From the NCBI RefSeq assembly GCF_041053055.1, contig NZ_CP163443.1, positions 8,167,001-8,231,000 on the forward strand: a DNA stretch of 64,000 bases. The letters are read 5' to 3'. The DNA comes from Streptomyces sp. R41 (GTDB taxonomy: Bacteria; Actinomycetota; Actinomycetes; Streptomycetales; Streptomycetaceae). A model generated the notes under the pieces. That model was not told the DNA's origin. It searched no databases and was given only the letters and a program-made list of their open reading frames with translations. Within the stretch, counting starts at the first letter, position 1. Each line of letters begins with the position of its first letter. The position numbers were made by a program, and so were the translations under genes. Shown here piece by piece: positions 1-64,000 of the stretch.

Positions 1-146
1 GGGCCCACGTTGGTCTCGTAGGTGGTGATGATCCCGTCCATCACCTTCGGGTCGATCAGGCCCCGCTCGGTGAGCAGTTGCTCGAGCGCCTCGGTGCGCA
101 GGGCCACGGGAAGGGCCTCGTCCGGTCCGCCGGCGGTGGTGGTCAT
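1..146 (-). CDS. nthA: nitrile hydratase subunit alpha (partial, N-terminus only)
   Basis: Only the first ~48 codons lie in the window; the gene runs off the left edge. The visible protein (acidic start, then a segment ending LIDPKVMDGIITTYETNVGP) matches the N-terminal helix of nitrile hydratase alpha, where a conserved TYE-N-GP motif follows a short helix. The family converts nitriles to amides with an Fe or Co ion bound by a CxxCSC claw, which would lie outside the window, so the metal cannot be told. Its ATG overlaps the beta-subunit stop in an ATGA, indicating translational coupling. The order beta then alpha is one of the known arrangements. Confidence rests on this short piece plus the beta neighbour. 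Confidence 0.75.
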   Translation of the reverse strand, partial: MTTTAGGPDEALPVALRTEALEQLLTERGLIDPKVMDGIITTYETNVG

Positions 147-814
147 GAGGTGGTCTCCAGGTAGCTCTCGAACAGCTCAACGGTGAGCGCGAAGGGTGCG
201 GCGTCGGCGCCCCACAGCTCGTGCGAGTCGAATCGCACCGAGTAGACGTGCTGCGGGTTCTCGCCCTGGAAGTGGGCGTTGGTGTCCGGCAGCACGGCGG
301 CGGGCTGGATGACCTCGACAGTGCCTGTATGTCCGCGCACGTAGCCCGGCAGTCGGGTGTGCCCGGGCACCGACCTGTCCTTGGCCCGTACACGCTGGCC
401 GACAGCGAAGGCCGGCGCGGTGTCCACGGAGCGCAGCGAGCCTTCGGCGGTCGGCGCGTAGTCGGGTCGGGCGGGCTCGGGGATCGGCGGCTCCTCCACG
501 TGTTCGCCGCGCAGGTTGCGGGCGCGCGCGTCGATCGCGCCCGGCGCCAGGATGGCGCTTTCGGTGAGCATCAGCTCCGCGCCGTTGAGCCAGCGCCCGT
601 AGTAGCCGTCGTCCAGGTAGGCGGCTCGGCCTAGGCGCTCGTGCGCGTGCCGGAAGGCGTCAGGGTTGACGCCGCCGCACGCAATGCGGCTGGAGAGAAG
701 CGCCAGCGCGAATGCCCGGCGCTGCCAGGGCTCCTCGAAGACCGGTTCATCGCGCCTCGGCACTTGAACGGGACCCCATCCCGGGGTGCCGCCCATATCG
801 GCAATGCCCTCCAT
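143..814 (-). CDS. nthB: nitrile hydratase subunit beta
   Basis: A 223-residue protein starting MEGIADMGGTPGWGPV, matching the beta-subunit opening MxGIxDxGGxxGxGP. The middle contains DDGYYGRWL (family motif YYEHW-like) and the C-terminal SH3-like half carries FAVGQRVRAK, RLPGYVRGHTG, YSVRFDSHELWG and an FESYL end, all typical of beta/accessory subunits, which are ~220-230 residues long. It pairs with alpha to form the active site of the cytoplasmic nitrile-to-amide hydratase. A GAGGAG ribosome site lies ~9 nt before the ATG. The gene precedes and overlaps alpha by ATGA. An inverted repeat lies 20-54 bp upstream (834-868). No activator gene is visible; it may lie beyond the left edge. Confidence 0.85.
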   Translation of the reverse strand: MEGIADMGGTPGWGPVQVPRRDEPVFEEPWQRRAFALALLSSRIACGGVNPDAFRHAHERLGRAAYLDDGYYGRWLNGAELMLTESAILAPGAIDARARNLRGEHVEEPPIPEPARPDYAPTAEGSLRSVDTAPAFAVGQRVRAKDRSVPGHTRLPGYVRGHTGTVEVIQPAAVLPDTNAHFQGENPQHVYSVRFDSHELWGADAAPFALTVELFESYLETTS

Positions 815-833
815 GGCGCGACTCCTCGAATAA

Positions 834-868
834 CCGCATAACGGACTGGATGGCCGAATCGTATGCGG
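834..868. promoter_or_regulatory. inverted repeat upstream of nitrile hydratase operon
   Basis: Perfect 7-bp arms CCGCATA (834-840) and TATGCGG (862-868) separated by 21 bp, within the 153-bp gap before the nitrile hydratase operon. It sits close to the start codon, where a repressor would act. No regulator can be assigned; 7-bp arms can arise by chance. Confidence 0.25.
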
Positions 869-967
869 CGAATGTCATCCGTGCCGCGATGACGACGCCG
901 CGCATACGCCGCGCCGGGCCCCCGAACTCACCGCGTTGCGGCCCGGCCCCCCGCGTCCCGAGGCTCG

Positions 968-1795
968 TCAGTGCTCGAACGCCGTATCCCGCGCCACCTT
1001 CTCCCACGCAGCGATCTCCGCCCGCTGAGCGTCGATGTGGCCGACCACGGCGTCCACCCCATCCCCGCCCAGCGGCAACCGCAGCGGCGTGTTCTCGGCG
1101 GCGAGGGCGCTCAGGACGGCCGCGACGCCGCGCGCCGGGTCGCCCGGCTGGGCGCCGTCACCGGCGGCGACGGCCTGGCGGGTGGGGCCGACCGTGTCCG
1201 CGTAATCGGCGATCTCCCCGCTCGCGGTGGTCCCGCCCATCAGGTTCGTACGAAACGCGCCCGGCTCCACGATCAGCACCTTGATGCCGAGCGGCCCGAC
1301 CTCGGCCGCCAGCGCGTCCGAGAAGCCTTCGAGCGCGAACTTCGTACCGCAGTACGCGGAGAACCCCGGGTACGTCATCTGCCCGCCCATACTGCTCATC
1401 TGGACGATCGCCCCCGAGCGCCGCTCCCGCATGTGCGGCAGAACGGCCCGCACCAGCGCGGCGGGCCCGAAGACGTGCAGGTCGAACAGGGACCGCAGCT
1501 CCCCGTCCGTGGTCTCCTCGGCGGCGCCGACGTGACCGCGACCCGCGTTGTTGACCAGCACATCGATCCGCCCGTGCCGCTTGACCACATCGGCGACGAC
1601 GGAGTCGATGCCCGCCGGGTCCGTGACATCGAGCGTGACCGCCTCCACCTGGTCGGGGTGGGCCGCCACCAGGTCGCCCAGCGCCTCGGGCCTGCGGGCG
1701 GTGGCGATCACGACGTCTCCCTCCGCGACCGCCGCCTCGGTGAACGCCCGGCCGAAACCACTGTTCGCGCCGGTGACCAGCCATACCTTGCTCAT
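968..1795 (-). CDS. SDR family NAD(P)-dependent oxidoreductase
   Basis: A 275-residue classical short-chain dehydrogenase. The start MSKVWLVTGANSGFGRAF gives the Rossmann TGxxxGxG nucleotide-binding motif. It continues with LDVTD, the NNAG motif, catalytic Ser in QMSSMGGQM and the active-site YCGTK (YxxxK). EPGAFRT follows as in the subgroup that includes OLEI/YbbO-like and retinol-type SDRs. An AGGGAG ribosome site lies ~9 nt upstream of the chosen ATG; longer reading frames reach into the promoter and are rejected. It is divergent from a LysR regulator with 134 bp between starts, so the regulator probably controls it. Substrate unknown. Confidence 0.9.
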   Translation of the reverse strand: MSKVWLVTGANSGFGRAFTEAAVAEGDVVIATARRPEALGDLVAAHPDQVEAVTLDVTDPAGIDSVVADVVKRHGRIDVLVNNAGRGHVGAAEETTDGELRSLFDLHVFGPAALVRAVLPHMRERRSGAIVQMSSMGGQMTYPGFSAYCGTKFALEGFSDALAAEVGPLGIKVLIVEPGAFRTNLMGGTTASGEIADYADTVGPTRQAVAAGDGAQPGDPARGVAAVLSALAAENTPLRLPLGGDGVDAVVGHIDAQRAEIAAWEKVARDTAFEH

Positions 1796-1910
1796 GTCCG
1801 ACTCCCTGGTGACTCTCTTGTCCGTGAATGAATTTCTTGCTTCTGCGGCTGTCTCTTTCGATGTTCCGAGCCTCGCCGGAAACCCGCTCGCCCGTCCAAG
1901 ACCCGTCGTG

Positions 1911-1925
1911 ATAGCCAATGGTTAT
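1911..1925. promoter_or_regulatory. LysR-type box (T-N11-A dyad) between SDR and LysR genes
   Basis: The 15-mer ATAGCCAATGGTTAT is a near-perfect dyad (one mismatched pair besides the centre) and fits the T-N11-A rule for LysR regulators. It lies ~116 bp upstream of the SDR start and directly before the chosen LysR start, where an autoregulator that also controls its divergent neighbour would bind. The site covers the alternative LysR ATG at 1918, which favours the later ATG. Confidence 0.5.
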
Positions 1926-1929
1926 GGCC

Positions 1930-2832
1930 ATGGACGTTCACGGACGGGACCTGCGCTACTTCGTCGCGGTCGCCGAAGACCTGCACTTCACGCGTGCCGC
2001 CGAGCGCCTCTTCGTCTCCCAGCCTGCGCTGAGCAAACAGATCCGCATGCTGGAGCGGCAGCTGGGCGCGGAGTTGTTCGAGCGGGACCGGCAGGGCGTG
2101 CGGTTGACCGAGGTGGGTGCGGCCCTGCTGCCGTACGCGCGCCGGGTGCTCGCCGACTGGGACGCGGCGGCCGACGCCGTCGAGCGCGCCAAGGCGGAGC
2201 AGCAGGCCACCCTCGTCGTCGGCATGAGCACCAGCCCGGGGCGCGGCGGTCTGCTGCCCGCCATCCGGTCACGGTTCAGCGAGGCGTGCCCCGCGGCCAA
2301 GGTCGAGCTGCGGCAGGTGAGTTGGACCGACTCCAGCGCCGGGCTCGCGGACGGCTCGGTGGACGCGGCCTTCGTGTGGCTGCCTGTGCCGGACGAGGAG
2401 CGCTACGAGTGGGTGGTGGTGGCCGAGGAGCGGCGTCATGTCGCGCTGCCGGACACGCATCGCCTGGCGCCCCGCGAGGAGATCGACTTCGCGGAGCTTC
2501 TCGACGAACCCTTCATCGCCATCCCCAAGTCCGCCGGTGTGCTGCGCGACTACTGGCTCGCCCTTGAGGCCCGCGCCGGGCGCCCGGCACGGATCGGCGC
2601 GGAGGCGGCGAGCGCCGACGAGACGTACGAGGCCTTGGTCGACGGCCGGGGCGTCTGCCTGCTCGCCGCGGGCAACGCGCCGCTGCTCACCCGGGGCGGC
2701 GTCGTCACCCGCCCGGTGCGCGGCATCTCGCCGAGCCGGCTCGCCCTCGCCTGGCGCGCGGGCGACCGGAGTCCGCTGGTACGGGCCTACGCCGAGGCGG
2801 CCCGCCTGGCCTCGGGCCACCGCCCCGGCTGA
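1930..2832 (+). CDS. LysR family transcriptional regulator
   Basis: A 300-residue regulator with an N-terminal winged helix-turn-helix: RDLRYFVAVAEDLHFTRAAE, then LFVSQPALSKQIRMLE as recognition helix (residues ~6-60). The remainder is a type 2 periplasmic-binding-like effector domain (residues ~92-290). Family members start MDVHxRDLRYF, so the ATG at 1930 was chosen over those at 1918 and 1924; the T-N11-A box at 1911-1925 then lies just upstream. It is divergent from the SDR gene, its most likely target. The effector cannot be read from the sequence. Confidence 0.9.
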   Translation: MDVHGRDLRYFVAVAEDLHFTRAAERLFVSQPALSKQIRMLERQLGAELFERDRQGVRLTEVGAALLPYARRVLADWDAAADAVERAKAEQQATLVVGMSTSPGRGGLLPAIRSRFSEACPAAKVELRQVSWTDSSAGLADGSVDAAFVWLPVPDEERYEWVVVAEERRHVALPDTHRLAPREEIDFAELLDEPFIAIPKSAGVLRDYWLALEARAGRPARIGAEAASADETYEALVDGRGVCLLAAGNAPLLTRGGVVTRPVRGISPSRLALAWRAGDRSPLVRAYAEAARLASGHRPG

Positions 2833-2947
2833 CAACTCCTGTCGCGTCCGACCCGTTGACCTCGCCGTAGTACGCGCTTACCTTTTCGGCGGTCGCAGCG
2901 TTCGTAATGACAAATACGGTTCGATATACCGGACGGACGGTCACCGC

Positions 2948-4483
2948 ATGAGCCGCAGTGAACGGCACCACGAAGACCACCGCGCACAGCGCCACGAACA
3001 CCACCACGAGCAGCGCCACGAGCAGACCCACGCACCACTCATCCAAGCCATCGTGGGGCGAGCCCCCGGGGCGAGACGCCTGTACGCGATCCTCGTCGCC
3101 CTGTGCCTCGCCGTCGCGGGAGCTCTCGCCACCGCCGGGCCCGCCCGGGCCGCGGCGCAGACCATCACCAACGGCACCCAGTTCACGGACACTTCGGGCA
3201 ACGCCGTGCACGCGCACGGTGGCGGAGTCATCAAGGTCGGCAGCTACTACTACTGGTTCGGCGAGCACCGCAACGCCGACAACACCTTCCAGTACGTGGA
3301 CGCCTACCGCTCCACCGACCTGAAGAACTGGGAGTTCCGTAACCATGTGCTGAGCCAGTCCAGTTCGTCCGAGCTGGCGAGCGCCAACATCGAGCGTCCG
3401 AAGGTCATGTACAACGCGTCCACCGGCAAGTTCGTGATGTGGATGCACAAGGAGAACGGCACCGACTACAACGAGGCGCGCGCCGCCGTCGCCGTGTCGG
3501 ACACCGTCGACGGCAACTACAGCTACCGGGGCAGCTTCCGCCCGCTCGGCGCGCACATGTCCCGCGACATCACGGTCTTCGTCGACACGGACGGCACCGG
3601 CTACATGGCGTCGGCCGCCCGCGACAACTACGACCTGCAGATCTACAAGCTCACCGCCGACTACACCGGCATCGACAGCCTGGTCGCCGACCCGTGGCAC
3701 GGCGGACACCGCGAGGCACCCGCCCTCTTCAAGCGGGGCGGCGTCTACTTCATGCTGACGTCGGCCGCGACCGGCTGGAACCCCAACCAGCAGCAGTACG
3801 CCACCGCGACGAACATCGCGGGTCCCTGGACGGCCATGACGAACGTCGGCGACTCGACGGCGTACGGCTCGCAGACCGCGTACGTCCTTCCCGTTCAAGG
3901 GAGTTCGGGCACCTCCTACCTCTACATGGGAGACCGCTGGGGCAACTCCTTCGGCGGAACGGTGAACGACTCCCGTTACGTATGGCTGCCGCTCACCTTC
4001 CCGAGCTCGACCACGATGTCCATGTCCTGGTCGCCCGAGATCACCGTCGACACGACAGCGGGCACCGTCACGGGGACGAGCGCCACCTACAACACGCTGA
4101 TCGCCCGGCACTCCTCGAAGTGCGCCGACGTGACCAGCCAGTCGCTGTGGCAGGGCGCCCAGATCAAGCAGTACGACTGCAACGGCGGCAACAACCAGAA
4201 GTACTGGTTCAAGTCCGTCGGCAGCGGCTACTACCAACTGCTGGTCAGGAACAGCTCCTTGTGCGTGCAGGAGAACGCCGACACGGTCACCCAGGAGAAC
4301 TGCAGCGGCTCGGCCACCAACCAGCAGTGGTCGCTCACCACGACCGGCTCCTACGTCAACGTCAAGTCCCGCGCGAGCGGCGAGTGCCTGGACGTGAACG
4401 GCGCCTCCACCGCCAACGGTGCCGCGATCATCACGTACACCTGCAACGGAGGCACCAACCAGCAGTGGACGCGCGGCACTTGA
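2948..4483 (+). CDS. secreted GH43 exo-beta-1,3-galactanase-like enzyme with CBM13
   Basis: 511 residues. A long His-rich N-region (1-45) precedes a signal peptide (~46-68). The five-bladed propeller (~71-375) resembles GH43 subfamily 24: WFGEHR, NIERPKV, SRDITV, HREAPAL and GSQTAYV align with what I recall of the Phanerochaete and Clostridium exo-beta-1,3-galactanases. On that alignment the acid is E256, the pKa modulators are E149 and D207, and the usual catalytic base is replaced by Q309. Residues ~381-511 form a ricin-type trefoil with three QxW-like ends (NQKYW, NQQW, NQQW) and paired cysteines. The predicted role is trimming galactose from arabinogalactan side chains outside the cell. 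A weak TTGACC-N17-TACCTT promoter candidate lies at 2856-2884. The start is uncertain; a GTG near 3052 would remove the His-rich region. Confidence 0.85.
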   Translation: MSRSERHHEDHRAQRHEHHHEQRHEQTHAPLIQAIVGRAPGARRLYAILVALCLAVAGALATAGPARAAAQTITNGTQFTDTSGNAVHAHGGGVIKVGSYYYWFGEHRNADNTFQYVDAYRSTDLKNWEFRNHVLSQSSSSELASANIERPKVMYNASTGKFVMWMHKENGTDYNEARAAVAVSDTVDGNYSYRGSFRPLGAHMSRDITVFVDTDGTGYMASAARDNYDLQIYKLTADYTGIDSLVADPWHGGHREAPALFKRGGVYFMLTSAATGWNPNQQQYATATNIAGPWTAMTNVGDSTAYGSQTAYVLPVQGSSGTSYLYMGDRWGNSFGGTVNDSRYVWLPLTFPSSTTMSMSWSPEITVDTTAGTVTGTSATYNTLIARHSSKCADVTSQSLWQGAQIKQYDCNGGNNQKYWFKSVGSGYYQLLVRNSSLCVQENADTVTQENCSGSATNQQWSLTTTGSYVNVKSRASGECLDVNGASTANGAAIITYTCNGGTNQQWTRGT

Positions 4484-4501
4484 GCCGTCGCGGGGCAGCT
4501 C

Positions 4502-5137
4502 TCAGAAGTCGATCCGCATGACGGCCCGCCGAGGACTGGGGCGACTCACCTCGGCGAAGCCGGCGTCGGCGAACACGTCACGGCTGCCGACGTGCAGCTC
4601 GCCCCAGGTGATCTCCTTGCCGGGCCGGGTCAGCATCGCGTAGGCCTCCAGCGCGCGAGCGCCGCGGTCGCGGGCGAATCCGACGGCGGCGCGGGCGAGT
4701 GCGTAGGTGATGCCGCGCTTGCGGAATCCCTTGCGGGTGACGAAGCAGGTGACGGCCCAGACGCCGTCGTCGGTCTTGTCCTCGTCACGTCCCGTCCAGG
4801 GCGTACGGGTCCGCAGCAGACGTGGGTAGGCGGTGCGCGGCTCGACGGCACACCAGCCGGCCGGCTCTCCGTCGAGATGGGCGACCAGGCCGCTCGTCGA
4901 GCGGGCCTCCGGGTTGTCGCACACGGTCTGCTCACGCAGCCGGTCGGCGCGTTCCGCGGCTGAGACCGAACCCCACTGGGAACCCAGGATCTTGTACCGC
5001 TGGCACTGGCACTTCCCCGGGTAGTCGGTGGTCCCGAAGATCACCCGCAGATCGTCCCACGACGCCTCGTTGGCCGGGACGATCGTGAGCCGGTCGGCCG
5101 CGATGGGCCCGGGGACGCCCGTCCTGTCGTCACTCAT
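4502..5137 (-). CDS. GNAT family N-acetyltransferase
   Basis: 211 residues. The central part shows GNAT features: a beta strand WAVTCFVTRKGFRKRGI, where R/Q-x-x-G-x-G/A binds acetyl-CoA, then ALARAAVGFARDRGARALEAYAM and a C-terminal strand with DVFADAGFAEVSRPSPRRAVMR. The N-terminal CQCQRYK and WCAVEPR segments are characteristic of a subgroup of actinobacterial GNATs with conserved cysteines. The acceptor is unknown. It is convergent with the GH43 gene, with only 18 bp between stops, and is not obviously linked to the glycan genes. Confidence 0.85.
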   Translation of the reverse strand: MSDDRTGVPGPIAADRLTIVPANEASWDDLRVIFGTTDYPGKCQCQRYKILGSQWGSVSAAERADRLREQTVCDNPEARSTSGLVAHLDGEPAGWCAVEPRTAYPRLLRTRTPWTGRDEDKTDDGVWAVTCFVTRKGFRKRGITYALARAAVGFARDRGARALEAYAMLTRPGKEITWGELHVGSRDVFADAGFAEVSRPSPRRAVMRIDF

Positions 5138-5187
5138 GGGGCAGGACGCTACCCGGCACCACTGACAACGGTGCCGGGCAGCGGAGC

Positions 5188-6864
5188 TCAGGCCAGCAGG
5201 TCGATCGCGTCGATCGACGTGCCCGCGCTGAGGTAGCTCGTCGTCCCCGAGCCGCTCACCACATCGATCTTCAGCACGTTGTACTGGCCGGCATCCGTGA
5301 GCCACGCACTGGCCGGAACGCTGTACGTGAACGTGTAGTTGTTGCCCCGGTACGAGCCGACCGTCAGTGACCGGGTGCCCGGCTGCGTGGGCGGCGAGGG
5401 GATCGAGGACACCCAGCTGTTGACCGTGACCTGCGGCCGGCCGTTCGCGTACGCCGTCGTCACCCCGATGCGGAGGGTGTGCGCGGCGGCGGCCTGGGCG
5501 GCCGTCAGCTTGAAGTACACGAGCAGCCCGCTGTTCACGTCCTTCCAGATGTACGCGGGGAAGGACGCGGTCTCGCTGCCGCTGCCGATCACCACGTTCC
5601 CCGTCCAGGACGAGGCCCGTACGTCGGACGGATGCGCGTACGTCATCAGCGTCGCGTTCTTGAAGCCGCTCGGCGTGCCGGTCCAGTCGCCGATCCGCCA
5701 GATGGCGCTCGCGTTGCCCGGGTCGTTCGAGGACGGGATCGCGATCGTGTTGAGGGTGGTCGTGGCGCCCGCCGTGACCGTCACCGGGGTCGTGTGGACG
5801 GCGAGTTCGTCCTTGAAGACGGTGAGGGTGTACGTCCCCGGCAGCACACCGGCGATCGAGAAGTAGCCGTCCGACGACCGTGCCGAACCCCAGTACTGCG
5901 CGGCCGAGTTGGCGAGCCCGACCGTGTACGCGTACGCCGTGTTCCGGCCGGTGATGCCGACGCCCGCGACCCGGCCCCGGCCGCTCGCCGCGACGTACCC
6001 GGAGATGCCGAGCGAGTCCGCCCACGAGGTGGTCAGGGTGCCCGGGAACAGTGAGGAGGAGGGCGCGCCGCCGTCCGTGAAGGCGATGACGTACGGGCCC
6101 TGGAGGCCGAAGCGCTGGGCCTCGGTCTGGTTCTCGCCGTAGTAGAGGATCTCGTACAGGCCGCCGCCGTCGGCGCTCTGGTGGCGCAGCAGGGACCGGT
6201 AGAACGGGCCGCCGGAGGTCTTCTCGTGGTTGCTGCGCACGATCCACAGGCCGACGCTGCCGGTGCTCCAGCCGATGTAGTCGTAGTCGATGACGCGGAG
6301 CTTCGAGTAGTGCTTCGAGCGGGTCTGGCCGTCGGACTTCGCGAACACGTCCGAGGCCTCGATGGTGGTGGGCGCGTACGTGTAGGAGTCGGGTTCGTCG
6401 TTGAGGAACAAACCCGCCTTGACGCGCACGATGTAGCGGGTCGCGGATACCGACGTATCGGCCTTGTTGGTCCACAGGTAGACGTTGTTCTCGCCGCTGC
6501 GGGCCGCGTAGTAGTGCTTGAGCGTGCCGTACGCGACGGAGATCAGGATCGTCGAACCGGACTGCGCGATCGTCACGGTGGAGGTGCCGAGACCCGACTC
6601 GACGTGCGAGTTCTTGCCGCCGTAGCCCTGGTACTCCGTGCCGCGGTGGACGAGCGAGGTCAGGTCGCCGTTGGTCTTGCTGACCTTGAAGACCAGGTTC
6701 GCGCCGGTGTCGACGACATAGTTCGAGCCGTCGTCGCTCCAGCCGAAGCTCGCGGCGGAAGCGGACGAGGCGAGGGGGCCGGCGAGGGCCGCCGAGCCGG
6801 CGGCGGCCGCGCTGCCGAGCACGAAGGTACGGCGTCGGACCGGTCTGTTCACGGATCCGGACAT
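5188..6864 (-). CDS. secreted rhamnogalacturonan endolyase (PL4 family)
   Basis: 558 residues with a Tat-like signal (PVRRRTFVLGSAAAAG, cleavage near ASA-AS, residue ~37). The N-terminal beta-sandwich contains GQTRSKHYSKLRVIDYDY and RSNHEKTSGGPFYR, matching PL4 segments where a Lys and a His act as catalytic base and acid (assignment from memory of the Aspergillus enzyme). A middle fibronectin-like domain (GYVAASGRGRVAGVGITG ...VLPGTYTLTVFKDELAV) and a C-terminal jelly-roll follow, the standard three-domain PL4 layout. It should cleave rhamnogalacturonan-I backbones by beta-elimination outside the cell. AAGGAGG precedes the start. It is divergent from an acetylesterase for the same polymer, with shared operators between them. 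Confidence 0.85.
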   Translation of the reverse strand: MSGSVNRPVRRRTFVLGSAAAAGSAALAGPLASSASAASFGWSDDGSNYVVDTGANLVFKVSKTNGDLTSLVHRGTEYQGYGGKNSHVESGLGTSTVTIAQSGSTILISVAYGTLKHYYAARSGENNVYLWTNKADTSVSATRYIVRVKAGLFLNDEPDSYTYAPTTIEASDVFAKSDGQTRSKHYSKLRVIDYDYIGWSTGSVGLWIVRSNHEKTSGGPFYRSLLRHQSADGGGLYEILYYGENQTEAQRFGLQGPYVIAFTDGGAPSSSLFPGTLTTSWADSLGISGYVAASGRGRVAGVGITGRNTAYAYTVGLANSAAQYWGSARSSDGYFSIAGVLPGTYTLTVFKDELAVHTTPVTVTAGATTTLNTIAIPSSNDPGNASAIWRIGDWTGTPSGFKNATLMTYAHPSDVRASSWTGNVVIGSGSETASFPAYIWKDVNSGLLVYFKLTAAQAAAAHTLRIGVTTAYANGRPQVTVNSWVSSIPSPPTQPGTRSLTVGSYRGNNYTFTYSVPASAWLTDAGQYNVLKIDVVSGSGTTSYLSAGTSIDAIDLLA

Positions 6865-6930
6865 GGGGGTGCCTCCTTCGGAGAGGTGGGGGTGCGGGTG
6901 TTTGGCAGAGTGACAGTTGAATCGAGTTCG

Positions 6931-6944
6931 CGAAAGGGCTTTCG
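6931..6944. promoter_or_regulatory. palindromic operator candidate (CGAAAG-GG-CTTTCG)
   Basis: A perfect 14-bp palindrome of CGAAAG/CTTTCG half-sites in the 189-bp gap between the PL4 lyase and the acetylesterase. GAAA...TTTC dyads of this type are bound by sugar-responsive repressors in Streptomyces (for example xylan-utilisation operators, from memory). A repressor here could switch both divergent genes together. The protein that binds is unknown; no LacI or GntR gene lies alongside. Confidence 0.45.
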
Positions 6945-6987
6945 TTCGTCGGGAGTTGACAGTCATATGAAATCGATCCGCACTCTA

Positions 6988-6999
6988 GAAAGCGCTTGC
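6988..6999. promoter_or_regulatory. LacI-type operator-like dyad (GAAAGCGCTTGC)
   Basis: A second dyad in the same divergent promoter, with an 8-bp perfect core AAGCGCTT centred on CpG, as in LacI-family and CRE-type operators. It lies 55 bp before the acetylesterase start and 43 bp from the other palindrome. A TTGACA hexamer at 6956-6961 between the two dyads could be the -35 of the acetylesterase, but no well-spaced -10 follows. Confidence 0.45.
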
Positions 7000-7053
7000 C
7001 CGGAGCGGTACGGTCCAGCGGCCAGGTCTTGTCGTCCTGTTGGAGGAGCCGCA

Positions 7054-8103
7054 ATGAGACGTTTCACGATCACCGCCGCTGTGGCGGTGATGGCTGCCGC
7101 CACCGCCCTGTCGGCCACGCCGGCGCAGGCGCATGGCGGGCAGCACGCCCTGGGCCTGGAGAACTGCACGGCGACCGCCTGCCACTTCGGCGTCGCGCCC
7201 GGCACGTACGACGTCCGTGTCGTCCTCGGCGGGGACACCGCGGCCAGTACCGCCGTCAGCGGTGAGACCCGCCGCTCCCTGCTCCCCGAGACCGCCACCG
7301 AGGCAGGCAGGACCGTGGCCCGCAGCTTCACCGTGAACGTCCGCACCCCCGAGGGCGAGCCGACAGGCCCCGAGGGCACCCCCGGCCTGGACCTCGTCAT
7401 CGGCGGCTCGGCCCCCGCGCTCGCCGACATCCGGGTGACCCCCGCCCGCCCCCGCACCCGCCAGATCTTCCTGGTCGGCGACTCGACGGTGTGCGACCAG
7501 CCCGGCGACCCCTACTCGGGTTGGGGCCAGCAGCTGCCGCAGTACCTCCGCAAGGGACTCTCGGTCGCCAACTACGCGGATTCCGGCGAGAGCACGGTCA
7601 CCTACCTCGCCACCCCGGCGCTCTTCCCGACCGTCCAGCCGCTCATCCGTGAGCACGACCTGGTGCTCATCCAGCTCGCCCACAACGACAAGACGACCGA
7701 CGAGGCGACGTACCGCGCCAATCTCGAAACGCTCGTCGCGGGCGTCCGCGCTCAGGGCGGCGAACCGGTCCTCGTCACCCCCATCGTGCGCCGCTGGTTC
7801 AACGCGGACGGCACCCTGAACAACAACACCGCGCTGCTGGTGAACGGCCTGGGCGTCGACCATCCCGCCGTCATCCGCTCGGTCGCCGCCGCCGAGAACG
7901 TCCCGCTGATCGACCTCACGGTCAAGACCAAGGCCCTCGTCGAATCCCTGGGCGTCGAGGGTTCCAAGGCGATCTACCTCTACAACGAGAAGCGGGACAA
8001 CACCCACACCTCGGTGCACGGCGCGACGGTGTACGCGGGTCTGGTCCGGGACGAACTCGTCGCCCAACACCTGGTGCCGGACGGCCTGGTGAGGGTGGGA
8101 TGA
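7054..8103 (+). CDS. secreted rhamnogalacturonan acetylesterase (SGNH/CE12-like)
   Basis: 349 residues. Signal peptide to ~AQA-HG (residues 1-26). A ~115-residue N-terminal beta domain of the kind found in YesT/RhaX relatives is followed by the SGNH domain: LVGDSTVCDQ (block I Ser), NYADSGEST (block II), QLAHND (block III Asn) and DNTHTSVHGA (block V Asp/His). These blocks match CE12 rhamnogalacturonan acetylesterases, which deacetylate galacturonate before PL4 lyase attack. GGAGGAG sits 7 nt upstream of the ATG. It is divergent from the PL4 lyase and followed after 82 bp by a DUF2264 gene, forming a small pectin module. Confidence 0.85.
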   Translation: MRRFTITAAVAVMAAATALSATPAQAHGGQHALGLENCTATACHFGVAPGTYDVRVVLGGDTAASTAVSGETRRSLLPETATEAGRTVARSFTVNVRTPEGEPTGPEGTPGLDLVIGGSAPALADIRVTPARPRTRQIFLVGDSTVCDQPGDPYSGWGQQLPQYLRKGLSVANYADSGESTVTYLATPALFPTVQPLIREHDLVLIQLAHNDKTTDEATYRANLETLVAGVRAQGGEPVLVTPIVRRWFNADGTLNNNTALLVNGLGVDHPAVIRSVAAAENVPLIDLTVKTKALVESLGVEGSKAIYLYNEKRDNTHTSVHGATVYAGLVRDELVAQHLVPDGLVRVG

Positions 8104-8185
8104 ACTCCTGGGGCGTCCCGACCGGAACCGGGGCGCCCCAGGTACTGGCACTTTCGCATCTCCCGACCGAGACAGGACCTGATCG

Positions 8186-9922
8186 ATGCCACCCGAGGAC
8201 CGCACCCTCAGCCCGTACACCGGATACACCCGCGCCCACTGGGAGGCGGTCGCCGACTCCCTGCTCGCCGCCGTCGCGCCGTACGCGACCGAGGACGGCG
8301 CGCTCTACCACCTCCCCGGCACGCACACGAGCTGGTCCGGCAGGCTCTCCGACGGCCTGGAGGGCTACGCGCGCACGCTCCTCCTCGCGGCCTTCCGCCG
8401 CGACGAGAAGGTCCTGGAGCGGTACGCGGACGGCCTCGCCGCCGGAACCGCGGGCGTCTGGCCCCGCGTGGAGCACCGCACCCAGCCGCTCGTCGAGGCC
8501 GCGTCGATCGCCCTCGCGCTGCGCGTGACCCGGCCGCTGCTGTGGGACCGCCTCGACGACGGCGTACGGCAGCGGGCCGCGGCCTGGCTCGGCGACGCCC
8601 TGACGGCCGAAGCCTGGCCGTGCAACTGGGAGTTGTTCCCGGTGACGGTCGGCGGCTTCCTCCAGGAGATCGGTCACGAGCCCGAGGCCTCGCGCGCCGC
8701 CATCGACCGCGGCCTGGAGCGCATCGAGCGGTGGTACGTCGGCGACGGCTGGTACACCGACGGCGACGGCCGCAAGTTCGACTACTACAACGGCTGGGCG
8801 ATGCACCTGTACCCGGTGCTGCACGCATGGCTGGCGGGCGACGCCGACCTGTTGGAGCTGTACGGGGGCCGCTTGGAAGCCCACCTGGCCGACTACGCCC
8901 GCCTGTTCGGCGGCGACGGCGCGCCGATGCTCCAGGGCCGCTCCCTGACCTACCGCTTCGCGACCACCGCACCGCTCTGGCTCGGCGCCCTCACCGGCCG
9001 TACGCCCCTCTCCCCGGGCGAGACCCGACGCCTGTCCTCGGGCGCCCTGCGTTACTTCCTCGACCGGGGAGCGGTGGACGAGCGCGGGCTGCTCACCCTC
9101 GGCTGGCACGGCCCCGACGAGGCGCTCCTGCAGGACTATTCGGGCCCGGCCTCCCCGTACTGGGCGAGCAAGGCCTTCCTCGGCCTGCTCCTGCCATCGG
9201 ACCATGAGGCCTGGACGGCGCGCGAGGAGCCCGGCCCGACGGACCGCGCCGACGCCGTCACCCCCGTCGGCCCGCCCAACTGGCTTCTTCAGTCGACCAG
9301 TTCGGACGGCCTGGTCCGCCTCCACAACCACGGCAGCGAGGACGTCCGCTACGACCCGTACTACACACGGCTCGCGTACTCGACGACGACAGAGCCTTCG
9401 CCGCTGTCGTCGCCCTCGTACGACAACAGCGTGATCGTCGGCGGCGACGCGAGCCGAAGCGACATCGAGCCGCTGGGGGTGGGCGACGGCTGGGCGGCGT
9501 CCCGCCACACGGTGACGGCGGGCATCCGGGTCACCAGCCTCGTCGTCGTCCGAGGCGCGGTGGAGGTGCGGGCCCATCTGGTGGCGGGAGCGGCCGCCGG
9601 CACTCCGGTGCGCGTCACGGGGTGGGCGCCCGGAGACGGCGTACGATCCGAACTCCACCCCGTACACGGCCTGTCGGACTCCACCGGCGTCACCGAAGAG
9701 CAACCCACGCTCTTCGTCACCCTCGCCCGCCTCACCGCCGACCCGGATCCCCTGCCCCTCACGGAGCTGGTGTCCGTAAAGGTCGAGGGGGCCTACGAGG
9801 TCGCCGTGAGCTGGGCCTCGGGGGAGTCGGCGCGCTTCCGCTTCAGTACGTCAGGCGCGCGATCCGCAGAGTCGTCGTGGTCGGTGACGCCCCTGCGAGG
9901 GCGCTCGTGTAGGACGGTGTGA
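8186..9922 (+). CDS. DUF2264 domain protein, probable glycoside hydrolase-like (alpha/alpha)6 barrel
   Basis: 578 residues, no signal peptide. Motifs WSGRLSDGLEGYAR, WPCNWELFPVTVGGFL, YVGDGWYTDGDGRKFDYYNGWAMHLYPVLHAW and DYSGPASPYWASKAFLGLLLP are characteristic of DUF2264. The fold is a predicted alpha/alpha toroid (residues ~10-330) with a C-terminal beta-sandwich. I recall DUF2264 relatives being placed in a beta-glucuronidase glycoside hydrolase family (GH154), but cannot verify it. Coming after a rhamnogalacturonan lyase and esterase, intracellular processing of uronic-acid-containing oligosaccharides is reasonable. The last ~25 residues run 80 bp into the convergent neighbour, so the true C-terminus may have been altered by a frameshift. 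Confidence 0.75.
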   Translation: MPPEDRTLSPYTGYTRAHWEAVADSLLAAVAPYATEDGALYHLPGTHTSWSGRLSDGLEGYARTLLLAAFRRDEKVLERYADGLAAGTAGVWPRVEHRTQPLVEAASIALALRVTRPLLWDRLDDGVRQRAAAWLGDALTAEAWPCNWELFPVTVGGFLQEIGHEPEASRAAIDRGLERIERWYVGDGWYTDGDGRKFDYYNGWAMHLYPVLHAWLAGDADLLELYGGRLEAHLADYARLFGGDGAPMLQGRSLTYRFATTAPLWLGALTGRTPLSPGETRRLSSGALRYFLDRGAVDERGLLTLGWHGPDEALLQDYSGPASPYWASKAFLGLLLPSDHEAWTAREEPGPTDRADAVTPVGPPNWLLQSTSSDGLVRLHNHGSEDVRYDPYYTRLAYSTTTEPSPLSSPSYDNSVIVGGDASRSDIEPLGVGDGWAASRHTVTAGIRVTSLVVVRGAVEVRAHLVAGAAAGTPVRVTGWAPGDGVRSELHPVHGLSDSTGVTEEQPTLFVTLARLTADPDPLPLTELVSVKVEGAYEVAVSWASGESARFRFSTSGARSAESSWSVTPLRGRSCRTV

Positions 9923-11405
9923 CAGGAGCGTAGGCCCAGGTCAGAGAGCCGTCGGAGAGGGCGGCCACATCACCCGAGATCCGGGCCTGGACGACCTTGT
10001 CCGCGCTCTGGAACTTGCCGTTCCAGTCGATGTGACGCAGGTGGGTGCCGGTGAAGGTTCCCGTGCAGGTGCCGGCCGCGCACTTGGCGTTCTTCAGGGA
10101 CTCCCAGGAGACGAGCAGGCGGTCCTTGCCGTACGGGGCGACGTGGACGTTGACGTGTTCGGTCCCGGGGGCATTGGTGAGGTAGACCGGCTTGCCCGAG
10201 GGTGTGTTGCGGTTCTTGAGGAAGGCGACGGCCACCTGGTGGGTGCTCGTCCTCGGCTTCACGGTCCAGCCCCGGCCGCTCGCGTCGTCGGGGTTCTTCG
10301 CGGCGGAGGCGGCGCCGCGGGAGCCGAAGGCGGTGGCGTAGCGGCCGGTCGAGGACTTCACCAGGTCGCCGGTCCGGCCCGCGAACGTGCCGCCGCAGTA
10401 GCCCGCCCAGCACTGCTCGCGCTGCACGACCGGCGCGGTGTCCGGCGCGCCGATGCCCGTCGAGACGAACAGGCCCGAGCGCCAGTCGTCGAAGCAGAGC
10501 GAGGTGAAGGCGCCGGACGTCTCCGCGTGCAGCGCGATGCCCTCGTTGTGGCTGCAGCCCCAGCTCCAACCACCGCTGAGCTTCGCCCCCTTGGCGCTGA
10601 GGTACGACAGCTTGTCGCCGTAGTGACCGTCGGCGAAGCCTCCCGCGCCGTGCACGACGAAGTACGTCCCGTACTTCGTTCCGTTCCAGGTGAGCTGGCC
10701 GTCGAGGAGCGGCGCCGTGTCGTGCGAGGCGGTGCCCGTGAGCTTCGTACGGAAGACCTGCTTGCCGTTCTGGTAGCGGACCAGCGCCGCCGCCGTCTCC
10801 TTCCACTTGTTCGTGTCGGAGACGCGGGTCAGCAGCGCGAAGCCGTCGTTGTGCGCGACGAGTCCGCCGACCTCCTTGGAGCCCTTGACCACCGTGTCGG
10901 CCGCCGACCGCTTGCCCGCCGCGGTGAGCGGCGTGACATGGATGCCGTCGGAGGCGGGCCAGGCCACTCGCAGGGTGCCGTTGGGCGCCACGGCGGTCGT
11001 CGTGCGGGTCCACTCGCGCGAGTTGTTGTAACCCGGGGACAGGTAGGGGAACTTCGCGGCGAGCGTCACCGTGGTGTTCGTGACGGCGAGCGTGCCGGTC
11101 GCCGCCTTGGCGGTCACCGAGGTCTTCGCTCCCGATGCCTGCGAGGCGGAGGTGGAGGCGGAAGCGGATGCGGCAGTCGTGCCGCTTGCCGTGCCGTTCG
11201 CCGAGGCGGAAGCGGATGCGGTGGTCTCGGCGGACGTGCCGGCGGACGCCGCGGCCGAGGCGCCGCCCCCGCCACCCGCGCCGTTCGTCGTCGCGGTCGC
11301 GTACCACGCTCCGGCCAGCAGGGCCGTGGCGGCGAGTGAGCCCACGACCGGCTTACGGGCGATACGGCGACGGCGGTGCTTCGTGGTGCGTCTTGCGTTG
11401 GTCAT
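9843..11405 (-). CDS. secreted protein of unknown function, predicted beta-propeller
   Basis: 520 residues. A basic start (KHRRRRIARKPVVG) and hydrophobic segment (~20-38) form a signal peptide or anchor. A low-complexity Ser/Ala/Thr linker spans ~44-105. The rest repeats short strands of the type GTLRVAWPASDGIHVTPL, DGFALLTRV and KDRLLVSWESL, about 50-60 residues apart, suggesting a beta-propeller. Four cysteines (GCSHNEG, SLCFDDW, EQCWAGYCGG) could form disulfides. I do not recognise a family or active site. The linker suggests display away from the membrane. It overlaps the 3' end of the DUF2264 gene by 80 bp, tail to tail. Confidence 0.7.
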   Translation of the reverse strand: MTNARRTTKHRRRRIARKPVVGSLAATALLAGAWYATATTNGAGGGGGASAAASAGTSAETTASASASANGTASGTTAASASASTSASQASGAKTSVTAKAATGTLAVTNTTVTLAAKFPYLSPGYNNSREWTRTTTAVAPNGTLRVAWPASDGIHVTPLTAAGKRSAADTVVKGSKEVGGLVAHNDGFALLTRVSDTNKWKETAAALVRYQNGKQVFRTKLTGTASHDTAPLLDGQLTWNGTKYGTYFVVHGAGGFADGHYGDKLSYLSAKGAKLSGGWSWGCSHNEGIALHAETSGAFTSLCFDDWRSGLFVSTGIGAPDTAPVVQREQCWAGYCGGTFAGRTGDLVKSSTGRYATAFGSRGAASAAKNPDDASGRGWTVKPRTSTHQVAVAFLKNRNTPSGKPVYLTNAPGTEHVNVHVAPYGKDRLLVSWESLKNAKCAAGTCTGTFTGTHLRHIDWNGKFQSADKVVQARISGDVAALSDGSLTWAYAPVTPSYTSALAGASPTTTTLRIARLTY

Positions 11406-11520
11406 GCCGGGTAGTCGCCGCCGACGGGCGGAAGGTTGCCCCGGCCCCTCCGAGGGATGCGGCTGATGTGGCGGCTATGGTTCGGCGGGCGCCGAAGTGT
11501 TCCGCGTCTAGCGTTCCGGT

Positions 11521-11979
11521 ATGACCGATTCCCCCAAGGAAACACCGGCCGAGGCCGTCGTCGCCATGGTCGATCACGTCCTCGACCTGGCGGCCACCTG
11601 GACCGCCTGGGACGGAAAGCCCGCCCACGTCGACGACCGCGTCTACACCCCGCACAAGGCGATCCGCCGGGTCGCCGATCATCTCGTCGACCACCTGGCC
11701 GAGCTGGAGGCCCGGCTCGTGGGCGAGGAGCCGCAGCCCGACCGCTGGCACGCCTCGGCGAGCACCACGGAGGCGGACCTCGCGCCGTTCACGCGGGAGG
11801 ACCTCGACGAGGCGCGCAGCCGGCTCACCCGGCTCGCCCGGATCTGGGCGAACCGGCTCGGTGCGCTGACCGAGGAGCAGCTCGACGACTCTCCGGGTGA
11901 CGGCTGGACGTTCCGCGAGCTCGCCACGCACCTCAAGGGATCGACGTATTACGCCGATGCCGTCGGGAGGCAGGCATGA
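11521..11979 (+). CDS. DinB-like four-helix protein
   Basis: 152 residues, with HKAIRRVADHLVDHLAELEARL, LGALTEEQLDDSP and WTFRELATHLKGSTYYADAV matching DinB/YfiT-like four-helix bundles, which often bind a metal through three histidines; H50, H58 and H142 are plausible ligands. Some members are thiol-dependent transferases. The stop overlaps the next start as ATGA, so it is coupled to the PEP-mutase-like gene. Substrate unknown. Confidence 0.7.
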   Translation: MTDSPKETPAEAVVAMVDHVLDLAATWTAWDGKPAHVDDRVYTPHKAIRRVADHLVDHLAELEARLVGEEPQPDRWHASASTTEADLAPFTREDLDEARSRLTRLARIWANRLGALTEEQLDDSPGDGWTFRELATHLKGSTYYADAVGRQA

Positions 11980-12743
11980 CCCCCTTCTCCGCACTTCACT
12001 ACGCCGGCACACCCCTGCTCCTGCCCAACGCCTGGGACCATGCCTCGGCGGCGGCCCTCGCCGCCCAGAGCTTCGAGGCGATCGGCACCACCAGCCTCGG
12101 CGTCGCCGCTGCCGCCGGGCTGCCGGACGGTACGGCCGTGACCAGGGACTTGACGCTGCGACTCGCCCGACAGCTCGGTGCGGGCCCGTTCCTCCTGTCG
12201 GTCGACGCCGAGGACGGGTTCGGCCAAGATCCGGACGAAGTCGCCGAGTTGGCGCGTGACCTGGCCGAAGCCGGGGCGGTCGGCATCAACCTGGAGGACG
12301 GCCTCGGGCCCGTCGCGCTGCACGCGGCGAAGATCGCCGCGGTCAAGGCCGCCGTGCCGGACCTCTTCGTGAACGCCCGCACCGACACCTACTGGCTCGG
12401 CGACGGCAGCCATGCCGAGACGTGCCGTCGGCTCGACGCCTATCAACAGGCGGGCGCCGACGGGGTGTTCGTCCCCGGCCTCAGCGATGCTGTGCGGATC
12501 GCCACCCTGGTGAAGACCCTCGACGTTCCGCTCAACATCCTCTACTCACCCGTGGGTCCCACCGTCGCCCAACTCGGCGACCTCGGCGTACGCAGGGTCA
12601 GCCTCGGCTCCCTGCTGTACCGGCGGGCACTGGGCGCGGCCGTGGACACGGCCGTGGATATCCGGGCGGGACGGCCGCCGCGAGGCGTCACGCCGACGTA
12701 CGCCGAGGTGCAGGCGCTCAGCTCAGAGGGCTCCAACCTCTAG
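11976..12743 (+). CDS. isocitrate lyase/PEP mutase family protein
   Basis: 255 residues forming one TIM-barrel of the ICL/PEPM superfamily: LLLPNAWDHASAAALA, AIGTTSLGVAAAAG, LLSVDAEDGFGQDP (metal-binding D-x-E/D-D-G), GINLEDG, FVNARTDTY and GADGVFVPGL. The subgroup ('oxaloacetate decarboxylase/2-methylisocitrate lyase-like') cleaves or rearranges C-C or C-P bonds of 2-oxo acids, but the catalytic KKCGH loop of true isocitrate lyase is absent. It is translationally coupled to the preceding DinB-like gene. Actual substrate cannot be inferred. Confidence 0.85.
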   Translation: MTPFSALHYAGTPLLLPNAWDHASAAALAAQSFEAIGTTSLGVAAAAGLPDGTAVTRDLTLRLARQLGAGPFLLSVDAEDGFGQDPDEVAELARDLAEAGAVGINLEDGLGPVALHAAKIAAVKAAVPDLFVNARTDTYWLGDGSHAETCRRLDAYQQAGADGVFVPGLSDAVRIATLVKTLDVPLNILYSPVGPTVAQLGDLGVRRVSLGSLLYRRALGAAVDTAVDIRAGRPPRGVTPTYAEVQALSSEGSNL

Positions 12744-12761
12744 CACCGCCGGCACCACCAG

Positions 12762-12953
12762 ATGCACGACGCCGCCGTGACCCAGCTGCGGGCAGACGGC
12801 TTCGGCGTCCGCGACGAGGACGTGGCCCGCCTCTCACGATTCCTGCGGTATCACGGCAACATGCTGGGCCGCCGCTCCTTCCAGCTGCCGGAACTGCCCG
12901 GCGGCATATGGCTACTGTGCGCGGCCCAGAAGCGGTTGACGTGGGACAAGTGA
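12762..12953 (+). pseudogene. remnant of a Tn3-family transposase C-terminus
   Basis: The 63-codon frame reads DEDVARLSRFLRYHGNMLGR then SFQLPELPGG, which closely resembles the C-terminus of actinobacterial Tn3-family TnpA (recalled as ..DVARLSPFxRxHxNMLGRYSFQLPDLPGGxRPLRDP). The expected end is lost after PGG, and the ~950 upstream residues are missing. No 38-bp terminal inverted repeat could be recognised nearby. This is a scar of an old Tn3-type insertion between the PEPM-like gene and the two-component system. Confidence 0.55.
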
Positions 12954-12974
12954 GCGTTCCTGCAGTCGGGCGGA

Positions 12975-13655
12975 CTAGGCACTGCCTCCCGGGGCGATCA
13001 GCCCCGTCTCGTAGGCGAAGACGACGGCCTGGACGCGGTCGCGCAGGTCCAGCTTCGACAGGATGCGGCCGATGTGGGTCTTGACCGTGGTTGGGCTGAG
13101 GAACAGCCGGTCGGCGAGTTCGGCGTTGCTGAGGCCCGTCGCGAGCAGGCGGAGCACTTCGAGCTCGCGCGGGGTCAGGCCGGACAGGTCGCGGTGCGGG
13201 GTGGTGATCTGCGGCTCGTCGCGGTGGGCGAAGCGTTCGATCAGCCGACGGGTGATCGTGGGCGCGAGCAGGGCGTCGCCGGACTGCACCAGGCGTACAG
13301 CGGCCACCAGATGCTCGGGGGTGACGTCCTTGAGCAGGAAGCCGCTGGCGCCGGCGGTGAGCGCGGCGTAGACGTAGTGGTCGAGGTCGTAGGTGGTCAG
13401 GATGATGACCCGGGGGGCGTCCGTGCCGCCGTCGGCGAGGATGTGCCCGGTCGCTTCGATGCCGTCCATCTGCGGCATCCGGATGTCCATGAGCACGACG
13501 TCGGGCCGTGTGCGGCGGACCGCGGCGACCGCCTCGGCCCCGTCGGCCGCCTCGGCCGTCACCTCGATCCCGTCGGCGGCGAGGATCATCCCGAAGCCCG
13601 TACGCACCAGGGCCTGATCGTCGGCGATGACCGCCCGCAGGGGCGGCCGGCTCAT
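12975..13655 (-). CDS. NarL/FixJ-family response regulator
   Basis: 226 residues. Receiver domain 1-~125 with acidic pocket D12-D13, phospho-acceptor D57 in VVLMDIRMPQMDG, switch Thr in ILTTYD, and K in FLLKDVTPEHL. A LuxR-type helix-turn-helix occupies ~155-220: LTPRELEVLRLLATGLSNAE, LFLSPTTVKTHI. Its ATG overlaps the stop of the kinase gene (ATGA). It should be phosphorylated by that kinase; targets may include the ABC exporter encoded divergently next door. Confidence 0.95.
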   Translation of the reverse strand: MSRPPLRAVIADDQALVRTGFGMILAADGIEVTAEAADGAEAVAAVRRTRPDVVLMDIRMPQMDGIEATGHILADGGTDAPRVIILTTYDLDHYVYAALTAGASGFLLKDVTPEHLVAAVRLVQSGDALLAPTITRRLIERFAHRDEPQITTPHRDLSGLTPRELEVLRLLATGLSNAELADRLFLSPTTVKTHIGRILSKLDLRDRVQAVVFAYETGLIAPGGSA

Positions 13656-14935
13656 ACGGTCCGCCAGGGGACTCGCGCCTTGATCCGGTAGCCTCCGGCG
13701 AGGGTCGGCCCGGACGTCAGTTCGCCCTTGTAGACCGCCAGCCGCTCGCGCAGTCCGATGAGGCCGCGGCCATTGCCGTCCGTCGGCACGGCGTCCCGCA
13801 CACCGCCGGTGTCGGTGACCTCGATTTCGAGACAGTCCTCGGTGTAGCCGATCATGACGTCGGCGTCGGCGCCGGGCGCGTGCTTGATGGTGTTGGTCAG
13901 CGCCTCCTGGACGACGCGGTACGCCGCGAGGTCCACCCCGGGCGGCAGCGGGTCCGGCGGCAGCGTCACCGCGACGCGCACCGGCGTGCCGGCGGCCCGC
14001 ACCCGCTCGACCAGGGCGCCGAGCTGTCCGAGGCCCGGCTGGGGTTCGAAGCCGTCGGGGCGCTCATGGTGGGGAGCGGCGAGCAGGCCCATCACATGCC
14101 GCAGTTCGGCCATGGCGGCCCTGCCCCCCGCCTCGACCGCGAGCAGCGCCGTCTTGGACCGCTCGGGCGCCGCGTCCATCACCTTGCGCGCCGCACCCGC
14201 CTGGATCACCATCACGCTCACATTGTGGGTCACCACGTCATGCAGCTCGGCGGCGATCCTGGAACGCTCTTCCGCAACGGCCCGCCGCATGGCCTCCTGC
14301 TGTGCCTGCTGCAGCTCCGTGTAGCGGTCGCGGCTGGCCGTCAGCTGCCGCTGCCAGAACCGGACCAGCCCGGCCAGTGAGCCGGCGATGAGCAGCACGA
14401 CGGCCGGACTCGACCAGCCCGGCAGGATCGGTTCCGTGTTCTTGAACGCGAGGCCGGCCAGCACGGCGGCGAGGACCATGCCGGCCATGGCCCGCGTCCG
14501 GTGGCGGCTGTACATGACGGCGCTGTAGGCGCCGAGGACGCAGGTCACCACGTTCATCCAGCTGGCGTCGTCGACCATGACCAGCGTCGCGCCCATCACC
14601 ACCGCGAACGCGGTCAGCGGATACCGGCGCCGGTACGCGAGCGGCAGCGCCGCCAGCACGACGAGCGGCCAGATCATCGACGAGCGCTCTTCCCCGTGGA
14701 GCACGGCCTCCCCGGGAGGCACCGGCACCGGGGGCGGATACGGCGCGTCCCGTTCGTACTGGAACAGCCCGCCGTCGGGGTAACGCGCCGCCACGACCAG
14801 CGCGATGACCGTCAGCAGCACCGCCAGCAGCACATCGGCGCGCACCGCCCGCCGCGACAGCGGTGCGGGCTTCGCGTCCGGGCGCAGCACGTCGCGCAGC
14901 TGCCGGCGCCAGCCGCGCCGGACCTCCGTCTCCAT
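13652..14935 (-). CDS. sensor histidine kinase (HisKA_3 family)
   Basis: 427 residues. Hydrophobic segments at about 28-48, 84-100, 110-150 and 160-200 form a 4-5 helix membrane part. HisKA_3 follows with EERSRIAAELHDVVTHNVSV carrying the phosphorylated His, then a HATPase domain with EALTNTIKHAPG (N box) and DTGG...GRGLIGLRERL (G boxes). There is little extracellular sequence, so the cue is likely sensed in the membrane. The ATG at 14935 was chosen; a GTG 6 bp upstream is equally possible. It is co-transcribed with the response regulator, and divergent from a MacB-like exporter, the usual partner of intramembrane-sensing kinases that respond to antimicrobial peptides. Confidence 0.93.
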   Translation of the reverse strand: METEVRRGWRRQLRDVLRPDAKPAPLSRRAVRADVLLAVLLTVIALVVAARYPDGGLFQYERDAPYPPPVPVPPGEAVLHGEERSSMIWPLVVLAALPLAYRRRYPLTAFAVVMGATLVMVDDASWMNVVTCVLGAYSAVMYSRHRTRAMAGMVLAAVLAGLAFKNTEPILPGWSSPAVVLLIAGSLAGLVRFWQRQLTASRDRYTELQQAQQEAMRRAVAEERSRIAAELHDVVTHNVSVMVIQAGAARKVMDAAPERSKTALLAVEAGGRAAMAELRHVMGLLAAPHHERPDGFEPQPGLGQLGALVERVRAAGTPVRVAVTLPPDPLPPGVDLAAYRVVQEALTNTIKHAPGADADVMIGYTEDCLEIEVTDTGGVRDAVPTDGNGRGLIGLRERLAVYKGELTSGPTLAGGYRIKARVPWRTV

Positions 14936-15158
14936 CAGCACATTGTGCGGCCCTTCCGCACCGCCCCGCGTCCGCCTGCGCGACCACGGAAGCTGTCCCG
15001 CAGGCGTACGCCGCAGGGATGACCCCGCGGCCGCATCATCCGCGGGAACGGCCGGATGTCGGTGCCGCGGCCGACGCGCCGCAGAACCGCCCGACCCTAC
15101 GTTCGCCGAGCCGGCACAGGCATGAGCCCTCGCGAACCCCAAGGACGGGACAACTCCC

Positions 15159-15851
15159 ATGACCCACGTGATCGAACTGGCAGGTGTGGCCAAGCGGTAC
15201 GACAGCGCCGGCGCACCTGCGCTCGGACCGATCGACCTGAGCGTCGCCAAGGGCGAGGCCCTGGCCGTGACGGGCCCCTCCGGCAGCGGAAAGTCGACGT
15301 TGCTGAACCTCGTCGCCGGTCTGGACAAGCCGACCGAGGGCTCGGTGACCGTGGCCGGCCGGCAGGTCGACCAGCTGAGCGAGCACGGGCTGGCCCGGTT
15401 CCGCCGCGAGCAGATCGGCATCGTCTTCCAGTTCTTCAATCTGCTCGACGACCTCACCGTCGCCGACAACATCCAGCTCCCCGCCCAACTCACCGGGTCC
15501 TCGCGGAAGAAGGCCGCGGCCCGCGCCACCGAGCTGATGGAGGTGCTGGGCATCAGCAAGCACGCCCTCGCCTATCCGGGCCGGCTCTCCGGCGGCGAAC
15601 GCCAGCGGGTCGCGGTGGCCCGGGCGCTGGTCAACCGGCCCGCGCTGCTGCTCGCCGACGAACCGACCGGCGCACTCGACACCGCTTCGGGCCACGACGT
15701 GAGAGAGCTGCTGGTGGATCTGCACCGCGGGGGGCAGACGATCGTGCTGGTGACGCACGATCTGGCGCTGGCGGAGGCCTGCGCCAGCCGCACGATCCAT
15801 CTGGTGGACGGTCATCTGGCGCTCGACACCCATGCGGAGGCTGTCCGATGA
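15159..15851 (+). CDS. ABC transporter ATP-binding protein (MacB/LolD family)
   Basis: 230 residues with Walker A GPSGSGKST, Q-loop FQFFNLLDDLTV, signature LSGGERQRVAVARAL, Walker B LLLADEPTGALD and H-loop VTHD. The pattern QFFNLL and PTGALDT marks the LolD/MacB/FtsE class whose permeases use mechanotransmission. AAGGACGGG precedes the ATG. Its stop overlaps the permease start (ATGA). With the 799-residue permease it forms an export or peptide-resistance type transporter. Confidence 0.95.
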   Translation: MTHVIELAGVAKRYDSAGAPALGPIDLSVAKGEALAVTGPSGSGKSTLLNLVAGLDKPTEGSVTVAGRQVDQLSEHGLARFRREQIGIVFQFFNLLDDLTVADNIQLPAQLTGSSRKKAAARATELMEVLGISKHALAYPGRLSGGERQRVAVARALVNRPALLLADEPTGALDTASGHDVRELLVDLHRGGQTIVLVTHDLALAEACASRTIHLVDGHLALDTHAEAVR

Positions 15852-18247
15852 GCCGCTGGGGTACGGGCCCGCTCGGCCGGGTCGTACGCGCCGGGGTGGG
15901 TCGGCGACGGGTCCAGACGGTGGTGATCGCCATCGCCACGATGATGGCCGTGGCCTCGGCCGTCGTCGCCGGATCGCTCATGGTCGCGACGAACGCGCCC
16001 TTCGACCACGCCTTCGCCAAGCAGCACGGCGCACATCTGACCGTGCAATTCGATCCGGACAAGGTGAGCGAGGCTCAGCTCAAGGAGACCGAGCAGTTGG
16101 AGGGAGTCACCGCGAGCGGCGGCCCCTACCCGTCGACTTCCTTCCAGCCGGTGGATTCGCAGGGCGGGCATCTGCCGAGCCTGACCCTGGTCGGGCGGTC
16201 CGGACCGCACGCCGACGTGGACGACCTGGACCTCAAGTCCGGGCGGTGGGCCGAGAAGCCCGGCGAGATCGTGCTCTCCGCGTCGTTCACCGGCCCCTTC
16301 CTCGAGGTCGGCTCCACCCTGAAGACGTCGGACGCCGCCGATGGGCCGACTCTGACGGTCGTGGGCTTCGCCACCTCGGTGGCCCGGACCGCCGACGCGT
16401 GGGCGACGCCCGGGCAGGTCAGATCGCTCGCCTCGAAGGACAGCCCGGTCATGAGCCAGATGCTCTACCGGTTCGCCTCCGCCGGCTCGAAGGGGCAGAT
16501 CGCCGCCAACCGTAAGGCGCTCGCCGCCGCCGTGCCGTCCGGGGCGCTGGTGGGCGCCCAGTCGTATCTGGACACCAAGCGGGCCGCCGACTCGGGTGCG
16601 CGGGCCACCATTCCGTTCCTCCTCGCCTTCGGCGTGCTGGGCATCATGATGTCGGTGATCATCATCGGCAGCGTGGTGAGCGGTTCGGTCGGCACCAGCC
16701 TGCGCCGGATAGGCATCCTCAAGGCCATCGGCTTCACCCCGCGCGAGGTCGTACGCGCCTATGTGGCACAGGCGTTGATCCCGGCCGGTGCGGGCATTGT
16801 GCTCGGGGTCGTGCTGGGCAATCTGCTCGCCGTACCGCTGTTGGAGGACACCGAGCAGGTGTACGGCACGGCCTCGCTGACCGTGGCGTGGTGGGTGGAT
16901 GTCGTGGTGCCGCTCGTGGCGCTGCTGATCGTCGGGATGGCGGCTCTGCTCCCCGCGTTGCGGGCGGGGCGGCTGCATACGGTCGAGGCCATCGCGGTCG
17001 GCCGGGCGCCGCGGACAGGGCGCGGTCAGTGGGCGCACCGGGCGGCGGGCCGGCTGCCGCTGCCGCGGGCGATGACGTACGGACTGGCAAGTCCCTTCGC
17101 GCATCCGGTCCGTACGATCGCGCTGCTGCTGGCGGTCGCCTTCGGCACAGTCGCGGCGACCTTCGCGGTGGGGCTGACGCAGTCCCTGAACGCGGTCGGT
17201 GCGGCGTCGGACCCCGAGGAGCGCTCGGCGGTCACCGCCATCAGCGGCGTACCGGAGGGAGCGGGCGGCGGACCGGGCATCGAGAGGAAGTCCCGCGGCG
17301 GGCCGTCCTCGGGGGAGGCTCCGGAGGTGCCGTCCGCCGACCCGGAGAAGGTCAGCGCCGCCATCAAGGCGCAGTCGGGCACCGCCTCGTACTACGGGCT
17401 GAGCCGGGGGCAGGTCGCGGTGACCGGCCTCTCCGGCGCCGTGGTGGCCAGCCTCTACCAGGGCGACACGAGTGCCGGACGCTACGAGATGATCTCCGGG
17501 CGGTGGTTCACCGGCCCGGGGCAGGCCGTCGTGCCGACGGGGTTCCTGGAGCGGACAGGCACCAGGATCGGCGACACCGTGCGGGTCACGTACCAGAAGG
17601 ACACGCAGACCCTGCGGATCGTCGGCGAGGCCTTCGACACCTCCGATGACGGGCTGCACCTCAACGCGGACATGGCCACCTTCGCCAAGGCCGAGCCCCA
17701 GACCTTCCAGATCGCGGTGAAGCCGGGCGTCTCGCCCGCCGAGTACGCCGAGAAGCTCACCGCGGTGGTGGAACCGCTGGGCGGCGACGTCTTCGCCAAC
17801 TCGCCCTCGGAGCAGGAGAGCATGATCCTCATCCTGGATGCGATGGCGGTGTTGCTCACCCTCATGCTGGTTTCCGTGGCAGGCCTGGGCGTGCTCAACT
17901 CCGTCGTCCTCGACACCCGCGAACGTGTCCACGACCTGGGCGTCTGCAAGGCGCTCGGCATGTCTCCGCGGCAGACCTTGAGCCTCGTGCTCGCCTCGGT
18001 CGCCGGGATCGGCCTGATCGGCGGACTGGTCGGAGTGCCGCTCGGGTTCGCACTGCACGGCTATGTGCTGCCGGTGATGGGGCATGCGGCGGGCACCAAT
18101 CTGCCGCCGTCCATCCTCGAGGTGTACGACACTCCGCAGCTGGTGCTGCTGGGGCTGGCCGGGATCGTGATCGCCGTGCTGGGCGCGCTGCTCCCGGCAG
18201 GCTGGGCGGCCAAGGCCCGTACGGCCACGGCGCTGCGCACCGAGTAG
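15848..18247 (+). CDS. FtsX-like ABC transporter permease
   Basis: 799 residues. It has the duplicated FtsX arrangement: TM1 (~20-45), extracellular MacB-like domain, three TM helices (~255-380), a second extracellular domain (~420-650) and three final TM helices. Signature segments SLRRIGILKAIGFTPREVVRAYVAQ and DTRERVHDLGVCKALGMSPRQTLSLVLA match the two FtsX cytosolic loops. The start MSRWGTGPLGRVVRAG overlaps the ATPase stop (ATGA); longer frames run through the ATPase gene and are rejected. Likely role: export or release of membrane-active molecules, controlled by the adjacent two-component system. Confidence 0.93.
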   Translation: MSRWGTGPLGRVVRAGVGRRRVQTVVIAIATMMAVASAVVAGSLMVATNAPFDHAFAKQHGAHLTVQFDPDKVSEAQLKETEQLEGVTASGGPYPSTSFQPVDSQGGHLPSLTLVGRSGPHADVDDLDLKSGRWAEKPGEIVLSASFTGPFLEVGSTLKTSDAADGPTLTVVGFATSVARTADAWATPGQVRSLASKDSPVMSQMLYRFASAGSKGQIAANRKALAAAVPSGALVGAQSYLDTKRAADSGARATIPFLLAFGVLGIMMSVIIIGSVVSGSVGTSLRRIGILKAIGFTPREVVRAYVAQALIPAGAGIVLGVVLGNLLAVPLLEDTEQVYGTASLTVAWWVDVVVPLVALLIVGMAALLPALRAGRLHTVEAIAVGRAPRTGRGQWAHRAAGRLPLPRAMTYGLASPFAHPVRTIALLLAVAFGTVAATFAVGLTQSLNAVGAASDPEERSAVTAISGVPEGAGGGPGIERKSRGGPSSGEAPEVPSADPEKVSAAIKAQSGTASYYGLSRGQVAVTGLSGAVVASLYQGDTSAGRYEMISGRWFTGPGQAVVPTGFLERTGTRIGDTVRVTYQKDTQTLRIVGEAFDTSDDGLHLNADMATFAKAEPQTFQIAVKPGVSPAEYAEKLTAVVEPLGGDVFANSPSEQESMILILDAMAVLLTLMLVSVAGLGVLNSVVLDTRERVHDLGVCKALGMSPRQTLSLVLASVAGIGLIGGLVGVPLGFALHGYVLPVMGHAAGTNLPPSILEVYDTPQLVLLGLAGIVIAVLGALLPAGWAAKARTATALRTE

Positions 18248-18498
18248 CGGCCGCAGGGGGAAGCAGTGCAGGGTGCCGGCGGCGAGGCCGGTGCGGGGCA
18301 GCAGCTCCGACCAGGTCTCGCCGTCGTACGCCTCCCCGGACGCCCAGCCCGCGGCGTTGCCGACGTACTACGAGGTACCGATCCACCCATTGCGGCTGCT
18401 GGCCCCCGAGTTCAGCGGTGCCTGTGGCCGGGGGCCAGCAGGCAGATCTCGTACACCTCCCCGATCACCGCCCGCTGCCGCACACGTCGTAGTGAAGG
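18248..18498. other. gap with possible decayed coding remnant
   Basis: No convincing gene. On the minus strand one frame reads GWASGEAYDGETWSELLP and continues AGTLHCFP, broken by an upstream stop codon and with no start. Its amino-acid composition looks like real protein, so it may be a fragment of a lost gene between the ABC permease and the TetR gene; I could not name a family. Confidence 0.25.
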
Positions 18499-19086
18499 TC
18501 ACTCGTGATCGTCGCCCTGTTTCCGTGACCAGTGCTCCAGGGCCACATGCAGGGCGTCCAACGCGCGCTCCCACGACGCCTGTACGTCACGGGGGGCGCC
18601 GAATCCGCCGATGGCTTCGAGGTTGCAGTAGCCGTGGAAGGTGCTGCGCAGCAGGCGTACCGCGTCGGTGAGGTCGGGCTCGGACAACCCGTACGCGCGC
18701 AGCATGCCGTAGGTGACCTCGGCGGTGCGCCGGCCCGCGTCGGACGCGGCGGCGACGGCGGGGTCGAGCTGCAGATGCGTGGCCCGGTACCGCCCCGGCC
18801 GCTCCAGCGCGTACTCCCGGTAGGCGCCCGCGAAGGCGACGAGCGCGTCCTTGCCCGCGCGCCCGGCCACCGCGGCGGCGATCCGGTCGATCATCTCGCC
18901 GGCCGCGAGGAGCGCGATCCGCTCGCGCAGCTCCCGCACGCTCTTGACGTGCGAGTACATGCTCGCGTCCTTCACCCCGAACTGCCGCGCCAGCGCGGAC
19001 ACGGTGACGTTCTCGAAGCCGACCTCGTCCGCGAGATCGGCCGCTGCCTCCACGACACGGTCGGTCGTGAGCCCGGCACGGGCCAT
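18499..19086 (-). CDS. TetR/AcrR family transcriptional regulator (WHG-type C-terminus)
   Basis: 195 residues. The N-terminal HTH spans ~7-54: VVEAAADLADEVGFENVTVSALARQFGVKDASMYSHVKS. The C-terminal domain contains EYALERPGRYRATHL and LLRSTFHGYCNLEAIGGFG, typical of the TetR_C_33/WHG subgroup. Two inverted repeats lie 26-64 bp before its start, a typical autoregulatory position. The nearest potential target is the now decayed alpha/beta hydrolase on the same strand upstream, so its original partner may have been lost. Confidence 0.92.
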   Translation of the reverse strand: MARAGLTTDRVVEAAADLADEVGFENVTVSALARQFGVKDASMYSHVKSVRELRERIALLAAGEMIDRIAAAVAGRAGKDALVAFAGAYREYALERPGRYRATHLQLDPAVAAASDAGRRTAEVTYGMLRAYGLSEPDLTDAVRLLRSTFHGYCNLEAIGGFGAPRDVQASWERALDALHVALEHWSRKQGDDHE

Positions 19087-19111
19087 GTGTCACCACCTGT
19101 CGCTCGGCTGA

Positions 19112-19128
19112 ACCTAGGATATCTAGGT
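19112..19128. promoter_or_regulatory. TetR operator candidate 1
   Basis: Perfect inverted repeat ACCTAG-GATAT-CTAGGT (6-bp arms, 5-bp spacer, 17 bp overall) beginning 26 bp upstream of the TetR start. Size and position fit a TetR operator. CTAG is rare in high-GC DNA, so two copies here are notable. Confidence 0.5.
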
Positions 19129-19131
19129 CAC

Positions 19132-19150
19132 AACCTAATACGCACAGGTT
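19132..19150. promoter_or_regulatory. TetR operator candidate 2
   Basis: Inverted repeat AACCT-N9-AGGTT directly beside operator candidate 1 and sharing its ACCT/AGGT half-site. The right arm overlaps the stop codon of the upstream hydrolase pseudogene. Two half-sites on adjacent helical faces suggest cooperative binding. Confidence 0.35.
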
Positions 19151-19671
19151 TACGGAGGTGGGAGGAACTCCTCCACCGCCACGCAGAACTCCTCCGGGCG
19201 CACGGCGTGGACGCGGTGACCCGCGGGGATCGTGACGAGCCGCCCCTTCGGGAAGCGAGCCGCCATCTTCGCCATCTCGTCCTGGGGCAGATGACTTTCG
19301 GGGCCGCCCGCGATCACCAGAACCGGGGCCTGGACGGTCCTCTCCTCGTCCTGCCACGCCGGGTCCGGAGCGTTCAGCTGCCGCACGATCGCGGGGCGGG
19401 CCGCCCAGTCGAACCCGAGCGGCCCCGAAGGGCGCCGCGGGGTCGGGAGGCCGAGCGGGACCGGCGGCGGAGTCTCCTCCAGGACCATCCGCGCGACCCG
19501 GCCCGGCTGCCGGACCGCCGGCAGGTACGCGACCACGCCGCCCAGTGAGTGACCGATGAACGTCGCGTTGTCCAGGGCGAGTTCATCGACGAGCGCGAGT
19601 ACGTCGTCCCGCATCATACGTCCGAGGCCAGCCCGTGCAGCAGCAAGAGGGGCGGGGCCTCGGGGTCCCCC
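19150..19671 (-). pseudogene. alpha/beta hydrolase, internally deleted and frameshifted
   Basis: The main frame (19150-19617) begins at MMRDDVLALVDELALDNATF and contains the nucleophile elbow IGHSLGGVVA, VLVIAGGPESH and the catalytic His in AGHRVHAV, i.e. the second half of a ~260-residue alpha/beta hydrolase. Directly upstream but in another frame the DNA encodes PPLLLLHGLASD, the oxyanion-hole strand. The ~40 residues that normally separate these (including DLRGHG) are gone. Both edges are recognisable, so this is an internal deletion with frameshift, not a short real gene. Confidence 0.7.
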
Positions 19672-19698
19672 GACTCCCGTTAAGCGAGCCGTACTTGG

Positions 19699-19944
19699 TC
19701 AGCCACGCGTGGCGAACTCGACGAAGTCCGTCCAGGCGGTGGGGGAGAGGGTGAGCTGGGGGCCGCGGGTGTTCTTGGAGTCGCGGATGTGGATGGTGGT
19801 GGGGCAGGTGGCGACCTCGACGCAGTCGCCGTCGCTGCCGCTGCTGTAGGTCGACTTGCGCCAGGCTAGGGCCACTTCGATGCAGTCGTCGCCGTCGCTG
19901 CCGCTGTAGCTGCTCTTGAACCAGGCCAGCTCTGTGGTGCTCAT
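19699..19944 (-). CDS. DUF397 protein (Scr2/BldB-cluster type) with internally duplicated N-half
   Basis: 81 residues. A normal DUF397 of ~60-65 residues reads WxKSSYSG..G.DCVEVA...IHIRDSK and ends SPTAWTDFVEFA. Here the first block occurs twice: LAWFKSSYSGSDGDDCIEVA then LAWRKSTYSSGSDGDCVEVA, followed by one CPTTIHIRDSKNTRGP core. The start overlaps the stop of the upstream HTH gene (ATGA). DUF397 proteins accompany HTH partners in whiJ/abaA-type clusters of Streptomyces that influence development and antibiotic production, and have been described as Scr1/Scr2 pairs (from memory). Confidence 0.88.
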   Translation of the reverse strand: MSTTELAWFKSSYSGSDGDDCIEVALAWRKSTYSSGSDGDCVEVATCPTTIHIRDSKNTRGPQLTLSPTAWTDFVEFATRG

Positions 19945-20783
19945 AGCGCTCCTCGCATCCGCTTCAGCAGGCTCCGGGAATCGTCCGGCGGGAGAGCCTG
20001 TGAGCGCAGTTTCGCATAGCGCGCGTGGAGCACACTGATCGATTTCGGGTCAGCGATGAACTGGCCGCTGCGCTGCCCCTCGCTGTAACCGAACCATTCG
20101 TTCTCCGGAGTCTCCAGCAGCCGGATGGGGCCGTCGAGGCCGGCATGGGCTTGGAGCGTCATCGGCAACAACTGCAGTTCCACGTTGCGTTGTTCGGTGA
20201 CCTCCAGGATGGAGTCGATCAACCCGCGCGTGACCTCTGTGCCGCCGGTGCCCCGCGTGAGGATGTACTCCTCGACGATGAAGCTGAACGCCGTGTTGGG
20301 CCGCTCCCTGAGGAGAGACTGCCGCTCCAAGCGAGCCGCGATCTGGGCTTCGATCTGCGAGTCCGTGAGCACAGGCACCCGGTCCCGGAAAAGAGTGCGT
20401 GCGTACCCCTCCGTCTGCAACAACCCCGGCACCAGCCGGTTCTCGTACGTGTAGAGGCTGATCGCCTGCTCCTCCAGTTCCGCCCACGGACGGAACCAGG
20501 ACGCCAGGCCCTTTTCCCGCCCCGCGTGCTTGTAGACCCCCTTCAGTACACCGAACGCGTCCAGGACCTCTTCCGCGCGATCGACGAAACGGCGATGCGG
20601 GAAGCGCCGCCCCTGCTCGATCGACGCGACCGTGGACGGCTGGTACTGCACGAGCGGCGCGTACTCCTCCTGTGTGTAGCCCGCCCGCTTGCGGAAGGCC
20701 TTGTGTACGGCCCCGAACGCCTTGAGGGTGTCGGGCGGTTCGTTCTCGGTCGCGTTGTCGATGCTGATGGTGCTGTCGGTCAT
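19941..20783 (-). CDS. XRE-family HTH regulator with DUF5753 domain (WhiJ/Scr1-like)
   Basis: 280 residues. N-terminal XRE helix-turn-helix (~20-75): FGAVHKAFRKRAGYTQEEYAPLV, then STVASIEQGRRFPHRRF. C-terminal DUF5753 (~100-270): WFRPWAELEEQAISLYTYEN, LVPGLLQTEGYARTLF, LERQSLL, FIVEEYIL. This is the WhiJ/Scr1 type that pairs with a DUF397 protein. The ATG at 20783 gives the expected N-terminus; longer frames run into the divergent promoter. The DUF397 gene follows with ATGA overlap and a HATPase gene is divergent. Confidence 0.93.
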   Translation of the reverse strand: MTDSTISIDNATENEPPDTLKAFGAVHKAFRKRAGYTQEEYAPLVQYQPSTVASIEQGRRFPHRRFVDRAEEVLDAFGVLKGVYKHAGREKGLASWFRPWAELEEQAISLYTYENRLVPGLLQTEGYARTLFRDRVPVLTDSQIEAQIAARLERQSLLRERPNTAFSFIVEEYILTRGTGGTEVTRGLIDSILEVTEQRNVELQLLPMTLQAHAGLDGPIRLLETPENEWFGYSEGQRSGQFIADPKSISVLHARYAKLRSQALPPDDSRSLLKRMRGAL

Positions 20784-20867
20784 GCCGGGAACCCCCGAGC
20801 TTCTTGGTGCCAACCCCGCCGAGTCACCAAGGGTCACGCACGGTGACGCACACTGTCCAGTCCGTGA

Positions 20868-20893
20868 ACTCGTACACCGCGCTTTGTACGAGT
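20868..20893. promoter_or_regulatory. 26-bp inverted repeat between HTH gene and HATPase gene
   Basis: Perfect 9-bp arms ACTCGTACA and TGTACGAGT around an 8-bp spacer, 44 bp upstream of the HATPase start and 85 bp from the HTH start. A second smaller dyad (GTCAC-N5-GTGAC) lies about 20-35 bp to its left. The position and symmetry fit the operator of the WhiJ-like regulator acting on both divergent promoters; no U-run follows, so a terminator is less likely. Confidence 0.5.
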
Positions 20894-20936
20894 GGCGGAG
20901 CTGGTCGACCCCCGCGCCCCGCGGGACTGTTGCCGC

Positions 20937-21380
20937 ATGCAAGGAGACACCCAAGCCCAAGTCCCGCTCACCGTACGCGCGTTCACCCAGCTCTACAGCT
21001 CCACCCCGCGAGGGGCCCGGCTCGCGCGGCGGCTCGTCGCGAACCGGATGGACGTATGGGGGTTCCCGTACGGCAGCGAGGTGAGCGAGAGCGTGACCCT
21101 TGTCGTCGCCGAGCTCGCCGCGAACGCCGTGCGGCACGGGCGGGTGCGCGGGCGCGGCTTCCGTGTACGGCTGGTGCTGGGCGACGGCGTCGTACGCGTG
21201 GAGGTGGCCGACGGGCGGACGGACCGGCTGCCCGTTCTCCAGGAGCCGTCGGACGGCGACGGCGGGCGCGGGCTGCTGCTCGTCGCGGCGCTCGCCGAGC
21301 GGTGGGGAGTGGACCCCCGGCCGGGCGGCGCGTACAAGGTCGTCTGGGCGGAAGTCCGGACGCAACGGACCGGCGGGTGA
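20937..21380 (+). CDS. ATP-binding protein, RsbW-like HATPase (anti-sigma/regulatory kinase-like)
   Basis: 147 residues forming a stand-alone GHKL ATPase: VVAELAANAVRHGRVRGRGF (N box), VRVEVADGRTDRLP (G1 box, D-x-x/D), GDGGRGLLLVAALAERWGV (G2 box) and VWAEV end. Such small HATPases are abundant in Streptomyces and are the third member of whiJ/abaA-type clusters, beside the HTH and DUF397 genes as here. Some act as anti-sigma serine kinases. The start MQGDTQAQVPLTV was chosen because the family begins a few residues before the first strand. Confidence 0.88.
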   Translation: MQGDTQAQVPLTVRAFTQLYSSTPRGARLARRLVANRMDVWGFPYGSEVSESVTLVVAELAANAVRHGRVRGRGFRVRLVLGDGVVRVEVADGRTDRLPVLQEPSDGDGGRGLLLVAALAERWGVDPRPGGAYKVVWAEVRTQRTGG

Positions 21381-21520
21381 CCAACTTGGTTGCGGGCTGG
21401 ACCAGTTGACCCGCGCGGGTCGCTCGGTGATCACGCGCCGGCCGTTCACCGTTCATGTTTCGCATCGAATCTCCTCATGACACGCGTCCCACGGGGTGGC
21501 GCGCGACTCAGGAGGCGGTC

Positions 21521-23230
21521 ATGGGGCACACGCACGGACACGAGCACGGGCATCACCACCACCATCACCACCACGAGGAGTCCAGCGGCGCCCCGCTTCC
21601 CGCCGCTTTCGACACCTCCGTGCCCGACGAGGCGCTCACCCCCGACCAGCAGTCGCGCCGCTCGCTGCTGCGCCGCGCCGGACTGCTCGGCGCGGGACTC
21701 GCCGCCGGAAGCGTTCTCGCTCAGGGGGCCGCCACCCCCGCGTACGCCTCCACGGACAGCCGGAGGAAGGACGGCTTCCTGTGGCTGGCCGGTGACCACC
21801 ACATCCACACGCAGTACAGCAGCGACGGCAAGTACCGCGTCGGCGACCAGGTCCGCCAGGGCGCTCGTCACGGCCTGGACTGGATGGTCATCACCGACCA
21901 CGGCAGCGAGACGCACGCCAAGATCGGTGTGGAGAAGGTCAACCCGGACATCCAGGAGGCCCGGGACGCGTACGAGGACACGCTCGTCTTCCAGGGCCTC
22001 GAGTGGAACATCCCGGCCGCCGAGCACGGCACGGTCTTCGTCCACCCCGGCAAGAACGAGGTCGCGGTCCTCAAGCAGTTCGAGACCGACTACGACGGCA
22101 GCCTGAAGGGCGCCTCCGACTCGACGCCCGCCAACGAGGCGCTCGCCGTCGCGGGCCTCAACTTCCTTGCGGAGCAGGTCGAACGGCGCAAGGTCAAGGA
22201 CGCCCTGATGCTCGCCAACCACCCCGCGCGGCGCGGCGTCGACTCGCCGCACGAGATCCGCGGCTGGCGCGACGCGACCGCGCCCGGCCGCCAGATCGCC
22301 ATCGGCTTCGAGGGCGCCCCGGGTCACCAGGCCGCGGGTATCGCCGCGCCGCTCGGCATGGGCCGGGCCCGTGGCATCTACGACAACAGCCCGAGCGCCA
22401 ACTCCTTCGCCGGGTACCCGCTGGAGAGCTACCGCACCTGGGGCGGCTTCGACTGGATGACCGCCACCGTCGGCGGCCTGTGGGACAGCCTCCTCGCCGA
22501 GGGCAAGCCCTGGTGGATCACCGCCAACTCCGACTCCCACCAGGTGTACACGGACACCGCCGTACGCGGCGGCCCGGACAGCGACTTCACCGCCAACGGC
22601 AAGCACACCGACCCGGTCTACGGCGGCAAGGTCGACCTCACGCAGGGCGACTACTGGCCCGGCCAGTACAGCCGTACGCACGTCGGCGCCGACGGATTCT
22701 CGTACGCGGCCGTGATGGACGGCATCCGCGCCGGACGCGTGTGGGTCGACCACGGAGGACTCGTCAGTGGGCTCGACGCGCGCCTCGCGGGCGGCGGCCG
22801 CTGGGCCACGCTCGGCGGCGCGCTGCACGTGAAGAAGGGCACCCGGGTCACGCTGACCGTGGACCTCGGACTGGCCGGTGGCCCCAACTGGGCTGGATTC
22901 GTCCCGAAGTTGGCGCGTGTCGACGTCATCCAGGGCGATGTGACGGGCGCGGTCTCGGACCAGGACACGTTCACCGCTCCCACCGCGAAGGTCGTGCGGT
23001 CGTACGAGGTGAACAAGTCCACCGGCACGGTGCGCCTCACCTACGACCTCGGCGCGGTCGACCGCCCGGTGTACGTCCGCCTGCGCGGCACCGACGGCAA
23101 CCGCTCCGCCGTCGGCCTGATGGGCCCGGCGGTCGACCCGGCGGGCCCGGCCGTGGACGTCGTCGGCGACGCGGACCCGTGGAAGGACCTGTGGTTCTAC
23201 TCCAACCCCGTGTGGGTCCTGCCGTCGTGA
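21521..23230 (+). CDS. secreted PHP-domain metallohydrolase with poly-His N-terminus
   Basis: 569 residues. The N-terminus alternates His with other residues and then has eight His in a row (residues 3-18 hold 12 His). A Tat-like signal follows (QSRRSLLRRAGLLGAG, cleavage near AYA-ST, residue ~77). The PHP/CehA-type domain starts at LAGDHHIHTQYSSDG (metal HxH 94-96), with MVITDHGSET, GLEWNIP, ANHPARRG and ITANSDSHQVY as further metal ligands. The C-terminal ~130 residues form a beta-sandwich. Substrate unknown; phosphoesterase activity is usual for PHP proteins. AGGAGG precedes the ATG. The stop overlaps the next gene's GTG. The His-rich segment may load Zn or Ni. Confidence 0.85.
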   Translation: MGHTHGHEHGHHHHHHHHEESSGAPLPAAFDTSVPDEALTPDQQSRRSLLRRAGLLGAGLAAGSVLAQGAATPAYASTDSRRKDGFLWLAGDHHIHTQYSSDGKYRVGDQVRQGARHGLDWMVITDHGSETHAKIGVEKVNPDIQEARDAYEDTLVFQGLEWNIPAAEHGTVFVHPGKNEVAVLKQFETDYDGSLKGASDSTPANEALAVAGLNFLAEQVERRKVKDALMLANHPARRGVDSPHEIRGWRDATAPGRQIAIGFEGAPGHQAAGIAAPLGMGRARGIYDNSPSANSFAGYPLESYRTWGGFDWMTATVGGLWDSLLAEGKPWWITANSDSHQVYTDTAVRGGPDSDFTANGKHTDPVYGGKVDLTQGDYWPGQYSRTHVGADGFSYAAVMDGIRAGRVWVDHGGLVSGLDARLAGGGRWATLGGALHVKKGTRVTLTVDLGLAGGPNWAGFVPKLARVDVIQGDVTGAVSDQDTFTAPTAKVVRSYEVNKSTGTVRLTYDLGAVDRPVYVRLRGTDGNRSAVGLMGPAVDPAGPAVDVVGDADPWKDLWFYSNPVWVLPS

Positions 23231-23817
23231 CCGAGCGGTACGGGTTGTATGTCGTCGGAGTCGACACCGGCCTCGTGGGAGCCCTGCAGGAGGCCGACCA
23301 CCTGCTGCGCGGGCTGGCTGTCGAACTCGGCGCGGCCGAGGACGTGTTGGGCTGCACGCACCACGTGCGGGACGGGGGGCGCCCGCACACGGCGCTGTCC
23401 TTCGCCGTGCCGTCGGAGCGTGCCGCCCGGGCGGCCTCGCGGCGGCTCGCGGAACGGGAGTTCGGTGTCGCCCTCGGCGCCGAGCGGCACGGTCCCGCCG
23501 ACCTTGCCGCCGGCGCCGCCCGGGCCGCCGCCGAGCACGCGGCGCGCACCGGTGGCCGCGCCGTCCTCTACGCCGGGTCCGAGGCCCTCACCGGCACGGT
23601 GACCGTCGCCCGGCTGCTGGCCGTCTCCGCCGTGGACCGGGTCGCCGTACTCGGCGCACCCGACGGTCCCGAGCCGGAGCGGCGGATCGTCACGCGCGAC
23701 CACGTACGCCCGGAGTGGCGCGAGGGGCAACTGGTCCTGACGGCGATGCCGGCCGCGGGCGGGACCCTGGTCCCGTTCGAGGTGCCGGAGCCCACGCCCT
23801 GCTGCGCGGATCACTGA
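23227..23817 (+). CDS. unknown protein with C-terminal Cys-Cys metal-site-like tail, partner of PHP protein
   Basis: 196 residues, no signal peptide. Two alpha/beta halves are visible (RYGLYVVGVDTGLVGALQEA, then VARLLAVSAVDRVAVLGAPDG and a C-terminal strand LVPFEVPEP). It ends TPCCADH, a Cys-Cys-x-x-His tail that could bind metal or a thiol; C43 and H45-H46 occur in GCTHHVRDG. The start is GTG, overlapping the PHP stop as GTGA, so translation is coupled. I do not recognise the family. The pairing with a His-rich metalloenzyme suggests a role in metal handling for, or the same pathway as, that enzyme. Confidence 0.75.
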   Translation: MTERYGLYVVGVDTGLVGALQEADHLLRGLAVELGAAEDVLGCTHHVRDGGRPHTALSFAVPSERAARAASRRLAEREFGVALGAERHGPADLAAGAARAAAEHAARTGGRAVLYAGSEALTGTVTVARLLAVSAVDRVAVLGAPDGPEPERRIVTRDHVRPEWREGQLVLTAMPAAGGTLVPFEVPEPTPCCADH

Positions 23818-23847
23818 GGACGGACGACCGGGGCAGCGGGCGGTCGA

Positions 23848-23864
23848 GGGCAGTCGGTCTGCCC
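23848..23864 (+). terminator. hairpin after the PHP operon
   Basis: GGGCAG-TCGGT-CTGCCC stem-loop 31 bp after the last stop of the PHP operon, extendable by GA/TC with one bulge. No U-tract, as is common for Streptomyces terminators. Confidence 0.4.
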
Positions 23865-24004
23865 CTCGCAGCGCGCAGAGGGCCCTGGCGGCTCGGGTTG
23901 AGCGGGCGGGCGCCGTCACTCCGGCGGGTGGACTCTGACGACCAGTGAGCCCAGCCCGTGGCCAGGCGTCGAGGACGTCCGACGAGCGCCCGGAAGCTGG
24001 GCGC

Positions 24005-26035
24005 ATGCCCATGCCTTCTTCCCGACGCGCGCACCGTCGCCGCTCGCTCATGAGCCGGGTCGGTCTCGCCTTCGCGGCCGCTCTCGCCCTCGTCGTCGCC
24101 CTGCCGAGCAGTGCCCTCGCCGCACCCGGCGACCTGGACACCTCCTTCGGCAGCGGCGGCAAGGTCACCATCGACGGCGGTTCCCCCGCGGACGGTCAGG
24201 ACGTCGTCGCCCAGCCCGACGGCAAGATCGTCACGGTCGGCGCCCGACAGAATCCCGAGACCTTCTACAGCGACTTCTCCGTGATGCGGCACAACGCCGA
24301 CGGCAGCATCGACGCCTCTTTCGGCGGTGGTGACGGGGAAGTGCTGACCAACTTCGAGGACGGCGAGGACCGGGCGCAGGGCGTGACGCTCCAGCCCGAC
24401 GGGAAGATCGTCGTCGTCGGCACCACCGAGAGGTTCGGCGAGGAGAACGGCGGCTGCTGCTGGTTGACGGTGGCCCGCTACAACCCCGACGGCAGCGTCG
24501 ACACCACTTTCGGGGACGGCGGCCACGTCATCCCCGAGCTGGCGGGTGGCGCCGAGGACGGCTGGGCGGTCGCGGTGCTGCCCGGCCCGGAGGGGAAGAT
24601 CCTCGCCGCGGGCACGGCGGGCGGCGACTTCGCGGCGGTCCGCTACGACACCCACGGCGTCCTGGACCCCACCTTCGACGGTGACGGCAAGGTCCTCACC
24701 CCGTTCCCGGAGGCAGGCAACGGCGGCGCGACCGCATACGACATGGCCCTGCAGCCCAACGGGAAGTTCGTCCTCGCCGGATACTCGGGCGAGACCTCCT
24801 TCGACTTCGCGCTCGCCCGCTACAACGCCGACGGCAGCCTCGACACCTCCTTCGGCGGCGGCGACGGACGCGTCACCACGGATCTCGGCGGCTACAACTG
24901 GGGTCGGACCGTGGTCGTGCAGTCGACCGGCAAGGTCGTCGTGTCCGGATCGAGCGGCGGCAACTTCACGCTCGTGCGCTACAACGTCGACGGCAGCCTC
25001 GACGGAGGCTTCGGCACCGGTGGCGTCGTGACCACCGCCTTCGGCACCGGCTCCGCGGTGCGGGACCTGCTGCTCCAGCCCGGCGACCGGATCGTCGCCG
25101 CCGGAACCGCCGGCAACGACTTCGCGCTGGCCTCCTACAACGCCGACGGCACTCTCGACACCGGCTTCGGCAGCAACGGGAAGACGACCACCGACTTCGG
25201 CACCGGCGACTTCGTGAACCGCCTCGCCCTCCAGTCCGACGGCAAGATCCTCGCCTTCGGCAACAGCGGTGACCACCGCGCCCTGGCCCGCTACCTGGGG
25301 GGCACCGGCACCCCGCCGCCCCCGCCGCCCTCCGGCGTGGACCTGTCGGTCACCAAGGCCGGTCCCACCACGGTCAGTATCGGTGACCGCGCCACCTACA
25401 CCATGACCGTCAACAACAGCACCACCGCCACCGCCAACGGCGTCTTCCTCTCCGACACACTCGCCGGACCCGCCGCCTCGGTCGTCTCCGCCACCCCGAG
25501 CCAGGGCACCTGCACCACCACCGCCACCAGCGCGGACTGCTCCCTGGGCACCCTCGCCCCCGGCGCCCACCCCACGGTGACAATCGTGGTCGAGCCCCGC
25601 GCCACCGGCACCCTCACCGACACCGCCACGCTCAGCGCCACCCAGACCGACCCGAACCCCGCCAACAACACCGCCACACGGACCACCACCGTCAACAACT
25701 CCCGCGGCTGCACCATCATCGGCACCAGCGGCAACGACACCCTCAACGGCACCTTCGGCAACGACGTGATCTGCGCCCTCGGCGGAGACGACAACGTCAA
25801 CGCGAGCTACGGCAACGACACCGTGTACGGCGGATACGGCAACGACCGCCTCGACGGCGGCTACGGCAACGACACCCTGAACGGCGGCCCCGGCAACGAC
25901 AACCTGATCGGCAACTACGGCACCGACAACCTCAACACCGTCGACAACATCTCCGGCAACGACACCGCCAACGGCGGCCCCAACACGGACACCTGCACCA
26001 CGGACACCGGCGACACCCGCATCAGCTGCCCCTAG
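24005..26035 (+). CDS. secreted delta-60 repeat / DUF11 / RTX-like surface protein
   Basis: 676 residues. Signal peptide 1-~40 (RRRSLMSRVGLAFAAALALV, cleavage near ALA). Residues ~41-435 hold about seven delta-60 repeats, each with LDTSFG-like and QPDGKIVxxG-like segments, a predicted beta-propeller. A Pro-rich linker leads to a DUF11 domain (~443-563: VDLSVTKAGPTTVSIGDRAT ... DPNPANNTAT), common in adhesins. The end (~568-676) is Asn/Gly/Asp-rich with GNDTLNG and GGYGND repeats resembling RTX calcium-binding rolls, finishing TRISCP. Cell-surface binding or structural role likely; no enzymatic motif. A very strong hairpin follows. The ATG at 24005 is preferred over an upstream GTG that would extend the signal. 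Confidence 0.85.
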   Translation: MPMPSSRRAHRRRSLMSRVGLAFAAALALVVALPSSALAAPGDLDTSFGSGGKVTIDGGSPADGQDVVAQPDGKIVTVGARQNPETFYSDFSVMRHNADGSIDASFGGGDGEVLTNFEDGEDRAQGVTLQPDGKIVVVGTTERFGEENGGCCWLTVARYNPDGSVDTTFGDGGHVIPELAGGAEDGWAVAVLPGPEGKILAAGTAGGDFAAVRYDTHGVLDPTFDGDGKVLTPFPEAGNGGATAYDMALQPNGKFVLAGYSGETSFDFALARYNADGSLDTSFGGGDGRVTTDLGGYNWGRTVVVQSTGKVVVSGSSGGNFTLVRYNVDGSLDGGFGTGGVVTTAFGTGSAVRDLLLQPGDRIVAAGTAGNDFALASYNADGTLDTGFGSNGKTTTDFGTGDFVNRLALQSDGKILAFGNSGDHRALARYLGGTGTPPPPPPSGVDLSVTKAGPTTVSIGDRATYTMTVNNSTTATANGVFLSDTLAGPAASVVSATPSQGTCTTTATSADCSLGTLAPGAHPTVTIVVEPRATGTLTDTATLSATQTDPNPANNTATRTTTVNNSRGCTIIGTSGNDTLNGTFGNDVICALGGDDNVNASYGNDTVYGGYGNDRLDGGYGNDTLNGGPGNDNLIGNYGTDNLNTVDNISGNDTANGGPNTDTCTTDTGDTRISCP

Positions 26036-26048
26036 GGCACATCGGCAG

Positions 26049-26083
26049 GTGGGGCCCGGACCGGTGACCGGTCCGGGCCCCAC
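26049..26083. terminator. strong bidirectional hairpin terminator
   Basis: Perfect 17-bp arms from GTGGGGCCCGGACCGGT to its complement around a single central base (about 16 pairs with a TGA loop). It sits between the stop of the delta-60 gene and the converging end of the ABC-2 operon, so it can terminate both. Confidence 0.8.
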
Positions 26084-26111
26084 TGTCGTCGAGCGGGCCT
26101 CGCGGCGGCAG

Positions 26112-26912
26112 TCATCCGCCCACCCCCGTGTAGTGCCGAAGGCTCCACCGCCACAGCAGCCGGGCGGCCAGGTAGCCGGCCGCACCCAGCAGCGGGGAGG
26201 CCGCGGCCAGCCAGTACGGCACACCCGCGTCGCCCCCGTGGCCGGTCAGCACGGCGGCCGGGAAGTACGCGACGAACGCCAACGGCAGCCCGTAGGTGAG
26301 GAAGCCGCCGACCGCTCGTGGCAGCACGTTGAGGGGGTAACTGCCGAACGTGCCGAGCAGTTCTTCCAGCCAGCGGCCCCAGTAGTCGGCGGCCGGGAAG
26401 CGGAGCGAGGCGCAGGCCACGACCGTGAACAGGGCGGCTTCCAGGAGCATGCCGCCGAGGACGGCGACGATCAGATACGTGGTCCGCCCCGCCGTCCAGT
26501 CCAGGTCGCTGCGGCTCAGCGCGCCCGCCATCAGGCCCGCCGCCACCGTCAGGTCGCCGATCGCGTTGGTGGGGAAGAACTCGAGCTGGACCTGGCGGTG
26601 GACCGGCATGGGCCGGAGCAGATAGACGTCGATCTTTCCTTCCTGGATGTGCCGGCCGAGTCCGTGCATCCGGCCCAGGATCAGGACGAACAGGCCGTGC
26701 GCCAGCATCCGCGTCGCCGGGATCAGCAGGACGTCCGAACTGTCCCAGCCGCCCATCCCGGTGAACCGGGTGAGCAGCACCGTCGCGAACACGATCACCG
26801 ACACCTGCCAGACCGCGCCGATCGCGATCATCATCAGGAACTCGGAGCGGTACTCCAGCTGCGCACGGAAGTTGAGCCGCGTGATGCGCCACGCGATCCG
26901 AACGGCTTTCAT
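26112..26912 (-). CDS. ABC-2 type transporter permease (DUF990-like), second subunit
   Basis: 266 residues, six predicted TM helices. LNFRAQLEYRSEFLMMIAIG near the N-terminus, then HGLGRHIQEGKIDVYLLRPM, is the family hallmark (amphipathic helix then G-x-I/L-D-x-x-L-x-R-P). AAGGAGG lies 9 nt before the chosen ATG; another ATG two codons upstream touches the stop of the preceding permease. It is the last gene of a long minus-strand run and pairs with the next permease and an ATPase to make an ABC-2 exporter. Substrate unknown. Confidence 0.88.
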   Translation of the reverse strand: MKAVRIAWRITRLNFRAQLEYRSEFLMMIAIGAVWQVSVIVFATVLLTRFTGMGGWDSSDVLLIPATRMLAHGLFVLILGRMHGLGRHIQEGKIDVYLLRPMPVHRQVQLEFFPTNAIGDLTVAAGLMAGALSRSDLDWTAGRTTYLIVAVLGGMLLEAALFTVVACASLRFPAADYWGRWLEELLGTFGSYPLNVLPRAVGGFLTYGLPLAFVAYFPAAVLTGHGGDAGVPYWLAAASPLLGAAGYLAARLLWRWSLRHYTGVGG

Positions 26913-26917
26913 GGGCA

Positions 26918-27727
26918 TCAGCCTCCTTGCGAGATCACACGCCGGGCGGCACGTCGCCACAGCAGCCGGGTGAACAGGGCGAGGGCCACCACCCAGGCGG
27001 CCTGTACGGCGAGTTCGGGGGCCGCGTCGGACACCGGAATCCGGCCCACGTACAGCGACAACGGCACACTGAGCGTCGCCTGGAACGGCAGGAAGCGGCT
27101 GAGCGTGATGAACCAGTCGGGGAAGAACCACAGCGGCGCGTACACCCCGGACAGCAGGTTCTGCGCGAAGATCAGGATCATGATCGCGGCGCCGTTGCGG
27201 AGCGTCCAGAAGCACAACTGGTCGATGACGAGCATGACGTAGTACAGGACCCATTGCCCGAGCAGCACGCTGAGCACGAACACTCCTGCCACGGCCCCCG
27301 ACTTGGGGGGATCAACGACCCCGGCGGCCAGACAGATCAGGTATCCGGCCAACGCCCAGATCAGTCCGTAGAGTTGCTCGCCGAGCGCGCGCAGGGCGTA
27401 GTAGCGCTGCGGGGGCAGCGGGCGCAGATACCAGTACACGATGGTGCCGAAGTGCATGTGCTGCTGCACGGTGTCGCGGCCCGAGTACTGGTCCAACTCC
27501 CTGATCCGGGTGGCCAGTACCGCGAGCACGGCGTACGTGACGGCCTGGTCCCGGGTGAGTCCGGCGGTGGTGCCGGTCGCCGCGTACAGGCCGCGCCACA
27601 GCGAGGCGACCAGTACCACCTGCACGGTGAGCCGGAGCAGCGCGGCGGTCATCCGCGGCGGGGTGTGCAGCTCGCCGAGCGGGGTGACCCGGGCTGCCCG
27701 CCAGCCGCGCGGGGCAGTGACGCTCAT
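26918..27727 (-). CDS. ABC-2 type transporter permease (DUF990-like), first subunit
   Basis: 269 residues, about six TM helices, with RIRELDQYSGRDTVQQHMHFGTIVYWYLRPL, the same permease signature as its neighbour (G-x-[LIVW]-x-x-x-LRPL). It is coupled to the ATPase by ATGA and to the other permease by a 5-bp gap or 1-bp overlap. Heterodimeric permeases of this type export lipids, antibiotics or polysaccharide precursors in actinomycetes. Confidence 0.88.
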   Translation of the reverse strand: MSVTAPRGWRAARVTPLGELHTPPRMTAALLRLTVQVVLVASLWRGLYAATGTTAGLTRDQAVTYAVLAVLATRIRELDQYSGRDTVQQHMHFGTIVYWYLRPLPPQRYYALRALGEQLYGLIWALAGYLICLAAGVVDPPKSGAVAGVFVLSVLLGQWVLYYVMLVIDQLCFWTLRNGAAIMILIFAQNLLSGVYAPLWFFPDWFITLSRFLPFQATLSVPLSLYVGRIPVSDAAPELAVQAAWVVALALFTRLLWRRAARRVISQGG

Positions 27728-28778
27728 GCCTCCCCCGCCTGGACGTACGCCGCCCGCATCACGTCCTCCAAGTCGGCCTCGTCCAGGGCGACATCGGACA
27801 CCTCGTACCGCTCGATGACCTGCTTCAGCGCCTGGTGGACGGTCGGGGCCTCCTCCCCGTCCGGCCCGAACACCACCTGCGGGCCCTCGCGCCGCAGCAG
27901 CGCGATTCCCGGCAGCGGCTCGACGGGGGCGTGCGGGTCCGCGAGCGTGGCCCGCACCTGCCAGGTCGAGCCGAACTTGCGGCGGATCTCGTCGAGCGTG
28001 CCGTCGAGGACGAGCCGCCCGTGGTTGATCAGGACGACGCGCTCGGCGAGCCGTCCGACCTCCGTCATGTCGTGCGTGGTCAGCAGCACCGTCCGGCCGC
28101 GCTCCTCCACCTGGTGCTTGAGGAAGCCGCGCACCTGCTCCTTGACCACCACGTCCATGCCGATGGTGGGCTCGTCGAGGAACACCACCGGCGGATCGTG
28201 CAGGAGGGCCGCGGCCAGGTCGCAGCGCACCCGCTGACCGAGGGAGAGGTGGCGTACGCGGGTGTCCCAGAAGGAGGAGAGGTCGAGCAGCTCGTCGAAC
28301 TCGCCGAGCCGGACGCGGTGTTCACCCGCCGGCACCTCGTAGATGTCGCGCAGGATCGAGAAGGACTCGCGCACCGGCAGGTCCCACCACAGCTGGGTGC
28401 GCTGCCCGAACACGGCGCCGATGTTGCGCGCGTTGCGCTCGCGTTCCACGTACGGGACCACACCGGCGACGCGCGCCTCGCCGGCGGTCGGGGTGAGGAT
28501 GCCGGTGAGCATCTTGATGGTGGTGGACTTGCCCGCGCCGTTCGGCCCGAGCAGGGCGAGCAGTTCTCCGGGGGCCACGTCGAAGGTGATGTCGGAGACG
28601 GCTTCCTTCGCCACTCGTTCCGGGCTGACGAGAGACTTGAGGGCGCCTGTGAATCCCGGGCGGCGGACGGTGGTGTGAAAGGTGCGGGAGAGGCCGCGGA
28701 CCTGGATGCTGCCGTTCACGCCGGGGGAGCTGTTGACCCCGTTGACCCCGGCAGGGCTGTTGACTCGGTTCACGCCCT

Positions 28779-28782
<4 letters not shown>
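27724..28782 (-). CDS. ABC transporter ATP-binding protein with extended N-terminus
   Basis: 352 residues. Walker A LGPNGAGKSTTIKML, Q-loop FGQRTQLWWDLPV, signature LSLGQRVRCDLAAAL, Walker B VVFLDEPTIGMD, H-loop TTHDM. The signature has LSLGQR rather than LSGGQ, as in the DUF990-associated ATPases. The C-terminal ~80 residues form a regulatory domain. The first ~25 residues are a 9-residue repeat (GVNRVNSPA, GVNGVNSSP) encoded by 27-bp tandem DNA repeats. The start overlaps the stop of the MFS gene (ATGA), tying this exporter to the galactosidase operon. Confidence 0.92.
28714..28776 (-). repeat. 27-bp tandem repeat inside ABC ATPase 5' end
   Basis: Two full 27-bp units (28714-28740, 28741-28767) plus a 9-bp partial unit. 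The unit length keeps the frame, giving GVNxVNSxx peptides ahead of the nucleotide-binding domain. Copy number is likely variable by slippage and would only alter the N-terminal tail. Confidence 0.7.
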
Positions 28783-32820
<4,038 letters not shown>

Positions 32821-33696
32821 TCAGCCCTTGATGCCGGTCTGTGCGACCCCCTGCACCAGCCAGCGCTGGAGGAAGAGGAACACGAACACCAGGGGCAGGA
32901 TGGAAATGGCCGTGGCCATGAAGATCAGGTGGTAGTTGACGGTCTGGTTGGTCATGTACGAGGAGAGCGCGACCTGGACCGTCCACGCGCTCGGGTCCTG
33001 GCCGATGACCAGCGGCCACAGGAAGGCGTTCCAGCCGCTGATGAAGGTGATCGTCGCGATCGCGGCGAAGAAGTTCAGCGAGTTCGGTACGACGACCCGC
33101 CAGTACGCGCCCCAGTAGCCGAGCCCGTCCACACGCGCCGCCTCCTCCAGTTCCTTGGGGAACCCCAGGAAGTACTGCCGGAAGAGGAAGCAGGTGAAAC
33201 CACTGAAGAGGCCCGGAATGATGAGGCCGCGATAGGTGTCCACCCAGCCGAGTGACGAGACCAGCACGAAGCTGGGCACGAAGGTGACGGCCGTGGGAAC
33301 CATCAGGGTGGCCAGGACGGCGTAGAAGACCTTGTTGGCGTGCTTGTAGGGGATTCTGGCCAGGCCGTAGCCGGCGAGGGAGCAGATCAGGAGGGTGCCG
33401 ACGGTCATCAGGACCGCGACGACCATGGAGTTCACCATCGCGCGGCCGAAGTCGACCGTGACGTCGTCGAACGGCTCGGTGATGTTGCCCCACTGGATGT
33501 CCGTGGGGAACCACTTCCAGCTCTCGCCGGTGATCTCCGGGTCCGTCATCAGGGCGTTGCGGACGATCAGATAGAAGGGGAGGAGGAAGAGCAGGGCGGC
33601 GATGCCGATGGCGACGTACAGGCCCGTGTTGCCGATGACGCTGCCGCCGCGCCGGACCTTGCGCGGCTTGCTGATGTCGGGTGCGGTGGTGGTCAC
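32821..33696 (-). CDS. carbohydrate ABC transporter permease (CUT1, MalG-type)
   Basis: 291 residues, six TM helices. The cytoplasmic EAA loop is EEAARVDGLGYWGAYWRVVVPN, the C-terminal end VQGVAQTGIKG is the typical G-x-x-x-x-G-[AS]-[VI]-K-G. It overlaps the preceding permease by ATGA and is followed 12 bp later by the GH2 gene. With its partner and the lipoprotein it forms a galacto-oligosaccharide importer; no ATPase is encoded, so the shared MsiK-type ATPase of Streptomyces is presumably used. Confidence 0.93.
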   Translation of the reverse strand: MTTTAPDISKPRKVRRGGSVIGNTGLYVAIGIAALLFLLPFYLIVRNALMTDPEITGESWKWFPTDIQWGNITEPFDDVTVDFGRAMVNSMVVAVLMTVGTLLICSLAGYGLARIPYKHANKVFYAVLATLMVPTAVTFVPSFVLVSSLGWVDTYRGLIIPGLFSGFTCFLFRQYFLGFPKELEEAARVDGLGYWGAYWRVVVPNSLNFFAAIATITFISGWNAFLWPLVIGQDPSAWTVQVALSSYMTNQTVNYHLIFMATAISILPLVFVFLFLQRWLVQGVAQTGIKG

Positions 33697-34658
33697 TTGG
33701 ACTCCTCACCCCTTCCGAAGCCCATGATCTTGCCCTGGAACAGGGTCACGACGCAGATCAGCAGGGTCAGGACGACCGCCCCCGCGCTGCCGGCGCCGTA
33801 GTCCTGGTTGGTGCCGAGGGCCGTGTTGTAGAGCTCGACGAGGGGCGGCTTGCCCCACGTGGCCTTGCCCAGCAGGTTGTAGAACTCGTCGAAGGCCTGA
33901 TAGGCGGCGATCAGCAGCAGCAGGATCACCGCGGTCGACGTGGCCCGCAGCTGCGGCAGCGTGATGTACCGGAAGGTCTGCCAGCCCGGCTTGGCGCCGT
34001 CGATGGCGGCGGCCTCGTACAGCTCGCCCGGGATGTTCTGCAGCGCCGCGAGGAACAGGATCATGTAGAAGCCGGACTGCAGCCACAGGCGCACGGTCAC
34101 GATGACCAGCCAGTACCAGGGCGGATCGGGATTGGCCAGCCAGGCGATGTTGTCGATGCCGAACCAGCCGATGACGGTGTTGGCGAGGCCGAAGCGGACA
34201 CCGTTGAAGATGGACATCTTCCAGATCAGCGCCGCCGCGACGTAACTGCACGCGGTCGGCAGGAAGAAGACCGAACGGAAGAACGCCTTCATGAAGCGCA
34301 TCCGGTGCACCAGCAGCGCCAGGCCCAACGAGACCGCCCAGGTGGTGGGCACGATGAACGCGGCGAACACGGTGAACGTGCCCAGCGATTTGACGAAGTT
34401 ACTGTTCGTCAGGATCTGGTGGTAGTTGTCGAACCCGATGAACTTGCTGGGGGTGACCGTGTAGCGCGCCTCGAAGAAACTGAGCCAGATGCTCCACCCG
34501 ATGGGGATGAAGATGAAGATCACCAGGCCGATGACGAACGGTCCGGTGAAGAGCCAGAAGTTGAGTGTGGGGTTGCCCCGCAGCCCCCGCCGGGGCCGGG
34601 CCTTGGAGGCCTTGGCCGGGGCGGGGCGCGCGACGTCGCGTGCTGTGGTCGTCGACAT
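33693..34658 (-). CDS. carbohydrate ABC transporter permease (CUT1, MalF-type)
   Basis: 321 residues. A basic cytoplasmic N-terminus is followed by six TM helices; the EAA loop is YEAAAIDGAKPGWQTFRYITLPQL. Between TM1 and TM2 it has the periplasmic stretch SKFIGFDNYHQIL seen in MalF/UgpA-type proteins. It begins 20 bp after the solute-binding protein gene. The import role is as given for its partner permease. Confidence 0.93.
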   Translation of the reverse strand: MSTTTARDVARPAPAKASKARPRRGLRGNPTLNFWLFTGPFVIGLVIFIFIPIGWSIWLSFFEARYTVTPSKFIGFDNYHQILTNSNFVKSLGTFTVFAAFIVPTTWAVSLGLALLVHRMRFMKAFFRSVFFLPTACSYVAAALIWKMSIFNGVRFGLANTVIGWFGIDNIAWLANPDPPWYWLVIVTVRLWLQSGFYMILFLAALQNIPGELYEAAAIDGAKPGWQTFRYITLPQLRATSTAVILLLLIAAYQAFDEFYNLLGKATWGKPPLVELYNTALGTNQDYGAGSAGAVVLTLLICVVTLFQGKIMGFGRGEESK

Positions 34659-34678
34659 GTCGTGGTCCGTCCGCCGGC

Positions 34679-35941
34679 CTATCCGAAGAGCTTCTTGAGC
34701 TCGACGTCGACCTTCTTGTCACAGGCGTCGAGTGCGGCCTCGGGGTTCTGGTTCTTGCGGACGGCGTTGGCCATCACGTCGTTGAACGCCACGATCATGG
34801 CCTGGGTCCAGCCGATGTTGTCGAAGTGCCCGAAGTCGTTGAAGAGCTTGACGCCCTCGGCGGGCAGGCCCGACTTGAGCTTGGTGGCCTCCGCGGCGAT
34901 CGAGGCGCGCGGCGGGATGTGGAAGCCGTACGAGAGCGCCCAGTCCTCCTGGTACTTCTTCTGCTCGATCCACAGCCACTTCACGTACTCCTTGGCCGCC
35001 TCGACGTTCTTGCCCTTGGCGTTGACGAACATCGACCAGCCGCCGTTGTAGACCGACTGCTTGCCGGAGTCGCCGACCTTCGGGAACGGGAAGACGCCGA
35101 GGTCGTCACCGAGCGCCTTCTGCATCACGGGCATCGCCCACATACCGCACCACTGGATGGCACACAGGCCCTGGTCGATGGCGGACGGGTCCCAGTAGTC
35201 GGCCGGGGCGTCGAGCAGCAGGTGGCCGCTGGTGAACAGCCCGTGGAGCTTGGTGAGCCCCTCGGCGACCGCGTCCGTGTGGTAGGCGATCTCGTTCTTC
35301 TCGTTGAGGGTGTCGGCGCCGGCCGACCAGATCAGGTTGCTCTGGATCGACGTGAGGTCGTTGCCCATGAACAGGCCCTTGACCTTGCTGGTGGTCAACT
35401 TGGCGGCGGCCTCTATGAGTTCGTCCAGCGTGGTCGGAACGTCGACCTTGGCCTTCTCCAGCATCGACTTCCGGTAGAAGAAGAACTGCGGGTCGTCGAT
35501 CATCCGCACGCCGTAGATCTTGCCGTCGACCGTGTGCGACTTGATGTCGGCCGGATTGAAGTCGTCCTTGACCGGGTCGATGAGGTCGCTCAGATCGGCC
35601 ACCTGACCGCTCTTGATGAGCTGGATCTGCGGGTGGAACTCGAAGACGTCGGGCGCGTTCTTGGTCAGCAGGGCCGCGAACAGCTTCGTCTCGAAGGTGT
35701 TGCCGGTGATCCACTGGGTGCTCACGTTGGCCTTGTCGTACGCCGCCGCGTACTTCTTGATGGCCTGCTCGGTGCCCGCCTCGCCGTACGCGTGGAAGTA
35801 CTGCGTGAGGCTCTTGCCCGAACCACTGCCGCCCCCGCGGCCGTTGTTGCTGCCGCACGCGGCCAGCGCACCGGCGGCGGACAGGCCCGCGGCTGCCCGG
35901 AGTACTGATCGGCGGTCCCAGTTGCTGCTCATTGCCGACAT
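34679..35941 (-). CDS. sugar ABC transporter substrate-binding lipoprotein (CUT1)
   Basis: 420 residues. Tat-like lipoprotein signal: WDRRSVLRAAAG ... LAACGSNNG, lipid-anchored at the Cys of the LAAC box (~residue 29). The mature part is a cluster B/D-type sugar-binding fold (SBP_bac_1) with FEFHPQIQLIKSGQVADLSDLIDPV, IYGVRMIDDPQFFFYRKSML and a C-terminal WLWIEQKKYQEDWALSYGFHIPPR. AAGGA lies 7-8 nt before the ATG at 35941. A good promoter (35997-36025) precedes it, making it the first gene of the run. Ligand not determined by sequence; galactosyl oligosaccharides are inferred from the GH2 and GH30 genes. Confidence 0.93.
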   Translation of the reverse strand: MSAMSSNWDRRSVLRAAAGLSAAGALAACGSNNGRGGGSGSGKSLTQYFHAYGEAGTEQAIKKYAAAYDKANVSTQWITGNTFETKLFAALLTKNAPDVFEFHPQIQLIKSGQVADLSDLIDPVKDDFNPADIKSHTVDGKIYGVRMIDDPQFFFYRKSMLEKAKVDVPTTLDELIEAAAKLTTSKVKGLFMGNDLTSIQSNLIWSAGADTLNEKNEIAYHTDAVAEGLTKLHGLFTSGHLLLDAPADYWDPSAIDQGLCAIQWCGMWAMPVMQKALGDDLGVFPFPKVGDSGKQSVYNGGWSMFVNAKGKNVEAAKEYVKWLWIEQKKYQEDWALSYGFHIPPRASIAAEATKLKSGLPAEGVKLFNDFGHFDNIGWTQAMIVAFNDVMANAVRKNQNPEAALDACDKKVDVELKKLFG

Positions 35942-35996
35942 GGTGACGTCCTTGTCTCGAGTACGGCTGCGGCTCGAATTCGCTGTGCGGTGCGGG

Positions 35997-36025
35997 ACGT
36001 TAACCTTCTGCTAAGGCTTCGGCAA
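35997..36025 (-). promoter_or_regulatory. promoter of the sugar ABC/GH2 operon
   Basis: Read on the minus strand: -35 TTGCCG (36020-36025), 17-bp spacer, -10 TAACGT (35997-36002), matching Streptomyces HrdB-type TTGACN / TANNNT. The -35 lies inside AACCCCTTGCCGAA, a sequence found almost identically at the ROK gene promoter. The first start codon is 56 bp downstream. Confidence 0.6.
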
Positions 36026-36137
36026 GGGGTTGGACGAAGTCTGTTCGAAGCGTTGCGTGGCGTTCGGGATGCCGGACGTGACGGGGTTGCGGGCCGCCGC
36101 ACCGGCGACCCGCGACCCCTCAACTGCCCTTAGTGCA

Positions 36138-38006
36138 CTACTGCTTGGTCCAGACCTCGTTGGATCCGCCGGTGCAGCTGTAGAGGATCACCTTGCTTCC
36201 GTCGGCGGTTGCCTGACCGCTGACGTCCAGGCACTTGCCGGACGACTCACTGACGATTTGTCCATTCGCGTTCAACTGCCATCGCTGGCCGGCGCTGTCG
36301 GCGCAGGCGGCTGTCACCAGACCCGAACTCCCGGCCGTCAGGCACCCGTTGGAGCCCTTGAGAGCGCCGGATACGTCATACGTCCACGACTGCGCCTCGG
36401 CGCCCGTGCACGTGCTGATCGCGGCCCCCGAAGCGTCCGCCGTCAGGCACTTGCCCGACTGCTTTCCTTGCCGGGCGCCCGTCACGGCCGTGGTGTCGTG
36501 ACCCTTCTGGTCGAAGACGTACGTCGTGATGGAGCGGGCGGCGAGCGTCGCGGAGACCTGGCCCTCCTCGCCCACGGCCGGCTTGGTGACGTTCGCCCAG
36601 TCCTCGGTCGCGGAGGTCCGGACTGCCTGTTGTGCCTTGACAGGCGTCCTGCTGTTGAAGTGCAGATTCAGCGAAGTGTCGGTCGTGTTGTGGTTGTTGA
36701 CCACGACCACCCACTTGCCCATGGGGGTCCCCCCGCGCGAGCTCGTTCGAGCGTGGGGGAGGTCGTACGCCGTCACGTCGACACCGCTCGGCGCCCCGGT
36801 CACGTTGTGCGCGACGGCGCCCGGCTTCACGAACTTGCTGTACTGGCCGAGCGCGTAATAGCGCTTGGTGAAGTAGAGCGTCTGGTTGCCGTTCGTGGCG
36901 TAGTTCGGGTCGTAGTAGATCAGGCCGTCGTTCCAGCCGTCGCCGTTCTTCGCGTACGGGTCGCTGCCGATCATCTCGGAGAGCGCGACCCACCAGTGGA
37001 AGGCCGAGTCGTGCGCGGTCGCGAAGTCCTTGTAGATGATTTTCGACAGGTTCAGGCCGCCGTCGATGGTCGGGTCGTACTCCTGCGCCCAGCCGGTGCC
37101 GCCCTTGCCGAAGCAGCAGATCTCCGTCGCCCAGGGCTGCCTGCCGACCGACGTCGCCGTCTCGTTGATCTTCGCGAGCTGGTCGTCACCGGGGTTGTTG
37201 TACGTGTGGTGGGCCAGCTTCGACACGTACTGTGCGGTGCCGGGCTGCGCGATCCACTGCGGGACCTCGGTGTTGAAGCTGACCGTGCTGCTGGACTCGT
37301 CGGCGATGATGCCCGTCTTCTGGTGGCGCGCCCGCTGCTCGGCGCCCAACGCCCTCACGATGTCGTCGCGTTGGTCGACCGGCACCAGCATGCCCTCCTG
37401 ACCGCAGCTGTCGAAGCTGTTGTTCGGCTCGTTGAAGGGGCTGATGTAGTCGAGCTTCGCGCCCTGCTCGGCGAAGTGATCGGTCACGTCGGCCACGTAC
37501 TTCGCGAAGTCGGCCGTGTTCTTCGCATTCAAGTACCCCCCGCAGCTCTGTGAGTTGGTCTTCCAGGCGGCGGGCGCGCTGTTCACGAAGCCGACCAGGT
37601 CCTCGACGCCGTACCGCGCCGCGTACTTCAGGAACGTACGGCCGCCCTTGTCCCGGCTCCAGTCGTACGTCCCGTCGGCGTTCAGGAAGTCCTCGGGGGC
37701 GCGGGAGGGGGTGGTGACCGCCGTGCCGCCACCGCCGATGTTGTAGCGGTAGTTGCTGAGGTCCAGGCCCTTGGAGGAGAACAGCAGCTTGGCGACCCGG
37801 GCCTGGACCTTGGGGTCGAAGTTCTTGAGGTCGTTGACCCACCAGGCACCGGACGCGCCGATGTTGTCGATGGTCTGGGCGGCGTGCGGGGAGACCTCGG
37901 CGGCTGCGGGGTCGGCGGCTGAAGCGGGCGGGGCGGATATCAGCGTCCCCGTGACAGCGAGTGCGGCTGCGGCTGTGGCGAGGAGCGATCTCTTGGTGCG
38001 CGTCAA
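36138..38006 (-). CDS. secreted GH30 endo-beta-1,6-galactanase-like enzyme with CBM13
   Basis: 622 residues, TTG start preceded by GGAAGGG; no in-frame ATG/GTG upstream. Signal peptide 1-30 (ASA-AD). The (beta/alpha)8 GH30 domain (~42-380) contains YRYNIGGGGTAV, acid/base E193 in SPFNEPNNSF and nucleophile E295 in WATEICCFG, a pattern I recall from GH30 subfamily 5 endo-beta-1,6-galactanases, including the Streptomyces avermitilis enzyme that also has a C-terminal CBM13. A side beta-domain follows (~381-490), then a ricin-type trefoil (~495-622, ending SNEVWTKQ). Residues ~417-428 are encoded by an inserted palindromic repeat (36723-36760). It starts 18 bp after the ROK gene stop and is probably co-transcribed with it. 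Confidence 0.85.
   Translation of the reverse strand: MTRTKRSLLATAAAALAVTGTLISAPPASAADPAAAEVSPHAAQTIDNIGASGAWWVNDLKNFDPKVQARVAKLLFSSKGLDLSNYRYNIGGGGTAVTTPSRAPEDFLNADGTYDWSRDKGGRTFLKYAARYGVEDLVGFVNSAPAAWKTNSQSCGGYLNAKNTADFAKYVADVTDHFAEQGAKLDYISPFNEPNNSFDSCGQEGMLVPVDQRDDIVRALGAEQRARHQKTGIIADESSSTVSFNTEVPQWIAQPGTAQYVSKLAHHTYNNPGDDQLAKINETATSVGRQPWATEICCFGKGGTGWAQEYDPTIDGGLNLSKIIYKDFATAHDSAFHWWVALSEMIGSDPYAKNGDGWNDGLIYYDPNYATNGNQTLYFTKRYYALGQYSKFVKPGAVAHNVTGAPSGVDVTAYDLPHARTSSRGGTPMGKWVVVVNNHNTTDTSLNLHFNSRTPVKAQQAVRTSATEDWANVTKPAVGEEGQVSATLAARSITTYVFDQKGHDTTAVTGARQGKQSGKCLTADASGAAISTCTGAEAQSWTYDVSGALKGSNGCLTAGSSGLVTAACADSAGQRWQLNANGQIVSESSGKCLDVSGQATADGSKVILYSCTGGSNEVWTKQ
36723..36760. repeat. 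GC-rich imperfect palindrome inserted in frame in GH30 gene
   Basis: About 38 bp with G5-T-C6 at one end, C5/G5 outer arms and a GAGCTCG...CGAGC core. It resembles short palindromes I remember scattered in Streptomyces genomes (cores like CCCCC-x-CTCG...CGAGCG-GGGGG). It encodes PHARTSSRGGTP between the strands VDVTAYDL and GKWVVVVNN, residues that look foreign to the GH30 side domain. An insertion length divisible by three keeps the reading frame. Confidence 0.6.
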
Positions 38007-38024
38007 CGTGCATCCCTTCCGTCG

Positions 38025-39272
38025 TCATGAAGGTGGTGCGGTACGGCTCCTTGCGTTGGTGGTGCGCTTCATGGGCCTCTGGCCGACCGACTGGAGTGCC
38101 CCTTCCAGGGCGAACGTCGCGGCTCCGAGGCAGACCGGATCGGTCGGAATGGGGGAGAGGACGATCTCGGTGGCCGCGAACGGCCGCTTCAGTGCGTGCC
38201 GGGCGACGGCCTCGCGCACCTCGTTCAGCAGCGGCTCGCCGAGCGTGGCCGCGACCCAGCTGCTGAGCACGACCACCTCGGGATTGAGGAGGTTCACCAG
38301 GTCGGAGATCCCGGCACCGAGGTAACGGGCGGTGTCCCGCACGACCTTGAGCGCCACCGGATCCTGTGCGGCGACGCCCTGGGCGAGCGCGTTGATCGTG
38401 GCGGTCTGGTCCTCGGGGTGCAGCAGCGAGCTGCGGGGGCTCAACTCCCGCAGATTCAGCATGATTCCGGGCGCCCCGACATACGTCTCCACGCAGCCGT
38501 GGTTGCCGCAGTGGCACAGCCGCCCGTCCAGCACCAGCGTCGTATGGCCCCACTCGCCCGCGCTGTTGCTCACCCCGCGGTGCAGACCGCCGCCGAGGGC
38601 GAGCCCGGCGCCGACTCCCGTGCCCAGATTGACGACCACGGCATCCCCGCGTCCGCGGGCCGCGCCGAACCAGAGCTCGGCGACCGCGCAGGCGCGCAAC
38701 GGATTGTCGAGGTAGAGGGGGTAGGCGATGTGCTCGGCGAGCAGGGCGAGCAGCGGCACGTCGTGCCAGTCCCAGTTCGGGGCGTATTCGGAGACCCCGC
38801 CCTCGCGGTCGACCTGACCGGGCACGCTGACCCCCACGCCGAGGACGCGCGCGCCTTCGACGCCGGCCTGCGCGACCACCGAACCGACCGCCGTCGCGAC
38901 ATGCCCGACCACCTGCTCCGGTCGGCTCTCGCCGGGGCGCATGTCCTCGTCGGCGCGGGCCAGCACATTCAGCGCCAGGTCGAACAGCTCGACGCGTACG
39001 TACGTCTCCGCGATGTCGACGCCGATCAACGCGCCCCCCGACGCGTTGACGGCGACGAGGCCCCGCGGGCGGCCACCCGCGGAGTCCTCGAAGCCGACCT
39101 CGGTCAGCATCCTCATGTCGAGGAGCTCACCGACGAGTGTGGCGACCGTGGCCAGGCTGAGCCCCGTCGCTGCCGCGAGCTCCTGCCGGGAGGTGGGCGA
39201 TTCGGCGATGATCTGGCGCAGCACCTCGTAGCGGTTGGCGGTGCGGATGTCGCGTGATGTGCCGCGCCTCAT
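38025..39272 (-). CDS. ROK family transcriptional regulator
   Basis: 415 residues. N-terminal winged HTH (~12-70: RYEVLRQIIAESPTSRQELAAATGLSLATVATLVGELL) and a ROK sugar-kinase-like domain: GVDIAETYVRVELFDL, VVNLGTGVGAGLALGGGLHRG, and the zinc motif CHCGNHGCVETYVG (GHxxx..CxCGxxGCxE). The ATP-binding DxGxT motif is degenerate (DIAET), consistent with a regulator rather than a kinase. It is immediately followed by the GH30 gene. A promoter sharing a 14-bp block with that of the sugar ABC operon lies upstream, suggesting common control, most simply repression relieved by a galactose-related ligand. Confidence 0.93.
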   Translation of the reverse strand: MRRGTSRDIRTANRYEVLRQIIAESPTSRQELAAATGLSLATVATLVGELLDMRMLTEVGFEDSAGGRPRGLVAVNASGGALIGVDIAETYVRVELFDLALNVLARADEDMRPGESRPEQVVGHVATAVGSVVAQAGVEGARVLGVGVSVPGQVDREGGVSEYAPNWDWHDVPLLALLAEHIAYPLYLDNPLRACAVAELWFGAARGRGDAVVVNLGTGVGAGLALGGGLHRGVSNSAGEWGHTTLVLDGRLCHCGNHGCVETYVGAPGIMLNLRELSPRSSLLHPEDQTATINALAQGVAAQDPVALKVVRDTARYLGAGISDLVNLLNPEVVVLSSWVAATLGEPLLNEVREAVARHALKRPFAATEIVLSPIPTDPVCLGAATFALEGALQSVGQRPMKRTTNARSRTAPPS

Positions 39273-39330
39273 TGGACTCCCCTCGGTCCCTCCAGGTCAT
39301 GGCGAGACCCCTCGGCCCCGGCGCCGGGAA

Positions 39331-39360
39331 AGGCTATGGCCTGTGAGGGACTTTCGACAA
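39331..39360 (-). promoter_or_regulatory. promoter of the ROK-GH30 unit
   Basis: Minus strand: -35 TTGTCG (39355-39360), 18-bp spacer, -10 TAGCCT (39331-39336), about 60 bp before the ROK start. The -35 is embedded in AACCCCTTGTCGAA, differing at one base from the corresponding block at the sugar ABC promoter. The block continues into the end of the alditol oxidase gene. Confidence 0.55.
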
Positions 39361-39364
39361 GGGG

Positions 39365-40678
<1,314 letters not shown>

Positions 40679-40769
40679 TTACCTCGCCCGGACGTCCACC
40701 CCGCCGGCCTGTCCATCGACCCTCTCACACGGCGACACCTCCGGTAGAGAGCGGTTGCTGTCACTGAAA

Positions 40770-41690
40770 TCACCGAGCCGGAAGGTCACCTCCTTGCCCG
40801 GGCGTCCATCGGCGATGTTCGCCATGACTGCCGAGATCGTGCCGCAGATCATCCCTGGATGATGCGGCGATGGTCGCCACGAAAGCTTCGGCGTCATCCA
40901 GCCACGGGAAGTGTCCCGCTCCGGGCTGAATGACCAGCTCGGCGCGCGGAAACAGCTCGGCGAGCTCGGCCACGGCTCGGGGAGGAGAATTCAGGTCGAC
41001 CTCCCCGGCCAGTACGAGGACCGGTGACGCGAACCGGGCGAGCGCGGCACGGGTGCTGTCCGGGGCGAACGCGCCCTCGGAGCCGTAGACAGCCGCGGCC
41101 TCCATGTTCTTGTGCCCGTCCTCCGCGGCCCGATGCGCGCGGGCCGTCTCGTCCCAGCGGCCGTACCAGAACGGGGCGATGGCCTCGAAGGAGTCGGCCG
41201 TCGCCTTGCCGGCGACGATCGCTTCCAGGGCCGCGAACGCCGCCGGGAACCACGGCTCGTCCCGGCGGAGCAGCGCCGTCTCGCGCCGGACGTCCGCCGT
41301 GATCGTGATGCCGACGGCGTACACGCTCGGCGTGATCAGCGCGAGCCCGGCGACGCGCTCCGGATGGTGTGCCGCGTACAGCACGGCCAGATTCGTACCG
41401 CCGGAATGCGCGAGCAGGTCGACCCTCTCGAGGCCCAGGTGCTCGCGCAGGGCGTCCACGTCGTCGACGAGTCGGTCGCAGCGGTAGGAGGCGGGGTCCT
41501 CCGGTGTGGCCGACCGGCCGGTTCCCCGAAGGTCCAGCATGATCAGCTGCCGGTGCGCGGAGAGGCCACCGAGGTTCCCCAGGTATGCGCAGTCCTGCAT
41601 CGGTCCGCCGGGAAGGCAGATCACCGGAGGGCCGTCGCCGAACACGTGGTACGCCAGCTCGGTCCCGTCGTGCGCGGAGAAGGTGGGCAT
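40770..41690 (-). CDS. alpha/beta hydrolase, proline iminopeptidase-like
   Basis: 306 residues from ATG 41690 (a GTG two codons earlier is possible). DGPPVICLPGGPMQDCAYLG supplies the HGGPG-like oxyanion motif (here LPGGPMQD), DLRGTGRSATP follows, the nucleophile elbow is LLAHSGGTNLA (GxSxG-type with Ala first), then WYGRWDETARAHR, AGEVDLNSPP (acid) and PGAGHFPWLDD (His). This matches S33 peptidase-like hydrolases. The final ~25 residues beyond FVATIAAS look unrelated to the family and may come from a late frameshift. Substrate unknown. Confidence 0.85.
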   Translation of the reverse strand: MPTFSAHDGTELAYHVFGDGPPVICLPGGPMQDCAYLGNLGGLSAHRQLIMLDLRGTGRSATPEDPASYRCDRLVDDVDALREHLGLERVDLLAHSGGTNLAVLYAAHHPERVAGLALITPSVYAVGITITADVRRETALLRRDEPWFPAAFAALEAIVAGKATADSFEAIAPFWYGRWDETARAHRAAEDGHKNMEAAAVYGSEGAFAPDSTRAALARFASPVLVLAGEVDLNSPPRAVAELAELFPRAELVIQPGAGHFPWLDDAEAFVATIAASSRDDLRHDLGSHGEHRRWTPGQGGDLPAR

Positions 41691-41810
41691 GGCCACGACT
41701 GTGTCAGTGGCGTTCGGAGGGGAGCAACTGGGTTCCCGGTTGGCCGACCGACGCCCACGTTCGGCGCGACGGGCAGTCCTTCCTCAGGGGCCGCTCCGCC
41801 GGGAGGGCGG

Positions 41811-42030
41811 TCACGCGTTCGTCCTGCCGAGCCCGGCCCCGGTCGTCCACCGCTCCACTTGGAGTCCGAAGGCGCCCGGGCTCAGATACAGCTCGTCCCT
41901 GCGCTGGACGACCACGTCCGTGTCCATCTCCGCCGGGATCCGCGCCGCCGTTGCCGCCCCAGCCGTGGACGAGGAGGAGGGCGGGGGGGCGTGCCGGGGT
42001 GGCCCGAGTGGTGGAGGGGCGCGGTGTCAT
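41811..42030 (-). pseudogene. decayed hydrolase fragments
   Basis: The frame from ATG 42030 encodes PPALLLVHGWGGNG, an alpha/beta-hydrolase oxyanion strand, and then loses sense. A second frame just downstream reads DTDVVVQRRDELYLSPGAFG and LQVERWTTGAGLG before a TGA at 41811. Joined, they look like the two ends of a gene with most of its middle deleted. No other gene fills the 467-bp gap between 41690 and 42158. Confidence 0.4.
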
Positions 42031-42077
42031 GGGCGTGACCTCAGGTGCTTCGGCGAGTCTTGCGGTGGCTTGCGGAT

Positions 42078-42107
42078 TTAGTTGTTCATGTGAGCTCGTA
42101 TAACTAA
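42078..42107. promoter_or_regulatory. AT-rich inverted repeat upstream of PPOX gene
   Basis: TTAGTT-N18-AACTAA in a strikingly AT-rich ~55-bp stretch (42077-42135), 51 bp before the PPOX start. Such AT-rich islands in a 72% GC genome usually mark promoters or operators. No regulator gene is adjacent. Confidence 0.35.
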
Positions 42108-42157
42108 TTCCGTAATTTTGTGGCTAAGAGGCTTGTGATATCGATAGCGTCCCGCCT

Positions 42158-42820
42158 ATGACGTACGGATCTCTCCCCGAAACCGACCTCACCCGCCACC
42201 GTCGTCTCCGTGCGCAGGGCAGCCTGGATCGCGCCGACCTGGACGCGATCCTCGACGCGGGATTCATCTGTCACCTCGGTGTGATCGTCGAGGGGCGGCC
42301 ACTGGTGGTGCCGACGGTGTACGGGCGGGACGAGCGGCAGCTGTACGTGCACGGGTCGGTGGCCAGCCGGAGTCTCGCGGCCGGCGCTCCCGTGTGCGTC
42401 ACGGTCACGCATGTCGACGGGCTCGTGCTCGCGCGGTCCGTGTTCGAGCACGGTGTGAACTACCGCAGCGCGGTGATCCACGGGGTACCCCGCAAGGTCA
42501 CCGACCCGGACGAGAAGGTCGACGGTCTGCGGCGGCTCACCGAGCACGCCACGCCCGGCCAGTGGGACTACGCACGGGCGCCCAGCCGCAAGGAGTTGGC
42601 CGCGACGACCCTGCTCGCGCTGTCTCTCGAAGAGGCCTCGGTGAAGATCCGCACCGGCGCGCCGGACGACGGCGACGGACCCGACGCGGAGCTCGGGCTC
42701 TGGGCCGGGACCCTGCCGCTGACCTCGACCTGGGGCGCGCCGAAGTCCGACCCGCTGCTTCCGCCGGATGTGGCCCCTCCGGCGCACATCGCGCGGCGCG
42801 AGGGGACCCGGCACGGCTGA
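42158..42820 (+). CDS. pyridoxamine 5'-phosphate oxidase-family FMN-binding protein
   Basis: 220 residues of the split-barrel flavin-binding fold: ILDAGFICHLGVIVEGRPLVVPTVYGRDERQLYVHGS, then ASRSLAAGAPVCVTVTHVDGLVLARSVFEHGVNYRSAVIHG. This matches the nitroimidazole-resistance (NimA)-like/COG3467 branch that binds FMN. The C-terminal part (WAGTLPLTSTWGAPKSDP) is usual for that group. The substrate is unknown. It lies 82 bp before a radical SAM gene on the same strand. Confidence 0.88.
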   Translation: MTYGSLPETDLTRHRRLRAQGSLDRADLDAILDAGFICHLGVIVEGRPLVVPTVYGRDERQLYVHGSVASRSLAAGAPVCVTVTHVDGLVLARSVFEHGVNYRSAVIHGVPRKVTDPDEKVDGLRRLTEHATPGQWDYARAPSRKELAATTLLALSLEEASVKIRTGAPDDGDGPDAELGLWAGTLPLTSTWGAPKSDPLLPPDVAPPAHIARREGTRHG

Positions 42821-42902
42821 GTCACAGGCGGGGGCATACCGTGAGGAGTCGAGCACACGGCCTGGAACGAGACTGGGACGAGTCGGGAGCGAGGAGTACG
42901 GG

Positions 42903-44225
42903 ATGGGCGGCAGCCGCACCGCGCTGGTCGAGGATCTGATGGAACGGTTCCCGCACGTGCCACGGGAAGCCGTCTTCAAGGAGGACCTGCTCCGTGGTGG
43001 CGTGGCCTTCGACGCGTCCGCCCTGAGTGACAACGAGGGCGGCGAGGTCAAGCCGAAGTCGTACTTCATCTTCTCCTTCGACCACGGCACCCTGCCCGAG
43101 CTGGGCGAGGCCGCGCTCAGGCGCCCGCCCGAGGAGATCATCCTCACCGGAGGCCCGTACGACCTGCGGCGGACCGTCGTGTCCGTACGCGTCAATCCGT
43201 CCTCGCCGTACCGGGTGGCCGCCGACGACGACGGCGTGCTCGGGCTGTACCTCGACGGGAAGCGGATCTCCGACGTCGGGGTGCCGCCGATGCCGGAGTA
43301 CTACCGGCACAAGCTCTCCAACGGGAAGTCCGTGATGGAGGTGGCCCCGACGATCCAGTGGGGCTACCTCATCTACCTGACCGTCTTTAGGGTCTGCCAG
43401 TACTTCGGCGCCAAGGAGGAGTGCCAGTACTGCGACATCAACCACAACTGGCGCCAGCACAAGGCGGCGGGCCGCCCGTACACCGGCGTCAAGGACGTCG
43501 ACGAGGTCCTTGAAGCGCTCGAGATCATCGACCGCTATGACGCCGCGAAGGCGTCCACCGCGTACACGCTCACCGGCGGCGCGATCACCTCGAAGCTGCA
43601 GGGCCGCGACGAGGCCGACTTCTACGGGCTCTACGCCAAGGCCATCGAGGAGCACTTCCCCGGACGCTGGATCGGCAAGGTGGTTGCGCAGGCTCTCCCG
43701 CGCGACGACGTGCAGCGGTTCAAGGACTACGGCGTGCAGATCTACCACCCCAACTACGAGGTGTGGGACCGCCGCCTCTTCGAGTTGTACTGCCCGGGCA
43801 AGGAGCGCTACGTAGGCCGCGACGAGTGGCACAAGCGCATCCTCGACTCGGCGGAGATCTTCGGCGCGCGCAATGTGATCCCCAACTTCGTCGCCGGCGT
43901 GGAGATGGCTGAGCCCTTCGGCTTCACCACGGTCGACGAGGCCATCGCCTCCACCACCGAGGGGCTGCGCTTCTTCATGTCGCACGGCATCACGCCCCGC
44001 TTCACCACGTGGTGCCCGGAGCCCACCACCCCGCTGGGCAAGGCCAACCCGCAGGGCGCGCCCCTGGAGTACCACATCCGCCTCCTTCAGGCCTACCGCT
44101 CCACGATGGAGGACTTCGGCCTCTCCTCACCGCCCGGATACGGCCCTCCCGGACCGGGGAACGCGGTCTTCTCCGTCAGCTCCTTCATGGACAGCCTTCC
44201 CGCGCAGGAGCCGTCGCAGGTGTAA
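42903..44225 (+). CDS. radical SAM-like protein with CX8CX2C cysteine motif
   Basis: 440 residues. Near the middle, YLTVFRVCQYFGAKEECQYC places Cys165, Cys174 and Cys177 as CX8CX2C, with CDINHNW after it as in radical SAM proteins (C-x-aromatic-C). The usual spacing is CX3CX2C. Downstream TAYTLTGGAIT corresponds to the GGE motif region, VVAQALPRDDVQRFKDYGVQ and HPNYEVWDRRLFE to later barrel strands, and FVAGVEMAEPFGF to the SAM-contacting strand; a TIM-barrel radical enzyme is likely. GAGGAG lies 7-8 nt before the chosen ATG. Function unknown. It follows a flavin protein gene, possibly an electron or redox partner. Confidence 0.75.
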   Translation: MGGSRTALVEDLMERFPHVPREAVFKEDLLRGGVAFDASALSDNEGGEVKPKSYFIFSFDHGTLPELGEAALRRPPEEIILTGGPYDLRRTVVSVRVNPSSPYRVAADDDGVLGLYLDGKRISDVGVPPMPEYYRHKLSNGKSVMEVAPTIQWGYLIYLTVFRVCQYFGAKEECQYCDINHNWRQHKAAGRPYTGVKDVDEVLEALEIIDRYDAAKASTAYTLTGGAITSKLQGRDEADFYGLYAKAIEEHFPGRWIGKVVAQALPRDDVQRFKDYGVQIYHPNYEVWDRRLFELYCPGKERYVGRDEWHKRILDSAEIFGARNVIPNFVAGVEMAEPFGFTTVDEAIASTTEGLRFFMSHGITPRFTTWCPEPTTPLGKANPQGAPLEYHIRLLQAYRSTMEDFGLSSPPGYGPPGPGNAVFSVSSFMDSLPAQEPSQV

Positions 44226-44647
44226 TCCGTTCTGCGCCCCCGGACACAGAGGGGTGTGTCTCAACGGGCGTAACGCCTCCGGCGGATGGTGGGCGTCGAA
44301 GGTCCGGTGAATGTCGACGGGAATCGAGACTTTCTGGCCTTCCTTCCGTACAACACTCGGGGCGCCTGGAGTTGGGCGACCTGTAGGGCCGACGCCCTGG
44401 GACGCCCGGGGGCGGATCGTCGCCACCGAGCGGCAGGGCCGTTGGCGGGACGGGACGGTTCGGTTGCATCGCACCACCGGTGCGATGCAACCGCTTGCCC
44501 ATCATTTGAATACGTCGCTTGTCAGTTGTGCGGAAACCGTGAAAGGCTCGGGCACCGTCGTGAGACGGACCCCAACTCCCTTGTCTGGGACCCGAGTTGG
44601 GCATTGCATTACTTTGCACATGGAAGCAGTGGATGCAGGAGCCCCCC
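44226..44647. other. 422-bp regulatory gap with two long inverted repeats
   Basis: No gene seen. It holds a 33-bp perfect palindrome (44461-44493), a second dyad CCCAACTC-N15-GAGTTGGG (44571-44601), and a possible ECF-type promoter GGAAAC-N18-CGTC (44532-44559). All lie in the 190 bp before the sigma-like/CBM2 fusion gene, whose SD sequence GCAGGAG is at the right edge. The left ~200 bp contain nothing I can interpret. Confidence 0.5.
44461..44493. promoter_or_regulatory. 33-bp perfect palindrome
   Basis: 15-bp arms starting CGGTTGCATCGCACC with a 3-nt ACC loop. Too symmetrical to be chance. As RNA it would be a strong hairpin without a U-run, so it can be a terminator for the radical SAM gene or a DNA operator for the fusion gene 155 bp downstream. 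Confidence 0.65.
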
Positions 44648-46132
44648 ATGCCTGACCTGCCGACCCCTCAGGACGCCGCCGAGGCCGCGCTGTTCTCGGA
44701 GAGCTGGGACGCGGTCCTGTCGTACGCCGATCTGTGCACGTCCGGTTCCGCTTCGGCCACCCAGCTGGCCACCGAGGCGTTCACCCACGGCATCCGCGAG
44801 GCGCGCGAGGTCGGCTCGGGAGCGAAGAGTACCGGCCGCCGGGCGCTGCGGCTGCCCCGGATTCCCCTGCTGCTGACGTCGGTTCGGACCACGGCCGCCG
44901 CCTGGGAGGCGCACGGCCAGGGGCACCGGCTCGACCCCGACCTCAGGCTGTGGCTCAACTCCGAGAAGGCCACCCGCTACACCGGGCCGCCGCTGCACCG
45001 CCCGCTCGCGCTGCGCGGCCTCAGGGACATGCAGGAACCCGACGCCGCGCTGCTGTGGCTCGCCGAGGTCGAGTCGCTGCCGCTGCCCGCCGTGGCCCGG
45101 CGGCTCGGCCTGGACCCGGCGGCCGCGGCGGAGGAACTCGCCCAGGTGCGGGCGCTCTTCAGGGACCGGTGCCATCGCAACCACCTCGACACACCGATGG
45201 ACGCCAACTGCCGCAGCTACGCCCGGCTCCTCGACGCGGTCACCCGCTCACCCGGCGCCGAGACGCCCGAGGATCTCTCCCGGCATCTCGCCCGGTGCGT
45301 CGAGTGCGCGGAGGCGGCCGCCTGTCTGCGGCTGCACGGCGGCGGGCTGCCCGCGGCGCTCGCCGGCGGGGTGATCGGCTGGGGCGGCCTCGCGTATCTG
45401 GAGCGCCGGCGCCGGGCCGCCGAGGCGGGGCTGGCGGGCGGACGTACGGACGCGGCCGTGGACACGGGCCTCGCCGAGGGCAAGGTGGCCGGGCCCCGGA
45501 TCGGCCGGACCGGGCTCCTGGCCGCGGCCGTCATCGTGTCGGCGCTGGCGCTCACGGTCTCGCTGATGCCGTTCGACGGTTCCAGGGGCGGGGACGCCTC
45601 CGCACGCGGCGACTCGGCGGACCGGCAGCCCGTGGCGGACCCGGGCGTCTCGTCCCCCTCGGCCACCACGCGCCCCGCCGGCTCCCTCGTGTCACCCGAA
45701 CCGTCGGACTCGACGACCGGCTCCGAGACGAACCCCGACCCCGAACCTCAGGGCACGTCCACGTCCCCCGCCGAGACGCCCCACAAGTCCGCGCACCCGA
45801 CAAAGAGCGCATCGTCGTCCTGCAAGGTGAAGTACGAGATCGTCAACCAGTGGCCGGACGGCTTCCAGGCCACCGTCACCGTCACCTCCGCCAAGGCCCT
45901 CGACTCCTGGCGGATCGCCTGGACCTTCCACGACGGCCAACGCGTCACCCAGATGTGGGACGGCACCTTCGTCCAACACGACTCCCGCGTGACCGCGAGC
46001 GCCGCCGACTACAACAAGTCGGTCGCCGCGGGCGGCACTTTCGCGGTCGGTTTCCTCGCCTCTTGGCGGGACGGGAACTCGGTGCCGGGGAACTTCACGC
46101 TCGACGGGAGCAGTTGTACGACGGCGGAGTGA
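44648..46132 (+). CDS. sigma factor-like / zinc-finger anti-sigma / transmembrane / CBM2 fusion protein
   Basis: 494 residues. Residues ~15-180 resemble a degenerate ECF sigma factor: LFSESWDAVLSYADLCT..ATEAF (sigma2-like), then LRGLRDMQEPDAALLWLAEV and LPLPAVARRLGLDPAAAAEEL (sigma4-like HTH). Residues 188-226 carry a ZAS zinc-binding motif, H213-x3-C217-x2-C220. One TM helix spans ~288-307. A Ser/Thr/Pro linker (~310-390) leads to a family 2 carbohydrate-binding module (391-491) with terminal Cys392/Cys490 and tryptophans W402, W421, W425, W437 and W473. Topology predicts the sigma part inside and the cellulose/xylan-binding module outside. It could sense polysaccharide and signal to transcription, like RsgI proteins or ECF fusions. 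GCAGGAG precedes the ATG. Confidence 0.85.
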   Translation: MPDLPTPQDAAEAALFSESWDAVLSYADLCTSGSASATQLATEAFTHGIREAREVGSGAKSTGRRALRLPRIPLLLTSVRTTAAAWEAHGQGHRLDPDLRLWLNSEKATRYTGPPLHRPLALRGLRDMQEPDAALLWLAEVESLPLPAVARRLGLDPAAAAEELAQVRALFRDRCHRNHLDTPMDANCRSYARLLDAVTRSPGAETPEDLSRHLARCVECAEAAACLRLHGGGLPAALAGGVIGWGGLAYLERRRRAAEAGLAGGRTDAAVDTGLAEGKVAGPRIGRTGLLAAAVIVSALALTVSLMPFDGSRGGDASARGDSADRQPVADPGVSSPSATTRPAGSLVSPEPSDSTTGSETNPDPEPQGTSTSPAETPHKSAHPTKSASSSCKVKYEIVNQWPDGFQATVTVTSAKALDSWRIAWTFHDGQRVTQMWDGTFVQHDSRVTASAADYNKSVAAGGTFAVGFLASWRDGNSVPGNFTLDGSSCTTAE

Positions 46133-46142
46133 GCGCGGCCGG

Positions 46143-46826
46143 TCACTCTCGTTCGCGCAGAACCCGTCCGCCCGAGCAGGGCCGAGCGGCTTGACGGTCG
46201 TTCATCTCCCTCGGTGTTCGAAGGAGGTGAGGCAGCAGACCGCAGAACACCTCGGCGGCGTTCCTGCCGGCCGGCTCGTGACGGCTGTCGTCCTTGTGGC
46301 TGTCGGCCTCGTCCGACATTCCCCGCACGACCAGCCACGGCTTGGGGGTACCGGCCTCGTTGGCGGCGGCGTGCACGGCCTCGACCAGACCGGCGCCCTC
46401 GGTCTCCACGGCGAGGACCTTCTCGTTGTACTCGCTGAGATACCGGCGTTCCGCCGCGTCGACGTGGGCGATCACCGCCTCGCCGGAGCCGATGAGCCCG
46501 CGCAGAGCCCGGTGATCGGGTCCGTCGGGCAGCGGCCAGGGTTCGCCGTTCTCTGTGAAGAAGTCGTTGATCGCGTGCTGGACTCGGGCGGTCACGGGGT
46601 GGCTGCGCCCACGTCGCCGTACTCCCTCGGGCGTGATCTTGCGCGGCTCGTAGTGAACGATCTCCTGCGCGATCACCACGTCGCCGACGTGCACGTCGGG
46701 GTGGACGGAGCCGCCGATCCCCACCAGCGCCAGGAGCCGCGGCGCGAAGCTCTGACGCAGGTACGCCACCGCGTTGCCGGCGAACTGCTGGCCCGGCAGC
46801 AGCGACTGGGTGACGACCACGCGCAC
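46143..46826 (-). CDS. nucleoside phosphorylase-superfamily protein, probably 5'-truncated
   Basis: 227 residues from a GTG. The core FAPRLLALVGIGGSVHPDVHVGDVVIAQEIVHYEPRK (phosphorylase/MTAN GIGG motif) and VLAVETEGAGLVEAVH..PWLVVRGMSDEAD (METEGA and GxSD motifs) identifies the PNP/MTAN fold that cleaves nucleoside glycosidic bonds. Coding-like sequence continues upstream in the same frame (ETRALIDALSRRGAHHKEV, HQFSWDAAGRTVRVVV) for ~40 codons without any start codon until a TGA near 46955. So the real protein was longer, often fused to another domain, and this copy has probably lost its start. It is convergent with the CBM2 fusion gene. Confidence 0.6.
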   Translation of the reverse strand: MRVVVTQSLLPGQQFAGNAVAYLRQSFAPRLLALVGIGGSVHPDVHVGDVVIAQEIVHYEPRKITPEGVRRRGRSHPVTARVQHAINDFFTENGEPWPLPDGPDHRALRGLIGSGEAVIAHVDAAERRYLSEYNEKVLAVETEGAGLVEAVHAAANEAGTPKPWLVVRGMSDEADSHKDDSRHEPAGRNAAEVFCGLLPHLLRTPREMNDRQAARPCSGGRVLRERE

Positions 46827-47016
46827 GGTGCGGCCGGCGGCGTCCCAGCTGAACTGATGGAACCGGACCCCGTGCGGGGTGACTTCCTTGTGGTGCGCGC
46901 CGCGTCGAGAGAGGGCATCGATCAGAGCGCGGGTCTCGACCGCTCCTGCTCGTCACGAAAGTGAGGGGACGTCTGCGGTGCGGCGAGAGGGGCTGGGCGC
47001 GTACGAGGAAAAGGGT

Positions 47017-47047
47017 TTGACGACGTGGTGCGGGACTGGGCTATGGT
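47017..47047 (+). promoter_or_regulatory. promoter candidate for small ORF-rsgA
   Basis: TTGACG (47017-47022), 19-bp spacer, TATGGT (47042-47047). Hexamers are good; spacing is one longer than ideal. It lies 73 bp before the 23-codon ORF and ~205 bp before rsgA. Confidence 0.45.
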
Positions 47048-47119
47048 CGGGTCGTTCGACGCCGAGGGGCTGTGACGCCTTCGGCGCAAGCGTGTGGGAA
47101 GAGCAGGAGGTGTTGACCG

Positions 47120-47191
47120 ATGGCTGTCTTTGCGATGGGCGCTGCCCGCATCCAGAAGTTCATCAAGTCCACCTCTGTGGCCGCCGGCTGA
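47120..47191 (+). CDS. 23-residue peptide upstream of rsgA (possible leader peptide)
   Basis: ATG preceded by a perfect AGGAGG with 9-nt spacing. The peptide starts MAVFAMGAARIQKF, has 3 basic residues and no acidic ones, and ends VAAG. About 80% of its third codon positions are G or C, like real genes here. It ends 60 bp before rsgA, between the promoter candidate and a hairpin that masks the rsgA ribosome site. It may be a regulatory leader or a small amphipathic protein; I know of no family. Confidence 0.5.
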   Translation: MAVFAMGAARIQKFIKSTSVAAG

Positions 47192-47231
47192 CCTTCCTCC
47201 TCCTTCGCGCCTGAGCGCGCCTGCCGGGGCC

Positions 47232-47246
47232 ACCCTTGTGAAGGGT
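47232..47246 (+). promoter_or_regulatory. hairpin sequestering the rsgA Shine-Dalgarno
   Basis: ACCCTT-GTG-AAGGGT; the 3' arm contains AAGGG, the only SD-like sequence before the TTG start of rsgA, 5 nt downstream. A second small stem (CGCGC-CTGA-GCGCG, 47206-47219) lies just upstream. Ribosomes on the 23-codon ORF could influence folding. Confidence 0.4.
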
Positions 47247-47251
47247 CTCCC

Positions 47252-48355
47252 TTGACTTCCTCTGCTTTTGATTTTCCGGCAGTGCACCCTCTCGCGGCGT
47301 ACGGCTGGGACGACGCGTGGGCGGACGAGTTCGCCCCGTACGACTCCGAGGGTCTGCTGGCCGGACGGGTCATCCGGGTCGACCGCGGGCAGTGCGACGT
47401 GGTCACCGCCGACGGGGTCATGCGCGCGGACACCGCGTTCGTGACGCCGCACGATCCGATGCGGGTCGTGTGCACCGGCGACTGGGTCGCCGTGGAACCC
47501 GCGGGCCATCCGCGCTACGTACGGACGTATCTGCCGCGCCGTACCGCCTTCGTGCGCTCCACCTCCTCCAAGCGCTCCGAGGGGCAGATCCTCGCGGCCA
47601 ACGTCGACTACGCCGTCGTGGCCGTGTCGCTCGCCGTGGAACTCGATCTCGGCCGCGTCGAACGCTTCCTGGCCCTCGCCTGGGAGTCCGGCGCACAGCC
47701 CGTGGTCGTCCTCACCAAGGCCGACCTCGTGCCGGACGCGGTGACGCTCGGGCATCTCGTCCAGGACGTCGAGACGACGGCGCCGGGTGTACCGGTGCTG
47801 ACGGTCAGCTCCACGACGAGTGCGGGCCTCGATGTCCTCGAGGCCGTCCTCGCCGGCGGTACCTCGGTCCTCCTCGGAGTGTCCGGAGCGGGGAAGTCGA
47901 CCCTCGCGAACGCGCTGCTCGGCGAGGACGTCATGGATGTGCAGGCCACGCGGGACATGGACGGCAAGGGCCGGCACACCACGACGACGCGCAACCTCCT
48001 CGCCCTGCCGGGCGGGGGCGTCCTCATCGACACCCCGGGACTGCGGGGCGTCGGTCTCTGGGACGCCGAGACCGGCGTCGGGCAGGTCTTCGCCGAGATC
48101 GAGGAGCTGGCCGCGCAGTGCCGCTTCCACGACTGCGCGCATGTCGCCGAGCCCGGCTGCGCCGTCCTCGCCGCCCTCGACTCCGGCACCCTTCCCGAAC
48201 GCCGTCTCGACAGCTATCGCAAGCTGCTGCGCGAGAACCAGCGGATCGTCGCCAAGACGGACGCGCGGCTGCGGGCCGAGATTCGACGGGACTGGAAGCG
48301 GAAGGGGGCGGAGGGGCGGGCCGCCATGGAGGCCAAGCGGGGGCGTTGGCAGTAG
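47252..48355 (+). CDS. rsgA: ribosome small subunit-dependent GTPase A
   Basis: 367 residues. An OB-fold domain (DRGQCDVVTADGVMRADTAF ... VCTGDWVAVEP) is followed by the circularly permuted GTPase: G4 LTKADL, G1 GVSGAGKSTLANAL, G3 DTPGLRGVGLW. The C-terminal zinc domain has CRFHDCAHVAEPGCAV (Cys/His ligands). RsgA tests late 30S ribosome maturation. The start is TTG; no in-frame ATG fits. The stop is close to a large interspersed repeat. Here it has no ribosome-factor neighbours, but it does have a peculiar leader (47120-47246). Confidence 0.93.
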   Translation: MTSSAFDFPAVHPLAAYGWDDAWADEFAPYDSEGLLAGRVIRVDRGQCDVVTADGVMRADTAFVTPHDPMRVVCTGDWVAVEPAGHPRYVRTYLPRRTAFVRSTSSKRSEGQILAANVDYAVVAVSLAVELDLGRVERFLALAWESGAQPVVVLTKADLVPDAVTLGHLVQDVETTAPGVPVLTVSSTTSAGLDVLEAVLAGGTSVLLGVSGAGKSTLANALLGEDVMDVQATRDMDGKGRHTTTTRNLLALPGGGVLIDTPGLRGVGLWDAETGVGQVFAEIEELAAQCRFHDCAHVAEPGCAVLAALDSGTLPERRLDSYRKLLRENQRIVAKTDARLRAEIRRDWKRKGAEGRAAMEAKRGRWQ

Positions 48356-48377
48356 GCCGGGGCCGGGGTGGGTTTGT

Positions 48378-48549
48378 CTCGCCCCCTCCGTCCCTACCCG
48401 TCCCGACCAGCCTTTCGGCTGCGGGTGGGTGGGGGCTTGTCGCGCAGTTCCCCGCGCCCCTAAAAGGGGCGCGGGGAACTGCGCGATCTTTTAGGGGGTC
48501 TGGGGGCGCAGCCCCCAGGTACGGGACGGGTAGGGGCGGAGGGGGCGAG
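48378..48549. repeat. 172-bp interspersed palindromic element (MITE-like)
   Basis: Bounded by 28-bp inverted repeats (48378-48405 and 48522-48549, 27 of 28 matching; outer end CTCGCCCCCTCCG). Inside are a 47-bp hairpin (48440-48486) with perfect 22-bp arms around an AAA loop, and an 8-bp-stem hairpin (48500-48518). The 47-bp hairpin with AGTTCCCCGCGCCCCT arms is one I recall many times from Streptomyces intergenic regions. No ORF. It fills most of the 258-bp gap between rsgA and ada-alkA. Nothing resembling a target-site duplication was found. Confidence 0.8.
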
Positions 48550-48613
48550 AAAAGCCCAACGCCATGTCCGATTTCCGCCAGACCCGTCCCCGGAGGCCCC
48601 GCACACTGGAAGG

Positions 48614-50056
48614 GTGATCGACGCAGAGACCAGGTATGAAGACACCAGGTACGAGGCGGTGCGGAGCCGGGACGCCCGGTTCGACGGGGAGTTCTTCTTC
48701 GCTGTCGAGACGACGGGGATCTATTGCCGGCCCAGCTGCCCCGCGGTGACGCCGAAGCGGCAGAACGTACGGTTCTACGCGACCGCCGCCGCGGCGCAGA
48801 GCTCGGGGTTCCGGGCATGTCGCAGATGCCGTCCGGACGCTGTGCCGGGGTCCGCGGAGTGGAATGTGCGGGCCGACGTGGTCGGTCGGGCCATGCGGTT
48901 GATCGGCGACGGGGTGGTGGACCGCGAGGGTGTCGGAGGGCTCGCGGTGCACCTCGGATACAGCGCCCGCCAGGTGCAGCGGCAGCTCACCGCGGAGGTC
49001 GGCGCGGGCCCCGTCGCACTGGCCCGCGCCCAGCGCGCCCACACCGCGCGGGTGCTGCTCCAGACCACCGGCCTCCCGATCACGCAGATCGCGTTCGCGG
49101 CCGGGTTCGCCAGCGTGCGGCAGTTCAACGACACGATCCGCGCGGTGTACGCCTCGACACCGAGCGAGCTGCGTGCCGCCGCCCCGCGCACCGGCTCCGC
49201 CGCCCTGCGTGCGGCCGCGCCCACCGCCGGGATCCCGATCCGCCTCGCCCACCGGGGGCCCTACCAGTCCACCGCCGTCTTCGACCTCCTCGCCGACGAG
49301 GCGATCGCCGGAATCGAGGACCTCAGCGGCACCCGTGGCCGCCGCACGTACCGGCGCACACTCCGGCTCCCGTACGGCACGGGAATCGTCGCGGTCGACG
49401 AGCGGCCGGGCGGGAGCCGTGGCCGCGCCACTCACAGCGACGGCGCCCACCCCGGCGGCTGGCTCGACGCCCGTCTCCACCTCACCGATCTCCGTGATCT
49501 CACCACCGCCGTCCAGCGGCTGCGCAGGCTGTTCGACCTCGACGCCGATCCGTACGCCGTGGACGAGCGGCTGGGAGCCGACGCGCGACTGGGGCCGCTG
49601 GTCGCCGCGCGTCCGGGCCTGCGTTCGCCGGGCGCCGCCGACCCGGACGAGCTGGCGGTGCGCGCGCTGGTGGGGAAAGCGGAGGCCGAGCGGCTGGTCG
49701 GGCGGTACGGGAAGGCGCTGGACGCTCCGTGCGGCACGCTCACCCATGTGTTCCCGGAACCGGCCGTCCTCGCGGAGGCAGAGCCGGACGGCACCCTCGG
49801 TGCCCTGACCGCCGCCCTGGCCGACGGCACCCTGCGGCTCGACGCGGGCGCCGACCGCGACGACGCGCAGAAGGCGCTGCTCGCGCTGCCGGGTCTGGAC
49901 GCACACACCGTCGCCGTCATCCGTACCCGCGCCCTAGGCGACCCCGATGTGGCCCCGCCCGGCGACGACGTCCCGGATGCCTGGCGCCCTTGGCGTTCCT
50001 ACGCCGTCCAACACCTGAGGACCGAAGCCGAGTTGGCGCGCAACAGCGTGAACTAG
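48614..50056 (+). CDS. Ada-type regulator fused to DNA-3-methyladenine glycosylase (AdaA-AlkA)
   Basis: 480 residues. The N-terminal Ada zinc domain has C38, C42, C69 and C72 (ETTGIYCRPSCPA, GFRACRRCRPD), the same numbers as E. coli Ada, where C38 accepts methyl groups from DNA phosphotriesters. An AraC-type HTH follows (~85-185: LGYSARQVQRQL, FAAGFASVRQFNDTIRAVY). The C-terminal half is AlkA: N-domain (RLAHRGPYQSTAVFDLLADE) and HhH glycosylase domain (LLALPGLDAHTVAVIRTRAL, catalytic Asp near APPGDD). It removes alkylated bases and senses methylation. The GTG start has no well-placed SD and is uncertain. It ends in a CTAG shared with the converging S51 gene. Confidence 0.92.
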   Translation: MIDAETRYEDTRYEAVRSRDARFDGEFFFAVETTGIYCRPSCPAVTPKRQNVRFYATAAAAQSSGFRACRRCRPDAVPGSAEWNVRADVVGRAMRLIGDGVVDREGVGGLAVHLGYSARQVQRQLTAEVGAGPVALARAQRAHTARVLLQTTGLPITQIAFAAGFASVRQFNDTIRAVYASTPSELRAAAPRTGSAALRAAAPTAGIPIRLAHRGPYQSTAVFDLLADEAIAGIEDLSGTRGRRTYRRTLRLPYGTGIVAVDERPGGSRGRATHSDGAHPGGWLDARLHLTDLRDLTTAVQRLRRLFDLDADPYAVDERLGADARLGPLVAARPGLRSPGAADPDELAVRALVGKAEAERLVGRYGKALDAPCGTLTHVFPEPAVLAEAEPDGTLGALTAALADGTLRLDAGADRDDAQKALLALPGLDAHTVAVIRTRALGDPDVAPPGDDVPDAWRPWRSYAVQHLRTEAELARNSVN

Positions 50057-50793
50057 CCCGGCGGCGACGGCAGCAGACGTGGCTCCAGCCGCTCCTCGAC
50101 CGCCGCGCCCCCCTCGCGCCTGACCAGGTACGCGCCCTTGCCCGGTATCTCCGTGACCGCCTCGACGAGCTCGGTGCCCCGGTACACAAGGCCTACGCCG
50201 TCGTCCGTGCAGTGGGTGACGGGCAGTGTGCCGTCGGCGACCAGCCGGTGGATCAGCGGGCGGCGGCCCTCGTCGCTGTCGTAGTGGACGCCGTTGCCGT
50301 AGGGCAGGTACCCGAGTCCGTCGGTGAGCGGGCGCAGTTCGGGCCCGTAGGAGTCCGTGGTGCCGCCCCGGAACCAGCAGATCGATCCGGCGCTCACCCC
50401 GCTGAGCACGACCCCGGCCTCCCACGCGCGCCGGAAGATCGCGTCGAGCCCGTGGACGCGCCATACGGCGAGCAGGTTCGCCGCCGAACCGCCCATCACC
50501 CACACGACGTCCTGCTCGAGCACCGATCCCTCGATGTCCTTGAGGTTCGGCATGGGGAAGAGGTGGAGCGGGGTCAGATCGAAGCCCGCCACGCGGGCCG
50601 CCTCGCTCATGCGCGTGGTGAAGTGCTCGGCGTCGCCGATCGCCGTCCCGACGTACATGACGCGCGGACGGCGCCCCTGGACCCCCGCCAGGTCCACGGC
50701 ATGGTGGACGAGGGCGTCGAAGGTCACCCGGGTGCGGTCTCCGACGCGGTGACCACCCGAAGTGGCAAGGATGGTGGGTTCCGTGGCGGTCAT
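50053..50793 (-). CDS. peptidase S51 family protein (cyanophycinase/dipeptidase E-like)
   Basis: 246 residues. Features of the S51 fold are PRVMYVGTAIGDAEHF, the VVWVMGGSAANLLAVWR strand-turn (GGNxxxL-type), nucleophile Ser in GVVLSGVSAGSICWF, GLGYLPYGNGVHYDSDEGRRP and THCTDDGVGLVYRG. The family cleaves aspartyl dipeptides or related peptides. The start MTATEPTILATSGG was chosen; an upstream GTG adds six unlikely residues. It is convergent with ada-alkA, sharing the 4-bp CTAG at both stop codons. Confidence 0.88.
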   Translation of the reverse strand: MTATEPTILATSGGHRVGDRTRVTFDALVHHAVDLAGVQGRRPRVMYVGTAIGDAEHFTTRMSEAARVAGFDLTPLHLFPMPNLKDIEGSVLEQDVVWVMGGSAANLLAVWRVHGLDAIFRRAWEAGVVLSGVSAGSICWFRGGTTDSYGPELRPLTDGLGYLPYGNGVHYDSDEGRRPLIHRLVADGTLPVTHCTDDGVGLVYRGTELVEAVTEIPGKGAYLVRREGGAAVEERLEPRLLPSPPG

Positions 50794-50880
50794 GGCTCGC
50801 GACCCTACCAAGACCGCCGCGCCACGTGATCTTCAACGGACCTGACGCACAAGGCCGCTCGGCCCTCCCGGTCCCCATCC

Positions 50881-50949
50881 GTTCAGTCCTCCGTCCCCCG
50901 GCCGCTCAGTCCTCCATCCCCAAGCCGCTCAGTCCTCCAGCCCCCAGCT
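50881..50949. repeat. three 23-bp tandem repeats spanning the stop codon of the PPOX gene
   Basis: Units 50881-50903, 50904-50926 and 50927-50949, each beginning G(C/T)TCAGTCCTCC and ending C-rich. Read on the minus strand, the first unit encodes the end of the PPOX gene including its TGA; two further degenerate copies follow downstream. The 23-bp period is not a multiple of three. Confidence 0.8.
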
Positions 50950-51297
50950 GTGGATCCGCTTCGGATGGATGCGGATCAGCTCCTCGCTGAAGTGCGGACC
51001 CAACTCGTGTGGACCGGTGAGGAGTTCGGCCTCTCCCCGGATGTCGATGCCTCTGACCTTCCACGGCGAGAAGCTGACGATGTCGTCGACGACGAGGGCG
51101 ACCTTCGGGTTCTTCTGCAGGTTGCGCCACTTCTTCGTGGCGCCCATGGAGTAGCCGCCGATCAGGATCGTCCCGTCCTCCTGCGGGAAGAAGCCGACGG
51201 GGTTCGCCTGCGGCTGCCCGTGGGGGTCGACGGTGGCCAGCCGTCCCAACCGCTGCGTCTTGAGGTACGCGCGCTCGGCCTCGCTGAATTCGGTCAT
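50929..51297 (-). CDS. PPOX-class F420-dependent oxidoreductase-like protein
   Basis: 122 residues: MTEFSEAERAYLKTQRLGRLATVDPHGQPQANPVGFF, then ILIGGYSMGATKKWRNLQKNPKVALVVDDI and VRGIDIRGEAELL. These match small F420/FMN-binding split-barrel proteins (TIGR03618-like), usually ~130 residues. The longer upstream frame is not family-like, so the ATG at 51297 was chosen. The C-terminus HSWGLED is encoded in the first unit of a 23-bp tandem repeat. Confidence 0.9.
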   Translation of the reverse strand: MTEFSEAERAYLKTQRLGRLATVDPHGQPQANPVGFFPQEDGTILIGGYSMGATKKWRNLQKNPKVALVVDDIVSFSPWKVRGIDIRGEAELLTGPHELGPHFSEELIRIHPKRIHSWGLED

Positions 51298-51437
51298 GAC
51301 AGCAGCCAAACACTCTCGCGCCGCGATCGCATCGGATGCTGGTCCTAGGTCCAGGGGAGTACGGGGACGTCGTACGGGTGCATCCATTGGGGTGACAGTG
51401 AGTTGAGGGGGCCGGCGGCCAGGGAAACCATGCCCCC

Positions 51438-52673
51438 ATGACTCGCGCGATCAAGGTCCGGCACCTCCTGGCCGTCCTGGTGACCTCCCTGGTTCTCACC
51501 CCGCCGACCGCGCTCGCCGAGTCCGGGCCCGGCCGGGCCACCTCCACGCCGGGCCAGACCTGGACCGGCACCTGGGAAGCCGCCGCCTCAGGCACCGCCC
51601 CCGCGCTGCCCGGCGCCTCGATCCGCAACGTGGTGCACACCAGCGTCGGCGGCCGCGCCGCCCGCGTCCGCCTCTCCAACCGGCTCGGCACAGCACCGCT
51701 CCAACTCGACGCCGTGACCGTGGCGTTGCAGCAGCCGGGCGCGCCCACCAGCCCGCGGGCCGTCCCCGGCTCGATGCGTACCGTCACCTTCGCCGGCGCG
51801 GGATCGGTGACGATCCCCGCGGGCAGAGACCTGGTCAGCGACCCCGTCGCCCTCCAGGTCCCCGCCGACGCCAACCTCCTGATCTCGCTCCACACCCCGG
51901 CGGACTCGGGCCCGGCGACCTATCACCGCTCCGCCCTCCAGGCCAACTTCCTTGCCCGCAAGGGCAATCGCACCGCCGACGAGAGCGGCACCGCTTACAC
52001 CGTCACTCTGGGGAACTGGTACTACGTGACCGGTGTCGATGTGCTCGGCTCGGCCGTCGTGGGCAGCGTGGTCACGCTCGGCGACTCCATCACCGACGGC
52101 ACCGGCTCGACGTTCAGCGCCAACCACCGCTGGCCCGACCGGCTCGCCGACCGTCTGCGCGGCCTCCCGCCGTACCGCCGCCACGGCGTCCTGAACGCGG
52201 GGATCGCAGGAAACCGCGTCCTGCTCGACGGCCGCGGCCCCAGCGCCCTGTCCCGCCTGGACGCCGATGTGTTCTCCCGCACCGGCGTACGCGCGGTGAT
52301 CGTGATGGAGGGCATCAACGACATCAAGGGCACCCCCGAGCAGACGGACCCCCGCGCCATCGAGGACGCGTATCGCCGCATCGTGCGCCACGCCCACGCC
52401 CGCGGCATCCGTGTCATCGGTGCCACACTCACTCCGTACGGTGGTCACGCCGCGTACACACAGGCCCGCGAGGCCGTACGGCAGGCCATCAACACCGTCA
52501 TCCGCACGCGCGGTCTCTTCGACGCGGTCGTGGACTTCGATGCCACCGTCCGCGACCCGTCGAAGCCGAACCGGATCCTCCCCGCCTACGACCCCGGCGA
52601 CCACCTCCACTTCAACGACGCGGGCATGAAGGCGATGGCGGACACCATCGACCTGACGACCCTCATTCCCTAG
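51438..52673 (+). CDS. secreted SGNH/GDSL hydrolase
   Basis: 411 residues. Signal peptide to ALA-ES (residue ~28). A ~170-residue N-terminal beta-sandwich (TWTGTWEAAASG ... RVRLSNRLGTAPL) of the type found in actinobacterial GDSL esterases comes before the SGNH domain: block I VTLGDSITDGTGS, block II NAGIAGNRVL, block III MEGINDI, block V DHLHFNDAGMKAMA. It probably de-esterifies a carbohydrate or lipid outside the cell. It is convergent with the GH95 gene, sharing a CTAG stop overlap. Confidence 0.9.
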   Translation: MTRAIKVRHLLAVLVTSLVLTPPTALAESGPGRATSTPGQTWTGTWEAAASGTAPALPGASIRNVVHTSVGGRAARVRLSNRLGTAPLQLDAVTVALQQPGAPTSPRAVPGSMRTVTFAGAGSVTIPAGRDLVSDPVALQVPADANLLISLHTPADSGPATYHRSALQANFLARKGNRTADESGTAYTVTLGNWYYVTGVDVLGSAVVGSVVTLGDSITDGTGSTFSANHRWPDRLADRLRGLPPYRRHGVLNAGIAGNRVLLDGRGPSALSRLDADVFSRTGVRAVIVMEGINDIKGTPEQTDPRAIEDAYRRIVRHAHARGIRVIGATLTPYGGHAAYTQAREAVRQAINTVIRTRGLFDAVVDFDATVRDPSKPNRILPAYDPGDHLHFNDAGMKAMADTIDLTTLIP

Positions 52674-54979
52674 GCCGTTCCCGGAAGGCCCCACTTGGGC
52701 GCCTCCGCGTTCGACCGCACCGGCGCGATCGTGAGGTCCGGCCGGTCCCCCTTCGCCGTGATCAGCGCCGACTCGCCCTTGCGCAGGGAGATTTGGATCG
52801 CGCCGCCGCCCGCGTCGGAGTACCGCAGGGCCCGCCCGTGTGCGTCCCGCACGTCCACCGGCCCCCCGATGCCATGCCGTACGACACAGGGGGCACCCGC
52901 CTCGCTGACCAGCCGGACCCAGCGGGTCGCCCCGCCCTCGCGCACCGCCGAGAGCAGAAAGGCGCCCTGCGTGCGGAAGTTGTGGACCGTCAGGTCCGAC
53001 CACGCGGCGGGCAGCGCGGGGAAGACGCGGACGACGCCACCCCACGACTGGCAGACCATGTCGTGCAGGGACTGGGCGGCCGAGAGAGGGGTCTCGATGA
53101 CCGGGCCCGACTCCTTGTACATGGTGTTGGCCTGGATGAAGCGGGTCATCAGTTCACCCAGGTACCCGAGCGCGTCCTCGCCCTTGCCGAGCAGGGCGGA
53201 CATCGAGGCCGCGCCGGTGAAGGTGTAGCCCTGAAGCGCGCCTTCGAAGCCGACCCAGTGCGCCAACGACTTCTCGATCAGGGCCCGTTCGTCGGGTGTG
53301 CGGCCCGTCAGCTCGTACAGCGGGTACACCGCGAGCAGGTGCGAGTAGTGGCGGTGCGACTTCGCGAAGGGGATGTCCGCGCCGATCATGAAACCATTGG
53401 CGTCGGTGGGATACGCCACCCGCTTGGCCAGCACCTCGCGCCAGCGCGGCGCCAACTCGTCGTCGATACCGAGGAGTTCGGCCGACTCCAGCAGAGTCCG
53501 GCAGCCCCAGGTCAGCAGCATCAGGTCGTAGCTGCAGTCGCGCGTGTTGCCGCCGTATTCGGGGGAGAAGGTGGCCGGAAGGTGCAGCTTGCCGTCGGCG
53601 CCCGGCTCCAGGAAGTGCAGGTAGTAGTTGATCGCCTTCCGCAGCAAAGGGAACAGGACGTCGCGGAGGATCGACTCGTCCATGGTGTGGCGATAGCTGA
53701 GCCAGACGTTGTGCAGGGCCCAAGTGAGGTTGCCGACCTCCGGAGTGGGCGGATCCTGGCCGGGGATGCCGACGCCGTAGCCGGTCAGGGTGCCCGCCGC
53801 GCCGTTGACGAGGTGGGGGTCCGTGGTGCGCGGGATGCCGAGCGAGTCGCCGCGGTACCGCTCCGCGACCTCCTTGGACAGGTTGTCCCGGTATTCGCTC
53901 AACGCCCTTGTCACCGCGTCGAGTTCGAGATGGTTCGAGCCGTGGATCAGCCAGTACTCCAGCTGCACGTTCAGGTTCCACCAGGTGTTGGGCCACGGTG
54001 TGGACTCCAGCCAGGGTCCGCTGGTGGCCATCACGGGCGCGTCCCGGCGGGCGGCGGACGCCGTCTTGTACAGCTGGATCCAGTAGAAGCGCTGGATGCG
54101 CGCGTCGGGGAGGGAGAGGAAGCTCTTGCGGTAGTAGGCGTGCCACCAGGCGCGATGTGCTTGCGCCAGCCGGTCGTACGGCAACGCCGACGCCCCGCGC
54201 ACGGCGGTGAGCGCCCGGTCCAGTGCCGTGGACTTCGGGTACGAGTGCGCGACATGGACGTACAGGGTGCGTGTCTCGCCCCGAGTCCGCTCCCGCCACG
54301 CGGTCGCGTGCTGTCCGCCCGACAGCAGCGGCTGTACGGCGGCCCGGATGCCGTCGTGCTCGGCGACCTCGGCGGGCGGGTTGCCCTGATAACCGTCCGG
54401 CAGCGGTTTGAAGGCGGCGCGCGGGCTGATCGCGTCGGCCGGATGGAACACCCATCGGAAGTCGCGCTCGCCCTCGCTCGGTGTCACCTCGACGGCGAGG
54501 ACCGAGCGGGAGTTGTGCACCAGCGCGCGGAGCGTGAGCGTGCCCCGGTCCGTGGTGAGCGTGCCGGTCAGCTCGGCGTCGCGCAGTCCGAGCCGCCAGT
54601 CCAGGCCCGTGATGGTGCCCACCGGCTCCAGCGTGAAGTGGCCGATGGGCAGCCGGGCGAGCCCGAAGAGCGAGCCGAACTCGGGGCGGTGGTCCTGCAC
54701 CTCGGAGTGCTGCACGTTGAAGCGCACGGCCGTGCTCTCCGCGCCCGGCTCCGCGTAGATGCCGGAGCCGAGGAAACCGTTGCCGAGGTACGGCCCCTCG
54801 TACCAGGTCTTCGGCATCCGCTGCCAGACGAGGTCGGCGTCGTCGAGGACGGTGCGCCAGGGGTCGGCGGCGCCTTCGTGGACGGACGCCCTCGCCTGCG
54901 CGGGCAGGCCTCCGGCGATAAGCGTCCCGCCGAGCGCGGATCCGGTGGCGAGAACGGTACGTCTGGACGGGCTGGGCAT
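52670..54979 (-). CDS. secreted GH95-family glycoside hydrolase
   Basis: 769 residues. Tat signal SPSRRTVLATGSALGG, cleavage after ARA (~28). The N-terminal GH95 domain holds PYLGNGFLGSGIYAEPG and FNVQHSEVQDHRP. An alpha/alpha barrel (~260-690) contains YWIQLYKTASAAR, GPWLESTPWPNTWWNLNVQLEYW, LTWALHNVWLSYRHTMDESIL and HRHYSHLLAVYPLYELTG, and a C-terminal beta domain closes it. GH95 contains alpha-1,2-fucosidases and alpha-L-galactosidases that remove caps from plant glycans such as xyloglucan and pectins. AGGAGG precedes the ATG. A well-formed promoter lies at 55045-55073. It ends in a CTAG shared with the SGNH gene. Confidence 0.82.
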   Translation of the reverse strand: MPSPSRRTVLATGSALGGTLIAGGLPAQARASVHEGAADPWRTVLDDADLVWQRMPKTWYEGPYLGNGFLGSGIYAEPGAESTAVRFNVQHSEVQDHRPEFGSLFGLARLPIGHFTLEPVGTITGLDWRLGLRDAELTGTLTTDRGTLTLRALVHNSRSVLAVEVTPSEGERDFRWVFHPADAISPRAAFKPLPDGYQGNPPAEVAEHDGIRAAVQPLLSGGQHATAWRERTRGETRTLYVHVAHSYPKSTALDRALTAVRGASALPYDRLAQAHRAWWHAYYRKSFLSLPDARIQRFYWIQLYKTASAARRDAPVMATSGPWLESTPWPNTWWNLNVQLEYWLIHGSNHLELDAVTRALSEYRDNLSKEVAERYRGDSLGIPRTTDPHLVNGAAGTLTGYGVGIPGQDPPTPEVGNLTWALHNVWLSYRHTMDESILRDVLFPLLRKAINYYLHFLEPGADGKLHLPATFSPEYGGNTRDCSYDLMLLTWGCRTLLESAELLGIDDELAPRWREVLAKRVAYPTDANGFMIGADIPFAKSHRHYSHLLAVYPLYELTGRTPDERALIEKSLAHWVGFEGALQGYTFTGAASMSALLGKGEDALGYLGELMTRFIQANTMYKESGPVIETPLSAAQSLHDMVCQSWGGVVRVFPALPAAWSDLTVHNFRTQGAFLLSAVREGGATRWVRLVSEAGAPCVVRHGIGGPVDVRDAHGRALRYSDAGGGAIQISLRKGESALITAKGDRPDLTIAPVRSNAEAPKWGLPGTA

Positions 54980-55044
54980 CGCGCCTCCTGGCGGCTCATT
55001 CGGCAACGTACGCACGGTGATTCATCGGAGCTATTCCAGACCGC

Positions 55045-55073
55045 AACGTAGAGAGCGTGCGATGGGCCGTCAA
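55045..55073 (-). promoter_or_regulatory. promoter of the GH95 gene
   Basis: Minus strand: TTGACG (55068-55073), exactly 17 bp, then TACGTT (55045-55050), a very good HrdB-type promoter 66 bp before the start codon. Confidence 0.65.
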
Positions 55074-55111
55074 TGGCTGGGAAGAGATCCGATGTGTAGG
55101 TGTGTACATGA

Positions 55112-55149
55112 ATGACGGTCGTATGGCTGTCCTGCATGACGGCCGTATG
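55112..55149. promoter_or_regulatory. direct repeats upstream of GH95 promoter
   Basis: ATGACGGTCGTATG (55112-55125) and ATGACGGCCGTATG (55136-55149), 13 of 14 identical, spaced 24 bp start to start. They lie 39-76 bp upstream of the -35, the usual place for an activator that binds tandem sites. Confidence 0.5.
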
Positions 55150-55164
55150 CCTCGTCAGCAGGCC

Positions 55165-55647
55165 TCAGCCCCAGATCACCGCCACCAACCACGCCCCCAT
55201 GATCAGCAGACAGGCGAACAGCTCCGTCAGCACACTCCATCCGCCCGACCGCATCGCGGTCCGCGCCGCGGCCCGCGCCTGCCCGTGCCCGCCCAGCCGC
55301 AGCCGCTCGGAGAGATAGATCCCGCCGATGAAGCCGGGTATCGCGCCGACCACCGGCAGCAGAAAGAAGCCGAGCAACGCCCCGGTCCCGGCGTACACCG
55401 CCATCCGGGTGGTGGCCCCGCTCGCGCGCAGCCGCCGTGGAGGCAGCACCCAGCGGACCGCCTGGGCCAGCAGCAGGACCACGGTCGCGCCGACGAGCAC
55501 GGCCCAGGAGAGCGCCCGTGGGTCGGTCAGTGCCCACCACAGGACCGCGGCCCAGACGAGCCACGACCCCGGCACACCGGGCACCAGTACTCCGGCAAGG
55601 CCGAGCAGGATCACCACGCCGACCAGCAGGAGTTCCCAGACTCCCAT
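55165..55647 (-). CDS. DUF456 membrane protein
   Basis: 160 residues, about four TM helices. VGVVILLGLAGVLVPGVPGSWLVWAAVLWWA and LLPVVGAIPGFIGGIYLSERLR (the G-x-x-x-GP-x-P-G pattern) are the DUF456 signature. The role is unknown in the family. It is upstream of GH95 on the same strand but separated by the GH95 promoter, so it is probably an independent unit. Confidence 0.88.
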   Translation of the reverse strand: MGVWELLLVGVVILLGLAGVLVPGVPGSWLVWAAVLWWALTDPRALSWAVLVGATVVLLLAQAVRWVLPPRRLRASGATTRMAVYAGTGALLGFFLLPVVGAIPGFIGGIYLSERLRLGGHGQARAAARTAMRSGGWSVLTELFACLLIMGAWLVAVIWG

Positions 55648-55713
55648 CTGCCCAGAGTGACTGAGCGGACGTGCGACCGCAGGTCAGTACCGCGCCAACG
55701 GCCTGGGCCGGTT

Positions 55714-55843
55714 CCAGTGCCGCGCCCACCAGCCCGCTGGTGTCAATCCGCGCCCACCAGTCCCGCTGAAGTCACGCGCCCACCAGCCCCGCTGATATCA
55801 GGCCTCCCGCCGGTATCAGTCCCGCGCCACCCAGCCCCGCTCG
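55714..55843. repeat. degenerate tandem repeats copying the 3' end of the adjacent regulator gene
   Basis: The sequence around the regulator's stop (55816-55843) is repeated three times downstream of it, at about 55772-55795, 55743-55771 and 55714-55742. All share CGCGCCCACCAG(C/T)CCCGCTG-like cores. A 20-bp non-repeat piece separates the gene end from the copies. The unit includes the stop codon. Confidence 0.75.
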
Positions 55844-56796
55844 TACGCGTGCCAGCCCAGCTGCAGTCGCGTCGTCACGCCCGTCAGCTCCATCAGCCGC
55901 TTCACTCGTCGCTGCACGGTCCTCAGGCCCAGATCGAGCTGCTTGGCGACGCTCGCGTCGGTCAGCCCGGCCAGCAGGAGTGACAGGATTTCCAGGTCGG
56001 TGCTGTCAGGGCCGTCCGGCTCCTGCTCGTTCACGCCCCTGCTGCCGAGGCGCAGCGGCAGCGCGTCCCGCCACACCGACTCGAAGAGGCCCGACAACAG
56101 CTCGAGGAGTCCGCTCGCGTGCACCACGAGCGCCGCGGGCTCCGCGGTGTGCGAGGTGAGCGGGACCATCGCGAGCGTCCGGTCGGCGATCACCAGCTTG
56201 GTCGGCACCTTGTCCACGACGCGCACCTGCTCGTCGCGGCTGAGCGCGGCGGACAGCTCGGTGATGCCGGTGGGCTGGTCGAGGACCGCCCGTTCGAGCA
56301 CCACGCGGTAGCCGACGCCCCGGCCCGCGGCCTGTTCCTCCGCGTCGTTGTCCATCCCGGAGACCACGACCGGATTCCCGGTGACCAGCGCGCACACCTC
56401 CTCGGCGGCACCGAGCTGGAGCTGCAGGAACCGCTGGGAGACCGCCGCCGCGCCGATCACCACCTCGACCAGGTCGTGCACCGCCGGTTCGGCGGCCGCC
56501 GCCCGGTACTCCTCCGCGAGCAGCGCAGCCGCCAGCTCCGCCTTCTCCAGCTCGTGCCGCTGCTGGGTGAGCAGCGCGCCGAGGGCGACCCCGGGCGGCG
56601 CCGCGACCCAGCGCCCGGGCCGGGCCGAGGACTGGGCGGCGAGACCGTGACGCTCCAGCCGGCGCAGGGCGCGCTCGGTGTCGTACTCGCCGAGCGTGAG
56701 CCGCCGCGCTAGATCGGGCACGTCGGCGGCGCCCACGGACACCAGCGCCCGGTACGCCGACTCGTGCGTCTCGTCCAGACCTATCGCTCCCAGCAT
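55816..56796 (-). CDS. TrmB-like/LuxR-type transcriptional regulator
   Basis: 326 residues. An N-terminal TrmB-type winged helix (LDETHESAYRALVSVGAADVPDLARRL, YDTERALRRLERHGLAAQ) is followed by a coiled segment and a middle phospholipase D-like/effector domain, with a C-terminal LuxR HTH (~262-318: DLEILSLLLAGLTDASVAKQ, LGLRTVQRRVKRLMELTG). This three-part arrangement is common for Streptomyces regulators near secreted proteases; a decayed S8 protease gene lies directly upstream in the divergent direction. GGGGAGGG lies ~10 nt before the ATG. The C-terminal codons are part of a downstream repeat array. Confidence 0.88.
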   Translation of the reverse strand: MLGAIGLDETHESAYRALVSVGAADVPDLARRLTLGEYDTERALRRLERHGLAAQSSARPGRWVAAPPGVALGALLTQQRHELEKAELAAALLAEEYRAAAAEPAVHDLVEVVIGAAAVSQRFLQLQLGAAEEVCALVTGNPVVVSGMDNDAEEQAAGRGVGYRVVLERAVLDQPTGITELSAALSRDEQVRVVDKVPTKLVIADRTLAMVPLTSHTAEPAALVVHASGLLELLSGLFESVWRDALPLRLGSRGVNEQEPDGPDSTDLEILSLLLAGLTDASVAKQLDLGLRTVQRRVKRLMELTGVTTRLQLGWHAYERGWVARD

Positions 56797-57022
56797 CCGG
56801 CGACGTCCCTCCCCTTGGATCCGTTCCGGCCCGCCCGTGGCGGAAATCGGCCACGGCGCAAACCCGCCTCGGCACATCATCGCCGCACACCCCGCCTCTC
56901 TGCCAAGCTCACGCCACCGCAGCACCAACCACCGTCCGCAATGCCCTTCTTGGGCCTGTTCGGCCTGGACAGATGCGGGATGCGGGCCGCACCGGCTCGT
57001 CGCGGACGCGGGTGGAGCTACC

Positions 57023-57570
57023 TTGGGGAGTGGGACTTTGGGGAGAGCGACAGCCCGTACGGCGATCGGGGCGGCCACCGCCGCCGTCCTTGCCGTCACG
57101 ACACCCACGGCGGCGGCACAGCGGCCGAGACCGCTGACCCGTACCGGGGCCACCGCCCCGGGCGCCGTCGTCACACTTGTCACCGGAGGCCGTGTCCTGG
57201 TGACGAAGGACGGGGCCACCGCCCTGCCCGGTGAGGACGGCACCAATCCCTTCACCCTGACCCGGCAGTCCGGCAAGGACCTGTACGTCTGTGCCGAGGG
57301 CGCCGTCGCGGCCATCGCCGCGGGTCGCGTCGACGAGGGACTCTTCGTCGAGGCCAGGCCGGTGCGGCTGTCGTACTGGTACGACGGTGGCGAGACCTGG
57401 ACGTCCGCGGAGACCATCCTTCGGACGGCAAGTGGACCGCCACGGTGCATCACAGCGGAGCCTCAGGGAAGCAGGTCACACTCAGGGCCGAACTGACCGA
57501 CGCGCACGGCAACTCGGTCACCCAGACCGTGACCCGGGCGCCTACGACGTGCGCCAGTCCGGTCATCCAA
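57023..57570 (+). pseudogene. S8 (subtilisin-like) serine protease, most of gene deleted
   Basis: The first ~110 codons encode a signal region (AIGAATAAVLAVTTPTAAAQ), GAVVTLVTGGRVLV and AGRVDEGLF, the start of the propeptide of the large Streptomyces subtilases (~1100 residues). Then the sequence jumps to LSYWYDGGETWTSAE and, one frame over, WTATVHHSGASGKQVTLRAE and LTDAHGNSVTQTVTRA, the last ~50 residues of the same family. The catalytic domain (D-H-S) is missing. A further shift removes the usual YxVR end. It lies divergent from a regulator that may once have controlled it; the 908-bp gap holds no other gene. Confidence 0.65.
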
Positions 57571-57704
57571 GCGCCGCCGGGCGGTTCTCCCGTGGGGGGT
57601 GGGACCGCCCGGCGGTTTCGTCTCACTGTTCGGCTTCCAACCCTCTGGCCGGTTTTTCCGGATGCCCCGTTTTCATCCGGCTCCCGCGGTGGACAATTGG
57701 GGGC

Positions 57705-59417
57705 ATGAGCCAGCAGGGGGAAAAGCCCACCGGTCATGAGGACGACTGGTGGGGGCAGTTGTACGACGACTCCACCGAGGACACGGGGCCCGCGGCCGCG
57801 GCCGATTCTCTGGACGATCGGTTCGCGTCGGCCGCGGGGACGATGGGGCTGGGGTCCGCCGCGGGCCCGGGGGCCGCGGCCCGCCGACCGGACGGGCCCG
57901 AGCCCGATGTCCCGTCCAGGCCGGAGCGGCCTCCCGCGGTGCCGGACTCGTCTCCCGTTCCCGCCGTTCCGGAGCGGCCTCCTGCCGTACCGGAGCAGCG
58001 TGGTGGCGCATCCGCCTCCGTGGCCTGGCCCGGAGCGACGCCGCGCGGTGAGGGGCCGACGCCGGGCCCCGGGCGGTGGGAGCGAGGTGACGTTCCCGAA
58101 CTGAGTCCCGACCCCGGCCCACTGCGGCGAAGTGGTCTCGCCCGGCAACCCGCCCCCTGGGAGCCCCCGCCCACCGAACCACCGGCTCCCGCGACCTTCC
58201 CGCCCGGGCCGACGCCGCCGGGGTTCCCCGCACGGGAGCCCAGGAGCCGTACGTCCACGGAATCGCCCGGCAGTGCGGTGCCCGTGCCGAGGGCACCCGT
58301 GGACGCGCCACCGGCCCCCACGTCACCGCCCGCCGTGCCTCCGGGCGACACCTTGCCCATCACCCCGTCCGACGCCCGGCCCCCGCGGCCCACCTCCGCC
58401 CCCGAGGACGCCCCGCCAGGCGAACCCGCCCTCTCCGTCCCTCACCAGCCGCCCGCCGTCGACTACGTGGGCTCGGGCCCGCCCACCTACGACGCCGAGC
58501 CGACCGCGCTCCCGCCCGCCGACCCCGACGAGCTCGACGACCTGGTCGCCGACACCGTGCTGGACGGGGCGCGCTACGGGACGAGCACGCTGCGGGCCGT
58601 GTCCGTGCGCGGGGACTCCGCGCGGTACCGGGGCGAGCCGCGCCGGGACTCGCTGCTCACCGCCCGGTTCGGGACGGGGGAGCAGGCGCTGGTCCTGGTG
58701 GCGATGGCGACCGGCGCGCGGGCCACGCCGGGCGCGCACCGGGCGGCCGCCGAGGCGTGCCAGTGGATCGGGCGCGCCGTGGGGCGCAGTCACGCACGGC
58801 TGGCCGAGGACATCCGGGCCGCCCGGCGCGGCGACCTGAAGTCGGGGTTGCACCGACTCATCGACCGCAGCCTGGGCAAACTGCGCGCGAGCGCGGCCGA
58901 GCAGGGCATCGAACCGGAGGAGTACACCGCCAGCCTGCGCTGCCTGCTGCTGCCGGCCGACCCGGGGTGCCGTACGCGCGTCTTCTTCGGCGTCGGCGCG
59001 GGCGGTCTGTTCCGGCTGCGGGACGGTGAGTGGCAGGACATCGAGCCGCGGGTCGCGGAGGCCACCGGCGAGGCCGTGGTCGGCTTCGGATCGCTGCCCC
59101 ACGAGACCCCGGAGGGCGATCGGCTCACCATGGACCTGGGCATCGCGACGCCCCCGAGCCCGTACGAACCCGCCCCCGCGCCGCCGCGCGACCCCTTCCG
59201 CTTCCGCGCCTCCGTCGCCCGCCCGGGTGACACGCTCCTGCTGTGCACCGGCGGCCTGGCGGAGCCGCTGCGCGGCGAACCCGAACTGGCCGAACACCTG
59301 ACGGAGCGGTGGTCGGCGGCGGAACCACCGGGCCTCGCCGCGTTCCTCGCGGACACCTTGGTGAGGGTGAAGGGGTACGCCGACGATCGGACGGCCGCGG
59401 CCGTTTGGGAGGCGTAA
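57705..59417 (+). CDS. PP2C-like phosphatase-domain protein with Pro-rich N-terminus
   Basis: 570 residues. Residues 1-~275 are disordered, rich in Pro, Ala and Gly (PERPPAVP repeats). Residues ~285-560 form a PP2C-like domain: STLRAVSVRGDSARYRGEPRRDSLL, LVLVAMATGARAT, PGCRTRVFFGVGAGGLFRLRDGEW, RPGDTLLLCTGGLAEPLRGEP and GYADDRTAAAVWEA. The usual metal Asp residues of PP2C (RxxNED, DGxGG) are mostly absent, replaced by RGDSARYRG and ATGAR, so phosphatase activity is doubtful and a phosphoprotein-binding or scaffold role is possible. The ATG at 57705 lacks a strong SD. Confidence 0.82.
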   Translation: MSQQGEKPTGHEDDWWGQLYDDSTEDTGPAAAADSLDDRFASAAGTMGLGSAAGPGAAARRPDGPEPDVPSRPERPPAVPDSSPVPAVPERPPAVPEQRGGASASVAWPGATPRGEGPTPGPGRWERGDVPELSPDPGPLRRSGLARQPAPWEPPPTEPPAPATFPPGPTPPGFPAREPRSRTSTESPGSAVPVPRAPVDAPPAPTSPPAVPPGDTLPITPSDARPPRPTSAPEDAPPGEPALSVPHQPPAVDYVGSGPPTYDAEPTALPPADPDELDDLVADTVLDGARYGTSTLRAVSVRGDSARYRGEPRRDSLLTARFGTGEQALVLVAMATGARATPGAHRAAAEACQWIGRAVGRSHARLAEDIRAARRGDLKSGLHRLIDRSLGKLRASAAEQGIEPEEYTASLRCLLLPADPGCRTRVFFGVGAGGLFRLRDGEWQDIEPRVAEATGEAVVGFGSLPHETPEGDRLTMDLGIATPPSPYEPAPAPPRDPFRFRASVARPGDTLLLCTGGLAEPLRGEPELAEHLTERWSAAEPPGLAAFLADTLVRVKGYADDRTAAAVWEA

Positions 59418-59527
59418 CCGCACGCCCTGTGAATTCATGGACCCGAGGGATGGACGAAGGGACCCGGGGGACCCGAAATGCCCAAGGGATCCAAGGGATC
59501 CAAGGATCGCGAAGAGGTGCGTGAAGC

Positions 59528-61270
59528 ATGGCCAAGCAGAACGTCGCCGAACAGTTTGTCGACATCCTCGCCCGCGCGGGCGTCAAGCGGCTGTACGGCG
59601 TCGTCGGCGACAGCCTCAACCCTGTCGTCGACGCCATTCGGCGCAACTCGGCCATCGACTGGATCCACGTCCGGCACGAGGAGACCGCCGCCTTCGCCGC
59701 GGGCGCGGAGGCGCAGATCACCGGCAAGCTCACCGCCTGCGCCGGCTCCTGCGGCCCCGGCAACCTCCACCTCATCAACGGCCTCTACGACGCACACCGC
59801 TCCATGGCCCCGGTCCTCGCCCTCGCCTCGCAGATCCCGTCCAGCGAGATCGGCCTCGGCTACTTCCAGGAGACCCACCCCGACCAGCTCTTCCGCGAGT
59901 GCAGCCACTACAGCGAGCTGATCTCCAACCCCAAGCAGATGCCGAGGCTGCTGCAGACGGCGATCCAGCACGCGGTGGGCCAGTCCGGCGTCAGCGTGGT
60001 CTCCCTCCCCGGTGACGTCGCCTCCGAGCCCGCCCCGGACAAGCCCCTGGAGACCGCCCTCGTCACCGCCCGGCCCACGGTCCGCCCCGGCGACACCGAG
60101 ATCGACAAGCTCGTGGCGTTGATCGACGAGTCGGACAAGGTCACCCTCTTCTGCGGCAGCGGCACGGCGGGTGCGCACGCCGAGGTCATGGAGTTCGCCG
60201 GGAAGATCAAGTCCCCGGTCGGGCACGCGCTGCGGGGCAAGGAGTGGATCCAGTACGACAACCCCTTCGACGTCGGCATGAGCGGACTGCTCGGCTACGG
60301 CGCCGCCTACGAGGCCACCCACGAGTGCGATCTGCTGATCCTGCTCGGCACCGACTTCCCGTACAACGCCTTCCTGCCCGACGACGTCAAGATCGCCCAA
60401 GTCGACGTCCGGCCCGAGCACTTGGGCCGCCGCTCGAAGCTGGACCTGGCGGTCTGGGGCGATGTGAAGGAGACCTTGCGCTGTCTCATCCCGCGCGTGA
60501 GGCCCAAGGAGAACCGGCGCTTCCTCGACAAGATGCTGAAGAAGCACGCCGACGCGCTCGAAGGCGTCGTCAAGGCCTACACGAGGAAGGTCGAGAAGCA
60601 CATCCCGATCCACCCCGAATACGTGGCCTCCGTGCTCGACGAACTCGCCGCTGAGGACGCGGTGTTCACGGTCGACACCGGGATGTGCAATGTCTGGGCG
60701 GCCCGCTACATCTCGCCCAACGGCCGTCGCCGCGTCATCGGTTCGTTCTCGCACGGCTCGATGGCGAACGCGCTGCCGATGGCGATCGGCGCCCAGTTCA
60801 CCGACCGGGACCGGCAGGTCGTCTCGATGTCCGGCGACGGCGGATTCTCCATGCTGATGGGCGACTTCCTCACCCTCGTCCAGTACGACCTGCCGGTGAA
60901 GGTCGTCCTCTTCAACAACTCCTCGCTGAGCATGGTCGAGTTGGAGATGCTGGTGGCCGGCCTGCCCTCGTACGGCACCACGAACAAGAACCCCGACTTC
61001 GCGGCCGTCGCCCGCGCCTGCGGTGCGTACGGCGTCCGGGTCGAGAAGCCCAAGCAGCTGGCCAGCGCGTTGAAGGACGCCTTCAAGCACAAGGGCCCGG
61101 CCCTCGTCGACATCGTCACCGACCCCAACGCCCTGTCCATCCCGCCGAAGATCAGCGCGGAGATGGTGACGGGGTTCGCGCTGTCGGCGTCGAAGATCGT
61201 GCTCGACGGAGGAGTGGGCCGGATGGTGCAGATGGCCCGCTCGAACCTGCGCAACGTTCCGCGACCCTAG
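59528..61270 (+). CDS. poxB: pyruvate dehydrogenase (quinone)/pyruvate oxidase-type ThDP enzyme
   Basis: 580 residues with the three ThDP-enzyme domains. Pyr domain: VKRLYGVVGDSLNPVVDAIR, VRHEETAAFAAGAEAQ (catalytic Glu), CAGSCGPGNLHLINGLYDAH. Central domain: VTLFCGSGTAGAHAEVMEFA. PP domain: VDTGMCNVWAARYI and GDGGFSMLMGDFLTLVQYDLPVKVVLFNN (GDG-x25-NN thiamine motif). The pattern is that of PoxB, which oxidatively decarboxylates pyruvate to acetate with FAD and passes electrons to quinone. GAGGTGCGTGAAGC precedes the ATG. It stands alone, with a short GGGATCCAA repeat in its leader. Confidence 0.92.
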   Translation: MAKQNVAEQFVDILARAGVKRLYGVVGDSLNPVVDAIRRNSAIDWIHVRHEETAAFAAGAEAQITGKLTACAGSCGPGNLHLINGLYDAHRSMAPVLALASQIPSSEIGLGYFQETHPDQLFRECSHYSELISNPKQMPRLLQTAIQHAVGQSGVSVVSLPGDVASEPAPDKPLETALVTARPTVRPGDTEIDKLVALIDESDKVTLFCGSGTAGAHAEVMEFAGKIKSPVGHALRGKEWIQYDNPFDVGMSGLLGYGAAYEATHECDLLILLGTDFPYNAFLPDDVKIAQVDVRPEHLGRRSKLDLAVWGDVKETLRCLIPRVRPKENRRFLDKMLKKHADALEGVVKAYTRKVEKHIPIHPEYVASVLDELAAEDAVFTVDTGMCNVWAARYISPNGRRRVIGSFSHGSMANALPMAIGAQFTDRDRQVVSMSGDGGFSMLMGDFLTLVQYDLPVKVVLFNNSSLSMVELEMLVAGLPSYGTTNKNPDFAAVARACGAYGVRVEKPKQLASALKDAFKHKGPALVDIVTDPNALSIPPKISAEMVTGFALSASKIVLDGGVGRMVQMARSNLRNVPRP

Positions 61271-61309
61271 CCGGTGCGGGGCGCCCAGCGGCAGCCCGCG
61301 TACCAGTAG

Positions 61310-61328
61310 GGCGGCAGGCCGGGCCGCC
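61310..61328. terminator. hairpin between poxB and GH38 gene
   Basis: GGCGGC-AGGCCGG-GCCGCC in the 177-bp tail-to-tail gap, 40 bp after the poxB stop. Could terminate both genes; no U-run. Further right, one frame at 61376-61435 ends GHTIIHVGDKGIGGT and a stop, possibly a remnant of another gene, not identified. Confidence 0.35.
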
Positions 61329-61447
61329 ATCACCCTGACCTGAGGTGACCGGACGACCACCGAGCTCGTCGTCGACATGACCAGGAGGGGCACACGATCA
61401 TCCACGTCGGCGACAAGGGCATCGGCGGCACGTAGCGCGCCCGGACC

Positions 61448-64000
61448 CTACGCCGGTCGCAGCCGCAGCGTGAGGATCTGGAACGGCCGCAGCTCGAACT
61501 CCGACGGGGCTTCGCGCAGCGGCCGTTCCAGCAGGTCGGTCACCTCGGTCCGGGCCACTGGGAAGCCGGTGCTCAGGGTGGCCCGCGCGCGCCCGCCCCG
61601 GGACTCGTACAGCCGGACCACCACATCGCCACCGCGGTCCTCGGCGAGCTTGACCGACTCGACGGTGACGGCCGGGTTGTCGACGCTCACCAGCGGTTCG
61701 AGCGAGGGCGCCGCGGCCGACCGCAGCGGCAGGTTCAGCGCGAGCCCCTCCGCGACGGCGTCTGTCACGCCCGCGCCCGGCAGCAGCGCGTACGTGAACC
61801 GGTGCGTGCCCAGATCCGTCTCCGGGTCCGGGCTGTGCGGGGCGCGCAGCAGCGTCAGCCGTACGGTCGTGCCCAGCCCGTGCTCATGCGGTGTGCGGGT
61901 CACGTCATGGCCGTACGTCGAGTCGTTGAGGACCGCCACGCCGTACCCGTCCTCCGCGACCCGCAGCCAGCGGTGCGCGCAGATCTCGAAACGGGCCGCG
62001 TCCCAGCCGGTGTTGGTGTGGGTGGGACGGTGCACATGGCCGAACTGGATCTCGGCGGCGGAGCGTTCGGCGTGCACGTCGAGCGGGAAGGCGGCCTTGA
62101 GCACCTTCTCCGACTCCCGCCAGTCGATGTCCGTCACGATGTCGAGCCGGCGGCTCGCGGCCGTCAGCCGGATCTCCTGGGTGACGCGGGACGTGCCGAA
62201 GACACGGACGACGCGGACCGTCGCCCGCAGCGGCCCGCTCTCGACCAGCTCCACCGACTCGGCGGCCGTCAGGTCCGTGTGCCTGCGCCGGTAGTGCCGG
62301 TCGATGTCCCAGGCGTCCCACGCGTTGGGGTGGTCCGGGTGCAGCTGGAGGAGATTGCCGGGGCCGCTGAGCACTTCGCGGTCGGCCGCGCGGTCCCGGA
62401 CGGAGGAGAGCAGCCCGTCGCGGTCGATCGTCACCCGCAGCCATCGGTTCTCCAAGAGGACGGTGTCCCCGGTCCGTTCGGCCCGGACGCCCTCTTCGAC
62501 AGTGGCCGATACGGCCGCACTCCCGAGTCCCGGCACCGTCACCAGCCCGTCCCCGACCACCTCCGTGCGCTCGTACGGCGAGGCGTTCAGCGCGGCGGGC
62601 GAGCCCGGCCCCAGCGCCCGTACCGCCTCCGCCGTGATCTCCTCCAGCTCCGCGAGCACCCGCGCGTAGGTCTCCCGTGCCTCGCGGTGCACCCACGCGA
62701 TCGACGACCCCGGCAGGATGTCGTGGAACTGATGCAGCAGCACCGTCTTCCAGAGCCGGTCGAGGGCGTCGTACGGGTAGGCGTACGAGGGATCGCGTAC
62801 GGCCGCCGCCGTGCACCACAACTCGGCCTCGCGCAGAGCGTGTTCCGATCTGCGATTGCCCTGCTTCGTCTTCGCCTGAGTGGTGTACGTGGCCCGGTGC
62901 AGCTCCAGATACAGCTCGCCGGACCACACCGGCGCGTGGCTTCCGTACTCCTCCTCGGCGGCCGCGAAGAAGGCCGAGGGCTTCTCGATCTCGACGCGCG
63001 GCGAGCCCTCCAGCGACCGCAACCGCCGTGCCTTCTCCAGCATTTCGCGAGTCGGGCCGCCCCCGCCGTCGCCCCAGCCGAAGGGGACGAGTGAGCGGGT
63101 GGCCCGCCCCTTGTCGGCGAAGTTCCTCTCCGCGTGGGCGAGTTCACGGCCGTGGAACTGGGAGTTGTACGTGTCCACGGGCGGGAAGTGGGTGAAGACG
63201 CGAGTGCCGTCGATGCCCTCCCACCAGAAGGTGTGGTGGGGCATTTTGTTGGACTGGTTCCAGCTCAGCTTCTGGGTGAGGAACCAGCGGACGCCCGCGA
63301 GCTTCGCCAGTTGAGGGAAGGCGGCCGTGTAGCCGAAGGAGTCGGGCAGCCAGATCTCCTCGGTCTCGACGCCCAGCTCCTCCTGGAAGAACCGCTTGCC
63401 GTGCACGATCTGCCGGGCCAGCGCCTCGCCGCCGGGCATGTTGGCGTCCGACTCGACCCACATCGAGCCCACGGGGGCCCAATTCCCTTCCTCCACCGCC
63501 TTCTTGATGCGTTCCCAGATGTGCGGCTGGTGCTCCTTGACCCAGGCGTACTGCTGGGCCTGCGAACAGGCGAAGACCAGCTCCGGGTAGTCCTGGGCGA
63601 GCGCGGTGACGTTGGCGAAGGTGCGCGAGGCCTTGCGGACCGTCTCGCGCAGCGGCCACAGCCACGCCGAGTCGATGTGGGCGTGCCCGGCCGCCGAGAC
63701 CCGGTGCGCGCTGGCCGAGGCGGGCCTGGACAGCACATCCGTCAGCTCGGCCCGGGCGGCGGCCGCCGTACCGGACACGTCGTGCAGGTCCAGGGCGTCC
63801 AGCATGTCCTCGAGCGCGCGCAGGATCTCGTGCCGCCGCGGCCTGTCCGCGGGCAACTCGTGCATCAGCTCCGACAGCACTTCGATGTCGAGGACGAGCC
63901 GCCAGACGTCCTCGTCGAGTACGGCGAGATCGGCAGCCGCGAATCGGTAGATGGGCCGATCGCCCGCGGTCAGCACGTCCCCGAGGGACGTCGGCTCGAA
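61448..64000 (-). CDS. GH38 alpha-mannosidase (partial, N-terminus beyond window)
   Basis: About 851 residues are visible; the frame stays open to the right edge (FEPTSLGDVLTAGDRPI is the last visible part), so the ~150-residue N-terminal lectin-like region is missing. Catalytic GH38 domain: SAAGHAHIDSAWLWPLRETVRK (zinc ligands His/Asp), nucleophile Asp in WLPDSFGYTAAFPQLAK, FFQEELG, THFPPVDTYNS, PFGWGDGGGGP and FHDILPGSSIAWVH. Middle and C-terminal beta domains follow (NAWDAWDIDRHYRRR, FGHVHRPTHTNT, GYGVAVLNDSTYGHDV). It has no visible signal, so it is probably cytoplasmic, and it hydrolyses alpha-mannosides, with Zn or Co. Confidence 0.92.
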   Translation of the reverse strand, partial: FEPTSLGDVLTAGDRPIYRFAAADLAVLDEDVWRLVLDIEVLSELMHELPADRPRRHEILRALEDMLDALDLHDVSGTAAAARAELTDVLSRPASASAHRVSAAGHAHIDSAWLWPLRETVRKASRTFANVTALAQDYPELVFACSQAQQYAWVKEHQPHIWERIKKAVEEGNWAPVGSMWVESDANMPGGEALARQIVHGKRFFQEELGVETEEIWLPDSFGYTAAFPQLAKLAGVRWFLTQKLSWNQSNKMPHHTFWWEGIDGTRVFTHFPPVDTYNSQFHGRELAHAERNFADKGRATRSLVPFGWGDGGGGPTREMLEKARRLRSLEGSPRVEIEKPSAFFAAAEEEYGSHAPVWSGELYLELHRATYTTQAKTKQGNRRSEHALREAELWCTAAAVRDPSYAYPYDALDRLWKTVLLHQFHDILPGSSIAWVHREARETYARVLAELEEITAEAVRALGPGSPAALNASPYERTEVVGDGLVTVPGLGSAAVSATVEEGVRAERTGDTVLLENRWLRVTIDRDGLLSSVRDRAADREVLSGPGNLLQLHPDHPNAWDAWDIDRHYRRRHTDLTAAESVELVESGPLRATVRVVRVFGTSRVTQEIRLTAASRRLDIVTDIDWRESEKVLKAAFPLDVHAERSAAEIQFGHVHRPTHTNTGWDAARFEICAHRWLRVAEDGYGVAVLNDSTYGHDVTRTPHEHGLGTTVRLTLLRAPHSPDPETDLGTHRFTYALLPGAGVTDAVAEGLALNLPLRSAAAPSLEPLVSVDNPAVTVESVKLAEDRGGDVVVRLYESRGGRARATLSTGFPVARTEVTDLLERPLREAPSEFELRPFQILTLRLRPA

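Follow-up and report, generated by a model that had tools for sequence, protein, structure and literature searches.

A degenerate sigma-like domain in an ECF52-related, CBM2-bearing membrane protein of Streptomyces

In the clostridial RsgI-SigI sensors, an external carbohydrate binder is coupled across the membrane to the control of a sigma factor, which is a separate protein. Such systems have been mentioned for C. thermocellum (PMC10766802). In ECF52, as described for SCO4117 of S. coelicolor, the sigma part, whose sigma-70 ECF domain is given as CDD entry 02937, is followed in the same chain by a zinc finger, a transmembrane helix, a Pro-rich linker, and a carbohydrate-binding domain (PMC5826349), and polysaccharide-triggered proteolytic release of the sigma factor has been proposed (PMC5826349, PMC8999054). 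PhyR has a correct ECF structure in which the promoter and core regions are degenerate, and it titrates an anti-sigma factor (PMC8103513).

The gene studied here lies in a window of 64,000 nucleotides (the whole stretch of DNA that was analysed) from Streptomyces sp. R41, and its features are collected in Table 1. It encodes the protein, hereafter the CBM2 protein, in one frame that includes the transmembrane and CBM parts, as the preliminary description had claimed, and 37 of 38 ortholog loci show a start that reads M-P/S-D/H-L-P. The list of domains given there was borne out in every part: a sigma-like region (about residues 10-183), a zinc motif, one transmembrane helix, a Ser/Pro/Thr linker, and a CBM2. 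Its suspicion that the architecture may be partly known was also right, since ECF52 has been described with this architecture (PMC5826349, PMC8999054). The CBM2 protein has the same domain order as ECF52, a zinc finger of the ZAS type, the VIGWxGxA motif that follows the zinc finger in both proteins (within helix pair 231-262), and homology to the ECF52 of its own genome over residues 9-249 (BLASTP E 8e-16; hhalign profile-profile probability 100, E 2.2e-42, 238 columns). It differs from ECF52 in lacking the signatures and the constraint of sigma2.2 and sigma4.2, in carrying a CBM2 where the own-genome ECF52 carries an NPCBM, and in lying across a tree branch with support 99/97. The combination of a transcription-derived part with a polysaccharide binder, and of sigma-like and anti-sigma-like parts in a single chain, was thus supported, with the intracellular placement predicted. 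The parallel that had been drawn to RsgI-SigI held in function only, in that the CBM2 protein also links an external (predicted) carbohydrate binder through the membrane to a sigma-related part; no RsgI domain appeared in the Pfam scan, in which the N-terminal anti-sigma domain of RsgI had no match.

Table 1. Features of the CBM2-protein gene and its surroundings, with positions in the window.
Feature	Position	Strand	Basis or remark
Whole gene, 494 aa + stop	44648..46132	+	ATG at 44648, stop ending at 46132
Sigma2-like region, residues 10-104; Q39 vs D in ECF52-like rows	44675..44959	+	Model/structure matches, hallmarks, constraint test
Sigma4-like region, residues 118-183; ECF52 LPERWQ and RARE signatures gone	44999..45196	+	Structure matches, hallmarks, constraint test
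Zinc-finger anti-sigma (ZAS-type) region, residues 184-230	45197..45337	+	Conserved ligands, PDB anti-sigma matches
Strongly conserved helix pair, residues 231-262 (GLPAALAGGVIGWGGLAYLERRRR)	45338..45433	+	Lowest dN/dS-like ratio, 0.12
Single transmembrane helix (predicted), residues 289-307	45512..45568	+	Kyte-Doolittle hydropathy
Ser/Pro/Thr-rich linker, residues 313-390	45584..45817	+	Fastest evolving part
CBM2, residues 392-490, aromatics W402, W437, Y455	45821..46117	+	Pfam E 3.2e-25
Conserved block GCTTGTCAGTTGTG...CGTGAAAxGCTC, candidate promoter/operator	44517..44549	+	81-sequence alignment
Inverted repeat CAACTC-N15-GAGTTG before the start codon	44573..44599	+	Exact in 53/81 sequences
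Radical SAM gene (NF045502 variant_rSAM)	42900-44225	+	Directly upstream of the CBM2-protein gene
GH2 beta-galactosidase, solute-binding protein, GH30 + ricin lectin, ROK regulator	29941-39272	-	

Our preferred explanation, to which we give a probability of about 0.5, is that the CBM2 protein is a single-pass cellulose receptor derived from ECF52, in which the sigma part would be a pseudo-sigma that works by protein contact, by analogy with PhyR. The resemblance to PhyR lies in a predicted ECF fold whose core and promoter regions have degenerated. PhyR, which belongs to the alphaproteobacterial general stress response, differs in that it carries the receiver domain of a response regulator and binds NepR; the Pfam scan showed no receiver in the CBM2 protein.

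Judged from sequence and from the predicted model, the protein does have a sigma-like region, although a degenerate one. In agreement with the preliminary description, AlphaFold predicted that the intracellular part folds as an ECF sigma factor (pLDDT 88.7, pTM 0.87), and ECF sigma factors stood at the top of the structural matches to the predicted model. Among the domain models that the same description had named, CBM_2 was found, and the sigma models and zf-HC2 were not. The Pfam scan with E up to 1 gave CBM_2 (88.8 bits, cut-off 24) and one chance-level match, and no sigma model of Pfam or NCBIfam matched the CBM2 protein at a limit of E 10, a search in which the HMMER filters discard most weak matches above about 0.1. 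The own-genome ECF52 matched TIGR02937 with an E of 2.4e-16. This model matched 8 of the 28 rows of the mixed alignment A4, which includes eight ECF52-like rows, and at 0.01 it matched none of the 20 rows left once those eight were removed; three other sigma models each matched one member of the 20, weakly (E 0.0023-0.0032). The hallmarks of ECF52 are replaced as well. All eight ECF52-like rows have a D in region 2.2, which is a core-polymerase contact, and they mostly have LPERWQ in 4.1 and RAREGL in 4.2; at the corresponding sites the CBM2 protein has TQLATEAF, MQEPDA, and QVRALF. The position of the region 2.2 Asp (residue 39) is Q in 65 of 81 orthologs, E in 11, R in 4, and D in 1. Against the pseudo-sigma reading, the E at this position in those 11 orthologs has to be counted, region 4.1 and R80, W86, L40, and F45 are still conserved, and L002, a broken paralog outside the 20 rows, matches TIGR02937 with an E of 0.002 (17.8 bits, cut-off 42.9).

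The result that matters most comes from a matched control, in which the CBM2 protein was set against ECF52 within the 10 genomes that had both loci paired, over seven regions and with raw p values for each region. In region 2.2, ECF52 had no variable site among 15 and the CBM2 protein had 9 (raw p 0.0007), and in sigma4.2 the numbers were 3 of 30 and 14 of 30 (raw p 0.003). No clear difference between ECF52 and the CBM2 protein was found in region 2.1 (1/13 vs 2/13), regions 2.3-2.4 (9/20 vs 10/20), region 4.1 (2/21 vs 6/21), the ZAS region (17/43 vs 11/42), or helix 233-250 (3/14 vs 3/18). Two results of this comparison weigh against the pseudo-sigma reading, namely the greater variability of the CBM2 protein over residues 15-250 overall (88/237 variable sites vs 62/240 in ECF52, p 0.01) and the lack of a difference from ECF52 in helix 20-32, the ZAS region, and helix 233-250. 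In the larger sets of 30 ECF52 and 81 CBM2 proteins, which are unmatched and in which divergence is relative to the mean of each protein, region 2.2 was the lowest of the seven regions in ECF52 (0.26) and the highest in the CBM2 protein (1.66). Relative divergence in these unmatched sets fell from 0.75 in ECF52 to 0.23 in the CBM2 protein for helix 20-32 and from 0.81 to 0.40 for helix 233-250, and the ZAS region was also relatively more constrained in the CBM2 protein. On these alignments, the transcription surfaces have lost constraint and the remaining fold is kept. Because the ECF fold is kept and the constrained core-polymerase and promoter surfaces are lost, the sigma part is probably no longer a transcription initiator.

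The idea, implicit in the preliminary description, that the sigma part works as a sigma factor was not supported by the comparison, in which the 2.2 and 4.2 surfaces lacked the ECF52 signature and were far more variable than those of the same-genome ECF52. A related possibility, which is the main rival but which we consider unlikely, is a divergent, working ECF52-like sigma factor that would be released by proteolysis on contact with polysaccharide and would direct a small glycan regulon through altered core contacts. A complete sigma2 and sigma4 in the predicted model, purifying selection on residues 1-262, and a domain order like that of SCO4117, for which such a mechanism has been proposed (PMC5826349, PMC8999054), would be expected from it. 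It is hard to reconcile with the region 2.2 Asp being present in one of 81 orthologs as opposed to all eight ECF52-like rows, with the loss of the RARE motif from sigma4.2, with variation in both surfaces where ECF52 hardly varies, and with the failure of every sigma model to match the CBM2 protein.

Behind the sigma-like region, the zinc motif C188...H213-x3-C217-x2-C220 has its four ligands invariant in all 81 orthologs. A profile search of the PDB with E up to 1 matched five sequences, all anti-sigma factors (E 0.012-0.75). The ZAS part alone had no match in the structure search, which counts against the pseudo-sigma reading. The helix pair 231-262 is possibly the fourth anti-sigma helix. 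The block of residues 231-260 had a pLDDT of 88-96 when modelled with the sigma-like part and 53-68 when modelled without it, and this confidence only beside the sigma-like part fits docking within the chain. These same parts could be read in another way, in which the ZAS region would be the working part, acting as a cellulose-controlled anti-sigma factor in trans (e.g. for ECF52), and the pseudo-sigma would be an internal plug. We regard this as improbable, the more so than the release of a working sigma factor: the invariant zinc ligands and the lowest dN/dS-like ratio at residues 231-262 would suit it, as would the presence of ECF52 in 56 of 61 Streptomyces genomes searched, but ECF52 is thereby near-universal, and its co-occurrence with the CBM2 protein therefore says little.

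The transmembrane helix, the one strongly hydrophobic helix of the protein, has a mean Kyte-Doolittle value of 2.33, the next separate segment being at 1.31 (residues 233-251). In the CBM2, the aromatics W402, W437, and Y455 align to Trp residues of the CBM2 chains 6qfs and 1exg, the third being Tyr and not Trp, and none of the three varies among the 81 orthologs. Three surface aromatics serve cellulose binding in CBM2 modules. Because these aromatics are fixed and aligned to the Trp residues of 6qfs and 1exg, cellulose would be the likeliest ligand. In 37 orthologs, the dN/dS-like ratio, for which a simple counting method was used so that rank order alone is meaningful, was lowest for residues 231-262, followed by the sigma-like and zinc parts (0.22-0.30), CBM2 (0.64), residues 263-312 (0.67), and the linker (1.1). 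Residues 1-262 are under purifying selection. If the protein were a wall anchor or a cellulose adhesin at the surface, in which a sigma/anti-sigma relic would be a structural anchor with no regulatory role, this would account for the full retention of the CBM2 aromatics and for the relaxed sigma surfaces. However, constraint is stronger on residues 1-262 than on the CBM2 (0.12-0.30 vs 0.64) and the zinc ligands are invariant in 81 orthologs, which together exceeds the needs of an inert anchor, and we consider such a role about as unlikely as that of a working sigma factor.

In the receptor that we prefer, the topology, the ligand, the release step, and both the existence and the identity of the partner are what we infer. 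Outside, according to the predicted topology, the CBM2 on its long flexible linker would bind cellulose or a similar polysaccharide. Inside, again as predicted, the sigma-like domain would be docked on the zinc-type anti-sigma domain of its own chain. Ligand binding, perhaps together with proteolysis, would alter the docked module, and the sigma-like or the anti-sigma face could then bind a putative partner in trans and thereby shift the activity of a real sigma factor.

The surroundings of the gene were also compared. The conserved upstream block, whose 15-mer CGCTTGTCAGTTGTG has one exact occurrence in the genome, suggests that the CBM2-protein gene has its own promoter. The inverted repeat CAACTC-N15-GAGTTG is found at 31 places genome-wide, and AGTTG/CAACT recurs inside the conserved block. 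Between the radical SAM gene and the CBM2-protein gene, two 14-bp arms at positions 44462-44492 match perfectly as an inverted repeat around a loop of 3 nt; none of the 15 other ortholog rows inspected shows it. The radical SAM gene precedes that of the CBM2 protein, in the same orientation, in 62 of 63 loci with full flanks. It adjoins in 55 of 56 carriers of the CBM2 protein, with match-to-match gaps of 166-2404 bp, and 37 of 94 non-carriers have it at some place in the genome. No sigma gene was found among the neighbours scanned around the CBM2-protein gene, and it counts against the pseudo-sigma reading that the constant neighbour is a radical SAM gene and not a sigma or anti-sigma gene. 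The sugar-transport/ROK locus is often retained near the orthologs (ROK in 53/63, solute-binding protein in 49/63), with its order partly preserved, and synteny alone may explain why this locus and the radical SAM gene stay nearby. The richness of the window in glycan-degrading genes, which had been pointed out before, was confirmed by GH2, GH30 with a ricin lectin, PL4, and GH95 among 10 window proteins scanned, which also include the solute-binding protein and the ROK regulator. Downstream, on the opposite strand, lies a nucleosidase-like gene (PNP_UDP_1, 46143-46826); a gene of this kind was found within the flank in none of the 63 ortholog loci (E 1e-30, half length).

The CBM2 protein is encoded by 56 of the 150 Streptomyces genomes scanned, and 140 of them encode at least a relative of its intracellular part. 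The 56 carriers are 60 genomes minus G054, G068, G095, and G149 (55-57 percent match, not beside the radical SAM gene) and include G003, which matched over residues 1-181 only. Among 296 genomes of the class, 27 matched at 1e-8; 24 of these are Streptomyces, holding all close copies, and three other genera are represented by one genome each with weak matches. All of the 120 relatives listed of 842 that have an organism name are Streptomyces, as are the best 80 of 269 relatives except one, Actinobacteria bacterium OK074. The A4 alignment consists of 28 hand-picked rows, with L002, the partial L057, L060, L062, and most close orthologs left out, and the four zinc ligands are present in all 28. 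In the tree of these intracellular parts, whose root is for drawing only and in which the long ricin rows L007 and L053 meet, perhaps falsely, support is 99/97 for the branch between the eight ECF52-like rows and the remaining 20, and 100/100 for a single group of CBM2 rows.

All nine ricin-like rows scanned carry a ricin-B lectin. These are the own-genome loci L003 and L007, which share the degenerate sigma part and the four zinc ligands and in which ricin-B replaces CBM2, together with L050-L053 and L064-L066, which have the same degenerate sigma part; in all of them the lectin alone scored above the Pfam cut-off. For two ricin subgroups, with L002 left out on account of its in-frame stop, the reference was ECF52 of the matched genomes, 12 and 8 in number. 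In the subgroups, sigma4.2 was variable at 17/30 and 15/30 sites, as against 3/30 and 2/30 in ECF52, and region 2.2 of subgroup 2 at 12/15 as against 0/15. Subgroup 1 speaks against the pseudo-sigma reading in two respects: its region 2.2 is not clearly freed (4/15 variable, p 0.10), being fairly constant though D and E are gone, and its helix 233-250 is more variable (11/18). With sigma4.2 freed in both subgroups and region 2.2 in one, the loss of promoter contacts looks general across the clade and that of core contacts less uniform. A single ancestral loss of sigma function in the clade is suggested. L054 and L061 have a recognisable sigma region 2 together with a ricin-type lectin and could be intermediate forms that link ECF52 to the pseudo-sigma clade. 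L002 (own genome, C1:9429799-9430521) is a ricin-type paralog with an in-frame TAG, either a broken gene or a sequencing error. More tentatively than for the CBM2 protein itself, and with some doubt, we suggest that Streptomyces may hold a class of membrane-tethered sigma mimics that arose by one ancestral loss of sigma function in an ECF52-type fusion and then spread, with CBM2 and ricin-B as interchangeable sugar binders on the outside; each mimic would tune a real sigma factor or its anti-sigma factor in trans, answering to an extracellular glycan of its own.

The architecture of sigma part, zinc finger, transmembrane helix, and carbohydrate binder is already known. What is new is the degeneration against the sigma models together with the loosened constraint on 2.2 and 4.2 relative to ECF52 in the same genomes. 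Our literature search, in which the ECF classification papers were partly covered, found no paper on degenerate ECF52-like proteins. Among the names listed, the CBM2 protein is called a cellulose-binding (domain-containing) protein, a hydrolase, or hypothetical, and never a sigma factor. Among 10 plasmid relatives listed (32-38 percent identity), eight are named as sigma-70 family and one is named for a cellulose binding domain; recognition is thus partial among the more distant relatives. If our explanation is true, degenerate sigma domains would serve, beyond soluble switches such as PhyR, as membrane receptors that read solid polysaccharides, proteins that now take their names from a cellulose-binding domain would regulate transcription without having been recognised as regulators, an ECF52-like architecture would not by itself make a protein a sigma factor, and the CBM2 protein would offer a handle on cellulose sensing in Streptomyces.
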